Source of the DNA: Acidobacteriota bacterium | GTDB taxonomy: Bacteria > Acidobacteriota > Vicinamibacteria > Marinacidobacterales > Marinacidobacteraceae | Length of the DNA stretch: 64,000 nucleotides | Direction: 5' to 3' | Assembly (NCBI GenBank): GCA_009835985.1 | Contig: VXWI01000036.1 | Coordinates: 107,470-171,469 of the forward strand | Part shown: positions 1-64,000 of the stretch, piece by piece | Layout: every line of letters begins with the position of its first letter | How positions within the stretch are numbered: the first letter of the stretch is position 1 | Made by a program: the position numbers and the translations under genes | The notes under the pieces: model-generated | What the model was told of the DNA's origin: nothing | What the model saw: the letters and a program-made list of their open reading frames with translations, nothing else | Databases searched by the model: none

Positions 1-1067
1 CGCAGCGTGCGGCTCCGCGCGGCGACCACCTCGGGGGGAAGGTGTCCGGGGACGCTCGCGGCCCGGGTCCCGGCGCGCGACGAGTAACTGAAGACGTGGT
101 AATAGGCGAACGGCAGCGCTTCGAGGCGGTCGCAGGTGCGCCGGAAGGCGTCCTCCGTCTCGCCGGGAAAACCGACAATCACGTCGGTCCCGAGCCCGAG
201 TCCGGGCACCTTCTCCACCGCCCGCTCCGCAAACTCGAGATAGTCCCGGAAGGTGTAGCGGCGGCCCATCCCGGCCAGCACGCCGTCGTCGCCGCTCTGC
301 ACCGGGAGGTGGAGATAGCGGCAGAGCGCTCCGCGTTCCGCCATGCGTTCGAGGAGGCGGTCCTCGACGGTGGTGGGCTCGATCGAGGTGATCCGGATCC
401 TCCGCACCCCGGGGATCTCCTCGAGCCGGTCCGCAACGTCGGCGAGGGTCCGCCCCCCGCTCCGGTAGCGCCCGATGTTGACCCCGGTGAGCACGAGTTC
501 GCGGTACCCGGCCCCGGCCAGTTCTCCCGCCTCGCGGACCAGATCGTCGAAGCGCCGGCTGCGCTCCCGGCCGCGCGTGTAGGGGATGATGCAGAACGAG
601 CAGAAGAAGTCGCAGCCGTCCTGCACCTTCAGGTTGGCGCGGGTCGAGTCGTAACGCCCGGTGGAGGGAACCTCGAACTCGTGCCGGGAAATCCTGGCGG
701 AGTGCAGCACGACCGGCTCGGGGAGTTTCCGGGGCCGATCCAGATAGTCCGGGAACGTCTCCTTGAACTCGGTCCCCACGATCATGTCCACCCCCGGGAT
801 CTCCCGGAGCGCATCGAGGCCCGACTGGGCGTAGCAGCCCGCCACAACCACGAAAGCCTCCGGGGAATGGCGCAACGCCCGTCTCACCGTGTTCCGGCAG
901 TGGGCCTCCGCCCGGTGGGTCACCGAACAGGTGTTGATCACGGCGAGATCGGTGGGATCCCCCCAGGGAACGATCGTGTAGCCTTTGCCCGCGAACTGTC
1001 CTGCCCAGTTCGCAGCCTCCGTGTGGTTGAGACGACAGCCCAGCGATGTAAACGAAGCCCGTGGCAC
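1..1067 (-). CDS. MiaB/MtaB-like tRNA methylthiotransferase (radical SAM), truncated by window edge
   Basis: Minus-strand translation reads (V)PRASFTSLGCRLNHTEAA...VINTCSVTHRAEAHCRNTVRRA...VQDGCDFFCSFCIIPYTRGRERSR...LHLPVQSGDDGVLAGMGRRYT; radical-SAM CxxxCxxC and MTTase N-terminal Cys pattern; GTG start at 1067. Confidence 0.88.
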   Translation of the reverse strand, partial: MPRASFTSLGCRLNHTEAANWAGQFAGKGYTIVPWGDPTDLAVINTCSVTHRAEAHCRNTVRRALRHSPEAFVVVAGCYAQSGLDALREIPGVDMIVGTEFKETFPDYLDRPRKLPEPVVLHSARISRHEFEVPSTGRYDSTRANLKVQDGCDFFCSFCIIPYTRGRERSRRFDDLVREAGELAGAGYRELVLTGVNIGRYRSGGRTLADVADRLEEIPGVRRIRITSIEPTTVEDRLLERMAERGALCRYLHLPVQSGDDGVLAGMGRRYTFRDYLEFAERAVEKVPGLGLGTDVIVGFPGETEDAFRRTCDRLEALPFAYYHVFSYSSRAGTRAASVPGHLPPEVVAARSRTL

Positions 1068-1139
1068 GGGCGGCAGCGTAGCATCGGCTCTCCCGGCCAG
1101 CCCGCCGGAAAGCCGGGAAGGCGGTAGCGGATAACGGTC

Positions 1140-2909
1140 ATGGGAACTCTCGGTCTCGCCGCGGTGGCGCTCGTCCCGATCGCCGTCGTGGCGCTCTTCC
1201 TCGTGGTGCTGCGCTGGCCCGCCTCCCGGGCGATGCCGCTGAGCTGGCTCGCCGCCGCCGGCCTCGCGTGGCTGGTGTGGGACATCTCGGGCATACGGAT
1301 CGCGGCAGCATCGATCAACGGCCTGGTCGTGGCGGCGACCCTGCTCTACATCATCTTCGGCGCCATCCTGCTCCTGCACACCCTTCAGGAGAGCGGCGCC
1401 CTCGCGGTGATCCGCCGGGGCTTCATGGGAATCACGCCGGATCGGCGCATTCAGGTCCTCGTGATCGCCTGGCTGTTCGGGGCCTTCATCGAGGGTTCGG
1501 CCGGTTTCGGCACTCCGGCGGCGGTCGCGGTGCCCCTCCTGGTGGGACTCGGATTCCCGCCGCTCGCCGCCGTGGTCGCGGGCATGCTGATCCAGAGCAC
1601 CCCCGTCTCTTTCGGCTCCGCCGGAACCCCGATTCTCGTCGGGGTCTCCACCGGGCTTTCCGGGTCGGAGGCAGTGACCGCCTACGCGGCCAGCCTCGGC
1701 CTTGCCGAATGGGCCGACCTCATGGCCTTCATCGGTGTCCGGGTCGCGGTGCTCCACACCGTGGCGGGAACGCTGGTCCCGCTCATCGTGGTGGCCACCA
1801 TGACCCGCTTCTTCGGCGCCAACCGGAGCTTCCGCGAGGGTCTGGCGGTATGGAAGTTCGCGCTGTTCGCCGCGCTCGCGATGACGGTGCCCTACATGCT
1901 CACCGCGTGGCTGCTCGGGCCCGAATTCCCGGCGCTGTTCGGCGGCCTGGTCGGCCTCGGGATCGTGGTCACCGGGGCCCGGAGGGGTCTCTTCGTCCCC
2001 CCGCCGGAGGAGCACTTCGAGTTTCCGGCGCGCTCGGCCTGGGAAGCGGACTGGACCGGGGACAAGGCCGAATCCGTCGCCGAGCCCACGGGGGGCCGCG
2101 CGATCGGCGCCGTGTCCGCCTGGGCGCCCTATGGCGTGGTCGCGGGGTTGCTGCTGCTGACCCGTCTCCCCTCCCTGCCCTTCCGGGACCTCCTGTCCGG
2201 AGTCGTGCTCCGCTGGCCGGACATCCTCGGGAGCGGCATCAGCGCGAGCGCCGCTCCGCTCTTCCTTCCCGGGACCGTCTTCGTCGCGGCGTCCCTGTTC
2301 GCCGTGGTGGCGCACCGGATGGATCGCGAACAAACGACCCGGGCGGTCACCGCTTCGCTCCGGAGTACAGCGCTCGCCTCGGTGGCGCTGGTCTTCACCG
2401 TGCCCATGGTCCAGGTCTTCCTGAACACCGGCGGCGGAGCGGCGGGACTGGCCTCGATGCCGATCGCCCTCGCGGAGGGCGCCGCGCAGGTCGCGGGGTC
2501 GGCCTGGCCGTTCTTCGCTCCCTTCATCGGGGGTCTCGGCGCCTTCGTCGCCGGCAGCAACACCGTGAGCAACATGATGTTCTCGCTCTTCCAGTTCGGG
2601 GTCGGCGAGCGGCTCGCGGTGGATCCCGGATGGGTGGTTGCGCTCCAGGCGGTCGGAGGCGCGGCGGGGAACATGATCTGCGTCCACAACGTGGTGGCGG
2701 CTTCGGCGGTGGTGGGGCTGGTCGGCCGGGAGGGCGCCGTGATCCGGCGCACGCTAGTGCCGTTCGTCTACTACGCCCTGGTGCCCGGAGCGCTCGGCTA
2801 CGCGATCCTGTGGTCCGGCACGCTGGGACCGGTCAACGCCGGTTCGCTCGTCGTCGTCGGCATCTTCGTGGCGGCGGGCCTGTGGATCTTCCGCAACCGC
2901 ACCGCCTGA
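1140..2909 (+). CDS. L-lactate permease (LctP/LldP family)
   Basis: 589 aa polytopic protein; [58 protein letters not shown] is typical of L-lactate permeases. Confidence 0.9.
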
Positions 2910-2937
2910 GGACCAGAGCCCGGCGTGGCGGGCGGAT

Positions 2938-5109
2938 TCAGCCGGGCAGCAGCGAGGTTCCGTCCATCTCCTCCGGCGGGTTGATCCCGAGCAGGTCCAG
3001 GACCGTCGGCGCGATGTCCATGAGCGACGCGGGCCCCCGGAGCGGCAGGTCCGAAGCGAGCACCCCGGCGGTGTCCTCCATGGAGCAGTGGTCCCCGCTC
3101 CAGTTGTCCAGGTTCGGGGTGATCACCGACGCGGGCATCCCTCCCAGCGTGCTCTGCCACCCGATCCGGTAGCCGGGCTCCAGCCCGAGAATCAGGTCGG
3201 GCGCCTCCTCCACGAACGGACCCTCGTAGATCTCCTCCCGCCGGTACACCTCGCGTACCACCAGATCTCCGGTCTCGGGGTCGCGAAACGTCTTGAGGTC
3301 GGCGATCAGCCTCTCGATCAGCTGGTCGCGCTCGGGACCCGGCTCCACGATGCCCTCGGGCTCCCGTTCGCGCTGGTTCAGGTAGATCCCGGAGAGGCCG
3401 AGGGCGAAGGCGCTCGTCCGGCTCCAGTCCACTCCGGGGAAGAAGAGCGCTTCCGGGTCGAACAGGTCTTCGAGCCGGCGCTGTCCCGAGTCCCCGGCCG
3501 CCCGCAGATACCCGTTCCGGGCGAGCCAGGTGTTCACGTTGAACTGCTTCCGGAAGGAGTGGAAGCCGTGGTCGGAGACCACCACGAACCGGGCGCCCGC
3601 GGGGGCCGCCGACATCGCCTCGCCGACGATGCGGTCCATCTCCCGGTAGGCGTCGGCGATGCCGCCGCCGTAACGCCGCGCGAGTTCCGGATCGTGGTTC
3701 GGGTGCTCGGGGTCGGCAAACCGGTAGAGCATGTGCTGGATGCGGTCGGGAAACAGGAAGACGGACACCAGCAGACGCCAGGAGTCATCGCCCAGCGCGT
3801 CCAGCAGCAGCCTCTCGTTGGATTCGCGGGCGAACCGGGCGTCCTCGAGGAAGGCGTCGAAGTCCACCGCCTCGTCGCGCAGCGGGTTGGTGATGATCTT
3901 CCAGCCGACGGTCTCATAGGGGCCCGTCCGGCGGGCGAGATCCCCCGCGAAGTCCTGGGGGAAGGACAGGTCCACGATGGGTGGCAGCCGCTCGGGATCG
4001 AAGTTGATCGGCTCCATGTACACCGCGACGTTCGGTTCGAGCGACAGCACCCGGAAGCGGACCAGGCCGGACACGCTGATGAGCGGATTCAGCGCGAAGT
4101 GGACCGACACGAAGTCGGACCATTCGCCGCTGGCCAGACTCGCGAACTGGCCGGAGGTCTCGATTTCGAGGCGTTCCCCGACCCGCCGGAAGCGGACCGG
4201 GATCTCGACCTCGGGCTGCTCGGCCTCGGTGACCGATACGGTGAAGTTCCGCGGCCCGCGGACCACACTCTCCGCCACGCCGTCGTCGAAGCGGAGCGGG
4301 AAGCGGGTGCCGCCGGTTTCGGTGGACTCCTCGTCGAGGAGGTCTGTCGTGTACACCGCCCAGAGTCCGAACGACTTTCGGGCGTCCGGGACCCCGAAGC
4401 CAGCCAGGATCCGGGTGCCGGGCGACTCCTCGACCGGGAACTCCATCGGCGCCTGAAGCGCGATGGTGGAAACGCCCGCCCCACCGGCGATCTTCCAGAA
4501 GGCGTCTCCCTGCCGGGCCCGGACCGCCTGGGGAACGGCATCCGGAACCCAGGCCGCGAGGAGCGCCGTTCCCGCGGCGGGCACGATCGTCGCCGCCGCC
4601 AGCACCGGCCAGCGGTACCGGGGATGGGCGCGCATGCGGTGGAGCACCCAGCTCGCCACGATGCCCGCGCCCAGGGCGATCACCAGCACGAGGCCCACCC
4701 GGAAGGGCGTTCCCGGGAGTTCGCTGGCGGCCTGCCGAACCAGCGCGATCTGGGGGACGTAGCTGCCCTCCCGTACCTCGAGGAAGTCGAAGATCCCCGT
4801 CCGGCCCGGGTTCATGCCGGTCGCGAAGGTCGCCCAGGCCACGGGTGACTCGGAGGGTTTGGTGGTCTGGAGCGGAGCGAGCGTTCCACGCTCGCCGAGC
4901 CGCCGGAGGTTCGGCAGTTCCCCGGCGGCGATCATGGCGTCGATGGTGTCCGGATCCGCGCCATCGAATCCCAGCACCACCACCCGTTCCGGCGGTTGCG
5001 CCAGGGCCTCGCCGCCCGAGACCGGACCGAACCCGGCGGTGGCGGCGATCAGCACTCCGAGGATCCGGGCGCGGGACGCGGGTCTCGGTGCCGGGCGCTC
5101 GAACTCCAT
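2938..5109 (-). CDS. alkaline phosphatase superfamily / type I phosphodiesterase-nucleotide pyrophosphatase with signal peptide
   Basis: Start MEFERPAPRP; signal peptide; VVVLGFDGADPDTIDAMIAAGELPNLRRLGERG, SPVAWATFATGMNPGRTGIFDF, VVVSDHGFHSF motifs. Confidence 0.85.
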   Translation of the reverse strand: MEFERPAPRPASRARILGVLIAATAGFGPVSGGEALAQPPERVVVLGFDGADPDTIDAMIAAGELPNLRRLGERGTLAPLQTTKPSESPVAWATFATGMNPGRTGIFDFLEVREGSYVPQIALVRQAASELPGTPFRVGLVLVIALGAGIVASWVLHRMRAHPRYRWPVLAAATIVPAAGTALLAAWVPDAVPQAVRARQGDAFWKIAGGAGVSTIALQAPMEFPVEESPGTRILAGFGVPDARKSFGLWAVYTTDLLDEESTETGGTRFPLRFDDGVAESVVRGPRNFTVSVTEAEQPEVEIPVRFRRVGERLEIETSGQFASLASGEWSDFVSVHFALNPLISVSGLVRFRVLSLEPNVAVYMEPINFDPERLPPIVDLSFPQDFAGDLARRTGPYETVGWKIITNPLRDEAVDFDAFLEDARFARESNERLLLDALGDDSWRLLVSVFLFPDRIQHMLYRFADPEHPNHDPELARRYGGGIADAYREMDRIVGEAMSAAPAGARFVVVSDHGFHSFRKQFNVNTWLARNGYLRAAGDSGQRRLEDLFDPEALFFPGVDWSRTSAFALGLSGIYLNQREREPEGIVEPGPERDQLIERLIADLKTFRDPETGDLVVREVYRREEIYEGPFVEEAPDLILGLEPGYRIGWQSTLGGMPASVITPNLDNWSGDHCSMEDTAGVLASDLPLRGPASLMDIAPTVLDLLGINPPEEMDGTSLLPG

Positions 5110-5214
5110 GGGCGGGGAGAGGTTACTGCGGCGGGCGGGCCGCATTCCCGGCCTGCCCGCGCCCACTTTTCCGGGAGCGCTCCGGTGCCGCCCGTCCGGT
5201 AGCATTGGGCGGTT

Positions 5215-6525
5215 ATGCCGCTGCCAGGTCACCGACTCCGGCGTTTCGCCGCCCCGGCGGCGCTCCTGCTGCTTGCGATTCCGGGCCTCACCGCCCAGGA
5301 ACTCGAGATCCTGCCCGACTACGAGACCGAGATGGCTGCGATCACGGCCGATCCCCGGGTCGTGGCCGCACTCGACGACGTGCTCGCGATGGACGAGGAG
5401 AACGAACGTCTGCTCATCGAGTTGACGGAGATCGAGGCGCCGCCCTTCAAGGAAGAGAAACGGGCTCTCCACTACCGCGGACTCATCCGGGAAGCGGGGC
5501 TCGACGCGGACCTGGATGAGATCGGCAACGTCGTCGCGCGCCGGGCCGGGCGGGGAGGAGGCCGGACGGTGGCCGTGGTGGCCCACCTCGACACCGTGTT
5601 CCCCGAGGGCACCGACGTCACGGTCCGCAGGGAGGGCGACAAGCTCATGGCCCCCGGCATCGCCGACGACGCGCGCGGCCTGGTGACCATCCTGACCATC
5701 CTCCAGGTCATGGACCGCCACGGACTCGATACCCGGGACGACGTGCTCTTCGTGGGATCGGTCGGCGAGGAGGGAATCGGCGACCTCCGCGGGGTGAAGC
5801 ACCTCTTTCGGGACGGCGGGCCGAGCATTGACGCCTTCATCGCAATCGACGGCACGACCAACACGCGCGTCCTGAATCACGCGATCGGTTCCCATCGCTA
5901 CCGGGTGCGCTTCCTGGGTCCGGGCGGGCATTCGTGGGGCGCGTTCGGCCTCGGGAACCCCGCTCACGCCATGGCCCGGGCCATCAAGCTCTTCGACGAC
6001 CGGGCCGGGGAGTACGTCACCGCGGGCGCCAGGACGACCTACAGCATCGGCCGCATCGGCGGTGGAACCTCGGTGAACTCGATCCCGTTCGAGAGTTGGA
6101 TGGAAGTCGACATGCGCTCCATGGAACCCGGGCGGCTCAAGGAGATCGACGCCATCTTCCAGGCCGCGATGACCGAGGCGCTCGCCGAGCAGAACGAGCT
6201 GCGGCGCGACGGCGAGGAAATCACGGTGGACATCGAGATGATCGGTAACCGTCCCTCCGGAATCGTCCCCATCGACACCCCCCTGATCCAGCGGGCCTTT
6301 GCCGCCACCCGCGCGGTGGGCGCCGAGCCCGAGCTCAGCATGGGTTCGACCGATTCGAACGTCGCCATCTCGCTCGGAATCCCGGCCACCACGATCGGGA
6401 GCGGCGGAGAGGGCTTCGGCGCCCACTCGCTCCACGAGTGGTGGGCCAACCGGGACGGGCACCTCGGGATCCAGAAGGCGCTACTGCTCGTGCTGGCCGA
6501 GGCCGGCTTCGAAGCCGCGAACTAG
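5215..6525 (+). CDS. M20-family metallopeptidase (secreted)
   Basis: Signal peptide; VAVVAHLDTVFPEGTDV, GIADDARGLV, GSVGEEGIGDLRG, GPGGHSWGAFG, GSTDSNVAISLGIPATTIG. Confidence 0.85.
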   Translation: MPLPGHRLRRFAAPAALLLLAIPGLTAQELEILPDYETEMAAITADPRVVAALDDVLAMDEENERLLIELTEIEAPPFKEEKRALHYRGLIREAGLDADLDEIGNVVARRAGRGGGRTVAVVAHLDTVFPEGTDVTVRREGDKLMAPGIADDARGLVTILTILQVMDRHGLDTRDDVLFVGSVGEEGIGDLRGVKHLFRDGGPSIDAFIAIDGTTNTRVLNHAIGSHRYRVRFLGPGGHSWGAFGLGNPAHAMARAIKLFDDRAGEYVTAGARTTYSIGRIGGGTSVNSIPFESWMEVDMRSMEPGRLKEIDAIFQAAMTEALAEQNELRRDGEEITVDIEMIGNRPSGIVPIDTPLIQRAFAATRAVGAEPELSMGSTDSNVAISLGIPATTIGSGGEGFGAHSLHEWWANRDGHLGIQKALLLVLAEAGFEAAN

Positions 6526-6534
6526 GAGGCAGCC

Positions 6535-6831
6535 GTGTCCGCTTGCCAGTTCGACTTCAGCCTGCCGGCCGAGGTATCGAGCCTCCTCGAGGGGCTGCGG
6601 GCCGATTTCGCCCGCTTCGGGGGCACGGTCAGCGGTGACGGCGGGCCCGGGTTCGGAGAGTTCTCGCTGCCGACCCCGCTCGGGACCTTCTCCGGAACCT
6701 ACGAGGTCTCGAGCGACACCCCGGGGGTCTGCGCCGTCCACATCGAAGTGGACGAGAAGCCGATGTTCGTCCCCTGTTCGGCGATCGAGGAACACCTCGG
6801 GCGACGCCTCAGCAAGGCCGCCGCCCGTTAG
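6535..6831 (+). CDS. hypothetical protein (98 aa)
   Basis: ORF starts 10 bp after the preceding stop; no recognised domain. Confidence 0.6.
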   Translation: MSACQFDFSLPAEVSSLLEGLRADFARFGGTVSGDGGPGFGEFSLPTPLGTFSGTYEVSSDTPGVCAVHIEVDEKPMFVPCSAIEEHLGRRLSKAAAR

Positions 6832-6852
6832 GAGTCTGCGCCGCAGACTCCT
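6830..6852. repeat. 23-bp palindrome overlapping a stop codon
   Basis: AGGAGTCTGCG-C-CGCAGACTCCT. Confidence 0.8.
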
Positions 6853-7019
6853 CGGGAGCCCCCACCGGGAGAACTGGGCCGGCCTCCAGGCCGGCACGCG
6901 CTGGCCCCAGGCCAGCGCCCGGCGCTTCGCTGCTCGCCCCAGGGTCCCTCCGGACCTGAAGGGAGCGCCGGTCCGGCCTGGTCACAGGCGGCCCGGAACC
7001 GCAGGCCGGGCCGCTCGGG

Positions 7020-7892
7020 TCAGCGGCGGGCGACCGGGTTCTCGAGGACCCCGGCCGTCTCGACCTCGACGGAGACCGTGTCGCCCTCGCTCATCGCCTG
7101 CGTGGTCCCCGGGGTCCCGGTGAAGATGACGTCGCCGGGCATCAGGGTCACGTAGCGGCTCACGTAGCTCACGATGTCGCTCGTGTCGAAGATCAGGTCG
7201 CTCGTCCGCTGCTGCTGGACGACCTCCCCGTTCAGCCGGGTGGTGAGTTCAAGATCGTCGTAGTTGACGCCGCGCGAGATCACCGGGCCGATGGGGCCGT
7301 AGGTGTCCGCCGCCTTGGCGCGGAACCACTGGAGATCGGCGCTCTGCCAGTCGCGTTCGCTGACGTCGTTGCCGGCGGTCACCCCGAAGATGTACTCCTG
7401 CGCCGCCTCCACCGGGACGTCGCGCGCCTCCTTGGCGATGACCAGCACCAACTCGCCCTCGTAGTGGACGTTGCCGGCGTCCTCGGTCATTTCGATGGCG
7501 TCGCCGGGGCCGACGATGCTGGTCGGCAACTTGGCGAAGACGCCGGGATAGGGCGCCGGTTCGCGCCCGCCCAGGTGCGAGGCGTAGTTGAGGCCGATGG
7601 CGATGACCTTGCCGGGGTCGGCCGGCGCCAGGAGGCTTGCTCCGTCCCGCGCCACCCGGTCTCCGGTGGGGGCGCCACCCGCCCAGGGCGCCGCGTGGAG
7701 CGCCACGATCTCATCGCCCTCGATCCGCCCCCAGGCCGGCGCGCCCGAGGCGTCCGCAAACCGCACGTACTCGCCGGCCGGCTGGTCGTCCACGGCGAGC
7801 GCGGCCGGCTCCATGGGCTCCTCGACGGGTGGAGCCCCGCAACCGAGCAGGAACGAGACAGCGATGAGGGTCAGGAAAACGGTTCTGGGCAC
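7020..7892 (-). CDS. fumarylacetoacetate hydrolase family protein with N-terminal lipoprotein-like signal
   Basis: VIAIGLNYASHLGGREP, IVGPGDAIEMTEDAGNVHYEGELVLVIAKEARDV, FTGTPGTTQAMSEGDTVSVEVETAGVLENPV; N-term MPRTVFLTLIAVSFLLGCGAPP. Confidence 0.88.
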   Translation of the reverse strand: MPRTVFLTLIAVSFLLGCGAPPVEEPMEPAALAVDDQPAGEYVRFADASGAPAWGRIEGDEIVALHAAPWAGGAPTGDRVARDGASLLAPADPGKVIAIGLNYASHLGGREPAPYPGVFAKLPTSIVGPGDAIEMTEDAGNVHYEGELVLVIAKEARDVPVEAAQEYIFGVTAGNDVSERDWQSADLQWFRAKAADTYGPIGPVISRGVNYDDLELTTRLNGEVVQQQRTSDLIFDTSDIVSYVSRYVTLMPGDVIFTGTPGTTQAMSEGDTVSVEVETAGVLENPVARR

Positions 7893-7938
7893 GGGAATCC
7901 TCCTCGGACGGACCGGAGTGCAGGATATCGGTTAGCGG

Positions 7939-8358
7939 TCAAGGATTGAGGAGACGGCAGTTTCGGTTGCGGGCGACGATCTCGTACGCGGCGAGTTCGG
8001 CGAGCAGGAGAGGGGGCAGGACATAGGCGGCCACCACCAGGAAGCGGGCCGGAAGACCCGTCCAGCCGGGTGGGGCAGCGTGCAGGAGGAACCGGTTGAC
8101 CGCGAAGGCCCCGCCGTGGAACGTGCCGCGGGCGTCCCGGAAACGGACCCGCTTCTCGCACGCGCTCCGTGAAACGCCCAGTTGCCGCAGCTGGTCGTCG
8201 GTCAGTTCCTGATGCGCGACGAAACGGACCGGCCGGTCTTCCGCGAAGCGGGCCGCCGCGACCGCGGCGCGCGCGCAGAACCCTCAACCGCCGTCATAGA
8301 TGACGACGGGAACCCCATCCGCGAAACGTGCGTCCGGCCGGGGAGCGCCCGAACTCAA
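7939..8358 (-). CDS. DCC-family (DUF393) thiol-disulfide oxidoreductase-like protein, candidate selenoprotein: in-frame TGA at 8286-8284 replaces the first Cys of CxxC
   Basis: Read through TGA: ...RPDARFADGVPVVIYDGG[U]GFCARAAVAAARFAEDRPVRFVAHQELTDDQLRQLGVSRSACEKRVRFRDARGTFHGGAFAVNRFLLHAAPPGWTGLPARFLVVAAYVLPPLLLAELAAYEIVARNRNCRLLNP*. DCC families have YDGxCxxC here. TTG start at 8358 overlaps the upstream TGA stop (TTGA). Confidence 0.72.
8254..8269 (-). promoter_or_regulatory. bacterial SECIS-like hairpin downstream of in-frame UGA
   Basis: Minus strand CGCCGC-GGTC-GCGGCG, a 6-bp stem with GGUC tetraloop beginning 21 nt after the UGA; the E. coli fdhF SECIS also has a GGUC apical loop at a similar distance. 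Confidence 0.6.
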
Positions 8359-8639
8359 CTGAGATCGAGCCGGGGGGTGTCCCGTCCGCTTCCGTTGAAG
8401 CTGTTCTCCGGATACCGGCGCAGCAGCCAGACGCGAAAGATCCCCACGCCGAGCCCGATCAGCACGGTGCCGAGGAGCAGCGTTCCGGCGAGGGCGAAGG
8501 ATTCGAGGATGAGCGTCAGGATGCCGCGTTCCGGTTCCTCGCTCGGGAGCGTGACGTACTCGACGACCTGCCGCTGCTGGAGCATGGCCCGGGAAGCGAG
8601 GGAGTCGAGGAAACCGAACGGCTGGATCATTCCGGACAT
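8355..8639 (-). CDS. small single-pass membrane protein, hypothetical
   Basis: 94 aa with hydrophobic segment ILTLILESFALAGTLLLGTVLIGLGVGIFRVWLL; same strand and overlapping next gene by 4 nt. Confidence 0.65.
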   Translation of the reverse strand: MSGMIQPFGFLDSLASRAMLQQRQVVEYVTLPSEEPERGILTLILESFALAGTLLLGTVLIGLGVGIFRVWLLRRYPENSFNGSGRDTPRLDLS

Positions 8640-8670
8640 CGGGCCGGCGCCGGTGGAGCGGCGCCCTCGA

Positions 8671-9438
8671 TCACCCGATGTTTCGGATTGTAGCGGGCGA
8701 CCCGGCTGGACTGGCGATGCGGTCCAGGGAACGGTGCAGGGAGCGTTCGATGCGCTCGGTCAGCGGCGCGGTGTCGAAGCGGAAGGCGCGCGACACGTCC
8801 TCGCGAATGCCCGGCGCGTCCTCCACCTCGAACCAGATCGGCGGCTGGTCGTCGGCAAGGGCAAAGAAGGTGAGCATCAGGTGCGCCACCCGGAAGTTGG
8901 CGCGTTCGAAGGGTGAGATCTCGAGGAAGCGGGCAAAGAAGAGCGCCGCGCGCGGTGCGGTTTCGAGATCGCGCCCGCTGGCGCCCGAGACCCACTCCAG
9001 GAGGTTGCCGAGCCGGAGCGCCACGGTCTGCGGCGGCGAGAGACCGGCTCCCTGAAACTGCGGTTCGATCTGTTGGGTGCGGAAGGGGCTTGCTCCGGCG
9101 AGGCCGGCGGAGACGGCGTGCAGCTCACCGATCAGCTCCTCGGTGGGGTCGCGTTCGGCGGCAGCGTTTCCGATGAGCCCGAGGGCCCCGAGGGCCGGAC
9201 CGAACGCGGGGGTTGGCGCACCCCGGCGCGCCGCCTGAATCTCCGGTTCGGTCAGGGCCGTCCCGGTCAGCTGCAGCGTCGCGCGGGCCGCCTCCACCAC
9301 CAGCTCCCCCCGGCCGGAACGCCACCGTTCGCTGCCGGTCTGCGCCCGGACCCGGTCGCGCCGCGCGCGGATTTCCTGTCCGGGCCCCTGGGGACGCGGC
9401 GCCCCCGTGCCCGGGTGAAGCGGCAGGGTCTCGCTCAT
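8671..9438 (-). CDS. Fic-domain-like protein with degenerate catalytic motif
   Basis: FFARFLEISPFERANFRVAHLMLTFFALADDQPPIWF aligns by eye with Fic core FHxxFexIHPFxDGNGRxaRLLLNLLLLxAGxPP; upstream FRTQQIEPQFQGAGLSPPQTVALRLGNLLEWV resembles Fic N-terminal region. Confidence 0.55.
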   Translation of the reverse strand: MSETLPLHPGTGAPRPQGPGQEIRARRDRVRAQTGSERWRSGRGELVVEAARATLQLTGTALTEPEIQAARRGAPTPAFGPALGALGLIGNAAAERDPTEELIGELHAVSAGLAGASPFRTQQIEPQFQGAGLSPPQTVALRLGNLLEWVSGASGRDLETAPRAALFFARFLEISPFERANFRVAHLMLTFFALADDQPPIWFEVEDAPGIREDVSRAFRFDTAPLTERIERSLHRSLDRIASPAGSPATIRNIG

Positions 9439-9563
9439 TCGGCGAAGTTTAGGAGTCCGTCCCGGGTTTGTCGCGTGTCCTGGCGTGCCGCCGCGGGCCG
9501 GCCGGAGGTCGGCGTGCCGCGCCGGCAGGCGGCGTCCGCGGCGCCAGAGCCTAGAATCGTTCC

Positions 9564-10367
9564 GTGCTCGCCCGCCGGATCATTCCCTGTCTCGATGTGA
9601 AGAACGGCCGGGTGGTCAAGGGCGTGCGCTTCCAGAACCTCACCGACGAGGGGGATCCGGTGGAATGCGCCGTGGCGTATGGCGCCGCCGAAGCGGACGA
9701 GTTGTGTCTCCTCGACATCACCGCCACCTGGGAGGCGCGCGGGACCGCGTTGAACACCGTCGGGCGCGTCGCGGAAGCGCTCACCATTCCCTTCACGGTC
9801 GGAGGCGGGGTGCGCTCGGTCGCCGACATGGACAACCTGCTCCGGGCCGGCGCCGACAAGGTCTCCCTGAACAGCGCCGCGGTCGCGCGGCCGGAACTCC
9901 TCGCCGAGTGCAGCCGCCGGTTCGGGTCCCAGTGCCTGGTGCTCGCGGTGGATGCCCGCCGCACCCCGGGAGGCGGGTTCGAGGTGGTGGTGGCGGGAGG
10001 ACGGATCCCCACCGGACGGGACGCCATCGAATGGCTTCGGCGCGGCGAGGATCTCGGCGCCGGGGAGATCCTTCTTACCAGCATGGACCGGGACGGAACA
10101 ACGGACGGCTATGACCTCGAGCAACTCCAGGAAGCGACCGAGGCCGTCTCCGTGCCGGTGATCGCCTCCGGCGGCGCCGGTCACCCCTCGCACCTGGCCG
10201 AGGTCTTCGAAACGACCGGCGCGAGCGCGGCGCTCGCCGCGTCCATCTTCCATCGCGGCGTTCACCCGGTTGCCGAGGTGAAGCGTTTCCTCGCCCGGCG
10301 GGGGATCCCGATCCGTCCGCCGGAAAGCGACTTCTTCACCGTTCCCGAACCCACTGTCGCTCAATGA
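9564..10367 (+). CDS. hisF: imidazole glycerol phosphate synthase cyclase subunit HisF
   Basis: [34 protein letters not shown]...[18 protein letters not shown]...[13 protein letters not shown]. Confidence 0.97.
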
Positions 10368-11026
10368 AACCGAAGGTCAAGTGGAACGAAGCCGGCCTCG
10401 TTCCGGCGGTGGTCCAGGACGCGATGAGCGGCCGCATCCTCATGCTCGCCTGGATGAACGCGGAGGCCCTGACCCGGACGATCGAGAGCGGGCGGGTTCA
10501 TTTCTGGTCGAGGAGCCGCCGGACCCTCTGGAGGAAGGGCGAGACTTCGGGCAACGAACTCCATCTCCGCTCCCTGACCGCCGACTGTGACGGCGACGCC
10601 CTCCTGGTGCAGGCGGACCCCGCCGGTCCGAGCTGTCACACGGGCCGGACATCGTGCTTCTTCGAGCCGGTGGCGGAGGGAGGCGAAGCTCCGGAATCCG
10701 CGTCCGCTCTCGAACTTGGCCCCGCGCTCGGCGCGCTGACCCGGATTGTCCGGGAACGCGCGGTGAGTCGTCCCGAGGGCTCCTACACGGCGGCCCTGCT
10801 CACGGCGGGCACCCCTCGGATCGCCCAGAAGGTGGGCGAGGAAGCCGTCGAGGTGTCGCTCGCCGCGGTCTCCGGGTCAGCCGGCGAGGTCGTGAACGAG
10901 TCCGTGGATCTCCTCTACCACCTGCTCGTCCTGCTCGAGGCGCTTGGAATCGACGGGCGGGAGGTGGCGGCGGAGATCACCCGCCGGTTCCCCGCCCAGG
11001 GTTCCTCAGCGGACCGAGACCCCTAA
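10364..11026 (+). CDS. hisIE: bifunctional phosphoribosyl-AMP cyclohydrolase / phosphoribosyl-ATP pyrophosphatase
   Basis: [42 protein letters not shown]...[27 protein letters not shown]-terminal His[15 protein letters not shown]...[14 protein letters not shown]. Confidence 0.95.
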
Positions 11027-11814
11027 CGGAGCGCCCGCCGGGCCTCGGGAAGCGTGAAACGCCCCTCGTAGAGCGCCCGCCCCAGAATGACGCCCGCGAG
11101 GCGGCCCGTCACGGGACGGGCGCCGAGCGCGAGTTCATGCTCCCGGGCTGCGGTGCGCACCGCCCGCAGATGCGAGAGCGCCCCGACGCCGCCCGCCACC
11201 ACCGTCGGCAGTCCGGAAGCGGCGGCCACGCGCAGCGCGGCCTCCGCATCCGGCCCGTCCATGGTGCCGTCGCGCTCGACGCTCGTGTACACGATGGCGG
11301 ACGCCCCGCACTCGCCCCAGTGGCGCGCCGCGGCTTCCGGCGTCATCCCCGCCCGGGCGGCGCCGCTGGCGGCCGGTTCGACCCAGCCCCGCGTCTGCAG
11401 CCGGCCGCCACGGACGTCGAGCGCTACCGCGACCCCCGCCCCGTCCATCCGGATCGCCTCCTCCACCACCCGCGGGGCCTCGACGGCGACGGTTCCGAAC
11501 ACGACCCGGGCGGCGCCCGCTTCCCGGAGCGCCGCGTAGGACTCCACCGTCCGGACGCCACCCGCGACCTGTACCTTGAGCGGCGACTCTTGCAGAAGCC
11601 GCAGGATCGCATCGCGGTTGCCGCCGTCCCCGAAGGCGGCGTCGAGGTCCACCACGTGCAGCCAGCGCGCTCCGGCGGCGGCGAAACCGCTCGCGGTCCG
11701 GAGCGGATCGTCGCCGTACACCGTCTCGCGCTCCCGCAACCCCCGGAGCAGGCGCACGACCCGCCCGCCGGAGAGGTCCACCGCGGGAACGGGCTCGAGC
11801 GCTCCGGAGGACAC
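11023..11814 (-). CDS. hisA: phosphoribosylformimino-5-aminoimidazole carboxamide ribotide isomerase HisA
   Basis: [17 protein letters not shown]...[16 protein letters not shown]...[13 protein letters not shown]...[14 protein letters not shown]. Confidence 0.93.
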
Positions 11815-11817
11815 GGC

Positions 11818-12441
11818 TCAGCGCTCTTCCCCGCCGAGCGCCAGAAAGTTGGAGAGCACCCGGGCGCCGAGGCGACCGCTCTTCTCGGGGTGGAACTGAA
11901 TCCCGGAAACACGGCCGTTCCCCGCCGCCGACGCGAATCGGACTCCGTACTCGGTAGTGGCCAGCCAGTGGCGCCCCTCGGCGGGGTCCGCGTAGAACGA
12001 GTGGAGGAAATAGGCGTAGCCGCCGTCGGGGATGCCGCGAAACAGGGGAGCCCCACCGAACTCCTCCAGTTGGTTCCAGCCGATGTGCGGCACGCGGAGC
12101 CGGCCGCCGAAACGGCGGACGCGTCCCGGCAAAAGGCCGAGCCCGCGAACTCCGGGCGCTTCATCGCTTCCGGTGAAGAGCATCTGCAGGCCGACGCAGA
12201 TTCCGAGCAGCCAGGCTCCGGAACCGATTGCGCTTTCCAGGGGCGCTTCGAGCCCGCGCTCCCGGAATGCCCGCATCGCTTCGCCGAAATGCCCGTCCCC
12301 TGGCAGGACCAGGCGCTTCGCGGTGGCAATGCGCGCGGGATCGGAGGTGAGGACCACTTCAGCCCCCTGCCTCCGGAGGGCGCGGACCACACTGGCGAGG
12401 TTCCCGGCGCCGTGGTCCACCACGACTGCTGCGGCGGCCAC
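11818..12441 (-). CDS. hisH: imidazole glycerol phosphate synthase glutaminase subunit HisH
   Basis: VVVDHGAGNLASVVRAL...LVLPGDGHFGEAMRAF...LLGICVGLQMLF...VSGIQFHPEKSG. Confidence 0.95.
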   Translation of the reverse strand: MAAAAVVVDHGAGNLASVVRALRRQGAEVVLTSDPARIATAKRLVLPGDGHFGEAMRAFRERGLEAPLESAIGSGAWLLGICVGLQMLFTGSDEAPGVRGLGLLPGRVRRFGGRLRVPHIGWNQLEEFGGAPLFRGIPDGGYAYFLHSFYADPAEGRHWLATTEYGVRFASAAGNGRVSGIQFHPEKSGRLGARVLSNFLALGGEER

Positions 12442-12447
12442 GGGTTG

Positions 12448-13071
12448 TCAGTCGGAAAGAGTGCCCTTGGTCGAGGGGACGGCGCCGCTCACGACCTCCT
12501 TCGCCTCGGCGAAAGCACGGGCAAAAGCCTTGAAGACCGTTTCAGCCACGTGATGGGCATTCCGGCCGGTGAGCCCGTCCACATGCACCGTGAGCCGCCC
12601 CCGGTCGGTGAGGGCCCGGAAGAAGTCCTCGAAGAGCTCGGTGGGCGTCTCGCCGACCCGTTCGGCGAGGAACGCCACCCGCCAGCCCAGGAACGGCCGC
12701 CCGCAGAGATCCACCACCACCCGCGAGAGCGCTTCGTCCAGGGGTACGTGGGCGGCGCCGAACCGGCGGACTCCCTTGAGATCGCCGAGCGCGTCGGCGA
12801 GGCACTCGCCCAGGGTCAGGCCCACGTCCTCCATGGTGTGGTGGGCGTCCACGTGCAGGTCGCCCTCGGCCTCCACGGTCAGCGAGATCCCGGAATGGCG
12901 CGCAAACGCCTCGAGCATGTGATCGAAGAAGCCGATACCCGTGGAGATCTCCGCCGACGGCTCCGCCGGATCGAGGTCGAGGGCGACCCGGACCCGCGTC
13001 TCCCGCGTCTCCCGGAGACGGGCGGCCTGCCGGCGCCGCGCGGGATCGCCCGCCGGGGCGGAAACGCTCAC
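12448..13071 (-). CDS. hisB: imidazoleglycerol-phosphate dehydratase HisB
   Basis: ISTGIGFFDHMLEAFARHSGISLTVEAEGDLHVDAHHTMEDVGLTLGECL; NAHHVAETVFKAFARAF. Confidence 0.96.
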   Translation of the reverse strand: MSVSAPAGDPARRRQAARLRETRETRVRVALDLDPAEPSAEISTGIGFFDHMLEAFARHSGISLTVEAEGDLHVDAHHTMEDVGLTLGECLADALGDLKGVRRFGAAHVPLDEALSRVVVDLCGRPFLGWRVAFLAERVGETPTELFEDFFRALTDRGRLTVHVDGLTGRNAHHVAETVFKAFARAFAEAKEVVSGAVPSTKGTLSD

Positions 13072-14195
13072 GCGACCGGAGACTCCGGCATTCCCGCGAT
13101 CTGGAGTTCCGAGGCCTCGACCGGAGAAGACAGCGCATCGGCGAGCGCGTCCAGGAAGACCACGTTCTCTTCGGGGGTCCCGACGGTCACGCGGAGCGTT
13201 CCCTGGAGCAACGGATGGCGGGAGAAGTCGCGCAGCGCGACGCCCCGGTCGAGGAGCCGGCGCGCCAGCACCGTGCTCTCCATCGGCGTCCTGAAGAGCA
13301 GGAAGTTCGTGTGCGACGGCCAGACGGAGACGTCCGGCACGGCGGCGAGCCGCGCCGCCAGCGACTCCCGCTCAGCGGTGATCCTGGCGGTCATTTCGAG
13401 CAGCGCGTCCCGCTGCCTCATGACCGCGGCGGCCGCCCGGCAGGTGTACACCCCGACGGGAAACGGCGGCTGCGCGCGGCGGAAGCCCGAGATCGCCTCG
13501 GGGACGCCGAGGAGGTAGCCGAGGCGGGCTCCGGCCATGGCCATCGCCTTCGAGAAGGTCCGGAGCAGGATGACGTTTCCGAATTCATCCAGCAGCGGCC
13601 GGGCGGTCTGCCCGCTGAACTCGTGGTACGCCTCGTCGACCAACAGGAAGCCCGGCGCTGCCGCGGCCAGTTCGCGAAGCGCGCCGAGCGGCAGCAACTG
13701 CCCCGTCGGGTTGTGCGGATTCGTGATGAAGACGAGCGAGGGCCGCTCGGCCTCGATCCGCCGCAGGAACTCCGGGACGTCGTAGGAGAGATCGCCGCAG
13801 AGCGACACCGGAGACGGTTCGCCGCCTGCGAGCCGGACCGCCCAGGGATACATGGAGAAACCCGGAGACGGATAGAGCGCGCGCCGTCCGGCGCCGGTGG
13901 TGGCGAGCCCGGTCAACGCGAGCATGTCGTCCCCACCGTTGCCGAAGGCCACGCCGTCGGGAGTCCAGCCGGCGAGACGGGCGATGGCCTCGCGCACGGC
14001 CGGATAGCCTCGATCCGGATAGGGCCTGGCATCGGTGCCCGCGATCGCGTCCGCCATCGCGCCGAGGACGCCTTCGGGCAGCGGCCAGCGGCTCTCGTTC
14101 CAGTCGAGGTAGATCGGGACATCCGGACGCGAGCCGATGTCGGGGGCGAGCTCGAGCACTTCGGGTCGGATCGCGTCCAGCGGAACGGGTTTCAT
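13068..14195 (-). CDS. hisC: histidinol-phosphate aminotransferase HisC
   Basis: YLDWNESRWPLPEG...FGNGGDDMLAL...FITNPHNPTGQLLPL...LLVDEAYHEFSG...LLRTFSKAMAMAGARLGYLLG. Confidence 0.93.
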   Translation of the reverse strand: MKPVPLDAIRPEVLELAPDIGSRPDVPIYLDWNESRWPLPEGVLGAMADAIAGTDARPYPDRGYPAVREAIARLAGWTPDGVAFGNGGDDMLALTGLATTGAGRRALYPSPGFSMYPWAVRLAGGEPSPVSLCGDLSYDVPEFLRRIEAERPSLVFITNPHNPTGQLLPLGALRELAAAAPGFLLVDEAYHEFSGQTARPLLDEFGNVILLRTFSKAMAMAGARLGYLLGVPEAISGFRRAQPPFPVGVYTCRAAAAVMRQRDALLEMTARITAERESLAARLAAVPDVSVWPSHTNFLLFRTPMESTVLARRLLDRGVALRDFSRHPLLQGTLRVTVGTPEENVVFLDALADALSSPVEASELQIAGMPESPVA

Positions 14196-14220
14196 GCGGG
14201 CAATGTAACGAAACCTGGGT

Positions 14221-14407
14221 TTAGCTGCCTGTGGATGAAGTGACGGGAGCACCGAGAACGGCGAGGCGCCCGGCTGACAAGGCGCGTGAGGGAGGAATAC
14301 CGGGCGTATTCCGACCGAAACGCAACGATGAGGGCCGCAACGCGGCCCGGTTCAGACGGGATGCATCGCCGTTCGAATGCCGCGTGACTTTGTCCACAGG
14401 CTGCTAA
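14221..14407. mobile_element. 187-bp structured MITE-like element, copy 1 (between hisD and hisC)
   Basis: TTAGCTGCCTGTGG...CCACAGGCTGCTAA terminal inverted repeats; near-identical to 25439-25625; internal hairpins GGAATAC/GTATTCC and GGGCCGC/GCGGCCC. Confidence 0.75.
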
Positions 14408-15783
14408 CCCCGTTCAGGAGGGGGCGCGGGAACACCGGAAACACTGGTCTTCCCGGGTCCCGCCGCTTCAAAGCGAATGGCGACCGACCGGGCGTGGGCC
14501 TCGAATCCCTCGATGCGGGCAAAGCGCTCGAAGTCCCCCCGGAGCGCCGCGAGGGTCCGCTCGCCGTAACGGAGGACGCTCTGCCGCTTGAGGAAGTCGC
14601 CGACCGAGAGCGGCGAGGCGAAGCGGGCGGCCCCGCCGGTCGGCAGGACGTGGTTGGGACCCGCCCCGTAGTCGGAGGCGGCGACGGGCGAGTGATCGCC
14701 GAGGAGGACCGCCCCCGCGCTCGGAAAGCGGTCGGCAAGCGCCTCGGGGTCCCGCGTCATCACTTCGAGGTGCTCGGGGGCGATCTCCTCCGCGACCTCG
14801 ACGGCCTCGTTCAGATCCTCGACGACCACCACCGCCCCGTGGCGGGCGAGCGCGCGGGCGATCGTCGCGGCGTTCGGTTGCCCTTCGGCCTGCCGGACGA
14901 GCTCGGCAACCGCCGCCCGGGCGAGTTCGCGCGAGGTCGTCACGAGGATCGCCCGTTCCTCGCCGGAGCCGTGCTCGGCCTGGGCGAGAAGATCCGCCGC
15001 GATCCAGTCCGCCCGGGCGGTCGCGTCGGCGAGCACCACAACCTCGGAGGGGCCCGCGAACGCATCCGTTCCGACGAGCTGACCGAGCTGGCGCTTGGCC
15101 TCGGCGACGTACGCGTTCCCCGGACCCACGACCTTGTTCACCCGGCGGACCGAGGCCGTCCCGAACGCGAAGGCCGCAATCGCCTGGGCCCCGCCGATGC
15201 GGTACACCTCGTGGACTCCGGCCGCGAGGACCGCGGCCGCGAGGACCGGACTGCGTTCGAGCGCGCCGGGAGGAGTCGCGAGCGCAATCCGCGGAACCCC
15301 GGCGACCGCGGCCGGAACCGTGTTCATCAGCACGGTGGATGGATAGACCGCGGCCCCGCCGGGGACGTACACCCCCGCGGCGGCGATCGGGAGCGATCTC
15401 CATTCGAGACGCGAGCCGTCCCCGATGTCCATCCGGAACGAGGCCTCCCGCTGGCGGTCATGGTACGCGGCGATGCGCGCCCGGGTCCGCCGAAGGAGCG
15501 CCCGCGCTTCCGCTCCGGCGCCGCTGGCGCGCGCTTCGAGTTCCTCCCGGGACACCCGGAGCCGGGACGGATCGAAATCGGGCGCGTCGAACCGGCGCGC
15601 CAGGTCGACGAGCGCTTCGTCGCCTTCGCGCCGCACGCGCTCGAGGATGGCCGCGGTCGCCGCACGAACGTCCTCGCCGGAGCCGTTTCCCTCCGCACCG
15701 GCTCGCCGCGGGTCGGCCCGCCAGGCGGCGGCGCCCTCGAAGAGCGGGACCGCGCCGGGGGGGCCGGGGTCGCCGCTGCTCAT
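14404..15783 (-). CDS. hisD: histidinol dehydrogenase HisD
   Basis: VYVPGGAAVYPSTVLMNTVPAAVAGVPRIALATPP...GPGNAYVAEAKRQL...AGPSEVVVLADATA...LLAQAEHGSGEERAILVT. Confidence 0.96.
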   Translation of the reverse strand: MSSGDPGPPGAVPLFEGAAAWRADPRRAGAEGNGSGEDVRAATAAILERVRREGDEALVDLARRFDAPDFDPSRLRVSREELEARASGAGAEARALLRRTRARIAAYHDRQREASFRMDIGDGSRLEWRSLPIAAAGVYVPGGAAVYPSTVLMNTVPAAVAGVPRIALATPPGALERSPVLAAAVLAAGVHEVYRIGGAQAIAAFAFGTASVRRVNKVVGPGNAYVAEAKRQLGQLVGTDAFAGPSEVVVLADATARADWIAADLLAQAEHGSGEERAILVTTSRELARAAVAELVRQAEGQPNAATIARALARHGAVVVVEDLNEAVEVAEEIAPEHLEVMTRDPEALADRFPSAGAVLLGDHSPVAASDYGAGPNHVLPTGGAARFASPLSVGDFLKRQSVLRYGERTLAALRGDFERFARIEGFEAHARSVAIRFEAAGPGKTSVSGVPAPPPERG

Positions 15784-16403
15784 CCTTCCTCCGTGGCGGC
15801 TTCGAGACGCCGGAGCCACGCCTGGAGCTCCGCTGGGCGAAGCCGGAAGGAGGCGCGATTCACCACCACGCGCGCGGTGCTCTCGAAGAGCGTCTCCTCC
15901 TCGACCAGGCCGTTGTCCCGGAGGGTCGCGCCGGTCTCGACCAGGTCCACCACGGCGTCGGCGAGATCCATCGCGGGCGCCAGTTCGATGGCGCCGGACA
16001 ACCGGATCAACTCGAGGGGCACGCCACGCGCACCGAAGTGGCGGGCCGTCACCGACGGGTACTTCGTCGCCAGCCGCAGCGGCGGCTCGGGCAGCGGCCG
16101 GGCCGCCCGTCGGGCCACCACCATCCGGCAGCGCCCCACCCCGAGGTCCAGCGGCTCGTAGATGTGCGCGGGCTGCTCTTCCAGGATGTCGCGGCCGACC
16201 ACCCCGAAGTCAGCGACCCCGTGCTCGACGTAGATGGGGACGTCGCGGTCCTTCGCGAACAACACCTCCATCCCGTTGTCCCGGAGGCGCAGGCGGCGGT
16301 CGGCGCTCCCCTCGGGCAGGGGGACGCCGGCGCGTCCCAGCAGCCCGGTCACCGCCCGCAGTAGCCGCCCCGTGGGCAGGGCGGCGACGAGCGGGGGGTC
16401 CAT
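15780..16403 (-). CDS. hisG: ATP phosphoribosyltransferase, short form HisG
   Basis: VPIYVEHGVADFGVVGRDILEEQ...RLATKYPSVTARHF...VDLVETGATLRDNGLVEEETLFESTARVVVN. Confidence 0.94.
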   Translation of the reverse strand: MDPPLVAALPTGRLLRAVTGLLGRAGVPLPEGSADRRLRLRDNGMEVLFAKDRDVPIYVEHGVADFGVVGRDILEEQPAHIYEPLDLGVGRCRMVVARRAARPLPEPPLRLATKYPSVTARHFGARGVPLELIRLSGAIELAPAMDLADAVVDLVETGATLRDNGLVEEETLFESTARVVVNRASFRLRPAELQAWLRRLEAATEEG

Positions 16404-16491
16404 GGTGGCGCGAAGATTCTAGGATGATGCGCCGGCGGCGCCACGAACGCGCGCGTCGTGCTCGCGGCCCCCGGGACGCGGCCCGCGCCGG

Positions 16492-17592
16492 TCAGGACGA
16501 AGGTTCGAAGCGGACGGCGGAGCCGGCGGCGCGGGCGGCCCGGGCGGCCCGGAAGCGCGCCGCCAGCGCGCTCCGGGTGTCGGGTCCGCGGGCGACGGAT
16601 TCGGTCGCGCCCTCGCGGGCGTCCGACGATTCCGGCAGGATTCCGGCGATCCGGTCCACGGAGAGCGAGAACCCCACGGCGGGGCGCGGGTCGCCGAAGT
16701 TGGCGAGCAGGTCGTTGTAGCGGCCGCCTCCCCCGATCTCCTGCCCGGCGCCGGGAGCGTGCGCCTCGAAGATGAGCCCGGTGTAGTAGTCGAAGCCCCG
16801 GAGTTCGGCCAGGTCGAAACGGAACCGGTCGGCGAGTTCCAGATCCTCCAGCGCGCGGGAGATCGCGCTCAGCCGCGCAACCCCCTCCCTCGCCCCGTCG
16901 GGAAGGGGGCGTCTCCGCGCCTCCTCCAGCACTTCCCGGCCACCGAAGAACTCGAGCGCCTCGACCAGCGGACCCGCCCGCTCGCCGAGCGCCCCCCGGA
17001 TCCGGGACGGATCGCGCCGCCAGAGGCCCCGCAGCGCCTCCGCGCGCCGTTCGCTCCGATCGGGACCCTCGGGAAGCGCCTCGTCGAGCAGCCCCAGCGG
17101 GAAACCGGCGTGGCCGAGGGTGAACACGAACCCGTCCACGCCCAGGCGTTCGAGGACCTCGAAGGCCACCAGCAGGATCTCCAGATCGGCTCCGGTCCCC
17201 GCCGCGAAGTGCTCGATGCCAACCTCCCGGAACGCCGACGGGCCGAGTCCCCGGCCCGGCCGGCGGACGACCTCCCCGCGGTAGAAGAGCCGCTCGGCCT
17301 CCCGGGGCAGCCCGGTGACGGCGGCCCGCGCCGCCAGCGCGGTGAAGTCGGCGCGGAGGGCGAGCAGATCCCCGCCCTCGGTGAACCGGTAGCTGGACCG
17401 CTCCGACCAGCGTCCGCCGCCGCGGGCGAAGACCTCCGCGTGGTCGAACAGCGGCAGCAGGACCTCCTCGTAACCCCAGCCGCGAAACACCGCGGCGGCG
17501 GTCTCCTCGACCCGCCGGCGGCGGCGCGCGGCGTCCCCCACATGGGTGATCGCCCCCGCGGGGGCGCGGAGCAGAGAATCGGTGGACTTCAT
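16492..17592 (-). CDS. hisZ: ATP phosphoribosyltransferase regulatory subunit HisZ (HisS-like)
   Basis: MKSTDSLLRAPAGAITHVGDAARRRRRVEETAAAVFRGWGYEEVLLPLFDHAEVFARGGG...FDYYTGLIFEAHAPGAGQEIGGGGRYNDLLANFG; adjacent to short-form hisG. Confidence 0.85.
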   Translation of the reverse strand: MKSTDSLLRAPAGAITHVGDAARRRRRVEETAAAVFRGWGYEEVLLPLFDHAEVFARGGGRWSERSSYRFTEGGDLLALRADFTALAARAAVTGLPREAERLFYRGEVVRRPGRGLGPSAFREVGIEHFAAGTGADLEILLVAFEVLERLGVDGFVFTLGHAGFPLGLLDEALPEGPDRSERRAEALRGLWRRDPSRIRGALGERAGPLVEALEFFGGREVLEEARRRPLPDGAREGVARLSAISRALEDLELADRFRFDLAELRGFDYYTGLIFEAHAPGAGQEIGGGGRYNDLLANFGDPRPAVGFSLSVDRIAGILPESSDAREGATESVARGPDTRSALAARFRAARAARAAGSAVRFEPSS

Positions 17593-17597
17593 TCGGA

Positions 17598-18647
17598 CTA
17601 GTTTCCAATGTAGCGGGAGACCAGGGTTCGGGCTTCCGCCGGATCCCCGCTGCCGTGCACGATCGTCCTCCCGTCGGGGAAGACCACCAGGCGGCGGCCG
17701 GCGACCTCGAACTGCAGGAGATGGCTCGTGCGTCGCAGCGACTCGCGCACCTCCGGCAGTTCGGCGAGGCGGGCGCCCAACTGCTCCAGGAACTCCGGGC
17801 CGGCGCCGTTCGGGACCGGCGAGGCGGCGGGCCGCACCTGCACCGCGTTCCGGCCGCAGAGCGTCAGCAGCGCTCCGCTCGCGTCCCCTTCGAGGAAGGG
17901 GAACTCGCGCCGGCCGCAGGCCGGGCAGTCGGCGTCCGGCTTCCCGATGTCCATGCGGTAGGCCGTCCGTTCCCAGACGTCGAGGTGCCAGATGCCGGTG
18001 GCGAGATCCTCGTCCCGCCCGGCCAGCAGCTTCAGCGCCTCGGTGACCGCGTAGGACGCCACCGCCTGCACCGCCGGCGCGATCACCCCCGCGGTGTCGC
18101 AGGTCGGTGACGCTCCGGGAGGCGGGACGTCGGGAACCACGCATCGCAGGCATCCGGTGCGCCCCGGCAGCACGGTGAGCGTCATTCCGTAGCTGCCGAC
18201 GCAGGCGGCGTAGATCCAGGGAGTCGCGGTGGAGACGGCGGCGTCGTTGATGAGGTACCGGGTCTCGAAGTTGTCGGTGGCGTCGAGAACGAGGTCCGTC
18301 CCCGCCATGACCTCCCGGACGTTTCCGGCGTGCAGGTCGAGCGCCAGCGGTTCGAGCGCCACCTCGGGGTTCACCGCCGCCAGTCTCCGGCGCGCTCCCT
18401 CCGCTTTCGGGATCCCCTCCCGGGCGTCCTCTTCGTCGTACAGCGACTGCCGCTGCAGGTTGGACGTCTCCACCGTGTCCCGATCCACGAACCGCACGGT
18501 CCCCACGCCGGCCCGCACGAGCATGTCCAGCGCGGCGGAACCGAGCGCCCCCGCCCCGACCACGAGCACGCGGCCCTGCGCCAGGCGCTCCTGCCCCTCC
18601 GGGCCAATGCCGGCGAAGAGCGTCTGGCGGGAGTAGCGGTCGGACAT
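17598..18647 (-). CDS. ThiF/MoeB-family ubiquitin-like-activating (adenylyltransferase) protein
   Basis: RYSRQTLFAGIGPEGQERLAQGRVLVVGAGALGSAALDMLVRAGVGTVRFVDRDTVETSNLQRQSLYDEEDA; Zn CxxC motifs CLRC and CPAC. Confidence 0.9.
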   Translation of the reverse strand: MSDRYSRQTLFAGIGPEGQERLAQGRVLVVGAGALGSAALDMLVRAGVGTVRFVDRDTVETSNLQRQSLYDEEDAREGIPKAEGARRRLAAVNPEVALEPLALDLHAGNVREVMAGTDLVLDATDNFETRYLINDAAVSTATPWIYAACVGSYGMTLTVLPGRTGCLRCVVPDVPPPGASPTCDTAGVIAPAVQAVASYAVTEALKLLAGRDEDLATGIWHLDVWERTAYRMDIGKPDADCPACGRREFPFLEGDASGALLTLCGRNAVQVRPAASPVPNGAGPEFLEQLGARLAELPEVRESLRRTSHLLQFEVAGRRLVVFPDGRTIVHGSGDPAEARTLVSRYIGN

Positions 18648-18738
18648 GCTGCGGGATAGGAGAAAGTGTAGGACTCGGGACTGCCGCGGCACCCGGGGTG
18701 CCCGCTGGCACGTCGAATGCTTGCGCTTCGCCGAGACG

Positions 18739-19257
18739 ATGGAGGGACGGATTCTGAGACTCATCTTCGCCCTGCTCCTGCTGGCCGGATCCGGCTGCAC
18801 GACCATCCAGACGCTGCTTCCGCAGGACACGGCTCCCGATCCGACGAACTTGCCCGGCGGGGACGGCCCGCTGCGCGCCACCTGTCAGGAGCTCGGCGAG
18901 ACCGCCGTACAGCAGGTTCCCATTCAGTATCGTGATCGGTTGGGCCAATCAGTCGCGCTCGTGGCCTACCAGGAATGCATCGAGGTCTTGGTGGTCATGG
19001 TGTCGGTGGCCATGGTGGCGGGCGACACGACCCAGGACGGTGTGGACGCCGTCCGTGCGCAGCTTGCGGGAGCCGACTCGCAATACCTGGCAGATACCTG
19101 TGACGACCACTTCCGGTCCTGGCGCTTCCTTCGGAATCCCGAGATCGGATACCTGAACGCGCTCGAGGGTGCGAGTGCGGGCAATCAGTACGACGGCTGG
19201 ATGGACCGTTGCTACCGGGTCGTGCGGCCGCTGTCGGTCGGCGGAGAGGCGCCTTAG
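18739..19257 (+). CDS. hypothetical lipoprotein
   Basis: MEGRILRLIFALLLLAGSGCTTIQ lipobox-type signal. Confidence 0.65.
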   Translation: MEGRILRLIFALLLLAGSGCTTIQTLLPQDTAPDPTNLPGGDGPLRATCQELGETAVQQVPIQYRDRLGQSVALVAYQECIEVLVVMVSVAMVAGDTTQDGVDAVRAQLAGADSQYLADTCDDHFRSWRFLRNPEIGYLNALEGASAGNQYDGWMDRCYRVVRPLSVGGEAP

Positions 19258-19370
19258 CGCCAATTCCCCGCATCTTTCCCGCGGGCGTCCCACTCCGCCT
19301 CGCGAGCAGCATCGGATGCGGCGGTAGCATTCCGCCCTTCCGAGATTTCGTCTTGAGAACCCATCTTGCG

Positions 19371-21167
19371 ATGGGGTGCCTGCTCGCCGGGTTGGCGGGT
19401 GGCGCACTCCAGGCCGCCGCCCAGACCGCGATCCTGCCGCTCGACGAAGTGCGGCCGGGAATGGTCGGAGAGGGTCGCACCGTCTTTGCCGGCGAAGAAG
19501 TCGAGAGCTTCGGGGTGGAGATCGTCGGGGTGCTCGACGGCGCCATGCCCGGCCGCAGCATCGTGCTGGCCAACCTGTCCGGCGGCCCCCTCGCCCACAC
19601 CGGCGTCATGCAGGGGATGAGCGGCAGCCCGGTCTACGTGGACGGACGCCTCCTCGGCGCCGTGGCCTACGCCTTTCCCTTCGCCAAGGATCCCATCTGC
19701 GGCATCACTCCGTTCGAGGAGATGGTCCGGTTCACCGAGATGCCGCTCGGCGCGGGAGCCGCGCCGGGCGTCGCGGCGACGCCGGCGCTCCGGTTCTCGC
19801 CCGCCGGAGAGCCGTCGTTCGACCCGGCGCCCGTCCCGGAAGTCGGTATCGCGCGCGACGGCCGGCAGTTGCTTCCCATCCGGACGCCGGTCGCGGCCAG
19901 CGGCCTGAGCCCCGCCGCCCACCGGACCCTGGCACCCGTCTTCCGTCAGCTCGGGATGGAGCTGTCTCCCGGGGGCTTCACCGGCGCCACGCGCGCCGGC
20001 GCGGCGGCGCAGACGGGGGTTTCCCCGCTGAAGCCCGGCAGCCCGGTGGGCGCCACCCTCATTGGGGGCGACCTGGTGCTGATGGCGAGCGGGACCGTCA
20101 CCCACGTGGACGAGGCCACCGGCGAGGTGTTCGCCTTCGGCCATCCCTTCACCGGTCTCGGCACCATCTCCATTCCGATGCAGGCGGCGCGGGTGGAAGC
20201 CAACGTGGCTTCGCTCTCCAATTCGTTCCGCGTCACGAGCGCCGGGAGTCCGATCGGGGTATGGCAGCAGGACCGGGCCACCGGAGTCCGCGGACGCCTG
20301 GGCGTCCGCGCCCGGACCATCCCGCTCCGGATACAGGTCGAGGGGAGCCGCGGCGGCCGCCGTGACTACGACCTCGAGATCGTGGATCACGACCTCTACA
20401 GTCCTTTGCTGGCCTTCTCCGCCCTGGTGGCCGTCCTCTCCCAGGAAGAGCGGCCCGCAGGAACCCAGACCATCCGGCTCGGCGCCCGCATCGGTGTCGC
20501 GGACGGGCGCACGCTCGCGGTCGAGGACGTTTTCGCGTCCGGAGCCGCCGGCGTCCTGACGGGCGCGGCCGCACTCGTGGCGGCTCCGGTGGCGCTCCTG
20601 CTCGGCAACCCCGTGGAACGAATCCCGGTGCGGGACATCGAGGTGGATGTTTCCGCCAGCGAGGAGGCCCAGGCGGCGACGCTCAGCCGCGCCTGGCTGA
20701 GATCCTCGCGGGTCCGCCCGGGAGGCACGGCCACGCTCCGGGTCGCCCTGAGGGATTTCCGCGGGGCGGAAGCGACCCGGGAACTGGAGGTGCCGATTCC
20801 CCGGAGCGCCGCGGGGAGCCGTTTGACGCTGCTGGTGGCGGACGCCCTCTCGGTGGCGCTCTCCGACCAGCGCCAGGGCGTCACGGGGACTCCGACCCGG
20901 GTGGAACAGATCTATCGGGCCATCAGCCGCCACCGCCGGCAGAGCCGCCTCTACGTGCGGCTCGTGGGATCCGGCCGCAGCGCGGCGGTGGTGGGCGGCG
21001 AGTACCTGCCTTCGCTGCCTCCGAGCGTGCGCTCGGTGGTTTCGCGGGACTCCTCCGGCGGGTTGACCCGGGAACTTCCGGCTTCGGTCCTCTGGGAAGG
21101 GCACCTCGACGTCGACGCCACGGTGAGTGGATCGCGGCAACTGACCTTGCAGGTAGAGGCCCGGTGA
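19371..21167 (+). CDS. SpoIVB peptidase S55-domain protein (secreted)
   Basis: PLAHTGVMQGMSGSPVYVDGRLLGAVAYAFPFAKDPICGITPFEEM plus VTHVDEATGEVFAFGHPFTGLG, typical of the S55 family; start uncertain (TTG 19353 possible). Confidence 0.8.
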   Translation: MGCLLAGLAGGALQAAAQTAILPLDEVRPGMVGEGRTVFAGEEVESFGVEIVGVLDGAMPGRSIVLANLSGGPLAHTGVMQGMSGSPVYVDGRLLGAVAYAFPFAKDPICGITPFEEMVRFTEMPLGAGAAPGVAATPALRFSPAGEPSFDPAPVPEVGIARDGRQLLPIRTPVAASGLSPAAHRTLAPVFRQLGMELSPGGFTGATRAGAAAQTGVSPLKPGSPVGATLIGGDLVLMASGTVTHVDEATGEVFAFGHPFTGLGTISIPMQAARVEANVASLSNSFRVTSAGSPIGVWQQDRATGVRGRLGVRARTIPLRIQVEGSRGGRRDYDLEIVDHDLYSPLLAFSALVAVLSQEERPAGTQTIRLGARIGVADGRTLAVEDVFASGAAGVLTGAAALVAAPVALLLGNPVERIPVRDIEVDVSASEEAQAATLSRAWLRSSRVRPGGTATLRVALRDFRGAEATRELEVPIPRSAAGSRLTLLVADALSVALSDQRQGVTGTPTRVEQIYRAISRHRRQSRLYVRLVGSGRSAAVVGGEYLPSLPPSVRSVVSRDSSGGLTRELPASVLWEGHLDVDATVSGSRQLTLQVEAR

Positions 21168-23377
21168 CCGGTCGAGCCCGGTCCCGGCGCCGGGAAGCGG
21201 GGCGGCGACGCATCCTGACGGCGCTCTTCCTGGCGTCCGCGGCGGGATTGGCGTTCTCCGGGAATCGGGATTTCTGGCGCTTCGAGACCTCGGGAGATTT
21301 CCTCGCCGGGGAGAGCGACGGCGTGAGCATCGGTCCGGAGGGCCAGGTCCGGCTGGCCCCGGCCCTCAGGGGCCTGCACGAGTCCGAACAGCCCTTCATC
21401 TGGTCGGTGGCTCCCGATGGTTCCGGGGGAGTCATCGCCGGCGGGGGAGCCCAGGGGACGCTGATCCGGATCCGGCAGGGCGCCTCCGAGGTGCTGGCCG
21501 ACACCGGAGAAGTCGGAATCCACGCCGTGGCGGTCGGCGGCGACGGCGCCGTCTATTTCGCGACCGCGCCGGGAGGGAGCGTGCAGCGCATCCTGCCCGG
21601 TGGGGAGCGCGGGGTCCTCCACCAGCCGGAGGCCCGCTACATCTGGGCGATCGTCCCTGAACCGGGGGGCAGCCTGCTGGTGGCCACCGGAATGCCCGGC
21701 TCCGTGATCCGCGTGCAACCTTCGGGAAGCGCGGAGACCATCTTCGCCACCAGCGAGGAAAACGTGACGGCGCTCCATCGCGCGCCCGACGGAACGATCT
21801 ACCTCGGAACGGAACCTTCCGGCATCGTCTTCCGGATCGACAGCGAGTCGGGGTCGATGGCGCTCTATGACAGTCCCCTCGCGGAGATCCGCGCCCTGGC
21901 GCTGAACGCTGCGGGTGAGGTCTTCGCCGCGGCGGTCGCCGCGTCCCCGCGCGGCGCGGCGGCGGGCGCCGCGGCGGTCCCGGCGGCGCCCGAGACCCCT
22001 ACGGGGAGTGCGGGAGTGGTGGCCACGACGTCCTTCCGGGTGCTCGCGGCTGCAGGTCCGGCGCCGGGACCGGGCGCAACGCCGGCCAACGGGCTCATGG
22101 GCGCGCTCTACCGCATCGCGCCGAGCGGGGCGGCCCAGACGATCTGGGAGTCAAACCGCGACCGGCCGCTGTCCCTCGCGATGCTCCGCGACGAGCGTCT
22201 CCTCCTAGGCACCGGCGACCGCGGGCGGGTGTACCGCCTCACCCGCGAAGGCGAGGTCACGCTTCTGTCCCGCGTGGATTCGGAACAGGTCACCGCGGCG
22301 GTCTCGGAGGGCGGCGTCACCCTGCTCGGCGCCTCGAATCCGGGGAGGGTGCTCGAACTCTCCGCTTCCCCGCGGACCGAGGGCGCGTATCGCTCGCGTG
22401 TCCTGGACGCCGGCGGCGCGGCAAGTTTCGGGCGCATCTCCTGGGAGATGCGGACGCCTCCCGGTTCCGCGGTGAGCATCGACACGCGAACCGGGAACTC
22501 GGCGGAACCGGACGACACCTGGAGCAACTGGGTGTCCGCGGCGGCGGATGCCACCATCGCGAGTCCTGCCGCGCGCTTTCTGCAGTGGCGGGCAACCCTG
22601 CGTTCGGACGGCAGTTCCTCTCCGGAGCTGGCGTCGCTCGAAGCGGCGTATCTCCCCGTGAACCTCGCTCCCCGCGTGACCGGGATCACCCTCCACCCTC
22701 CCGGGCTCGCCTTCGAGGAATTGCTGAACACCTCAGCGCCCCGCCTTCAGGGGATGGATCGCCGGCCGGAGGTGACCGACGCCGCCCGCCGGGGGCAGCC
22801 GGGTTCCACGCTCCCCGCGGGGAGCGGGCGCCAGCTCTATCTCCACGGGGTCCGCACCGCCACCTTCCGGGCGGACGATCCCAATGGCGACCGGCTTCGC
22901 TACCGAGTTTCGGTGCGCCGCCAGGGCGACGTGCCCTGGCAACCCCTGCGGTCCGGACTGTCGGAGACCATCGTCGCCTGGGACACTTCCACGATGCCCG
23001 ACGGCCGCTACGAACTCCGGGTCGAGGCCGAGGACTCTCCCGACAATCCCCCCGGCGAGACGCTCGCCGGAAGCCGGACCAGCCGGCCCTTCACGGTGGA
23101 CAACACGCCGCCGGTGATCTCGGATCTCACGGTTACGGCGGACGGCGGCATCCGCTTCCGCGCGAGCGACGCCGGGAGCCCGATCCGGCGTGCCTCCGTC
23201 TCCGTGGACGGCGGCCCCTCGCGCGTGGTCCGGCCCGTGGACGGGATCGCCGACTCTCCGAGCGAGGAGTACGACGCGCGCCTCGACGGTTTCCCCTCGG
23301 GAGCCGGATCCGTCGTGGTGAAGGTGGAGGACGACATGGGGAACGCGGGTGCGGCGGAGGCCCGGGTCGGGAGTTAG
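21164..23377 (+). CDS. hypothetical secreted beta-propeller-like protein
   Basis: 737 aa with NHL/SMP-like repeats (SVAPDGSGGVIAGGGAQGTLIRI, IYLGTEPSGIVFRID); GTG start overlaps previous stop (GTGA). Confidence 0.7.
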   Translation: MTGRARSRRREAGRRRILTALFLASAAGLAFSGNRDFWRFETSGDFLAGESDGVSIGPEGQVRLAPALRGLHESEQPFIWSVAPDGSGGVIAGGGAQGTLIRIRQGASEVLADTGEVGIHAVAVGGDGAVYFATAPGGSVQRILPGGERGVLHQPEARYIWAIVPEPGGSLLVATGMPGSVIRVQPSGSAETIFATSEENVTALHRAPDGTIYLGTEPSGIVFRIDSESGSMALYDSPLAEIRALALNAAGEVFAAAVAASPRGAAAGAAAVPAAPETPTGSAGVVATTSFRVLAAAGPAPGPGATPANGLMGALYRIAPSGAAQTIWESNRDRPLSLAMLRDERLLLGTGDRGRVYRLTREGEVTLLSRVDSEQVTAAVSEGGVTLLGASNPGRVLELSASPRTEGAYRSRVLDAGGAASFGRISWEMRTPPGSAVSIDTRTGNSAEPDDTWSNWVSAAADATIASPAARFLQWRATLRSDGSSSPELASLEAAYLPVNLAPRVTGITLHPPGLAFEELLNTSAPRLQGMDRRPEVTDAARRGQPGSTLPAGSGRQLYLHGVRTATFRADDPNGDRLRYRVSVRRQGDVPWQPLRSGLSETIVAWDTSTMPDGRYELRVEAEDSPDNPPGETLAGSRTSRPFTVDNTPPVISDLTVTADGGIRFRASDAGSPIRRASVSVDGGPSRVVRPVDGIADSPSEEYDARLDGFPSGAGSVVVKVEDDMGNAGAAEARVGS

Positions 23378-23380
23378 TTC

Positions 23381-23402
23381 GGAGCGCCGGCCTCCGGCCG
23401 GC
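23381..23402. repeat. 22-bp palindromic intergenic repeat unit
   Basis: GGAGCGCCGGCCTCCGGCCGGC, identical to 50962-50983. Confidence 0.75.
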
Positions 23403-23496
23403 ATCGACCGCCGAGAGGCGGTCGAAACCGCACCGCTCACCCATCCTCACCAGGCACAGGACATGATCCGGACCGGCTGAGGCAGGGACTCATCCG

Positions 23497-24213
23497 TTGA
23501 CCTGCACGGCTCCGTCCCGCCGCCTCTCGGTGTTCACCCGGGTACCCGAGCCCGGCAGGGCCAAGACCCGCCTCGTCCCCCCGCTCACCGCGGACCAGGC
23601 GGCCGCACTGCAGCGCGCCATGACGGAGGACCTGCTGGAGCGGCTGGATCGCACCTTCGGCGCCGCAGCCGCGGAAGCCCCGCCGCTCTCACTGGAAGTC
23701 CGATGCGACGGGCGGTTCTCGCCCGGAGCCCTGGAGGTCCCGAAGAGCTGGGCTACCACCAGCCAGGGCTCCGGGGACCTGGGCGAGCGGCTCGCGCGGG
23801 CCACCCGGGGGGCGCGGCGGGACGGAATCGGACGCCTCGTCATCATCGGCTCCGACGCTCCCCTGCTCCCGCTACCGCTGGTAGGGGCAGCGTTTTCCGG
23901 CCTGGCAGACCGGGACGCGCTCGTCGCCCCCGCGGAGGACGGCGGCTACGTCCTGATCGGCCTCGCCCTCGAGCGGGTGCCGCCGGCGGCGGTCGACTCC
24001 CTGTTCGCTGGCATTCCGTGGGGCACCGGTGCCGTCCGGGAGGCCACCGCCGAAGCTGCCCGGCGCGCCGGCCTCGGGTTCGGCGAACTGGCAGGCCATT
24101 GGGACGTGGATCGGCCCGAAGATCTACCCCGCCTCGCGGCCTCCATCCGCGCCCTGGACGCGGCAGCACGCCCCCGCCGCACGGGAGGAGTCCTCACCGC
24201 ACTGGGATTCTGA
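23497..24213 (+). CDS. TIGR04282-type glycosyltransferase (DUF2064)
   Basis: RLSVFTRVPEPGRAKTRLVPPLTADQAAALQRAMTEDLL...VIIGSDAPLLPLPLVGAAF...VAPAEDGGYVLIGLAL. Confidence 0.83.
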   Translation: MTCTAPSRRLSVFTRVPEPGRAKTRLVPPLTADQAAALQRAMTEDLLERLDRTFGAAAAEAPPLSLEVRCDGRFSPGALEVPKSWATTSQGSGDLGERLARATRGARRDGIGRLVIIGSDAPLLPLPLVGAAFSGLADRDALVAPAEDGGYVLIGLALERVPPAAVDSLFAGIPWGTGAVREATAEAARRAGLGFGELAGHWDVDRPEDLPRLAASIRALDAAARPRRTGGVLTALGF

Positions 24214-25429
24214 GCGCCCGTCGAGCCTCCTCGTTCTCGAACGCGGGTTCATAGGACCGGATCTCCTCCTCGCTGAGGCCGGCGGCGGCGAGGCTCCCGC
24301 GCCATTCGCGCCGAATCGTGGCGGCCATGCCGGCCGCTGTTGCCGCCGCCTGGTCGAGCCGCACTTCGAAGAAAGGCGCGGCTTCGAGCGCCGCCTCAAG
24401 CGAAGCCTCGTTGCCGCTGAGTTCGCTGATCCCGGTTTCGAGGTGGCGATGACGGTGGGGTTCGGGGTTCACGTCGAACGCCGGCGCGAGAACGAAACGG
24501 CCAGCTCCAGCATGCAGCAGGCCGTGGTTCTTCAGGTGATCGTCGCCATTCGCCACGAGAATGGTGAACAGAATGCGGCGATAGAGCTCGGTGAGCTGCT
24601 GGAGCGGTTCGGCGGCGTGGACGCGAAGGGCATCGGCAATGTCCGTGTAGAAGGCGACGGCCCCGGGCTCGAGGTCGAGGAAGGACAGTGCCGACAGGTA
24701 GTGGACCCGGTCCGCGCTTGTGCGATCGAATCGCCGGATCAGGGCAACTGGAAGTTCGGATTCCGGAAGGGCGATCCGTGCGCTCGCCGCATCGATGCCG
24801 ACGCTCCGGGCAAGCTCGAGCGTCGCAACCTCGACTCGCTCGATCGGCCGGGTGTCCTGCCGGGCGGTGAACTTCGCGACGAGGAGCCAGTCGTCGTCAT
24901 CCCGCAGGCTGGCCTTGGGACGCGCACCGCCGAGGGAACCGGCGCTCCGCACCAGCGCGCGTCGATCAGGGCCGCTCAACTCGTGAGCGTCAGCCAACCG
25001 CCGCAGCTCCGAAAGAGCTTTCAGGGGAAACGTTGCTTCGGGAGGAGCGAGTGGAGAGCCTTCTTCGTCGAGGTAGCGAAGGGAACCCTGCCGGGTCTCA
25101 TCGTTCACGGCGAGGAGGTAGTCGAACTCGGAAAGTGCCCCGGCGAACACCCGCCGGATGAGCCCTCGTCCCCAGGCATCGGGGGCGCCGTCCCTGAAGA
25201 CTCCCGAAAGCGCCGACCGGCGATCGGTCCCCGACCCGGATGCGAAGAACCGTCCTTCGGAAAGTGGGAGTCCCGGCGCGATGGCGAAGCCCGCCGGATC
25301 CGTCAGCCATCCCGGCGAGTAGCGGAACATGCTCGTTTCCCGACGGCCGTCCGACTCGAACGTGAGCTCGCCGACGTCACGGAGCGCCGCGCCGAGCGCT
25401 ACCCGGACGGTACGCGTGGTCTTGGGCAT
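24194..25429 (-). CDS. hipA: type II toxin-antitoxin HipA-family kinase
   Basis: FRDGAPDAWGRGLIRR; SAGSLGGARPKASL; VALIRRFDR; LFTILVANGDDHLKNHGLLH; LAPAFDVNP - HipA kinase motifs. Confidence 0.93.
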   Translation of the reverse strand: MPKTTRTVRVALGAALRDVGELTFESDGRRETSMFRYSPGWLTDPAGFAIAPGLPLSEGRFFASGSGTDRRSALSGVFRDGAPDAWGRGLIRRVFAGALSEFDYLLAVNDETRQGSLRYLDEEGSPLAPPEATFPLKALSELRRLADAHELSGPDRRALVRSAGSLGGARPKASLRDDDDWLLVAKFTARQDTRPIERVEVATLELARSVGIDAASARIALPESELPVALIRRFDRTSADRVHYLSALSFLDLEPGAVAFYTDIADALRVHAAEPLQQLTELYRRILFTILVANGDDHLKNHGLLHAGAGRFVLAPAFDVNPEPHRHRHLETGISELSGNEASLEAALEAAPFFEVRLDQAAATAAGMAATIRREWRGSLAAAGLSEEEIRSYEPAFENEEARRALRIPVR

Positions 25430-25438
25430 CGGCGCCTC

Positions 25439-25625
25439 CTAGCAGCCTGTGGTGGAACTGGCGTGAGCACCGAGAACGGCGAGGCGCCCGGCTGACGAGG
25501 CGCGTGAGGGAGGAATACCGGGTGTATTCCGACCGAAACGCAACGATGAGGGCCGCCTAGCGGCCCGGTTCAGCCGGGATGCATCGCCGTTCGAATGCCG
25601 CGAGAGTTTCACCACAGGCTGCTAG
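25439..25625. mobile_element. 187-bp structured MITE-like element, copy 2 (between hipB and hipA)
   Basis: CTAGCAGCCTGTGGTG...CACCACAGGCTGCTAG 16-bp perfect terminal inverted repeats; near-identical to 14221-14407. Confidence 0.8.
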
Positions 25626-25939
25626 CCCCCGAGCGGTCCCGGGCGGCGGATGCGCTGCGGGAGGGCTGATATGTCGAGCAGGAGCCCGGTGTCGTCCCGG
25701 GAGACGTCAAGCAGCTCGTCGAGACGACGCAGCTCCCCGAGCACCAGCAGCGCCATGGCGAATGCCCCCAGCGAAACGCCTGGCTCGCCCCTCTCCAGCC
25801 GGCCGAGGGTGCCGAGTGAAACACCCATTCGCTCCGCGAAGTCCGCCATGGGCATCCGGCGTTTCTTGCGCGCGATCCGCAGATCCCGACCCAGAGAGCG
25901 CAGCGCGCGCGTCGCCGAAGGTGTCAGTGGTTTGGACAT
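25622..25939 (-). CDS. hipB: HipB-like XRE-family antitoxin/repressor
   Basis: MSKPLTPSATRALRSLGRDLRIARKKRRMPMADFAERMGVSLGTLGRLERGEPGVSLGAFAMALLVLGEL - HTH_XRE; upstream of hipA on the same strand. Confidence 0.85.
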   Translation of the reverse strand: MSKPLTPSATRALRSLGRDLRIARKKRRMPMADFAERMGVSLGTLGRLERGEPGVSLGAFAMALLVLGELRRLDELLDVSRDDTGLLLDISALPQRIRRPGPLGG

Positions 25940-25961
25940 AACAACTCATATACTAGTCGTT
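25940..25961. promoter_or_regulatory. candidate HipB operator / hipB promoter
   Basis: AACAACT-N8-AGTCGTT inverted repeat (one mismatch) directly upstream of the hipB ATG; on the minus strand TTGCTA-N17-TATATG resembles -35/-10. Confidence 0.55.
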
Positions 25962-26042
25962 ATCGATATTAGCAATCTGTTTGAAGGCATGAAAGAAGCA
26001 TGCCTCCAGAGTGCAGATCTCGGCCGGGGTCGGATCGTCCCG

Positions 26043-28997
26043 CTAGTTTGGGCTCGCGGAACTGCTCAGCGTCGCCCTCGCCTCGTTCAGCCGGGTGCGC
26101 AGAGCCTCGAACCGGCGACGGTGGACGATCGTGGGGGCGTCCAGCGTCCCTTGCCGGACGTCGTCGCCGGTGAACTCGCCGTACAGGCGGCCGAGACGGG
26201 CCAACGTGGAGGGATTCCGGAAGCCGCCGCCGGGCCGGAGCTGCCGGAGGGCGTCACGGGCGGCTTCGGAGAGGCTCTCCGGATCTCCGGCGGCCGCGGC
26301 CGCCCGGCACGATTCGCGAATCACGCCATGAATCTCCGCCAGGAAGGCCGCGCGCTGGTCATACGCGGCCTCGCTCACCGTGACCGAAGGGTCGAGCCGG
26401 ACTTCGAGCGGAACCGGCGGGGTTTCTCCGGCGCCGGTCAGGCGGACCTCGTAGGTTCCGGTGGGAACCCGGGGAGGAGGTGAGGCGCACGCGCCCCGTG
26501 CCTGCTCCGGCACGGCGCCTGCCCGGAGGTCCCAGACGATGCGCTGGAATCCGGACCGCGCCTCGACTGCGGGGCTCGCGACCACCTCGCCCGAGGCGTC
26601 CCGGATCTCGAGCGCCCGCTCCGCCGGCCCGCCGTCACCGGGGAGGAACACGGTCAGCAATGCGCCGGCCGGGGGGTTCTCCCCCGCGTAGCGCGCCTGC
26701 CCTTCGTAGCTTTCGTGCTTCCAGGGCAGGAAGACCGACGCCGACCCGGGTTCGAAGAGTTCGGCCGTCGCGGTCTCCGGGTCGTGCCAGGCGAGGGGGG
26801 CGCTGTCGTCCAGGATGTAGATGGAGCGCCCGTGGGTGCCGAACACGAGGTCCCGCTCGCGCGGATGGATCTCGATATCGTCCACGGGGACGTGGGGGAG
26901 TCCTCCGCCCACCCGCACCCAGGAACCGCCCCGGTCGAAGGAAAGGAACGCGCCGACCTCGGTGCCGGCCACCAGCAGGTTCTCGCCCCCGGGGTGCTCG
27001 ACGACGTCGTTGACCCATCCCCGCGGCAGCCCCGCACCGATCGGGGCGAAACTGGCGCCCCGGTCCTCGGACACGAAGACGTAAGGGGCGAAGTCGCCGA
27101 GATGATGACGGTCCACCGCCACGAAGAGGCGGTCTTCCCGGTGGGCCGACGGGGTGACGCGGCTGATCGTGGCCCGGAGCGCTTCGAGCGGCAGGTTGGC
27201 TTCCAGGAACTCCCAGGTTTGGCCGTCGTCGTCGGAGCGGGCCACCCGCCCGTCGTCGGAGCCGACGTAGATCAGGCCGGGAACCAGCGGTGACTCCGCG
27301 AGCGTGGTGAGGGTTCCCCAGTGGCTCACCCCGTCGTGCATGGAGAGCATCCCTTCGGCCGGGAGCACCCCCAGGATGGGGAGCTCGCTCCGGTCCTCGC
27401 GCAGCGTCAGGTCCTCGGTGGCGCGCCAGTCGCTGCCGAGATCGTCGGACAGGAAAAGCCGGTTGCCGCCGAAATAGAGGCGCCCCGGGGTGTGGGGGGA
27501 AGAGGCCATCGGCGAGAGCCAGTGGAAGCGGTAGCGGTCCTCGTCCTCGTCGGGGAAGGGCCGGACCGTGGTCCGGTTCCCCGCGGCGGTGTCGATCCGC
27601 ACGGGATTGCCGTTCTGGGAAGCGGCCAGGGCGATCCCGGGCTCCCGGGGTATCGCTTCCTGATCCATTCCGTCGCCGAAGTTGGTCTGCCTCCAGTCGC
27701 TGTTCAGGATGCCCGCCTGATTGCGGGTGGCGGAGGGGCCCACCCACGAATGGGTGTCCTGCGCGCCGCCGTAGATGTTGTACGGCGTCTCCATGTCCAG
27801 CGAGATCGCGTAGAACTGGGTGAGCGGAATGTTGTTGATCTTCCTCCAGGTCACGGCCCGGTCCCACGACTCGTAGATCCCGCCGTCGTTGCCGAGGAGC
27901 AGGTGTTCGGGAGCCTCCGGGTCGATCCAGAGCGCGTGGTGGTCGCCGTGGACCCCGATGTCGTAGGTCGGGGTCATGTCCCGATTGGTCGAGAAGGTGC
28001 GCCCCCCGTCTTCCGAGATGTGAAACTGCGATCCGAGCACGTAGACCCGGCGAATGTCCGTCGGGTCCACCTCGACGTGCGAGTAGTACATGGGACGCGG
28101 GTTCAGGTCCGAAATCCGCTCCCAGGACGCGCCGCGGTCGCCGGACACATAAAGACCCGAGGCCGTCCGGTGTTCCACGAGCGCGAAGACGTTCAGCGGG
28201 TCGGACCCGGCGATCTCGATGCCGATTCGGCCGAGCGGACCCTCGGGAAGCCCTTCGTCGAGGCGTTCCCAGGTGTCTCCGCCGTCGGTCGTCCGGAAGA
28301 TGCCGCCCTCGGGACCGCCGCCGTTGAAGCCCCACGGGGTCCGGCGGCGGGTGTAGGCGCCGGCGTAGAGGATGGCCGGGTTCCGGGGGTCCATCTCGAG
28401 GTCCACCACCCCGGTGTCAGCGGAGATGTCGAGCACGTGCTCCCAGGTCGCGCCGCCGTCCTCGGTGCGGAAGACGCCGCGCTGGCCGCCGGAACGCCAG
28501 AGCGGCCCGACCGCGGCCACGAAGGCGCGCCGCGGCCGGTCCGGATCGGCGACGATCCGCCCGATGTGCTCGGTCTCCTCGAGGCCGGCGTGGCGGAAGC
28601 TGTCCCCGCCGTCGAAGGACACGTACACCCCGTCGCCGAAGGAGGAACTCTGCCGGTTCGCCGGCTCGCCGGTGCCCACCCAGACGGTCGCCGGATCGGA
28701 CGGCGAGAGCGCGATCGCGCCGATGGAGGTGGTCGTGAAGTGGTCGAAGATGGAGTCCCAGGTGGCGCCGTTGTTCCGGGTCCGGAACAGACCCCCCGAC
28801 GCGGTGGCCGCGTAGAACTCCCAGGGGCGTCCGGGCACGACTGCCAGGTCGGAGACCCTTCCGGCCATTACCGCGGGTCCGATGGAGCGGAGCGGCAGGT
28901 CGTCCATGACGGGGGTGGTTTCCCCGGCGTTTTGGGCGGTGGCCGGCGCTGTCACCGACAGCGCAAGGGCCAATACGAGAAGGACGCGGTGATTCAT
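26043..28997 (-). CDS. secreted sortilin/BNR-repeat (VPS10-like) beta-propeller protein, glycosidase-like
   Basis: Signal peptide MNHRVLLVLALALSVTAPATAQ; repeated FRTxDGGxTWE / SxDGGxSW BNR motifs. Confidence 0.85.
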   Translation of the reverse strand: MNHRVLLVLALALSVTAPATAQNAGETTPVMDDLPLRSIGPAVMAGRVSDLAVVPGRPWEFYAATASGGLFRTRNNGATWDSIFDHFTTTSIGAIALSPSDPATVWVGTGEPANRQSSSFGDGVYVSFDGGDSFRHAGLEETEHIGRIVADPDRPRRAFVAAVGPLWRSGGQRGVFRTEDGGATWEHVLDISADTGVVDLEMDPRNPAILYAGAYTRRRTPWGFNGGGPEGGIFRTTDGGDTWERLDEGLPEGPLGRIGIEIAGSDPLNVFALVEHRTASGLYVSGDRGASWERISDLNPRPMYYSHVEVDPTDIRRVYVLGSQFHISEDGGRTFSTNRDMTPTYDIGVHGDHHALWIDPEAPEHLLLGNDGGIYESWDRAVTWRKINNIPLTQFYAISLDMETPYNIYGGAQDTHSWVGPSATRNQAGILNSDWRQTNFGDGMDQEAIPREPGIALAASQNGNPVRIDTAAGNRTTVRPFPDEDEDRYRFHWLSPMASSPHTPGRLYFGGNRLFLSDDLGSDWRATEDLTLREDRSELPILGVLPAEGMLSMHDGVSHWGTLTTLAESPLVPGLIYVGSDDGRVARSDDDGQTWEFLEANLPLEALRATISRVTPSAHREDRLFVAVDRHHLGDFAPYVFVSEDRGASFAPIGAGLPRGWVNDVVEHPGGENLLVAGTEVGAFLSFDRGGSWVRVGGGLPHVPVDDIEIHPRERDLVFGTHGRSIYILDDSAPLAWHDPETATAELFEPGSASVFLPWKHESYEGQARYAGENPPAGALLTVFLPGDGGPAERALEIRDASGEVVASPAVEARSGFQRIVWDLRAGAVPEQARGACASPPPRVPTGTYEVRLTGAGETPPVPLEVRLDPSVTVSEAAYDQRAAFLAEIHGVIRESCRAAAAAGDPESLSEAARDALRQLRPGGGFRNPSTLARLGRLYGEFTGDDVRQGTLDAPTIVHRRRFEALRTRLNEARATLSSSASPN

Positions 28998-29199
28998 GCG
29001 GATTCTCCGGACGGGTGGGGCCGGGTAGCGTATGGGAAGGTCCATCCGCGCTCTCCCGCCTTGGCAACATCACCACGGTGCGATGGTGCTGATGGGGCTT
29101 GGGCCGACGGGGCCGCCATCGTTCCAAGCTGAGCGGCCCCAGATCGACTGATCGGTTCACCACCCAGTGGGTGCGGCAGGAGGCGGCGCGCGTGGCGGT

Positions 29200-29997
29200 T
29201 CAGGATTGCCGTTGGGCCAAGAAGCCGCAAAGAGCCCCTGCGACGGCCACGACCAACTCGGCCTCCGTGGGATCGACAACCTGTTGTTCGCGGATGTGAC
29301 GACCGCGATCGGAGGCATAGCCCCAGAGTTTGTGGACGGCTTGGTCGAGTGGTGGGGGTAGGTCGAGCAACGACACCAGCTTGCCCAAAGTGAGATTGGG
29401 TCGACCGGCGACCTCTCGAGCGGTGCCTTCGAGTGCTCCCATGGCGTGCTGTAGGGCCCCGGTGATGTCGGGCTCCGGACGACGCGAGATGTCTCGAAGC
29501 GCCTCTCGCATTTCCTTCGCTGCGCGCTGGAAGCCCGAGTCTTCCAACGAGTCAGGGACTTCGTGGGTGCTCCGTGCGAAGATCTCCGAGCCCCTGCGAG
29601 AGATCTGCCCGTCGCGGAGTTCCCAGCCGATACCGGTCTCCAGGAGGAAGTCGTTCAGGCGTCGTTCGAACTCCTGGGCAGGCCGGGAGTCCCACGGCTG
29701 CATGGCGGCGATTTCGGCGTGCAGCGCCTCGATGATGTCGTAGACCTTGTGCCAGCGAGCCCCATCGATCAGCCAGGCGACCTCCTCCGAGATGTTCGGA
29801 TACTCGGACCAGTTGGCGGGATCGGGCCTTACCAACAGGACTCTGCAGATCACGCGGCGCATGGCGGACGGCTTCAGTCCCGCCTCCTCCGCAATCAAAG
29901 GAACAGCGGCGCGCAGTCGGGATGGGGCGTCCTCACGGACGAGGATCTCCGCAGCGGGCGCGCGGTAGCCCTGGCGGTTCGAGAATCGTTGGATCAT
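29200..29997 (-). CDS. AbiJ-like abortive-infection protein (AbiJ N-terminal-type domain plus HEPN-like Abi C-terminal)
   Basis: MIQRFSNRQGYRAPAAEILVREDAPSRLRAAVPLIAEEAGL...PDPANWSEYPNISEEVAWLIDGARWHKVYDIIEAL (NTD4-like) and KLWGYASDRGRHIREQQVVDPTEAELVVAVAGALCGFL (Abi C-terminal-like). Confidence 0.65.
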   Translation of the reverse strand: MIQRFSNRQGYRAPAAEILVREDAPSRLRAAVPLIAEEAGLKPSAMRRVICRVLLVRPDPANWSEYPNISEEVAWLIDGARWHKVYDIIEALHAEIAAMQPWDSRPAQEFERRLNDFLLETGIGWELRDGQISRRGSEIFARSTHEVPDSLEDSGFQRAAKEMREALRDISRRPEPDITGALQHAMGALEGTAREVAGRPNLTLGKLVSLLDLPPPLDQAVHKLWGYASDRGRHIREQQVVDPTEAELVVAVAGALCGFLAQRQS

Positions 29998-30093
29998 GGT
30001 AAGGGCCTCCTTGGGCAGCTCCCTGAGGGTCTCGGATTATCGGCTTTGAGACTGAGAGTGTCAAGAAGCACGTCAAGACGAGACAAGATTTCC

Positions 30094-30123
30094 TGGACAT
30101 TCATGAGCATCCTGCTTTATACT
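30094..30123 (+). promoter_or_regulatory. candidate sigma70-type promoter of the wHTH-HEPN gene pair
   Basis: TGGACA-N18-TATACT at 30094-30099 / 30118-30123, about 33 bp before the ATG at 30156. Confidence 0.5.
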
Positions 30124-30155
30124 CTGTTCTGATCAGCCAGGAGGAGGCCCGCGAG

Positions 30156-30536
30156 ATGCACGAAACGGCAGTGGATCGGGTGCGGCGACGCCGCAAACAA
30201 CTGAGCGAGGAGATTGCGAAACTGGAAGAGGAAAGGGGTCGGTTGGACGCGTTCCTGACCGTTCACGAAGAGTTCAGTCGCCCCACGATCCGGACGATCT
30301 CCGGAAGGGAAATCGACGCGCTGTGTCTGGTCGTGCTGCGGGATGTCGACAAGCCAATGACGCCCGCACAGCTTGTAGGCGAACTCAAGAAGCGCTTCGG
30401 CGCCGAAATCGAGGCGGCGAATCCCGCGAGGCTGGTGTCCACGCGCATGTCCACGCTCGCTTCGGTCCGGAGCACGGAACATGGTTGGCGGCTAGTACTG
30501 CCCAGCATCACACCCGAATCGGAGGCGTACGAATGA
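30156..30536 (+). CDS. small coiled-coil + winged-helix-like protein
   Basis: 126 aa; N-terminal coiled coil (RRRKQLSEEIAKLEEERGRLDAFL) and IDALCLVVLRDVDKPMTPAQLVGELKKRFGAEI...LVSTRMSTL wHTH-like. Confidence 0.6.
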   Translation: MHETAVDRVRRRRKQLSEEIAKLEEERGRLDAFLTVHEEFSRPTIRTISGREIDALCLVVLRDVDKPMTPAQLVGELKKRFGAEIEAANPARLVSTRMSTLASVRSTEHGWRLVLPSITPESEAYE

Positions 30537-31423
30537 CCATGAAGACGAGTTACCGGGAACCGCTTTACATCTGGACGTGGCTCAACACGGCGCTGAAGAA
30601 GGAATGGCAGAAGTACTCGGCGACCCCTGTAACGCCGGACTTGATACCAGGACACGAGGCGGCCCAGGGGTGGGGGTACGTCGTCGCGGGGTACTCCCTG
30701 ATTGAACAGGGACTCAAGGCGATTCTTCACCTGCGGGGCCAGAAAAAACCACCGAAGACGCATTCGCTTTCAGTCCTGTTTGCTGAGCTGGCAAACGAGG
30801 ACCAAGACGTGCTGAGGGCTTACTACAGCGACTTCCGCCAGACGTTTCCCGGGATGAAGTCATTTCCTCTGGCGACCCTCGAGGACTTTCTAGTGAACCT
30901 GGACGGTGGGCGGAACGATCAAGGCAAGTTCATCGGCTCGTTCGACTGGCGCTATTTCCCGACGGAAGAAGGAAGTGGTTCCCCAATGCCCCTCGTTAGC
31001 GTCAACGTCATGCATGAAGTCATGTACGGGTGCGTTCAGCTCATCCTGTCGATCGAAAGGGGAGACCGTCACGCCAGCACATCCACTTATGGCTGGCGGC
31101 TCCATCGAGAGAGATCCCGGCGCCATCGCGACTGGCTGACAGTCAGGATGAACTCGCCAGGATGGGGAGAGGAGGGCGACCGACTCGAGATCCTTGCGGG
31201 ACCGGACCCCAGCGGTCGGTCCGACTACATAGTGTTTGAAGGCGGCCAGATCCGGGTCTTCTTCGCACCCCTTCCGAAAGCTGAGGCCATCGCGCTCCCG
31301 ATAGTGGACAAACGGCCCGAACTGGACTCCTTTGACCCCGCCGCTGCCTTCCAGAGCATCGGTGTCACCATGGACCGAACGATGAGGGATCAGGAACCCG
31401 CGTCCCGCCACATCATGTACTAG
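30533..31423 (+). CDS. HEPN-like domain protein, hypothetical
   Basis: ATGA overlap with 30156-30536; WGYVVAGYSLIEQGLKAILHLRGQKKPPKTHSLSVLFAEL resembles HEPN/AbiV-type helices. Confidence 0.55.
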   Translation: MTMKTSYREPLYIWTWLNTALKKEWQKYSATPVTPDLIPGHEAAQGWGYVVAGYSLIEQGLKAILHLRGQKKPPKTHSLSVLFAELANEDQDVLRAYYSDFRQTFPGMKSFPLATLEDFLVNLDGGRNDQGKFIGSFDWRYFPTEEGSGSPMPLVSVNVMHEVMYGCVQLILSIERGDRHASTSTYGWRLHRERSRRHRDWLTVRMNSPGWGEEGDRLEILAGPDPSGRSDYIVFEGGQIRVFFAPLPKAEAIALPIVDKRPELDSFDPAAAFQSIGVTMDRTMRDQEPASRHIMY

Positions 31424-31616
31424 GGCTCCCGGCCAATCCGACCAATGCTGACAGGGCCCCAGGAGCCCGGGCGATAGGGCACCGACTCACGACCTCGTAG
31501 CGTTGCCGTGCGGGTCTGGATGGAGACCGGCGGTCCAAGCCGGTACGCCATCGGGACATACGGCTCGACGCGCCGCGGGCCTGCGGCCCGGGTGCCGGTC
31601 TGAAGACCAGCGCGCC

Positions 31617-32618
31617 CTACGGGATCCCGTGGCGGCGGAGCTTCTGCCAGAGGCTCTGGCGAGAGATGCCCAGCTCCCGGGCGGCGCGGACCCGGCTGCC
31701 GGCGGCGCGGCGCAGCGCCCGCAGCAGGACGAGTCGCTCGAAGGCCGCCCGGGCAAGCGCCAGCCTGCGGATCTCGATCACCGCGTGGAGCGGGTCCGGC
31801 GCCGCAGGGGCCGGACCGGACGTCTCCTCGGTGCGTCCGGCCACCATCTCGGGACCGATGACGCCGGTTCCCGCGCGCCGCATCAGGGCTTCGGCGAGGA
31901 CCGACTCCAGCTCGCGGACGTTCCCCGGCCAGTGGCGGCGGGCCAGCGACTCAAGGGCCTCCGCCGACAGCCGGGCGGGCGCGAGACGGTGCCGGCGGGC
32001 GAGCCTCGCCAGGAGGGTCGCCGCGAGTTCGGGAATCTCCGATCGCCGTTCCCGGAGCGGCGGCAGGCGGAGCCGGACGACCCGCAGCCGGTAGAAGAGG
32101 TCTCGACGGAACTCGCGCGCGGCGGCGAGCTCGGCGAGCGGACGGTGGGTCGCCGCGATCAGGCGGAAGTCGGATCGCCGCACCCGGATCTCTCCGACCC
32201 GGCGGAACTCCCTCTCCTGAAGCACGCGGAGCAGGGTCGCCTGCCCCTGCGGCGAAAGCTCCCCCACCTCGTCCAGGAACAGCGTGCCCCCGTCGGCGGC
32301 CTCCAGGAGTCCCGGGCGCGCCGCGTCCGCCCCCGTGAAAGCACCCCGGGCATGGCCGAAGAACTCCGCTTCCAGGAGCCCGTCCGGCAGCGCGCCGCAG
32401 TTCACCGCCACCAGCGGACGGTCCCGCCGCGGGCTCCGGCGATGCACGTAGCGGGCGAGCAGTTCCTTGCCCGAACCCGTCTCCCCTTCGATCAGCACCG
32501 GCACGTCGAAGCGGGCCACGCGCGCCGCTTCCTCGAGCAGCGACCGCATCGCCGCCGACGCGGCCACCAGGCCGGCCGCGAGACGTTTCGGTTCAGGCGC
32601 GTTCCCGGACGACCGCAC
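31617..32618 (-). CDS. sigma-54-dependent AAA+ activator (PspF-like, no receiver domain)
   Basis: [71 protein letters not shown]-terminal Fis-type [26 protein letters not shown]. Confidence 0.92.
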
Positions 32619-35031
32619 CGTGGTTGGCCTTGAGCCGCTTCAGGATGGTGCGCCGCACCTTGGCAATGTCGTTCTCGTTCAGCGTCCGGTTGCGGGCCTG
32701 GTAGCGGACGGAGATGCCGAGGGACCGCCTCGCCGCCTCCCCGTCGCCCGGGGCGCCGGAACGCTCGACCAGGTAGTCGTCGAAGACACGCGCCTCCGCC
32801 ACCAGGGGGTGCCCGAGCGCCTCCCGAACGAGGTCCTGGGCGAGGACTTCCGGTCCCACCAGTAGCGCGAAGTCCTCGACCGCGGACGGATGACGCGGCA
32901 GGGGGGCGGCGGCCCTTGGCTCGGTCACTCCCGGAGCGGCCTCCAGCAGTGCCGTGAGGTCCAACTCCCACAGGAAGGCGTCCTGCCCGACTCCGAAGCC
33001 GGCCGCGGTGTCGGGGTGGACCTGACCCAGCACCCCGACGACACGGCCCTCCACCGAGACTTCGGCCGTCCGCTTCTCGAGCAGGCCGAAAGCGGCGGCC
33101 GGCCGGAAGGTGGGCGCGGTACGCAGTCCCGCGAGAATGTGCTCGAGCGGCGCCTTGGCATCGAAGAAGTCGAGCCCCTCGTCGGTCGGACTTCCGAAAC
33201 GGTCCACCCGGACGCCCACGACGAGCCCCGCCGCCTGCTCCCGTTCCTCCGGCCGGCCGTCGTCGCTCCCGGGTGCGGGGTGGTAGGACCTTCCGACCTC
33301 GAACAGACGCACGGCCCTGGCGCCCCGGGCCAGATTGCGCGCGGCGGCGCGCAGGATCCCGGGACGAAGCGATGTCCGGAGCGTGTCGCGCGCCTCTCCC
33401 AGCGGGTTCCGGACCTTGAGGCGGGGCGTGTCGCGCATCTCCGGCGGGGTCACCGCCGCGAGGTCCGCGTCCGACAGGAGCGAATAGGTCTGCACCTCGT
33501 AGAGCGCCGCTTCGGCGGCGAGATCGCGCACCCGTTCCCGCAGTTCGCGGGCGGGGAGCGCCGGATGATGCGGAATGGGGCCGGCCAGGGGCGACGCCGG
33601 AAGATCGTCGTAACCCGCGATGCGGGCCACCTCTTCCACGAGGTCATCCGGAACCCGCACGTCACGGCGCCAGTAGGGAACGCCGACCGTCAGCGTCCCA
33701 TCGTTCTCCTGCACCTCGAAGCCGAGGCCGTCCAGCGCCGCCCGCACGGCCGGCGCCGGGATCTCCATGCCGAGGACCTGCGGGATCCGCGAGCGGCGGA
33801 GCTGGATGGTGACGCCGGGTTCGCGTACCGGCCAGGCATCCACCATCCCTGCCGCGACGCGTCCGCCGGCGTACTCGGCGAGCAGCCGGCAGACGCGTGC
33901 GGAGGCGACCGGCGGCAGCTGGGGAGGCAGGCCCCACGCGAACCTCCGGGCTGCGTCCGAGAGCAGGTCGAAGGCACGGGCGGTGCGGCGCACGCTTGCC
34001 CGTTCGAAGTTCGCCACCTCGAGAAGGATGTTCCGCGTCGAATCGGTGATCTCGGTTTCGAGGCCCCCCATCACTCCGGCAAGCGCGATCGCCCCCCCGG
34101 GGTCCGCGATGACCAGCCGCTCCGGACTCAGCTCGTGGGTCTTCCCGTCCAGGGTGGTCAGGGCCTCGCCCGCGGCCGCCCGCCGGACGATGATGTGATG
34201 GTCGCGCACCGTGTCGTAGTCGAACGCGTGGACCGGCTGGCCCAGCTCAAGCATCACGTAGTTGGTGATGTCCACCAGGTTGTTGATCGGACGCATGCCG
34301 GCGGCCGTCAGCCGTTCCTGCATCCAGGCGGGGGAAGGAGCGATCTCGACATCCTCGATGAGGGCCAGGGTGAAACGGCGGCAGAGATCGGGGTCGGCGA
34401 TCTCGACGGAGGCGCGTCCCTCGATGCCGGGTCCCGGTCGCGGCGCCGAGACATCCGGCATGGTCAGCGGGCCGCCGGTGAGCGCCGCGACCTCGCGCGC
34501 CACCCCAAGGACGGACAGGGCGTCCGCCCGGTTCGGGGTGAGGTCGAACACGTAGACCCGGTCTCCGAGCACGTCCCGGAGCGGTGTCCCCGGCGGCCGG
34601 GAGGTGTCGAGAACGAGGATCCCCTCGTGTTCCGCCGACAGGCCCAACTCCGCTTCCGAACACACCATCCCGCCGGACACCACGCCGCGAATGCGGGACT
34701 TCTTCAGTTTGCGGAGATTCCCGGTCCGCGGGTCGGTGAGCATCGCCCCCTCCGGCGCGAACGCGATGTCCTGTCCGGTGGTCACGTTCGAGGCGCCACA
34801 GACGACGGTCTGCCGCTCCCCGCCCTTGTCCACGGTGACCAGCCGGAGCCGGTCGGCATCCGGATGGGGCTGCACGTCCAGCACCCGGCCGACGACCACG
34901 CGGTCCCAGTCCCCACCCGTTCGTTCGATGCCGGTCACCTCGAGACCCGCCAGCGTCAGCCGGTGGGCGAGGGCCTCGATGTCGTCCGGCAGCGGCACCA
35001 TCGTCTCGAGCCACCGGAGCGGCACGCGCAC
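32593..35031 (-). CDS. pheT: phenylalanyl-tRNA synthetase beta subunit
   Basis: [36 protein letters not shown]; tRNA-binding domain; B3/B4, B5 and FDX-ACB regions. Confidence 0.95.
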
Positions 35032-35051
35032 TTCAGTCGGCTCCTGGAACG

Positions 35052-36059
35052 CTAAAACTGGCGCAGGAAGCGCAGGTCGTTCTCGTAGAAGCGGCGGATG
35101 TCCCGGATCCCGTGGCGGAGCATCGCGATCCGCTCGACCCCGAGTCCCGCGGCGAACCCTGTATGGATCTCCGGGTCGTACCCCATGTTGGCCAGGATCT
35201 CGGGGTGCACCATGCCCGCGCCGAGGATCTCGATCCAGCCGTCGGGACTGCTGATCGAGACCTCGACCCCGGGCTCCACGAACGGGAAGTAATCGCAACG
35301 GAAACGGATCTCCCGGTCCTCTCCGAAGAGATGCCGGGCGAATTCGTAGAGGGTGCCCTTGAGGTGCGCGAGCGTGAGTCCGCGGTCCACGGCCAGCACT
35401 TCCGTCTGCGTGATCATCCATTCGTGGGTGGCGTCAGTCGCCTCGTTCCGGTACGTGCGCCCCGGAGCGATGAGCCGGATGGGCGGGTCGTGCCGCTCCA
35501 TGTAGCGGATCTGGTTCGGTGAGGTGTGCGTACGCAGCAGGAGCGGGGGCCGGTCATCGGGACCGTCGAGGTAGAAGGTGTCCATCGCGTCCCGCGCCGG
35601 ATGATCGGACGGGATGCGCAGCGCCTCGAAGTTGTAGTACTCGAGTTCGACCTCGGGCCCCTCGATGACGTGGAACCCCATCGAGGCAAAGGCGGCAACC
35701 ACGGCCCGCTCGGTCCGGGTGATGGGATGCAGGCCGCCGGCGGGAAGCGGGCGTCCGGGGAGACTCACGTCGAGCGCCGCCAGACCCTGGGTCCGGCGCG
35801 CCTTGAGATCGCCCTGCTTGGCCGCGAGGGCTTCGCCGAGCCGCGTCTTCGCCTCGTTCAGCAGCCGCCCGACCGCGGCGCGGCGGGACCGGTCGATTCC
35901 CCCGAGCGCCCGCAGCGACACCATGAGGCGCGATTTCCGCCCGAGGTGCTCCGTGCGCCACGCATCCACGTCGCGCTCGTCGCTGAGGCTCTGGAGCGCC
36001 GCGATCGCGTGCGCAACCTCCTCCGGAGCGAGCAGGGAGTCCGGGTTGGAAACGGTCAC
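35052..36059 (-). CDS. pheS: phenylalanyl-tRNA synthetase alpha subunit
   Basis: GLHPITRTERAVVAAFASMGFHVIEGPEVE...LLRTHTSPNQIRYME...RNEATDATHEW...GLGVERIAMLRHGIRDIRRFYENDLRFL. Confidence 0.97.
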   Translation of the reverse strand: MTVSNPDSLLAPEEVAHAIAALQSLSDERDVDAWRTEHLGRKSRLMVSLRALGGIDRSRRAAVGRLLNEAKTRLGEALAAKQGDLKARRTQGLAALDVSLPGRPLPAGGLHPITRTERAVVAAFASMGFHVIEGPEVELEYYNFEALRIPSDHPARDAMDTFYLDGPDDRPPLLLRTHTSPNQIRYMERHDPPIRLIAPGRTYRNEATDATHEWMITQTEVLAVDRGLTLAHLKGTLYEFARHLFGEDREIRFRCDYFPFVEPGVEVSISSPDGWIEILGAGMVHPEILANMGYDPEIHTGFAAGLGVERIAMLRHGIRDIRRFYENDLRFLRQF

Positions 36060-36235
36060 AAACGCACTCGGTAAACAGGCGGGTCGGCGGACGAAAGGAG
36101 CGCCGACAGCACCGCCGAGGTCCCGCCGGATCTCCTTTTCATAGTAACTCGCGACCCGGGCGTCGAGGGCGTCGGGAGTTGAGGCTTTGACAGACTCCGC
36201 GGCCGGAATGTACAGTCCGCTCCCCCAAATCCGGA

Positions 36236-36310
<75 letters not shown>

Positions 36311-36478
36311 CCGGATTGGGGTTCGGGCCGCGACACCGGCGGCCCGTTCTGGTGCGAAGACGCCCCGTTCGGCCCCAACCGGTTCCATGAGCCCTCCCTT
36401 TCCCGGGCAAGCGCGGCCAGACAAGGCGCACCACGGCCCCGCGTCTTCCTCGGCAGACCGTCCGGGCGGGAGCATTCC

Positions 36479-37510
36479 GTGAACGTCTTCCGGCCCTGGC
36501 TCCGCGCCCGGTGGCATTTCGGTTTCGGCGCCGCCGCCACGGCGGCCGCCGGCGTCGTCGTCTCCGGCACGCTCGGGTTCATGTGGATCGAGTCGTGGGA
36601 CCTCGCGGACGCGTTCTACATGACGATCATCACGGTCTCGACGGTGGGCTACGGCGAGGTGCAGCCGCTCTCGCCCACCGGCCGGCTCTTCGCCGTACTG
36701 CTCATCGGGGGCGGAGTGGCAACCCTGGGGTACTCGTTCGGAGCGCTGGCCCAATGGGTCACCGAGGCGCCGCTGCAGCGGCAGGAAAGGAGAGTGAGAC
36801 GCATGAAGGACCACATCATCGTGTGCGGCTTCGGCAGGATGGGCCAGCGGGTCACGGCAGGTCTGCAGCGGCACGGGAACGAGGTGTGCGTGATCGAGAA
36901 GTCTCCGGACGTCGTCGAAGCCGCGCTCCGCCAGGGAGTCACCGTGATCCACGGGGATGCAACGGCGGAAGAGACGCTCGAACACGCCGGGGTACGGCGC
37001 GCTGCGACCATCGTCGCCCTCCTCGCGAACGACAGCGACAACCTGTCGATCACCATGACCGCCAGCGCGCTCCGTCCCGGGGTCCGCGTCATCGCCCGGT
37101 CCGAGGAAGACCGTTCCCGCGCGAACCTGGAACGCGCGGGCGCCGCCACCCACGACGTCATCTCGCCGCACCTCACCGCCAGCCGCGTAGTGCTCCGCAA
37201 TCTCTGTGGTTCGGACACCCACCACCTGCTGCACGGGATCTCCGAAATGACTCATCCGGGATTCGGGTCCGCTGAACTCTTCGTGACCGCCGGGTCCGAA
37301 CTCGCAGGAAGAACGATCGCCGATTCGGCCCTGGGTCGGGAAGCCAACGTCCTCGTGCTGGCGATTCGACGCGACGGACAGGAACTCATGATTGCACCCA
37401 CGGGGGATCAGCCGATCGAGCGCGGCGACAAGCTCATGCTCATCGGAGACCGGGAGGACCTGAAGAAGCTGGGAGCGTCGATCGAGGAATACCAGGTGGA
37501 TGCGCCCTGA
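36479..37510 (+). CDS. potassium channel family protein with TrkA-N (RCK) and TrkA-C domains
   Basis: ITVSTVGYGEVQPLSPTGRLFAVLL pore; DHIIVCGFGRMGQRVTAGLQRHGNEVCVIEKSPD Rossmann; GTG start. Confidence 0.92.
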   Translation: MNVFRPWLRARWHFGFGAAATAAAGVVVSGTLGFMWIESWDLADAFYMTIITVSTVGYGEVQPLSPTGRLFAVLLIGGGVATLGYSFGALAQWVTEAPLQRQERRVRRMKDHIIVCGFGRMGQRVTAGLQRHGNEVCVIEKSPDVVEAALRQGVTVIHGDATAEETLEHAGVRRAATIVALLANDSDNLSITMTASALRPGVRVIARSEEDRSRANLERAGAATHDVISPHLTASRVVLRNLCGSDTHHLLHGISEMTHPGFGSAELFVTAGSELAGRTIADSALGREANVLVLAIRRDGQELMIAPTGDQPIERGDKLMLIGDREDLKKLGASIEEYQVDAP

Positions 37511-37571
37511 CGGACCGTTCGTCAACGGGCGCATCCAGTCAGGTCAGTCCGGGCTTCCCGCGGAGGCCCCG

Positions 37572-37988
37572 ATGACTTCGCCGCAACCGCGCAGCTATCG
37601 CGCCTGCCTCGCGTACGGAGCCGCCTATACCGGCGTCTTCGTGGCGGTCGCCGTGGGGCGCCTGCTGTTGATGGAAGACGTGGGGGCGCTCCCGGTCGTG
37701 AACCTCGCCACCGTCATCCCCGGGCTGGTCCTCGCCTACGCCGCCGGGTGCCTTTTCGCCCTGCCGCTGATCTGGACGCTGCGGCGTTTCCGGATGAGCC
37801 CACGGATTCCCATCCTGTTCTGGTCGGCGGCGGTGCCGGTTTCCGCGCTCGGGAGCATTCTCGGCGGACTGCTCGGGCCGCCCGGCATCCTGCTCCTGGG
37901 CGGACTCCCCGTTCTGGCCGCGCTCGGGCTGGCCTTCGCGCTCCAGGCGGTCTGGACGCGGCGCGGCTCCGCAGCGCCGGACGGCTGA
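37572..37988 (+). CDS. hypothetical multipass membrane protein
   Basis: Four hydrophobic segments; ATG MTSPQPRSYRAC. Confidence 0.6.
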   Translation: MTSPQPRSYRACLAYGAAYTGVFVAVAVGRLLLMEDVGALPVVNLATVIPGLVLAYAAGCLFALPLIWTLRRFRMSPRIPILFWSAAVPVSALGSILGGLLGPPGILLLGGLPVLAALGLAFALQAVWTRRGSAAPDG

Positions 37989-38059
37989 GCCGGCGAGTGG
38001 ATTTGAACCACCGACCTGCTGATTACGAATCAGCTGCTCTACCCCTGAGCTACACCGGC
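37988..38059 (-). tRNA. tRNA-Thr (CGT)
   Basis: Minus: GCCGGTGTAGCTCAGGGGTAGAGCAGCTGATTCGTAATCAGCAGGTCGGTGGTTCAAATCCACTCGCCGGCT; anticodon loop TTCGTAA. Confidence 0.94.
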
Positions 38060-38184
38060 TAGCCTTCGCAATTGTAGGCTGGCGCCGGACCCCGCGGGGC
38101 ACCCCCGGCTCGGCCGCCTCGATCGGCGATGCCCCGGCCGGGTGGTGCGGTGCGTGACGGCGAGACGCTCAAACTCCCCTCCCC

Positions 38185-39228
38185 ATGACGAGAGACCCAC
38201 CGCACCGGTCGGCAGACGGAGGTCTCGCCTACCAGCGGCGCATCCTGGAAGGCGTCGCGCGGACGTTCGCGCTCACCATCCGCCCTCTGCCCGGGAATCT
38301 CTACGACGCTACCGGGAATCTCTACCTCCTCTGCCGGATCGCCGACACCATCGAGGACGAGCCGGCCCTCTCGCCGGACGAGAAGGGAGCTTTCTCGAGC
38401 CGCCTCGTCGCGCTCGTCTCGGGCGACGGCGACCCCGTCGGGTTCTCTCGTGATCTGGGAGAGCGGCTGTCCGCGGCCACGGCGAACGAACGCGACCTGA
38501 TCGCCAATGCGGAGCGGGTCCTGAGCGTCACCGCCCGCTTCAGCGACGCGCAGCGCGAGGCGATCCAGCGCTGCGTCCGCATCATGACGCGCGGCATGGT
38601 GGAGTTTCAGCGCGGCGCCAGCATCCGCGGCCTCCGGAACCTCGAGGACCTGAACCGCTACTGCTACCACGTCGCCGGGGTGGTGGGGGAAACGCTCACT
38701 GCGTTCTTCTGCGAGTACTCCGCCGAGATGCGCAAGCGGCGCGAGGACCTGTTCGCGCTGTCGGTTTCCTTCGGCCAGGGGCTCCAGATGATCAACGTCC
38801 TGAAGGACATCTGGGAGGACCACCGCCGCGGCGCCTGCTGGCTGCCGCGGGACGTCTTCCGCGCCGCGGGTCTCGAACTCCACGCGCTTCCCGCCGGAAG
38901 GAGCGATCCGGCGTTTGCCGCGGGGCTGCTCGAACTCGTCGCCGTCACCCGCCAGCATCTTGAGGCGGCGCTGCGTTACACGCTCATCATTCCGTCCCGC
39001 GAGACGGGAATCCGCCGGTTCTGCCTGTGGCCCCTGGGTCTGGCGATGCTGACCCTGAGGCGTATCCGGCGGACGCCAGCGTTCGCGAGCGGTGGGGAGG
39101 TCAAGGTATCCCGCCGCACCGTCTGGGCGGTCGTGGTCATCACCAGCGTCTTCGCCCGCTCGAACCTGGCCCTCCGGCTCCTTTTCAGACTTTGCGCCCG
39201 CGGCCTCCCGCAGCCGTCGGGAGCATGA
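38185..39228 (+). CDS. squalene/phytoene synthase family protein (paralog 1)
   Basis: RIADTIEDE and INVLKDIWEDHRRGACWLP Asp-rich motifs; CYHVAGVVGE. Confidence 0.9.
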   Translation: MTRDPPHRSADGGLAYQRRILEGVARTFALTIRPLPGNLYDATGNLYLLCRIADTIEDEPALSPDEKGAFSSRLVALVSGDGDPVGFSRDLGERLSAATANERDLIANAERVLSVTARFSDAQREAIQRCVRIMTRGMVEFQRGASIRGLRNLEDLNRYCYHVAGVVGETLTAFFCEYSAEMRKRREDLFALSVSFGQGLQMINVLKDIWEDHRRGACWLPRDVFRAAGLELHALPAGRSDPAFAAGLLELVAVTRQHLEAALRYTLIIPSRETGIRRFCLWPLGLAMLTLRRIRRTPAFASGGEVKVSRRTVWAVVVITSVFARSNLALRLLFRLCARGLPQPSGA

Positions 39229-40277
39229 CGATCGCGTCGCCCGGCAACGGGACGGACAGCGACCTCGCCTACCAGGCGAGGATCCTCCAGGCCGTTTCGC
39301 GCACCTACGCCCTCACGATCCCCGCCCTTCCCGATCGTCTCCGCCCGGTGGTCGGCAACGCCTATCTGCTCTGCCGCGTCACCGACACGATCGAAGACGA
39401 GTCCGGGTTTTCTCCAGCGCAGAAAGCGGTGTTCTGGGAACGCCTGATCGAGGTCGTCGCCGGACGCGGGGACGCGGCATCCTTCGGCCGCGATCTGGCG
39501 GCGGCGCTGACGCCCGCGACGCCGGAGCCGGAGCGGGAGCTCGCGGCGGGCGCGAGGCGCATCCTGCGCGTGACCGCGCGGCTTCGCGCCCCGCAGCGGG
39601 CGGCCATCGAACGCTGTATCCGGGTGATGTCGCGGGGCATGGCGGAGTTTCAGCGGGACCCGGGCTCCGTCGGCCTGAAGGACCTCGGCCAACTCGACCG
39701 GTATTGCTATTTCGTCGCCGGGGTCGTCGGCGAAATGCTCGTCGAGCTGTTCTGCGACTACTCCCAGGAGATCGCGGACCGCCGGAAGGAGCTGACGGCC
39801 CTCGCGGTCTCCCACGCCCAGGGGCTGCAGATGGCCAACATTCTCAAGGACCTCTGGGACGACTGGGAGAACGGCGCCTGCTGGCTCCCCGAGGACGTGT
39901 TCCGCGCCGCCGGTTTCGACCTCGCCTCCCTCGCCGCGGGCCGGGCCGCTCCGGGATTCGACGAAGGGCTCTCCCGACTGGTGGCGATCACCCGCGGCCA
40001 CCTGTCGAACGCACTCCGGTTCATCCTGCTGATTCCGAGGCGCGAGACCGGGATCCGTCGGCATCTCCTGTGGGCCGTCGCACTGGCGGTGCTCGTGCTG
40101 CGGCGCATCCACCGAAACCCGTCCTTCCGGCTGGGCCGAACGATCCGGCTGTCGCGGTTCAGCGTGGGCGCCGTCGTCGCGGTCACGAGCGTCGCGGCCA
40201 GCCGGGATTCGGTCCTGACGTTCCTGTTCCGGGCGGCGACCCGCGGACTGCCGCCGGTCCCGCCGCCCGGAAGCTGA
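39225..40277 (+). CDS. squalene/phytoene synthase family protein (paralog 2)
   Basis: RVTDTIEDE and ANILKDLWDDWENGACWLP; ATGA overlap with paralog 1. Confidence 0.9.
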   Translation: MTIASPGNGTDSDLAYQARILQAVSRTYALTIPALPDRLRPVVGNAYLLCRVTDTIEDESGFSPAQKAVFWERLIEVVAGRGDAASFGRDLAAALTPATPEPERELAAGARRILRVTARLRAPQRAAIERCIRVMSRGMAEFQRDPGSVGLKDLGQLDRYCYFVAGVVGEMLVELFCDYSQEIADRRKELTALAVSHAQGLQMANILKDLWDDWENGACWLPEDVFRAAGFDLASLAAGRAAPGFDEGLSRLVAITRGHLSNALRFILLIPRRETGIRRHLLWAVALAVLVLRRIHRNPSFRLGRTIRLSRFSVGAVVAVTSVAASRDSVLTFLFRAATRGLPPVPPPGS

Positions 40278-40283
40278 CGGGCG

Positions 40284-41102
40284 CTACCGGTTGGTGTTGA
40301 GGCGGACGACGATCCCGAGGGTCAGCGCGGACACCGTGGGACTCCCCACTCCACCTTCGGCGAGCCGCAGCGCGTCGGTTTCTTCGTCCCGGAACTCGAT
40401 CCGGCGGTAGTCGAACGCCAGCAAGACCGGAGCCCCCGGGAAGGGCACCTTGATCCCGATGCCGACCACGACCGCACCGGATTCGAAGGGCTCGGCTCCC
40501 TCGACCTCCGACGTTCGCCACGCGTAGCCGACGACTCCATAGGGAGTGACGGCGGCGCGCGGCCACTGCAACACCGCGGACACCGAGGCCTCCTGGCTCA
40601 CCTGTTCCAAAGGCTCCGGGAAGACGGTGAACCCGGCCTCCTCATCGGTCACCGAGAACTCGAAATCGGTCGTCGTCCGGGTGAAACCGGCTTCCGCTCC
40701 CAGGTAGCGGTTCACGAAGAACGCTCCGCGGGCGCCGAGGTGCTGGCCGAACCCGACGTCCTCGGCTTCCGCGCTCACCGTCTGGAAGATGTTCCGGGAA
40801 AACCCGAGGTCCTGATTCACCAGTTGGCTGCCGATGACGACGCCGGCTTCGGCGTGCGTCCAGTCCCCCGGTTGCGAGAAGACGGGCCCCTGGCGGCTCG
40901 GCGCCGCCTGCGTGACGCTGGATGCCCGCTCCGCCGCCTCGCGGAGGCTCCGCAGGATCTCGCCGAGTTCGCGGGCATCCGGGCCGGGAACGGCCGACCC
41001 GCCGGGGTTCGGGCCCGGACTCGTTCCCGGGGGCGCCGCGGCGGCGAGGCTCGCCGTCAGCACGACCAGCAGGGCCGCAGCGACTGGCGGCCGCGGGTTC
41101 AC
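40284..41102 (-). CDS. hypothetical outer-membrane beta-barrel-like protein
   Basis: Signal peptide; alternating strands, ending SALTLGIVVRLNTNR. Confidence 0.6.
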   Translation of the reverse strand: MNPRPPVAAALLVVLTASLAAAAPPGTSPGPNPGGSAVPGPDARELGEILRSLREAAERASSVTQAAPSRQGPVFSQPGDWTHAEAGVVIGSQLVNQDLGFSRNIFQTVSAEAEDVGFGQHLGARGAFFVNRYLGAEAGFTRTTTDFEFSVTDEEAGFTVFPEPLEQVSQEASVSAVLQWPRAAVTPYGVVGYAWRTSEVEGAEPFESGAVVVGIGIKVPFPGAPVLLAFDYRRIEFRDEETDALRLAEGGVGSPTVSALTLGIVVRLNTNR

Positions 41103-42109
41103 TGGCTGACCTCGAGGTTGACCTCGGTCGCCCCGCCCTCCGCGACCGCCACGAGGCGGGGATGCACGGAGACGCTGAAGTCCGTGTCCGCCCGACCGAA
41201 CGGGAAGAAGTAGGCGGTGGCCGTATGGCCCGCGGGGATCGGATTCACGCGCAGCACGTAACGGCCGTCGGGCAGTCCGGCGATCTCGTAGCTGCCCTCC
41301 CCGTCCGCCCAGCCTCCCACGGTGTGGTCGAGCACCGGCTCGTAGGCGACCACGTGGGCATAGCGCACCGCCTCCCCCGAAGCGCGGCGAACCACGCCGT
41401 GGATGCTCCCGGCGGGAGCTGTCGCGCCGGGGTAGAGAACCGACGCTCCGGTGACATCGTCGGCAGTGAGCTCCCGCCCGAGGGCGGTGCCGCTTCCGAA
41501 CCCGTACGGCCACATGACGCTCGAGCCGGCAAGCAGCGAGCCCTCCGACTGGCGGCCGACACCCGAATGACCCAGCCCGAGAAAGTGGCCCACTTCGTGA
41601 ATCATCGTCGAGCGGTAGTCCCAGCCTCCCGCTTCGGGGGTGTCTGTCCAGGCATAGGCCGGGTTGATGATGATGTCCGCCTCGGCAATGACTCCGGTCT
41701 CGATGATGGTGAGCCAGCTCGTGACCGCCAGCGTGGCGTCGGAGAGCCCGAACTGCGCCAACTGTTCGCGCGAAGTGAAGCCCACCGCGTTGGTCCGGTC
41801 GAAGAACTCGAAGGGCCGCTGGTTGGTCTTGCCGCGGTACGAGAACGCGAGACCGACCGCGTCCGGGGCGCTCCAGGTGTCAAAGGCCGCTCTCGTCTCG
41901 GCGACCACCTCGTCCACCGTCATCGAGTCGTCCGCCACGTTGGCCACCCAGTACCCGACGGGACGGAGGCCGTCGGCCCAGACGAAGCCGCGACCGCGGA
42001 TCAACTGGTATGCGGAGGCTGCCGGGATCCCCAAGGACAGCACAAGCAGGGCCGCGAGCCCGCGGACCGCCCGGCGGGACCCGGCGGCGGAGGAACGCCG
42101 CCCTCTCAC
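41099..42109 (-). CDS. matrixin-like zinc metalloprotease with carboxypeptidase-regulatory-like C-terminal domain
   Basis: STMIHEVGHFLGLGHSGV (HExxHxxGxxH); GSIHGVVRRASGEAVRYAHVVAYEPV...GSYEIAGLPDGRYVLRV. Confidence 0.8.
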   Translation of the reverse strand: MRGRRSSAAGSRRAVRGLAALLVLSLGIPAASAYQLIRGRGFVWADGLRPVGYWVANVADDSMTVDEVVAETRAAFDTWSAPDAVGLAFSYRGKTNQRPFEFFDRTNAVGFTSREQLAQFGLSDATLAVTSWLTIIETGVIAEADIIINPAYAWTDTPEAGGWDYRSTMIHEVGHFLGLGHSGVGRQSEGSLLAGSSVMWPYGFGSGTALGRELTADDVTGASVLYPGATAPAGSIHGVVRRASGEAVRYAHVVAYEPVLDHTVGGWADGEGSYEIAGLPDGRYVLRVNPIPAGHTATAYFFPFGRADTDFSVSVHPRLVAVAEGGATEVNLEVSQ

Positions 42110-42684
42110 TGAGCGAGCGCCTCCCGCACGATGCGGCGCACCTGGTCGAGCGGCACCGGTCCCGCCGACAGGGCGGAGCCGGGCGCCGGCGGCACGCCGT
42201 CGGGATCCTTGAGGGTCAGGCCGGCCAGGGACCGGTCGAGCACCCGGTTGCCGGTCTTCGGATCGCGGCCCACCGTGAACTTGCCCGACGCCATGCCCAG
42301 CACGGTCGGAACTCGCCCGGCACCGCCGTCGCTGAACACGAGAACCTCCTCACCGAGGTGAAAGGCGGGAGATCCCGGGACCACGAGCCGGTAGCCCTCG
42401 GCCTCGCCTCCCAGGAACCTCAGGGTAAGCACGTTTCGGCGGCCCCCCTTGAGGTACTCGTCCACCTCGATGGTGACGAAGGTGTGGATGCCGGTGCGCC
42501 GCGCATTCAACTGGCTGGCGATGCCGATCACCTGGCCCGTGAAGATCTGGTCCGCCTGGACGGCCATCTCATCGAGCGTCAACCGCCGCACCGTGGACGC
42601 CTCGAGCCCACCGGCCAGGACCACCAACGCGAGCGTCGGAAGGACCCTGGCCACACCGGTTTGCGTCACTCTCGCGGACACGGA
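42106..42684 (-). CDS. hypothetical secreted protein
   Basis: Signal peptide; IFTGQVIGIASQLNARRTGIHTFVTIEVDEYLKG; overlaps next gene by 4 nt. Confidence 0.6.
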   Translation of the reverse strand, partial: SVSARVTQTGVARVLPTLALVVLAGGLEASTVRRLTLDEMAVQADQIFTGQVIGIASQLNARRTGIHTFVTIEVDEYLKGGRRNVLTLRFLGGEAEGYRLVVPGSPAFHLGEEVLVFSDGGAGRVPTVLGMASGKFTVGRDPKTGNRVLDRSLAGLTLKDPDGVPPAPGSALSAGPVPLDQVRRIVREALAQ

Positions 42685-42879
42685 TACAAGGCTCCCCGAC
42701 GCATTCGGCACGGCTTCAGAAAGGTAGCACGGCGAAACCGCCCGGCCCGCCGGCGCCCGGCCATCCGCGCCGGATCGCGACGTGAGGCGGCGCTGGGCGC
42801 GGCTCGGAGCGCCGCGCGGTGCCGAGACCGGCGTGCCGCACCCACCGCTCCGCCGTCCTGCCCCATTAGCATCCTGCCG

Positions 42880-43926
42880 ATGAGCCGGTCCGGGACCGTG
42901 GTGCGGATCGGCCGCAAGGTTGCGACAGTGCTGCTCGCTCCCGGCGCGCGCGGGGAGCCGGAGTCGCTGTTCCGCTGCGCGCTCGGTGGAAGGCTCTTCG
43001 GATCGCGGGGTGGGCGAGCGTCGGGAACCGCCGCCGTCGTGGGAGACGAGGTTCTCGTCGAGGAGATCGAGCCAGGCGGACGGGAGCCCTCCCGGCCCGG
43101 GAGGCCCGGCGGGCGCATCACCGCGGTGCTTCCTCGCAAGAACGCGCTGCGCCGGGCGGTCGGACCGCCGGAACGGCGGGAGATGCGCGTCTTCGCAGCG
43201 AATCTGGACCGGTGCTACATCGTCTCGGCTTTTGCGGAGCCGCCGTACCGGACCGGTTTCGTCGACCGCTCGCTGGTGGTTGCCTACGACGCCGGCGTGA
43301 CGCCGGTCCTGGTCTTCAACAAACTCGACCTCGCGGCGCGGGGCGACCTCGAGGGTCTCGATCGGGACCTTGCGCCATATCGCGCCCTGGCGCTGGAAGT
43401 GCACCGCACGAGTACGCGAAGCGGAGCGGGCCTCGACGCGTTCCGGGCCGGTGTGGCGGGTGGCCGGGCGGTGCTGTTCGGCCATTCGGGAGTCGGGAAG
43501 ACGGAACTGCTCGCCGCCCTCGGAATACCCGGACGACGGAGCGGCGGACTCGATCGCCGCGGCCGGGGCCGCCACACGACGACCGCCGCCGAACTGATCC
43601 GGCTCCCCGGCGGCGGCGAGATCGTGGACACGCCGGGAATCCGGGCGCTGGGCCTCGACGGGCTGACCGAGGCCCGCATCCGCGCCGCCCATCCCGACCT
43701 CGCCCGGTACGCCGGAGACTGCCGCTTCCCCGACTGTTCCCACCGCACCGAACCCGACTGCGCGGTCCGGGCGGCGGTGGCCGCCGGGAAGGCCGACCCG
43801 GCCCGCTACGAGACCCTGAACCGCCTCGCCGGCGAAGCCGCCGGACTCACCGAAGCGGCAGACTCGACGGCGGTGGAGCCGGCGCGCGAAACGACGGACC
43901 AACTCCTGCCGGCTTCACGGGAATGA
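42880..43926 (+). CDS. rsgA: ribosome small-subunit-dependent GTPase A
   Basis: Permuted GTPase order: VFNKLD ... GHSGVGKTELL ... GGEIVDTPGIRALGL; C-terminal Zn knuckle CRFPDCSHRTEPDCAV. Confidence 0.94.
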   Translation: MSRSGTVVRIGRKVATVLLAPGARGEPESLFRCALGGRLFGSRGGRASGTAAVVGDEVLVEEIEPGGREPSRPGRPGGRITAVLPRKNALRRAVGPPERREMRVFAANLDRCYIVSAFAEPPYRTGFVDRSLVVAYDAGVTPVLVFNKLDLAARGDLEGLDRDLAPYRALALEVHRTSTRSGAGLDAFRAGVAGGRAVLFGHSGVGKTELLAALGIPGRRSGGLDRRGRGRHTTTAAELIRLPGGGEIVDTPGIRALGLDGLTEARIRAAHPDLARYAGDCRFPDCSHRTEPDCAVRAAVAAGKADPARYETLNRLAGEAAGLTEAADSTAVEPARETTDQLLPASRE

Positions 43927-45559
43927 GGCGGGCGATCTCGCCCACCAACTCCTCGAGTCCCTCTCCAGTGACCCCGGAAACGTGCCAGGTCTCGACTCCG
44001 GCCAGACGCTCCGGCAGCGCGGCCCTGGCCACCTCGTCGAGCCGGTCCACCTTGTTGAGCAGGACGATCCGCGGGATCTCCTCGAACCCCAACTCCGCGA
44101 GCAGTCCTTCCACGGCGCCGGCCCGGGAGTCGAGACGGGGACTCGAGGCGTCCACCACCTGCAGCAGCAGCGACGCCGCCGAGATTTCCTCGAGCGTGCC
44201 GCGAAACGCCTCGATGAGGTCCTCGGGGAGATCGTGGATGAAACCGACGGTGTCGGCGAGCAGCACCTCGCGCTCGACCGGCACCCGCAACCGCCGGTTC
44301 GTCGGATCGAGGGTTTCGAACATGCGGTCGCCGGCAGCCACTTCGCTGCGGGTCAACCGGTTGAGCAGCGTGGACTTGCCCGCGTTCGTATAGCCGACGA
44401 GGGACACCACCGGAAGGCCTCGCACCTCGCGGCGCTTCCGGCGCACGCCGCGCTTGACCGCGACCTGGGCGAGGTCGCGCTGCAGCCGGGCGATGCGCTC
44501 GCGCACCCGCCGGCGGTCCACCTCGAGGCGCGTCTCTCCAGGTCCCCGGCCCCCGATCCCGCCGCCGAGCCGCGAGAGCGAGGTGTCCCGCTGGACGAGC
44601 CGAGGCAACCGGTAGCGCAACTGGGCGAGCTCGACCTGCAGCTTCCCCTCCCGGCTCGTCGCCCGGCGGGCGAAGATGTCGAGGATCAACTGGGTCCGGT
44701 CGAGGACCTTGAGATCGGTGGCCTGCGAGATGTTTCGCGCCTGGGACGGGCTCAGGTCGCAGGCGAACAGGATCAGGTCCGCGCCGCGGTCGAGCGCCCG
44801 GATCACCATCGCCTCGAGCTTCCCGCGGCCCACCAGCGTGCGGGGATCGAGGCGGGCCCGGCGCTGCACGAGCGAGTCCACCACTTCGAGACCCGCATCC
44901 CGCGCCAGTTCCGCCAGTTCCTCCGTCACGTCCCCGAGCGGGAGCGCCTTCTCCCCCACCCCGACGAGAATCGCGCGTCCCGAGTACCGGCGGCCCGGGC
45001 GGTCCGGGGCGAATCGGGCGAACATTCGCTCCAGGTCCGAGAGGAGCTCCGTGCAGTCGAGGTCCAGTTGACTCGGAGCAACCGACGGCAGCAGCTCCCA
45101 GGGCGTCTCCGCTTCGGACCCTTCGTGACTGGGACGGCCGGGCGGCCGCAGGTGAGCGGCGTGAACGACTCCGGGAAGACCGTCGTCCCGCACCGTCAGG
45201 GCCGCGATCAGGTCGAGCCGGAGCAGAACGAGGTCGGCGAGGTCGTCGCGGGTCAGCGGTTCGTCAGCCAGGTGGGTGTGGACGAACCGCAACCCGCGCA
45301 GCCGCCGCCCCGCAACCCGCTGGCGCTTCAGGTCCGGCAGTTCGATGCGGTGCGCGTCTCCCACCCCGACCCAGGTGATGGTCCCGCGCCGGTCCACGAG
45401 CGCCCCCACCTGCCGCCGGATCGTGTGGGAAATGCCCGCGAGCTGGCGGGCGAACTCCTGGGTAAGGAGCGCGGCCGGAGGCAGCCGCCGCTGGCCGAGG
45501 CGCTCCAGTACCTTCCGGTCGCGGGACTTGAGGCCCGCGGTTTCCCCTTCTACCCGCAA
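43847..45559 (-). CDS. hflX: GTPase HflX
   Basis: RTLVGRGKLEAMV; RLGGGIGGRGPGETRLEVDRR; VSLVGYTNAGKSTLLNRLT; LADTVGFIHDLPEDLIEAFRGTLEEI. Confidence 0.95.
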   Translation of the reverse strand: MRVEGETAGLKSRDRKVLERLGQRRLPPAALLTQEFARQLAGISHTIRRQVGALVDRRGTITWVGVGDAHRIELPDLKRQRVAGRRLRGLRFVHTHLADEPLTRDDLADLVLLRLDLIAALTVRDDGLPGVVHAAHLRPPGRPSHEGSEAETPWELLPSVAPSQLDLDCTELLSDLERMFARFAPDRPGRRYSGRAILVGVGEKALPLGDVTEELAELARDAGLEVVDSLVQRRARLDPRTLVGRGKLEAMVIRALDRGADLILFACDLSPSQARNISQATDLKVLDRTQLILDIFARRATSREGKLQVELAQLRYRLPRLVQRDTSLSRLGGGIGGRGPGETRLEVDRRRVRERIARLQRDLAQVAVKRGVRRKRREVRGLPVVSLVGYTNAGKSTLLNRLTRSEVAAGDRMFETLDPTNRRLRVPVEREVLLADTVGFIHDLPEDLIEAFRGTLEEISAASLLLQVVDASSPRLDSRAGAVEGLLAELGFEEIPRIVLLNKVDRLDEVARAALPERLAGVETWHVSGVTGEGLEELVGEIARLIPVKPAGVGPSFRAPAPPPSSLPLR

Positions 45560-45590
45560 GGGAGGGCGTTAGCAGCCTGTTCCGGTGCCG

Positions 45591-46826
45591 TCAGCGGATC
45601 GGCCCGTCGCCGGGCGATTCCCCGCCGCGGGACCGCTCCCGCTGGGCATCCCGCAGGAGATCGAGCTTGGCGCGGGCGGAGATGTAGTTCGGGTCGATCT
45701 CGATCGCCCGCTCGTATTCCCGCATCGCCCTGTCCTCGTCGCCGAGCTTCAGCAGCGCCTCGCCGAGGAAGAACCGGGCGTCCGCCATCTGCCGGTCACG
45801 GGAAATGGCCTGGCGGAAATAGTCGGCCGCCTGCCGGTACTTGCCCTCGTGGTAGTGCAGCACCCCGAGGTGATAGACCACGTAGGCATCGGAGTTGTCG
45901 TGCCGCGCCGCGAGCCGGAACTGCTCGATCGCCTGGTTCGTTGCTCCCTGGGAGTAGTAGGCGCTCGCGAGGTTGGCGCGGGCCTCGGTGAATTCGGGTT
46001 CGAGGTCGAGCGCCAACTGGTACTGCTCGATCGCGTCGTTCACCCGGCCGCGACGCTTGAAGGCGACTCCGAGGTTGTTCCGGGCGCGGTTGAAGTTGGG
46101 CCGGATCGAGAGCGCCAGTTCGTACATCTCGATCTCCCGGGCCAGCGGGTCGAAGCCTCCCTGGTCGGCGAGCGCTTCCGCGAAGTAGCCGTAGAGGAAG
46201 CCCTGGTTGTTGTAGAAGTTCGAGATGGCCTCGAAGTCGTCGATGATCTTGGCGCCCGCGTACTCGCGCTCCGGATTCGAGGTGAAGTCCACGAAGATCA
46301 GATCGGGGCCGTCCTTGATGCCGCCGGTGATGTGCCCGCTGTTCACGATGACTTCGGCTTCCTTGGTCACCCTCTCGATGGTGGTGACGTCCACGTAGAC
46401 CGCCTCGACGCCGACGGCCCGCGACATCCCGACGAAGAGGTTCGTGTAGGCGAGACAGTTCCCGCGGCCTTCCCGGAAGACGCTCTTGGCGGTCTTGTTG
46501 GAGAGCCAGTCGTACGAGATCGTCCCGCCGGTCTGCTGCCGGATCGCCCGGATGATGGCCCGCATCTTCTCCTTGTCGGTGCGGAGGTTCTCGGTGACCC
46601 GGAACGCGAGTTCGCGGATCTCGTCGTCGATCTCGAAGGGAATCTCGACGCTGGCCAGTACGTCCGGAGTGATCCGGTGGTTAAGGTCCGCGCGGATTTC
46701 TTCCACGGTCCAGGTGCGCTTGGGGGCGGTTCCGCAGCCCACGGCCCAGGGCGCCAGTCCGGCGAGGAGAAGGCCGGCCGCGGCCGGGCGAATTCGGCGG
46801 GGCAACCGGGGTATTGAAGGCGACAT
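45591..46826 (-). CDS. TPR-repeat protein with transglutaminase-like domain, lipoprotein
   Basis: GNCLAYTNLFVGMSRAVGVEAVYVDV then TPR units (NPDNx...NLGVAFKRRGRVNDAIEQYQLALDLEPEF). Confidence 0.8.
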   Translation of the reverse strand: MSPSIPRLPRRIRPAAAGLLLAGLAPWAVGCGTAPKRTWTVEEIRADLNHRITPDVLASVEIPFEIDDEIRELAFRVTENLRTDKEKMRAIIRAIRQQTGGTISYDWLSNKTAKSVFREGRGNCLAYTNLFVGMSRAVGVEAVYVDVTTIERVTKEAEVIVNSGHITGGIKDGPDLIFVDFTSNPEREYAGAKIIDDFEAISNFYNNQGFLYGYFAEALADQGGFDPLAREIEMYELALSIRPNFNRARNNLGVAFKRRGRVNDAIEQYQLALDLEPEFTEARANLASAYYSQGATNQAIEQFRLAARHDNSDAYVVYHLGVLHYHEGKYRQAADYFRQAISRDRQMADARFFLGEALLKLGDEDRAMREYERAIEIDPNYISARAKLDLLRDAQRERSRGGESPGDGPIR

Positions 46827-46966
46827 CGAAATCGAGTATAGCGTGGTCTCCGATGCTTGCGGGAAACCCCCCGCGGACGTATTCTTTCAGGTCAATTTCA
46901 CGGGCTTGCGTGTCGCGTCCGGGGTGGAGCCCCGGCCAGGTGGCCGCTCCAGCTTCAGGAGGCCTC

Positions 46967-48577
46967 ATGCCTGATCGAACGCGGGTTACCCCCCGCTTTT
47001 CCGTCTTTGTGGTGGGTATCGCCGCGCTCGCAATGCTCGCGCTCGCGCTCCCCGCACTGGCCCAGGACAGCCTGAGCCGGGGCGACCGGCGCTGGCTGGA
47101 AGAGGTCGAGCCCATCATGACCGCGCAGGAGCGGCAGGTGTTCGAGAACCTCCCGCGCAACCAGCGCAACCGGTTCAAGGAGCACTTCTGGGCGCGCCGC
47201 AGCCAGAATCCGCACGACCCGGACCGCGCCGAGGACCAGTTCAACAATTGGCGGGAGCAGGCCGACGACCAGTTCGGCCAGCGGGGTCAACGGGGCTCCC
47301 GCACCGACATGGCGCTCGTGATGCTGCTCTTCGGACCGCCGGACAACCGCGAGCGGACCGGAGGCCGCATGTCCTCCGGAGGCGGCGGGCGTCCGCCGGC
47401 CGGCGCCACCGGCGAGAACCCGGTAACCGGCGGTGGCGGAGCTCCCGGCGCTGGTGGAGGTGGCGGCGGCGGCGGCATGGGCGGCCCGGGCGGCGGGATG
47501 AAGTTCACCTACGTCCCCAATCCGGACCGCGGCCTTCCCGACGGACTCGAACTCGAGTTCCGGACCACGAACCTGGGGATGCGGCTCATCCGGAACGACG
47601 AGATCGAAGCCGCCATCGAGCGGTCGCGGGCGCGGCAGATCGTCTGGCCCAGCCAGATCAACTTCACCCTGAACGCTGACGGCGAACTCCCGGACGTCGA
47701 GGACCTCTTCGGCGCCGAGACGCGCGCACTGCTGGACCCGAACAGCCCCGGCAAGACGATCCTGAACGCGCTCCGCGCCGGCGGCGAGCCGGGTACCGGC
47801 ATCGGAATCGACGCCGCCTACTCGTTCTTCCGCTCGAACGTCGGCGATACCTACGTCGCCGCGGTGTTCGAACTCGATACCGACTCCATCACCTGGAACG
47901 GCGACCGGGCCACCCTGTCGGTGTTCTACAACGTGGTGGACGCGCTCGGCACCGTGATCGGCTACGACGAGCGCGCGGTGGAAGTCCAGAAGGGGCCGGC
48001 GGGCGGCCCGACCGTCCTGGAGATGCCGATGCAGATGGCGCCAGGCGCCTACTCGGTCTATGCCGGCATCCTCGATCCCGCCACCCAGACCCACGGGACG
48101 GTCACCAGCCAGATCGAGAGCCCCAACTTCGGGCGCGGCGAACTGATGCTCTCGTCCGTGGCGCGCTTCTCCGATGGTTCCCGCGTCGAGGATTTCACGC
48201 CGGAGCCCGGCAGGGCGCTGCTGGTGGGAGGATTCCACTTCGTCCCCAAGGTCTCCACCGTCTACGCGCCGGGAGATGCGCTGCGCCTGGTGTTCAACGC
48301 CTACGGCTACGACACCAGCGGCGAGCCGAACCTGTCCTGGCAGATCACTTTCACAAAGGACGGCGAGCAGTACCTCCGTTACAACCCGACGGCGTTCAAC
48401 CTCGCCTCCGAGGAACTCTCGATCGCGATCGTGGACGTTCCCCTCGCGAGGCTCTTCCAGGACGGCCGGCGGGAGGACTTCGAAGCCGGTGACTACACCG
48501 CCGAGATCACCGTACGGGACGCGGGCAGCGGGCAGTCGGTGACGGAGACGGTCGAGTTCCAGGTGTCCGGCTCCTGA
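46967..48577 (+). CDS. GWxTD-domain-type protein
   Basis: WLEEVEPIMTAQERQVFENLPRNQRNRFKEHFWARRSQNPHDPDRAEDQFNNWREQADDQF resembles GWxTD N-terminal domain; Gly-rich insert. Confidence 0.7.
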   Translation: MPDRTRVTPRFSVFVVGIAALAMLALALPALAQDSLSRGDRRWLEEVEPIMTAQERQVFENLPRNQRNRFKEHFWARRSQNPHDPDRAEDQFNNWREQADDQFGQRGQRGSRTDMALVMLLFGPPDNRERTGGRMSSGGGGRPPAGATGENPVTGGGGAPGAGGGGGGGGMGGPGGGMKFTYVPNPDRGLPDGLELEFRTTNLGMRLIRNDEIEAAIERSRARQIVWPSQINFTLNADGELPDVEDLFGAETRALLDPNSPGKTILNALRAGGEPGTGIGIDAAYSFFRSNVGDTYVAAVFELDTDSITWNGDRATLSVFYNVVDALGTVIGYDERAVEVQKGPAGGPTVLEMPMQMAPGAYSVYAGILDPATQTHGTVTSQIESPNFGRGELMLSSVARFSDGSRVEDFTPEPGRALLVGGFHFVPKVSTVYAPGDALRLVFNAYGYDTSGEPNLSWQITFTKDGEQYLRYNPTAFNLASEELSIAIVDVPLARLFQDGRREDFEAGDYTAEITVRDAGSGQSVTETVEFQVSGS

Positions 48578-49833
48578 TCCCACGCGCAGCGGCGCCGGGC
48601 CGGGCCTCTGACAGGCCGCCCCGGTGGCGGAGAAGGGTCGCCGCCAGCCTGGCGGCCGCCTCGGCGGTCATCGCCCTGGCGGCCGCCGGGGCCGTCCCGG
48701 TTGCGGGCGGAGACGGTCGCCCGGCCGGCGCGGTTGCCCAGGAGTCCACCTACCAGGCGCTCGAAGTGTTCAACGGCGCCCTGATGCTCATCCGGGACCA
48801 GTATCTGGAACCGGTCGACCCGGCGTTCCTGATGGACGGAGCCGTGCGGGGCATCTTCGAGGCGCTCGACGCCGACAGCGCGTACCTGAGCGCCGGCGAA
48901 CTCGCCCGCTACCGGAGCCGCGGGACGCTGACCGCCGGGGTCGGAGTCGGTCTGCAGAAGCGGTACTACCTGCACGTGGACGACGTCCTGCCGGGCTCGC
49001 CGGCGTCCGAGGCCGGGATCGAGCGCGGCGTCGCGATCACGGCGATCGACGGCCGGAACACCCGCGAGCTACGGATCCCCGTCGCCCTCCTGCTGCTCGC
49101 CGGGGAGCCGGGCACCTCGGTGGAACTGTCGCTCCGCGGCCCCACCGACGCGGAGTCCCGCCCCGTCACGCTGGAGCGCGACGTGCTCGCCGATCCCCCC
49201 GTGGAGCACCGCATGCTGGACGAGGGAATCGGGCTGCTCAGGATCCGGCGGTTCCACGAAGAGACGATGGCCCAGTTGACGGCGGCGATCGACTCGCTCG
49301 CGGGCAGTGGCGCGGACAGCCTGGCGCTCGACCTGCGGGGAAGCCGCGGCACCAATGGCTGCGAGGCCGGGGCCGAGGTCGCCGGCGTCTTCGCGGTAGG
49401 TGAGCCAGCGCGGCTCGTGCAGCGCAATGCCGAAGGTGAGGAGATCACGACGCCACTCGAGGCGCCGGCCGGCGAGCCGCTCTTCGACGGACCGCTGGCG
49501 GTGGCGATCAACCGCGCCACGACATGTCCCGGAGAAGTGCTCGCGGCGATCCTCAAGACCCGCGAGAACGTGGACGTGGTCGGGCGGCGCACGGCGGGCC
49601 GCACCGGGCGGCCGGAACTCATCGAGCTGCCGGAGGGGGACGCGATCCTGCTCTCTACCGCGCACATCCGGGGACCGGACGGCGAGGACATCCTCGGAGT
49701 CGGGGTGACCCCCAGCCTGCGTCCGGCCGACCTCGAGGTCGAGCCCGTGGAGCTCGACGACGACGATCCGGAGCTGGACCTGGCGACCCGGGCGCTGCAG
49801 CGGCGCCGGGCGGCGGCGAACGACCCCGGCTGA
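48574..49833 (+). CDS. S41-family C-terminal processing peptidase-like (start uncertain; first canonical start is GTG 48766)
   Basis: YQALEVFNGALMLIRDQYLEPVDPAFLMDGAVRGIFEALDADSAYLS; PDZ; S41-like core IGLLRIRRFHEETMAQLTAAIDSLAGSGADSLALDLRGSRGT. Confidence 0.75.
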   Translation: MIPRAAAPGRASDRPPRWRRRVAASLAAASAVIALAAAGAVPVAGGDGRPAGAVAQESTYQALEVFNGALMLIRDQYLEPVDPAFLMDGAVRGIFEALDADSAYLSAGELARYRSRGTLTAGVGVGLQKRYYLHVDDVLPGSPASEAGIERGVAITAIDGRNTRELRIPVALLLLAGEPGTSVELSLRGPTDAESRPVTLERDVLADPPVEHRMLDEGIGLLRIRRFHEETMAQLTAAIDSLAGSGADSLALDLRGSRGTNGCEAGAEVAGVFAVGEPARLVQRNAEGEEITTPLEAPAGEPLFDGPLAVAINRATTCPGEVLAAILKTRENVDVVGRRTAGRTGRPELIELPEGDAILLSTAHIRGPDGEDILGVGVTPSLRPADLEVEPVELDDDDPELDLATRALQRRRAAANDPG

Positions 49834-49864
49834 TCCGTCGGAGCGCGACGCGGAGGCAGGAACC

Positions 49865-50923
49865 ATGTCCCGGCCGGGCCGGTGGCTGGTTCCCGTGCTG
49901 CTTGGTGGCCTGGCCGCCGGGGCTCTCGGGCTGCTGGGCTACCGGTTCTTCTACCTGAAACCGCTCGACGAGGCGCTCGAGCGTCCGTACGCCGCGCATC
50001 GGGGCACCGTCCTCTTCCGGGTGGGGCGGGGATCGAACGCAGAGACGATCGCGAACCGCCTCGAGGCCTCCGGAATCGTCGTGGACCGCCGCGTCTTCCT
50101 TCGCGGGGTCGCCCGGGCGGAGTCGGGAGCCCGCCTGCAGGCCGGCCTGTACCGCTTCGAGGGCGCCCTCACCCCGATCGAAGTCATCGCCAGGATCGTG
50201 GATGGCGAGGTGGCGACCCTGCCGGTCACCATTCCCGAGGGCCTCGACCGCCAAGGGACGGCGGCCGTCCTCGCCGGACAGGGCGCCGGGAACCCGGACG
50301 CGCTCCTCGCCGTTTTCTCGGACCCGGCGTCGGCCCGGCGCCTGATCGGCGATCTGGACCCCGAGGCGAGGGATCTCGAGGGCTATCTCTTTCCGAGCAC
50401 CTACCGGCTGCCGCCAGAGGCCGGCCCGGAGCGGGTGACCGCGGTGCTCGCGGGACAGTTCCGGGCGCTCTGGACCGAGCGGCGCCGCGCCCGGGCGGAG
50501 GAACTCGGCCGCTCGCTGCGCGAGATCGCCACCCTGGCCTCCATCGTGGAGAAGGAGACCGGAAGCCCGGACGAGCGCGCCCTCATCGCCTCGGTCTTCT
50601 GGAACCGGCTCGAGCGCGGGATGCCGCTCCAGTCCGATCCGACCGTCCTGTTCGCGATGCGGCAGGCGGGCGACACCGGGAACAACATCCGGAGGCGGGA
50701 CCTCGACATCGATTCGCCCTACAACACCTACCGGGTGGGCGGGATTCCCCCGGGACCCATTGCCTCGTTCGGGATCGCCGCGCTCGACGCGGTGCTCTTT
50801 CCGGCGGAGACCGATTTCCTCTACTTCGTCTCGCGAAACGACGGCACCCACGAGTTCAACCGGTCGCTCCGGGAGCACAACCGCGCCGTGCGGCGGTGGC
50901 AGGTGGAGTACTTCCGGCGGTAG
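49865..50923 (+). CDS. mltG: endolytic murein transglycosylase MltG
   Basis: TIPEGLDRQGTAAVL; LEGYLFPSTYRLP; ATLASIVEKETGSPDERALIASVFWNRLERGMPLQSDPTVLFA; SPYNTYRVGGIPPGPIASFG. Confidence 0.95.
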   Translation: MSRPGRWLVPVLLGGLAAGALGLLGYRFFYLKPLDEALERPYAAHRGTVLFRVGRGSNAETIANRLEASGIVVDRRVFLRGVARAESGARLQAGLYRFEGALTPIEVIARIVDGEVATLPVTIPEGLDRQGTAAVLAGQGAGNPDALLAVFSDPASARRLIGDLDPEARDLEGYLFPSTYRLPPEAGPERVTAVLAGQFRALWTERRRARAEELGRSLREIATLASIVEKETGSPDERALIASVFWNRLERGMPLQSDPTVLFAMRQAGDTGNNIRRRDLDIDSPYNTYRVGGIPPGPIASFGIAALDAVLFPAETDFLYFVSRNDGTHEFNRSLREHNRAVRRWQVEYFRR

Positions 50924-50961
50924 CTGTCGCGCGGGTCGGCCAACGGGCGCGATGGCGCCTC

Positions 50962-51131
50962 GGAGCGCCGGCCTCCGGCCGGCGTCGCGCGGGAGCGCGA
51001 AACACGCGCTGATGGCGCCGCGCCATGGAAACGTGAGAGCCGCAGGCCGCTCATTGGGGCTGGGCGGTTTCGCCTCGCTCCGCGCCCCCACCGGGAGAAC
51101 TGGGGCGATGCCGGCCGGAGGCCGGCGCTCC
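50962..51131. repeat. perfect 22-bp inverted repeat pair with palindromic cores; third identical copy at 23381-23402
   Basis: GGAGCGCCGGCCTCCGGCCGGC at 50962-50983 and its exact reverse complement at 51110-51131; same 22-mer at 23381-23402. Confidence 0.8.
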
Positions 51132-51157
51132 GAGCCGGTCCGAAGGCCCGCGCTCCC

Positions 51158-52330
51158 CTACCGCTCGAACAACGCGGCCACGCCCATGCCGCCGCTGACG
51201 CAGAGGGTCGCGATTCCGTAGCGCGCGTCGCGGCGCTTCATCTCGTGGAGCAGGGTGACCACGATGCGAGCGCCGGTGGCCCCGATGGGATGGCCGAGGG
51301 CGATGGCGCCGCCGTTCACGTTCAGCCGCTCCGGATCGAGATCGAGGTCGCGGGCGCAGGCGAGCACCTGCGGCGCGAACGCCTCGTTCAGTTCCACGAG
51401 GGCGACGTCTTCGAGGCTCAGTCCCGTCCTTGCCAGCAGGTCGCGTACCGCGGGGACGGGCCCGATCCCCATCACGCGGGGGTCCACGCCAGCGGTCGCG
51501 TAGCCGGCGAGTCGGGCCATCGGCTCGACCCCGAGTTCGGACGCCCGGTCGGACGAAAGCACCAGCACCGCGGCGCCGCCGTCGGTGATGCCCGACGAGT
51601 TTCCGGCGTGCACCACACCGTCTTTGCGAAACACGGGCTTGAGCTTCGCGAGCGATTCCGGCGTCACCCCGTCCCGGGCATGTTCGTCCCGCGCGACTTC
51701 CACTTCGCCCTTCCGCGTCACCACGGCGACCGGCGCGATTTCCCGGTCGAAGTGGCCCGCCGCCCGCGCCGCCTCGGCGCGGTTCTGGCTGGTGGCCGCG
51801 TACGCGTCGCACTCGGCGCGGGACAACCCGTACTGGTCGGCGAGCGTCTCTGCGGTCTCCCCCATGAGCTGATCGGCCAGCGGGCAATGGAAGCCGTCGC
51901 GGTACATCCCGTCGTCGAGCGGGCCGTCGCCGAAGCGCTGTCCCCAGCGCGCCGAGGGGAGCAGGAACGGCGTGTTGCTCATGCTCTCGGCGCCGCCGGC
52001 GAGCACCGCCCGCGCGTCTCCGAGGCGGATGTCGGCGGCCGCGTCCAGGATCGCCCTGAGACCCGAGGCGCACGCCTGGTTCACGGTGCGCGCCGGCACC
52101 CGATCCGCGAGTCCGGCGCGCCGCCCGACCTGGCGCGCGGGGTTCGGGCCGACTCCGGCCTGGCGGGCGTTCCCGAAGACGACCTGGTCCACCGCCTCGG
52201 ACGGCATCGCCGCGGCGCCGAGGGCGCTCCGGGCGGCGGCGGCGCCGAGCTCGGGAGCGGTCAGCGAGGCGAGCGCTCCGCCAAACCGACCGATGGGCGT
52301 GCGGCGCGCCCCCGCGAGGACTATGTCCAT
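51158..52330 (-). CDS. acetyl-CoA acetyltransferase (thiolase)
   Basis: [90 protein letters not shown]. Confidence 0.95.
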
Positions 52331-52332
52331 CA

Positions 52333-53739
<1,407 letters not shown>

Positions 53740-53756
53740 GTCTTGGTCTGCGATTG

Positions 53757-55406
53757 TCAGGTTCTCTTCCAATCGAATTCCGGGCGTTCGGGTCTGCCGT
53801 AGGTGGTCAGGGCGCCGCGCTCCCCGATCGCGTTCGGGCGCTGGAAGATCCAGTTCTGCCAGGCCGAGAGGCGGCCGAAGATCCGGGTCTCCATGGTCTC
53901 GGGACCGGCGAACCGCAACGACGCCTCCATCCCGGTGAGCGCGTCCGGCGAGAACCCGACCCGTTCCTCGATCGCCACCCGGAGCTCGTCCTCCCAGTCG
54001 AGGTCGTCGGGAGCGAAGGTGGCGAGGCCGAGTCTTTCCGCCTCCGCGGCAGCGATGGCCCGCAAGCCAAGCCCCTTGGCGCCGTCGGGATTTCCGAAAA
54101 AGCGGGTCGCGAGCCGCGAGAGGCCGTTCGCCATCACGTAGTCGCCGTAGTTCAACTCGGTCAGCTCCACCCCGGCGGGGCGGTCCGGATCGTCGCAGAG
54201 GTAGGACCGGTCCGCCGCGAGGAGCAACTCGGCCAGCGTCCCCGCGAACCGCTCCCCGGCCTCCGCAACCGCAAAGAAGCTCCGCGCCGTCTGGTCGAGC
54301 CGGCGGAACGTCTGCCCGACGCGGAATCGGGTCTGGGAGGCGAGCCAGACCAGGCCGCACCGGAGGAGGCGCTCGTCCGCCTCCTTGACGGCATCGGGAT
54401 CCCCCGCGGTCCGCAACACCACCACCCCGAGTTCCGGCTCGTTGAAGCGCAGCCGGCAAAGCGCGTCGTCGAGTTCCCGCGCCATCCGCAGGTGCCACAG
54501 CGACGCCCCCGCCGCCGCAAGCGCCGCCTGGTCCTCTGGAAACGGGTCCTTGGGGGCGTGCACGATCACCGTCGCCGTCCGTTCGCTCCGGTCGAGGCGC
54601 AGCTCGACGTGGCGATACCGGACGGCGTCGGGACTTTCCTCCGGTTCCAGGGGATCGAGGACGATTCCGCGCTTCTCGCGGCCGGCGGTACCCGGGGAAG
54701 GGGCGGCGAGCGCCGCCGCCCGTTCCCGGATCCGGTCCTCGAAACGGCTCCGCGGGGCGAGGCCGTCCACGAGGCCCCACTCGAGCGCCCGGCGGCCGCG
54801 AATTCCCTCAGCCAGGGTGGAGAACGCGTCCGCGCGGTCCCTCCGTACCCCGCGCTTGTCGATGACTCGCGTCAGCCCGCCCGTTCCCGGGAGCACGCCC
54901 AGCAGCGGCACTTCCGGAAGCGAGACGGCCGAGCTGCCGTCGTCCACCAGCAGGATCTCGTCGCAGGCGAGCGCGAGTTCGTAGCCGCCGCCGGCGCAGG
55001 TGCCGGAAAGCGCCGCCAGGTACTTCTGGTCGCTTCCCAGGCTCGCCTCCTCGATGTGGAGCCGCGTCTCGTTCGTGTACTTGCAGAAGTTCACCTTGAA
55101 CCCGTGGGAGGAGCCGGCCAGCATGAAGATGTTGGCGCCCGACGAGAAGACGCGGTCGAGGGCGCTCCGGATCACCACCGCTCCCACCCAGGGGTGCTCG
55201 AACCGCAGCCGTTCCACGGCGTCCGCGAGTTCGATGTCCACCCCCAGGTCGTAGCTGTTCAGCTTGAGGGCGTACCCCGGCCGGATGCCGCCTGCCTCTT
55301 CGACCTGGAGCGTCAGGGTGGCGATCTCCCCGTCGACGTCCAGGTTCCAGTGGTGGTAGCGCGACGGATGGGTCTCGAAGCGGATGGGGGGAGGAGCAGA
55401 ACTCAT
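53757..55406 (-). CDS. boxC: benzoyl-CoA-dihydrodiol lyase BoxC
   Basis: IRFETHPSRYHHWNLDVDGEIATLTLQV...GTCAGGGYELALACDEILLVDDGSSAVSLPEVPLLGVLPGTGGLTRV...TTYGRPERPEFDWKRT. Confidence 0.93.
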   Translation of the reverse strand: MSSAPPPIRFETHPSRYHHWNLDVDGEIATLTLQVEEAGGIRPGYALKLNSYDLGVDIELADAVERLRFEHPWVGAVVIRSALDRVFSSGANIFMLAGSSHGFKVNFCKYTNETRLHIEEASLGSDQKYLAALSGTCAGGGYELALACDEILLVDDGSSAVSLPEVPLLGVLPGTGGLTRVIDKRGVRRDRADAFSTLAEGIRGRRALEWGLVDGLAPRSRFEDRIRERAAALAAPSPGTAGREKRGIVLDPLEPEESPDAVRYRHVELRLDRSERTATVIVHAPKDPFPEDQAALAAAGASLWHLRMARELDDALCRLRFNEPELGVVVLRTAGDPDAVKEADERLLRCGLVWLASQTRFRVGQTFRRLDQTARSFFAVAEAGERFAGTLAELLLAADRSYLCDDPDRPAGVELTELNYGDYVMANGLSRLATRFFGNPDGAKGLGLRAIAAAEAERLGLATFAPDDLDWEDELRVAIEERVGFSPDALTGMEASLRFAGPETMETRIFGRLSAWQNWIFQRPNAIGERGALTTYGRPERPEFDWKRT

Positions 55407-55482
55407 GGAGTGGTTTCGCAGAAGGGACTTCCGGCATTATCGCGCCCGGACGAGCCGGCGGGCGCCGGACTACGCTTCCCGA

Positions 55483-57501
55483 ATGCGCCCTTCCGCGATC
55501 CGGCTCGCCGCGCTGGCCGGGATCGCCGTGCCGCTGCTTCTCCTACCGGGGGCGGGCGCGACGAGCCAGCCGCCGCAGCCCGCACAGCTCGTCGAGCCGG
55601 ACCAGGCGCTCGCACTCGAGACGGCGCTCGGCCTTCCCCAGGCGCTCGGCTTCGGCGTATCGGCGGACGGTCGCCGGGTCGTTCTCGCGGCGGCGACCCG
55701 GAATCGTTCCACCCTGTTCCTGACCGCCGCGGGCGCCCGGCCGGGAAGGCTTACCGAGGGGCGCCGCTGGGACTCGGCGCCGCGGTTCGTGGGGGACACC
55801 ATGTCGGTCGTCTTCGTCTCCGGACGGCGGCCGCGGGGCGACGAGGAGGAAACCGGCCGCCTCTTCCGGCTGGAGCTGTGGGGCGAGCCGGAACCCCTCA
55901 CCGCACCGGATCTCGAGGCGCGGAGCCCCGCCGTGGACCCGGTCGGGCAGCGCGTCGCCTTCCTTGGCAGGCGGATCCTCGTGGACGAGCCGGACCCCGA
56001 GCCCGGCGCCGGGTGGGACATCTGGCTGGTATCCACCGGCGGCGGCGATCCGGAGCGGCTCACGCAGCACCCGGGCGACGAGGGGCCGCCGGTCTGGTCG
56101 CCGGACGCGACCCGCATCGCCTACAGCTTCGCGTCGGGCGCCGGGCGCGACCTGGCGGTCCTGGCCCTCGGCGAGGGAAGCGCACCTCTCGTACTGACGG
56201 CCGGGAGCGGCCGTGTGGTCCGGGGGCTTCCCGACTGGACCCCCGATGGCGGCGGACTCACCTGGGCGAGCGGCGCTTCCTGTGACCCGGAGTGTCCGGA
56301 CGGCGGGTTCGACGCCGTTCATTTCGTGCGCGCGGACGGCAGCGGCGAACCGTATGCGCTGCTCGCGGGCGAACGTGACCTCGCCGAGCCCCGGTTTCGC
56401 CCTGCGGGAAGCGCACCGGACGAACTCGAGATCGCGTGGATCGAGGCCGACCGGGGCAGCCGGCGCATCCACCGGTCGCGGCTCGGGCGCGACGAGCGAG
56501 GACGCTGGACCCCCGCGGGCCGGGCCCGGATCGTCACCCGCGGCGCCGGGGTGGCGCGCGGCCTCCGCTGGAGCCGGGACGGAATGAGGCTGTTCGCGTT
56601 GCACGAGGCGCCCGTGTTCCCGCGCGACGTGTGGTCCTATCCGGTCACCGGGGGACGCGAGCGGATCACGGACACCCTGTTCGCCGACATCGACGTCCGC
56701 CGCTTCTCGCGGCCGGAAGGGATCGAGCTGGAACGGGACGGCGCCACGGTCCGCGCCTTCCTCTACCGGCCGGCATCGCCGCCCGAGAGCGCGCCGGCGC
56801 CCCTGCTCGTGCATGTCCGGGGGAAAGCCGGGGATGCCTGGAGGAACGGTTTCGACCCCATCGTGCAGTTGTTTACCGCGCAGGGATACGCGGTCCTCGC
56901 GCCCAATGTGCGGGGAACGGACGGGCGCGGGGCCGCGTTCGCCGCGCTCAACGACGCGGACTGGGGAGGCGCCGATCTCGAGGACCTGGTCGCGCTCACG
57001 CGCGCCGCCCGGGAACTGCCTGGCGTTTCTCCGGACGGGGCCTGCATCTTCGGGGTGGAGTACGGCGGTTTCCTCACCCTCGCGGCCCTTGCCCGGCACC
57101 CGGACCTCTTCGCGTGCGGTGTGGAGGCCATGGGGTTCGCGGACCCGCGCACCCTGAACCGGTCCCTCGACCCGGAGCGGCGGGCCTTCGTGGAACGCGA
57201 ACTCGGGCCGGTGCGCGGGAATCTCGAGAACTACCGGCGCCTGTCGCTGAACGGGGGAGCGGGTCCCATCCGGGCGCCGCTCCTGTCGTTCCACGGCGAG
57301 GAGGTGCCGGAGGCGCCGCTCGCAGCGAAGAGCGACTTCCTCGCCGAACTGCGGTCCAGGGCCGACTATCCCCTCGTGGAGCTGTACTTCCGCGGAGACA
57401 CCGGCCGGTCCATCTTCCGTTGGGAGACCGACCGGGGTGCGAACTACGCCTTCTTCCAGAAAGTGCTGGAGTTCCTCTCCGTCCACCTCCAGGTGAACTG
57501 A
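55483..57501 (+). CDS. S9 prolyl-oligopeptidase-family serine peptidase (secreted)
   Basis: TolB/DPP-like propeller (DEGPPVWSPDATRIAY) then hydrolase domain YAVLAPNVRGTDGRGAAFAALNDADWGGADLEDL...CIFGVEYGGFLTL. Confidence 0.85.
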   Translation: MRPSAIRLAALAGIAVPLLLLPGAGATSQPPQPAQLVEPDQALALETALGLPQALGFGVSADGRRVVLAAATRNRSTLFLTAAGARPGRLTEGRRWDSAPRFVGDTMSVVFVSGRRPRGDEEETGRLFRLELWGEPEPLTAPDLEARSPAVDPVGQRVAFLGRRILVDEPDPEPGAGWDIWLVSTGGGDPERLTQHPGDEGPPVWSPDATRIAYSFASGAGRDLAVLALGEGSAPLVLTAGSGRVVRGLPDWTPDGGGLTWASGASCDPECPDGGFDAVHFVRADGSGEPYALLAGERDLAEPRFRPAGSAPDELEIAWIEADRGSRRIHRSRLGRDERGRWTPAGRARIVTRGAGVARGLRWSRDGMRLFALHEAPVFPRDVWSYPVTGGRERITDTLFADIDVRRFSRPEGIELERDGATVRAFLYRPASPPESAPAPLLVHVRGKAGDAWRNGFDPIVQLFTAQGYAVLAPNVRGTDGRGAAFAALNDADWGGADLEDLVALTRAARELPGVSPDGACIFGVEYGGFLTLAALARHPDLFACGVEAMGFADPRTLNRSLDPERRAFVERELGPVRGNLENYRRLSLNGGAGPIRAPLLSFHGEEVPEAPLAAKSDFLAELRSRADYPLVELYFRGDTGRSIFRWETDRGANYAFFQKVLEFLSVHLQVN

Positions 57502-57643
57502 GCCGGGCGGCTCGGGACGCCGGCCGGTTCTCGCGGTAGCGGCCTCCGGACCGGCGCGCTGCGCACCTCGCGCCCCCACCCGGAAGAGGTGGCTCCCGCC
57601 TCGGCGCGGAGGTCCCGAAGGGGTTTACGCGCCGGCTCGGACC

Positions 57644-58564
57644 CTAATCCGGAATCTGGTTCGCGGCGTGGTAGGAGCTACGTACCAGCGGTCCGGCCTC
57701 CACGTGCCGGAGACCGATCGCCTTGCCCCGCTCGGCGACCGCCCGGAACTCGTCCGGCGGCACGAACCGCTCGACGGGAAGGTGCGCCGGGGTGGGCTGG
57801 AGGTACTGGCCGGCGGTCAGGATGTCCACCGAATTCCGGACGAGGTCTTCCATGAGGGCGTCCAGTTCTTCGGCCGTTTCCCCGAGCCCGAGCATCACTC
57901 CGGTCTTGGTCAGCGCCCCGGGCCGCAGTTCCTTGGCGCGGCGCAGCAGATCGAGCGAGCGCTGGTACCGCGCTCCGGGTCGGACCGCCTTGTAGAGGCG
58001 CGGCACCGTCTCCACGTTGTGATTGAGGATCTCGGGTTCCTTCTCCATCACGATGGCGAGCGCCGACCAGTCCCCCTGGAAGTCCGGGATCAGCACCTCG
58101 ACGGTGGTGTCCGGGCAGCGACGCCGGACGGCCCGGATGGTCTCGGCGAAGATGCCGGCGCCGCCGTCCGCCAGGTCGTCCCGGTTCACCGAAGTGATCA
58201 CCGCGTGGCGGAGCTCCATGAGTTCGACGGCGTCGGCGACCCGCTCCGGTTCTCCGAGATCGAGGCCGACCGGGCGTCCGGTGGTCACGGCGCAGAACCG
58301 GCAGGCCCGGGTGCAGATGTCACCCAGGATCATGAACGTGGCGGTTCCCTGACCCCAGCACTCCGCGACGTTCGGGCAGCGGGCCTCCTCGCACACCGTG
58401 TGGAGGTTCTTCTCGCGGAGAAGGCTCCGGAGCCGTGCCCAGGTGGGGCCGGACGGGACCCGTACCTTGAGCCAGTCCGGCCGCGGACGGCGGGCGGGGC
58501 GCGGTGCGATCTCGGGAAAGGGACCCGCTCCCGAGCCGATCACGGGGAGGGGGACCGCGCTCAA
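57644..58564 (-). CDS. lipA: lipoyl synthase
   Basis: CEEARCPNVAECWGQGTATFMILGDICTRACRFCAVTTGRP; VMLGLGETAEEL. Confidence 0.97.
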   Translation of the reverse strand: MSAVPLPVIGSGAGPFPEIAPRPARRPRPDWLKVRVPSGPTWARLRSLLREKNLHTVCEEARCPNVAECWGQGTATFMILGDICTRACRFCAVTTGRPVGLDLGEPERVADAVELMELRHAVITSVNRDDLADGGAGIFAETIRAVRRRCPDTTVEVLIPDFQGDWSALAIVMEKEPEILNHNVETVPRLYKAVRPGARYQRSLDLLRRAKELRPGALTKTGVMLGLGETAEELDALMEDLVRNSVDILTAGQYLQPTPAHLPVERFVPPDEFRAVAERGKAIGLRHVEAGPLVRSSYHAANQIPD

Positions 58565-59904
58565 GGCTTGAGGTCGCCCTCGGGCCAGTTCTCGAGGCGG
58601 GACTTCACGGCGGCCATGAACTGATCCGCGACCGCGCCGTCGATAAGGCGATGGTCGAAGGACAGGGCCAGGAACACCATGGAGCGCACCGCGATGGCGT
58701 CGCCGTCCACCACCACCGGCCGCTTGTGGACGCCGCCGACGCCGAGGATCGCCACCTGCGGCTGGGCGATGATGGGTGTGCCGAAGAGAGCCCCGAAGGG
58801 GCCCGGATTCGTGATCGTGAAGGTGCCGCCCTGGACTTCGTCCGGTGTCAGCGCGCCGGTCCGGGAACGCTGGGCCAGGTCTTTGATTCCGCGGGCAAGA
58901 CCCATGAAGTTCCGCTCGTCCGCGCGCTGGAGCACCGGCACGATGAGCCCGTCGGCGAGGGCGACGGCGACGCCGAGGTTCACGCTCCGGTGGTACACGA
59001 CGTGATCTTCGCCGAGCGAGGCGTTGAGGATCGGGAACTCGCCGAGCGCATCGATCGCCGCCTGGGCGAAGAAGGGCATCAGGGTGAGCCGGACGCCCGC
59101 CCGCTCTTCGAAGGCCGGCCCGTTGGCGGCCCGGATGGCGACCACCCGGGACATGTCCACCTCGAACACCGTGGTGACGTGCGCCGAGGTCCGGCGGGAA
59201 CGGACCATGTGGTCGGCGATCGAGCGCCGCATGTGAGTCAGGGGTTCGCTCCGGTCGCCGTCCAGCCTCGCGGGGGCTGCCGGAGGCGGCTGCGGATCCG
59301 GGGCGGGGGCTTCTGCGGCGGGCGCCCCGGCGGCGGCCGGCGGCGCTTCGACGACTTCCGGTTCCGGAGCGGGGGGCGCCTCGCGGCTCTCCAGGAACGC
59401 CAGCATGTCCCGCTTGCTGACCCGGCCGCCCTCGCCGGTCCCCGGGACGTCGGCAAGGTCCACCCCGTGTTCCCGAGCCATGCGCCGCACGAGCGGCGAG
59501 CTCCGGGGCTGACGCCGGACCGGCCTCGGGAGCGCCTCCTCTTTCGCCGACGCGGAGTCGGGGGCCCGGGAAGGTGCCTCGGTCGGAGCGTCATCGGTTT
59601 CGGCAGCGACCCCAGAGGCCGGCTCGCCGTCCGATTCCGACGTTTCGTCGGGAGACCAGGCCTCCCCTTCCGCTGCGATGCGCCCCACCACGCTGTTCAC
59701 CGTGACCGTTTCCCCCTCGGGGACCAGGATCTCCACGAGCCGCCCGGTCAGCGCGGCGGGGACCTCGGTGTCCACCTTGTCGGTGGCGATGTCGAAGAGG
59801 GGGTCATCCCGTTCGACGGTGTCACCGACGGCAACCCGCCACTTGGTGATCGTCCCCTCGGTGATGCTCTCCCCCATCTGGGGCATGATGATGTCGCTGG
59901 GCAC
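58561..59904 (-). CDS. 2-oxo acid dehydrogenase E2 (dihydrolipoamide acyltransferase)
   Basis: Lipoyl domain IIMPQMGESITEGTITKWRVAVGDTVERDDPLFDIATDKVDTEVP; E3-binding domain; catalytic ALSFDHRLIDGAVADQF. Confidence 0.95.
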   Translation of the reverse strand: MPSDIIMPQMGESITEGTITKWRVAVGDTVERDDPLFDIATDKVDTEVPAALTGRLVEILVPEGETVTVNSVVGRIAAEGEAWSPDETSESDGEPASGVAAETDDAPTEAPSRAPDSASAKEEALPRPVRRQPRSSPLVRRMAREHGVDLADVPGTGEGGRVSKRDMLAFLESREAPPAPEPEVVEAPPAAAGAPAAEAPAPDPQPPPAAPARLDGDRSEPLTHMRRSIADHMVRSRRTSAHVTTVFEVDMSRVVAIRAANGPAFEERAGVRLTLMPFFAQAAIDALGEFPILNASLGEDHVVYHRSVNLGVAVALADGLIVPVLQRADERNFMGLARGIKDLAQRSRTGALTPDEVQGGTFTITNPGPFGALFGTPIIAQPQVAILGVGGVHKRPVVVDGDAIAVRSMVFLALSFDHRLIDGAVADQFMAAVKSRLENWPEGDLKP

Positions 59905-60022
59905 GAGCGGGGAATTCTATTGTGGCGGCGGGTGGGCGCTCACGCTGTCCCGGCCGAGGCGGGCTTTGCCGGCTGCGACCCGCGTTCCGAGCCGGGCGCG
60001 CTTTCCGCCGGGCGGCGCTCGT

Positions 60023-61003
60023 TCAGTAACGGACCAGGCGGAGCGCCGCCTCCACCACCCGGTCCGCGTTCGGGAGCACCGCGTCCTCGAGTTCCGCGGC
60101 GTAGGGTACCGGGGTGTCGGCCGCCGCGACCCGCGCCACCGGGGCGTCCAGGTCGCCGAAGAGGTGCTCCGCGGCGAGCGCCGCGATCTCACCGCCGAAA
60201 CCGCCGGTGAGGTTGTCTTCGTGCAGCACCAGCAGCCGGCTGGTGCGGCGGACGGAATCGAAGAGCGCCTCCCGGTCGAACGGGACCAGGCAGCGCAGAT
60301 CGATCACCTCCGCTTCTACCCCTTCGGCGGCGAGTCGCTCCGCGGCGTCGAGCGCCACCCACACGGCAGCTCCGTAGGCGGCGATGGTGAGCGCGTCCCC
60401 TGCGCGCCGGATCGCGGCCCGCCCGAGTGGAACCACCTCCGGGGCGCTCTCGAACTCCTCGTCCGGAACCTTCAGGCTCCGGTAGAGGCGTTTGTGTTCC
60501 AGGAACAGCACCGGATCGTCGTCCCGGATGGCAGCGCGCAGCAGCCCGGCCGCGTCCGGCGCCGTCGCGGGAGCCGCGACCTTGATTCCCGGCGTGTGGG
60601 CGAAGTGCGCTTCCGGGTTCTGCGAGTGGAAGGGTCCCGCGCGGACTCCGGCGCCCGAGGGGCCGCGCAACACCAGGGGAACGGCCGCGCCCGCGCGGTA
60701 GCGGCTCTTGGCGGCGAAGTTCGTGACCGCGTTGAAGGCGCTCGCGATGAAGTCCATGAACTGGAACTCCACCACCGGACGAAGGCCGGCGAGCGCGGCC
60801 CCCACCGCCATCCCGGTGAATCCCTCCTCGCTGATCGGGGTGTCCATCACACGGTCCGGGCCGAAGTCGTCGAGGAACCCGTCGGTCAGGCGGAACGCCC
60901 CCCCGTAGATGCCGATGTCCTCGCCGAGCAGGATCACCCGCGGATCGCGCTCCATCTCCGAACGCAGGGCCCGGCGAATGGCCTCGAAGTAGGTGACCGG
61001 CAC
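60023..61003 (-). CDS. pyruvate/2-oxo acid dehydrogenase E1 beta subunit
   Basis: VTYFEAIRRALRSEMERDPRVILLGEDIGIYGGAFRLTDGF...RVMDTPISEEGFTGMAVGAALAGLRPVVEFQFMDFI. Confidence 0.93.
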   Translation of the reverse strand: MPVTYFEAIRRALRSEMERDPRVILLGEDIGIYGGAFRLTDGFLDDFGPDRVMDTPISEEGFTGMAVGAALAGLRPVVEFQFMDFIASAFNAVTNFAAKSRYRAGAAVPLVLRGPSGAGVRAGPFHSQNPEAHFAHTPGIKVAAPATAPDAAGLLRAAIRDDDPVLFLEHKRLYRSLKVPDEEFESAPEVVPLGRAAIRRAGDALTIAAYGAAVWVALDAAERLAAEGVEAEVIDLRCLVPFDREALFDSVRRTSRLLVLHEDNLTGGFGGEIAALAAEHLFGDLDAPVARVAAADTPVPYAAELEDAVLPNADRVVEAALRLVRY

Positions 61004-61017
61004 GGCGCTCGTGACCG

Positions 61018-61731
61018 TCAGGAACCGTGGTGAGCACCCACTGCGGTTGGGAGGTCCCCCGGCGCCGGAACCAGCCGGCGGCCCAGGACCTCCGCGAACG
61101 CATCCGCCAGCCGGTCGGCGACCGCGTCCAGCGGCACGGCGCGGCCGGTCTCCGCTTCGAGCGAGGTCGCCCCCGCATCCCGGATGCCGCAGGCCACGAT
61201 GTGGGAGTACCAGCCCAGGTCGGTGGTCACGTTGAACGCCAGTCCGTGAGACGCCACCCACCGCGAGACCCGGACGCCGATGGAGGCCAGCTTGCGGGGG
61301 GCTCCACCGGCGCAACACCACACGCCAGTCAATCCCTCGCGGCGGGTGGCGGCCGTTCCGAACCGCGCCGCCGTGTCGATGGCCGCCGCCTCCAGCGCCC
61401 GCAGATAGGCGTGGACGTCCTTCCGCCAACCGCCCAGATGCACGATCGGATACGCGACCAGTTGGCCGGGGCCATGAAACGTCACGTCCCCGCCGCGATC
61501 GGTCTCGACGACCTCGGCGCCGCGGCCGGCGAGTGCTTCCGGCGGTTCGAGCAGGTTCTCGCGCTGGGCGCTCTTCCCGAGCGTGAAGACCGGCGGGTGC
61601 TCGGTGAGCAGGAGGACATCGGGAATCTCGTCACGCTGGCGGCGCGCCACCAGATCCCGCTGGAAACCCCAGGCGGCCCGATAGCCGAGCGGCCGGCGAT
61701 CGACCCGCCAGAGCGGCGGCGCCGGGGTCAA
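61018..61731 (-). CDS. lipB: lipoyl(octanoyl) transferase
   Basis: LLTEHPPVFTLGKSAQRENLL; ETDRGGDVTFHGPGQLVAYPIVHL; KLASIGVRVSRWVASHGLAFNV. TTG start overlapping lpd stop. Confidence 0.95.
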   Translation of the reverse strand: MTPAPPLWRVDRRPLGYRAAWGFQRDLVARRQRDEIPDVLLLTEHPPVFTLGKSAQRENLLEPPEALAGRGAEVVETDRGGDVTFHGPGQLVAYPIVHLGGWRKDVHAYLRALEAAAIDTAARFGTAATRREGLTGVWCCAGGAPRKLASIGVRVSRWVASHGLAFNVTTDLGWYSHIVACGIRDAGATSLEAETGRAVPLDAVADRLADAFAEVLGRRLVPAPGDLPTAVGAHHGS

Positions 61732-63143
61732 GCGTGGAGCGGCGCGCCGGAGGCGGCGAGCGCCGCCTCGGCCACCGCTTCGGAGAGCGTGGGATGGGGG
61801 TGGACGCTGCGCGCGAGCGAATCGAGGGTCGCCTCGTGGTCGAGCGCCACCACCGCTTCCGCGATCAGGTCGGTGGCGTGGGGACCGACGATGTGCACGC
61901 CGAGCACCTCGCCGTACTCCGCCTCGGCCACCACCTTCACGAAGCCGGTCGGATCCCCCAGGATGTTGGCCTTGCTGTTCGCGGCGAAGGGGAACCGGCC
62001 CACCCGGAGCTCGTGGCCGGCGGCGGCGGCCGCTTCCTCGGTCAGCCCCACCGAACCCACTTCCGGCACGCAGTAAGTGGCCGCGGGCATTCGGTCCCGG
62101 CGGAGCGGCGGAACGTCGCGTCCGGCGATGGTCGCCACCGCCACGTCCGCCTCCGCGGAGGCCACGTGTGCGAGCTGCGCGGTCCCGACCACGTCCCCGA
62201 TGGCGAAGACCCCCGGCGCCCCGGTTCGGCACAACCCGTCCACGGGAATGAAACCGCCTCTCTCGAGCTCGATGCCGACCGTGTCGAGGCCGATGTCCGT
62301 CGTACGCGGCGCCCGCCCCACGGCCACCAGCAACCGGTCGTACTCGGCGGTCCGGGTCTCCTCCCCCGCCTGGTAACGGACCTGCACACCCGTCTCCACG
62401 ACCTCGGCGGCCTCCACGCGGGCTTCGGTCCGCACCCGGATCCTGCGCTTCCCGAACGCCTTGCCCACGACTTCCGAGACCTCGGCGTCCTCGAGCGGGA
62501 GGACCCGGGGCAGCACCTCGAAGAGTTCCACCTCGGAGCCGTAGCTGCGGAACATCGACGCGAACTCGGCGCCCACCGCGCCGGCGCCGATGATGCCGAG
62601 CCGGGCGGGAAGCTCATCGAGGGAAAACATCTCCGCGTTGGTCACGATGCGGTCGCGGTCGAGCGGCAGGAAGGGCAGCGTTCGGGCCTCGGAACCGGTG
62701 GCGATGATGACGTTCCGGGCCTCGAGACGCGTCGTCCCGGAGTCGTCCGGGGCCACGACCTCGACGCGGCCCGGGCCGGCCAACCGGCCGAAGCCGTGCA
62801 AGGCCTCCACTCCACCCCGTTTCAGGAGGAGCGAAACCCCGCCGGCGAGCTTGGCGATGACCCGGCGGCTGCGGCGCTTCAGCCCGTTCCAGTCGAGGCT
62901 TGGGGCGGCCACCTCGATTCCCATCTTCTTCGCTTCGCGGATTTCGTCGAGCAGCGATGCGGTGTGGAGGAAGACCTTGCTGGGAATGCAGCCGACATGC
63001 AGGCACGTCCCCCCGAAGCGCGCGTCCTTCTCGACGACCGCCGTCCGCAGTCCGGCGGCCTGCGCCTTGAGAGCGGCCACGTAGCCTCCGGGACCGCTCC
63101 CGATGACGACGACGTCGAACGCTTCGCGGGGGCTCTGATTCAT
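61728..63143 (-). CDS. lpdA: dihydrolipoyl dehydrogenase (E3)
   Basis: FDVVVIGSGPGGYVAALKAQAAGLRTAVVEKDARFGGTCLHVGCIPSKVFLH; HPHPTLSEAVAEAAL. Confidence 0.97.
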   Translation of the reverse strand: MNQSPREAFDVVVIGSGPGGYVAALKAQAAGLRTAVVEKDARFGGTCLHVGCIPSKVFLHTASLLDEIREAKKMGIEVAAPSLDWNGLKRRSRRVIAKLAGGVSLLLKRGGVEALHGFGRLAGPGRVEVVAPDDSGTTRLEARNVIIATGSEARTLPFLPLDRDRIVTNAEMFSLDELPARLGIIGAGAVGAEFASMFRSYGSEVELFEVLPRVLPLEDAEVSEVVGKAFGKRRIRVRTEARVEAAEVVETGVQVRYQAGEETRTAEYDRLLVAVGRAPRTTDIGLDTVGIELERGGFIPVDGLCRTGAPGVFAIGDVVGTAQLAHVASAEADVAVATIAGRDVPPLRRDRMPAATYCVPEVGSVGLTEEAAAAAGHELRVGRFPFAANSKANILGDPTGFVKVVAEAEYGEVLGVHIVGPHATDLIAEAVVALDHEATLDSLARSVHPHPTLSEAVAEAALAASGAPLHA

Positions 63144-63343
63144 GAGTTGCTTCCGGGCCGGAAACCGGAATGTTACGCATCGGCGTGGAATTCGGGTGGT
63201 AACATGGCGGGTTAGGTGTCGTTCGTCGCAGACTGGCAGTTTCGGCTTTCGGTTGGTTCCCGTTCCCCGGTTGCGCCGGGCGTTGTCGTTGTCGGTTTCG
63301 CGCTCGGAGGGAATCGGAACCCGCGCCGAGGAAGGGGAGCCGC

Positions 63344-63946
63344 TTGAGCGATTCCGGGACCGGCGCGCCCACCTCCGCGGCCGAGAGTCCCCCACGACGG
63401 ACGCGGGCGGCCGCCGAGTCGTTCCATGCGCGGCGCCGCGGCGCGGTGGAATCGCAGCCTCCGGCCAGCGGGCCCGATCCGGTCCCCGAGTTCGAGCCGG
63501 TCACGCTGAGTGAGTCCGAACCGACCGAAAGCGGCTACGGACGTGAGCGGATGACGCTCCGCCGGCGCCTGCAGAAGGATCTCGACAGCGCTCCCCTGGC
63601 GGGACAGACCGGGCTCCGGCTGGACTACGCGGACAACGGCGTCTCGCGGATCCACCTTCCGGGCGAAACACGGAACACCGAGCCGGGACCGCTCGAGGGA
63701 GGGATCATCGGCACGCTCTGCGTCGCCGCCGGTCACCTTGCCGCGGCCTCGGTCGCTCCCGGGGTCGGAATCCGTCTCGTGGAGTACAAGGTCAACATTC
63801 TGGGAGTCGTCCAGGGCGACCTGCTCGCCATCGGCGAGGTCGTCCGCAAGGGCCGCACGCTGGTCTCCTGCCGCGTCGAGGTCGTAGAGGACAACGACCG
63901 CGTGGTGGCGGCGGGCTTGGCCACCTACCTCCTCCAGCAGGCGTAG
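63344..63946 (+). CDS. PaaI-like hotdog thioesterase family protein with long N-terminal extension
   Basis: EGGIIGTLCVAAGHLAAASVAPGVGIRLVEYKVNILGVVQGDLLAIGEVVRKGRTLVSCRVEVVEDNDRVVAAGLATYLL; TTG start assumed. Confidence 0.7.
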   Translation: MSDSGTGAPTSAAESPPRRTRAAAESFHARRRGAVESQPPASGPDPVPEFEPVTLSESEPTESGYGRERMTLRRRLQKDLDSAPLAGQTGLRLDYADNGVSRIHLPGETRNTEPGPLEGGIIGTLCVAAGHLAAASVAPGVGIRLVEYKVNILGVVQGDLLAIGEVVRKGRTLVSCRVEVVEDNDRVVAAGLATYLLQQA

Positions 63947-64000
63947 GGGTTCGGCGCTTGTGCTCGGTGGCGCGGTACAGCGCGTCGATCCGGTCCGCAA

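What the first reader, a model, noticed from the sequence alone, without database searches (positions are those of the whole stretch)
7939..8358. Candidate selenoprotein: DCC-family (DUF393) protein with UGA at the first Cys of its CxxC redox motif
Seen: on the minus strand the frame TTG(8358)...VVIYDGG-TGA-GFCARAAVAAARFAEDRPVRFVAHQELTDDQLRQLGV...AAYEIVARNRNC...TGA(7939) is continuous except for one TGA (8286-8284). Known: DUF393/DCC proteins carry YDGxCxxC at this position, so the TGA falls exactly on the redox Cys, giving UxxC. UxxC in place of CxxC is the usual pattern for thioredoxin-like selenoproteins. Coding similarity continues for about 114 codons past the TGA to the family's typical C-terminal VARNR motif, which argues against an ordinary stop or an old pseudogene. 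The ORF track misses the gene entirely. I do not know of an established DCC-family selenoprotein, but cannot check the literature here.
Basis: partly seen in the sequence, partly recalled or inferred. Interest (0 to 1): 0.92.

Follow-up and report, generated by a model that had tools for sequence, protein, structure and literature searches.

The report
DCC1-like thiol-disulfide oxidoreductase selenoprotein
An uncultured acidobacterium carries a small redox-enzyme gene in which an internal "stop" codon almost certainly encodes selenocysteine, a selenium amino acid, in the active site of a protein family (DCC1-like) not listed among known selenium proteins.

Summary
The minus-strand frame 8358-7939 is open except for one TGA (8286-8284). 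Read through, it is a DCC1-like protein (PF04134, E 9.8e-11), and the TGA sits on the first Cys of DGxCxxC, one of only five columns invariant in a 41-sequence alignment. All seven other genomes of the genus (82-95% identical proteins) have TGA at exactly that codon and no other internal stop. The two syntenic orthologues from sister genera have TGC (Cys). Among roughly 120 class-wide DCC1-like matches, only the eight genus members contain a TGA. The codons after the TGA are under purifying selection (dN/dS 0.13). A nucleotide-invariant hairpin, CGCCGC-GGUC-GCGGCG, lies 20 nt after the UGA, fits the published bacterial SECIS model and is absent from the Cys orthologues. The own genome has tRNA-Sec, SelA, SelB (split by contig ends), SelD and two peroxiredoxin-family genes with in-frame TGA; congeners also have SelW-like selenoproteins. 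A 2026 catalogue of 119 prokaryotic selenoprotein families has no DCC1-like entry. Verdict: a new selenoprotein family, the UxxC form of a known thiol-disulfide oxidoreductase, confined here to one Acidobacteriota genus. Selenium incorporation and enzyme activity remain untested experimentally.

The parts
7939..8358 (-). DCC1-like (PF04134) selenoprotein gene, 139 aa with Sec at residue 25; start TTG 8358-8356, terminal stop TGA 7941-7939
8284..8286 (-). in-frame UGA read as selenocysteine (U of DGG-U-GFC); TGA in 8/8 congeners, TGC in two sister-genus orthologues
8275..8277 (-). resolving Cys28 of the UxxC redox motif (TGC)
8254..8269 (-). bacterial SECIS-like hairpin, 6-bp stem CGCCGC/GCGGCG with GGUC loop (8263-8260), 20 nt after the UGA, -10.8 kcal/mol; identical in all eight species
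8251..8271 (-). seven consecutive codons without any nucleotide change across eight species (Sec+5 to Sec+11), containing the hairpin
8355..8639 (-). conserved small hydrophobic-segment protein (94 aa, no Pfam or NCBIfam family) whose TGA stop overlaps the TTG start of the DCC gene; probable translational coupling partner

Best explanation
The gene encodes a selenocysteine-containing DCC1-like thiol-disulfide oxidoreductase. Proposed mechanism: ribosomes start at TTG 8358, coupled to termination of the upstream small ORF. At the UGA, SelB bound to the GGUC hairpin 20 nt downstream delivers Sec-tRNA-Sec. Sec becomes the N-terminal, attacking residue of a UxxC motif at the start of the first helix of a thioredoxin-like fold, and Cys28 resolves the selenenyl-sulfide. 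Shown by computation: the frame, its conservation, the Sec/Cys pairing, the hairpin, the Sec machinery and other selenoprotein candidates in the same genome. Inferred: actual Sec insertion, SelB binding, redox activity and substrate (unknown). The Cys-to-Sec change (TGC to TGA, one base) most likely happened at the base of this genus.
For: Frame and PF04134 match. Same single TGA in 8/8 genus members at 82-95% protein identity. TGC in the syntenic orthologues of two sister genera. The UGA column is one of five invariant columns in 41 DCC1-like proteins. dN/dS 0.128 downstream of the UGA and 0.095 in the first 20 codons. Invariant hairpin fitting all four bSECIS constraints in 8/8 species, failing in both Cys orthologues. 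tRNA-Sec above cut-off in 10/10 family genomes; SelB, SelA and SelD above cut-off in G000-G009. Other Sec genes: two TGA-bearing PF00578 proteins in the own genome, one of them FFRSGGW-U-PFC, and SelW-like CVV-U in six congeners with the loop motif AGUCU.
Against: The hairpin is not more stable than shuffles of its GC-rich sequence (z about +0.5 to +0.9), and 17% of random window positions pass the bSECIS model (1.1% with a GGU loop). The run of invariant codons is only moderately unusual (permutation p 0.009; 0.04 restricted to residue-invariant columns; longest runs in neighbour genes 6 and 4-5). No Rfam SECIS match. In the own genome selB is split between contig ends. No TGA-bearing DCC found outside one genus. 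No experiment.
Confidence: 0.95

Rival explanations
1. Pseudogene or decaying gene: the TGA is a genuine nonsense mutation and the downstream frame is a relic.
For: A single in-frame stop is formally present.
Against: The same stop in eight species with strong purifying selection downstream (dN/dS 0.128), no second stop and no frameshift. A shared old nonsense mutation would let the rest drift at these synonymous distances (mean dS 0.44).
Confidence: 0.01
2. Sequencing or assembly error at the codon.
For: Reads cannot be inspected; the genome is a draft in 124 contigs.
Against: Seven other draft genomes from several projects have TGA at the identical codon in diverged sequence.
Confidence: 0.003
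3. The UGA is read through by an ordinary near-cognate tRNA, or ends a short regulatory peptide and the rest is translated from an internal start.
For: UGA is a leaky stop in general; a 24-codon leader is imaginable.
Against: No ATG/GTG/TTG in frame before codon +32 in any species, and none before +66 or +83 in three of them, while the region right after the UGA, including the resolving Cys, is strongly conserved. The residue is the catalytic Cys in every TGA-free relative; a random amino acid there would break the motif. Sec machinery and other Sec genes are present.
Confidence: 0.025
4. Genome-wide reassignment of UGA to a standard amino acid.
For: None found.
Against: The upstream gene ends in TGA in all species and its alignment ends there. 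The DCC gene itself ends in TGA in some species and TAA in others. Most homologues found by family searches have no internal TGA.
Confidence: 0.002

Closest known systems
DCC1-like thiol-disulfide oxidoreductases, PF04134 (DUF393)
   Same: Profile match over 108 of 113 positions, DGxCxxC with the second Cys kept, C-terminal ARNR, predicted strand - CxxC - helix start.
   Different: First Cys replaced by Sec; Gly-Phe between the redox residues, an insertion before the C-terminal helices, and only 17-30% identity to the bulk of the family.
Bacterial UxxC thioredoxin-fold selenoproteins (Prx-like thiol:disulfide oxidoreductase, Trx, Grx, DsbA-like, GOS_C), catalogued in PMC13188914
   Same: Sec as the attacking residue of UxxC, Cys homologues, SECIS-like hairpin 16-37 nt after the UGA.
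   Different: Different protein family; PF04134 is not in that table of 119 families.
SelW-like (PF10262) and Prx-like (PF00578) selenoproteins of the same genus
   Same: In-frame TGA with hairpins whose loops (AGUCU, GGC) begin 21 nt after the UGA, against GGUC at 20 nt here.
   Different: Already known families.
E. coli fdhF SECIS (from memory, not tested here)
   Same: Loop with a GGUC core at nearly the same distance after the UGA.
   Different: No equivalent of the bulged U was identified here.

Membership tests
Bacterial selenoprotein | In-frame UGA aligned with Cys of homologues (Sec/Cys pair) | tested here: met
   Invariant Cys column in 33 TGA-free relatives, UGA in eight species
Bacterial selenoprotein | Coding constraint continues past the UGA | tested here: met
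   dN/dS 0.128 over the codons after the UGA
Bacterial selenoprotein | Host encodes SelA, SelB, SelD and tRNA-Sec | tested here: met
   All above cut-off in own genome and congeners; own selB split by contig ends
Bacterial selenoprotein | bSECIS: loop 3-9 nt, stem 4-16 bp, G in the first two loop positions, 16-37 nt from UGA, <= -7.5 kcal/mol (PMC13188914) | tested here: met
   GGUC loop, 6 bp, 20 nt, -10.8 kcal/mol in 8/8; Cys orthologues fail; 17% background
Bacterial selenoprotein | SelB binding and Sec in the protein | not testable with these tools
   needs labelling, mass spectrometry or a reporter
DCC1-like family PF04134 | Profile score above Pfam gathering cut-off | tested here: met
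   43.3 bits versus 27.8; 31.9 bits with the stop left in
DCC1-like family PF04134 | DGxCxxC motif | tested here: met
   D22, G23, position 25 (Sec for Cys) and C28 conserved
DCC1-like family PF04134 | Thioredoxin-like fold | tested here: inconclusive
   Model pLDDT 77 with the active site at the N-terminus of a helix after a strand; best PDB matches are glutaredoxin and thioredoxin but weak (E 0.024, TM about 0.35)
DCC1-like family PF04134 | Thiol-disulfide oxidoreductase activity | not testable with these tools
   enzyme assay needed

The most novel reading that the evidence does not exclude
DCC1-like proteins are a previously unrecorded prokaryotic selenoprotein family, arising by a TGC-to-TGA change with de novo gain of a SECIS hairpin in one Acidobacteriota genus, next to close Cys orthologues in the same gene order. 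That makes it a well-resolved case of Sec gain in a conserved gene neighbourhood.
Probability: 0.88. Interest if true: 0.62.

Novelty: new variant of a known kind. Interest (0 to 1): 0.58.

Why it matters
It adds a Sec-using form to a widespread, poorly characterised redox family (PF04134 matches in 106 of 193 genomes of the class) and points to position 25 as its catalytic residue. Standard gene callers miss the gene. Sec and Cys versions sit in the same gene neighbourhood in sister genera, so the benefit of Sec and the gain of a SECIS element can be tested directly by swapping the codon and the hairpin in a laboratory E. coli system.

Tried and rejected
Rfam scan of the region gave only chance matches, no SECIS. 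Single-sequence folding energy is uninformative in GC-rich sequence. A first structure model from seven sequences was poor (pLDDT 63); the 41-sequence model was usable but PDB fold matches were weak. PDB sequence search gave nothing convincing. NCBIfam has no DCC selenoprotein model; a weak hit to PrdB (E 0.007, 15.9 bits against a cut-off of 300) covers only the redox motif and is discarded. No homologue in plasmids. Considered and rejected: pseudogene, base error, code reassignment, internal start (see rivals).

Full report
What is there. On the minus strand, 8358-7939 reads TTG...VVIYDGG-TGA-GFCARAA...VARNRNCRLLNP-TGA, open except for the TGA at 8286-8284. With the TGA translated, the protein matches PF04134 (DCC1-like thiol-disulfide oxidoreductase) over profile positions 1-108 of 113 at E 9.8e-11.

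Conservation. A search of 100 relatives found the gene in all eight genomes of the genus, own included, each with exactly one internal stop, a TGA, at the same codon. The proteins are 82-95% identical to the window's. Orthologues in two other genera of the family (61% and 56%) have TGC there and no stop. Gene order (hisF - Fic-like - small ORF - DCC - FAH - M20 peptidase on the other strand) is shared by the genus and largely by the Cys-bearing genera, so these are orthologues. The record titles identify the relatives as Acidobacteriota metagenome-assembled genomes; one Cys-bearing relative is titled Vicinamibacteraceae.

Selection. Codon alignment of the eight species gives mean dS 0.436 and dN 0.056 after the TGA (ratio 0.128), and 0.095 in the first 20 codons after it. 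The region is therefore translated and functional as the same protein. No ATG/GTG/TTG lies in frame before codon +32 in any species, and none before +66 or +83 in three of them, so an internal start cannot explain the conservation that begins immediately after the TGA.

Sec/Cys pair. In a 41-sequence alignment with other Acidobacteriota DCC1-like proteins only five columns are invariant: D22, G23, position 25, C28 and P115 (TGA counted as Cys). The TGA is position 25, the first Cys of DGxCxxC, and all 33 TGA-free members have Cys there. In the class (193 genomes searched, 106 with a PF04134 match) the only TGA-containing matches are the eight of this genus. A broader search of 396 genomes across the phylum showed no TGA in the matches listed, which were the stronger ones only.

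SECIS. Codons Sec+5 to Sec+11 do not vary by a single nucleotide in eight species (permutation p 0.009 over all codons, 0.04 over residue-invariant degenerate codons). Longest such runs in the neighbouring genes are 6 and 4 codons. They contain CGCCGC-GGUC-GCGGCG, whose loop begins 20 nt after the UGA. The published model asks for a 3-9 nt loop, 4-16 bp stem, a G in the first two loop positions, 16-37 nt spacing and at most -7.5 kcal/mol (PMC13188914). All are met in 8/8 (-10.8 kcal/mol for the stem-loop alone) and not in the two Cys orthologues. Caveats: 17% of random window positions pass the same model (1.1% with a GGU loop), shuffled sequences fold as well, and Rfam has no hit. The hairpin therefore supports the case by position, loop motif and conservation, not by stability.

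Machinery and other selenoproteins. tRNA-Sec is found in the own genome at 69.7 bits (cut-off 47) and called by ARAGORN with anticodon tca, and above cut-off in all ten family genomes. SelB, SelA and SelD are above cut-off in all of them; in the own genome SelB is split between two contig ends. The own genome has two further PF00578 proteins with one in-frame TGA each. One reads FFRSGGW-U-PFC with hairpin CAACUC-GGC-GAGUUG 21 nt after the UGA; the other belongs to a group whose sister-genus copy reads VADWTGG-U-TRQF. Six congeners and both sister genera have a SelW-like CVV-U gene with an AGUCU or GGUCU loop 21 nt after the UGA. UGA is thus very probably recoded elsewhere in these genomes, with hairpins at the same spacing.

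Mechanism. Established pathway knowledge: SelB bound to a hairpin downstream of the UGA delivers Sec-tRNA-Sec. Here the step is inferred from the parts above. The start TTG overlaps the upstream gene's TGA stop (TTGA) in all species, suggesting translational coupling. AlphaFold (pLDDT 77) places residue 25 at the N-terminus of the first helix after a beta strand, as in thioredoxin-fold enzymes; the PDB hits are glutaredoxins and thioredoxins but weak. By analogy with other UxxC proteins, Sec attacks and Cys28 resolves. The substrate is unknown.

Novelty. The 2026 catalogue of 119 prokaryotic selenoprotein families (PMC13188914) has no PF04134 or DCC entry. Full-text searches for selenoprotein with DUF393, selenoprotein with DCC family, and selenocysteine with PF04134 returned no paper. 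NCBIfam of June 2026 has no such model. Subscription papers and GenBank annotations outside these sources could not be checked. I file it as a new variant (Sec form) of a known protein family and a new family within a well-understood kind, bacterial UxxC selenoproteins.

Noticed in passing
L192 (G000:C74:7537-7926) and L193 (G000:C16:3594-4043): Two peroxiredoxin-superfamily (PF00578) genes of the own genome carry one in-frame TGA each, probable selenoproteins of known kinds.
   Followed up: partly
L185-L190; L184, L191: SelW-like (PF10262) selenoprotein genes with CVV-TGA motif in six congeners and both sister genera; not found in the window's own draft genome.
   Followed up: partly
L102 1531-1533 (G008:C204): A sister-genus genome has an extra SelD with in-frame TGA (Sec-type selenophosphate synthetase) and an extra SelA copy beside the longer SelD-containing frame without TGA.
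   Followed up: no
7020-7892 (-): Fumarylacetoacetate hydrolase family protein (PF01557) with an apparent lipoprotein signal (LLGC); the sister-genus matches begin only at residue 32-33.
   Followed up: no
8671-9438 (-): Weak Fic/DOC domain protein (PF02661, 26.6 bits, just above cut-off) conserved upstream of the small ORF and DCC gene.
   Followed up: no
8355-8639 (-): Small membrane-type protein, 89-97% identical within the genus and about 60-65% in sister genera, with no Pfam or NCBIfam family, always directly upstream of the DCC gene.
   Followed up: partly
G000:C50:13509-13733: A second, Cys-type DCC1-like domain in a longer frame (518 aa), present in most congeners too.
   Followed up: no
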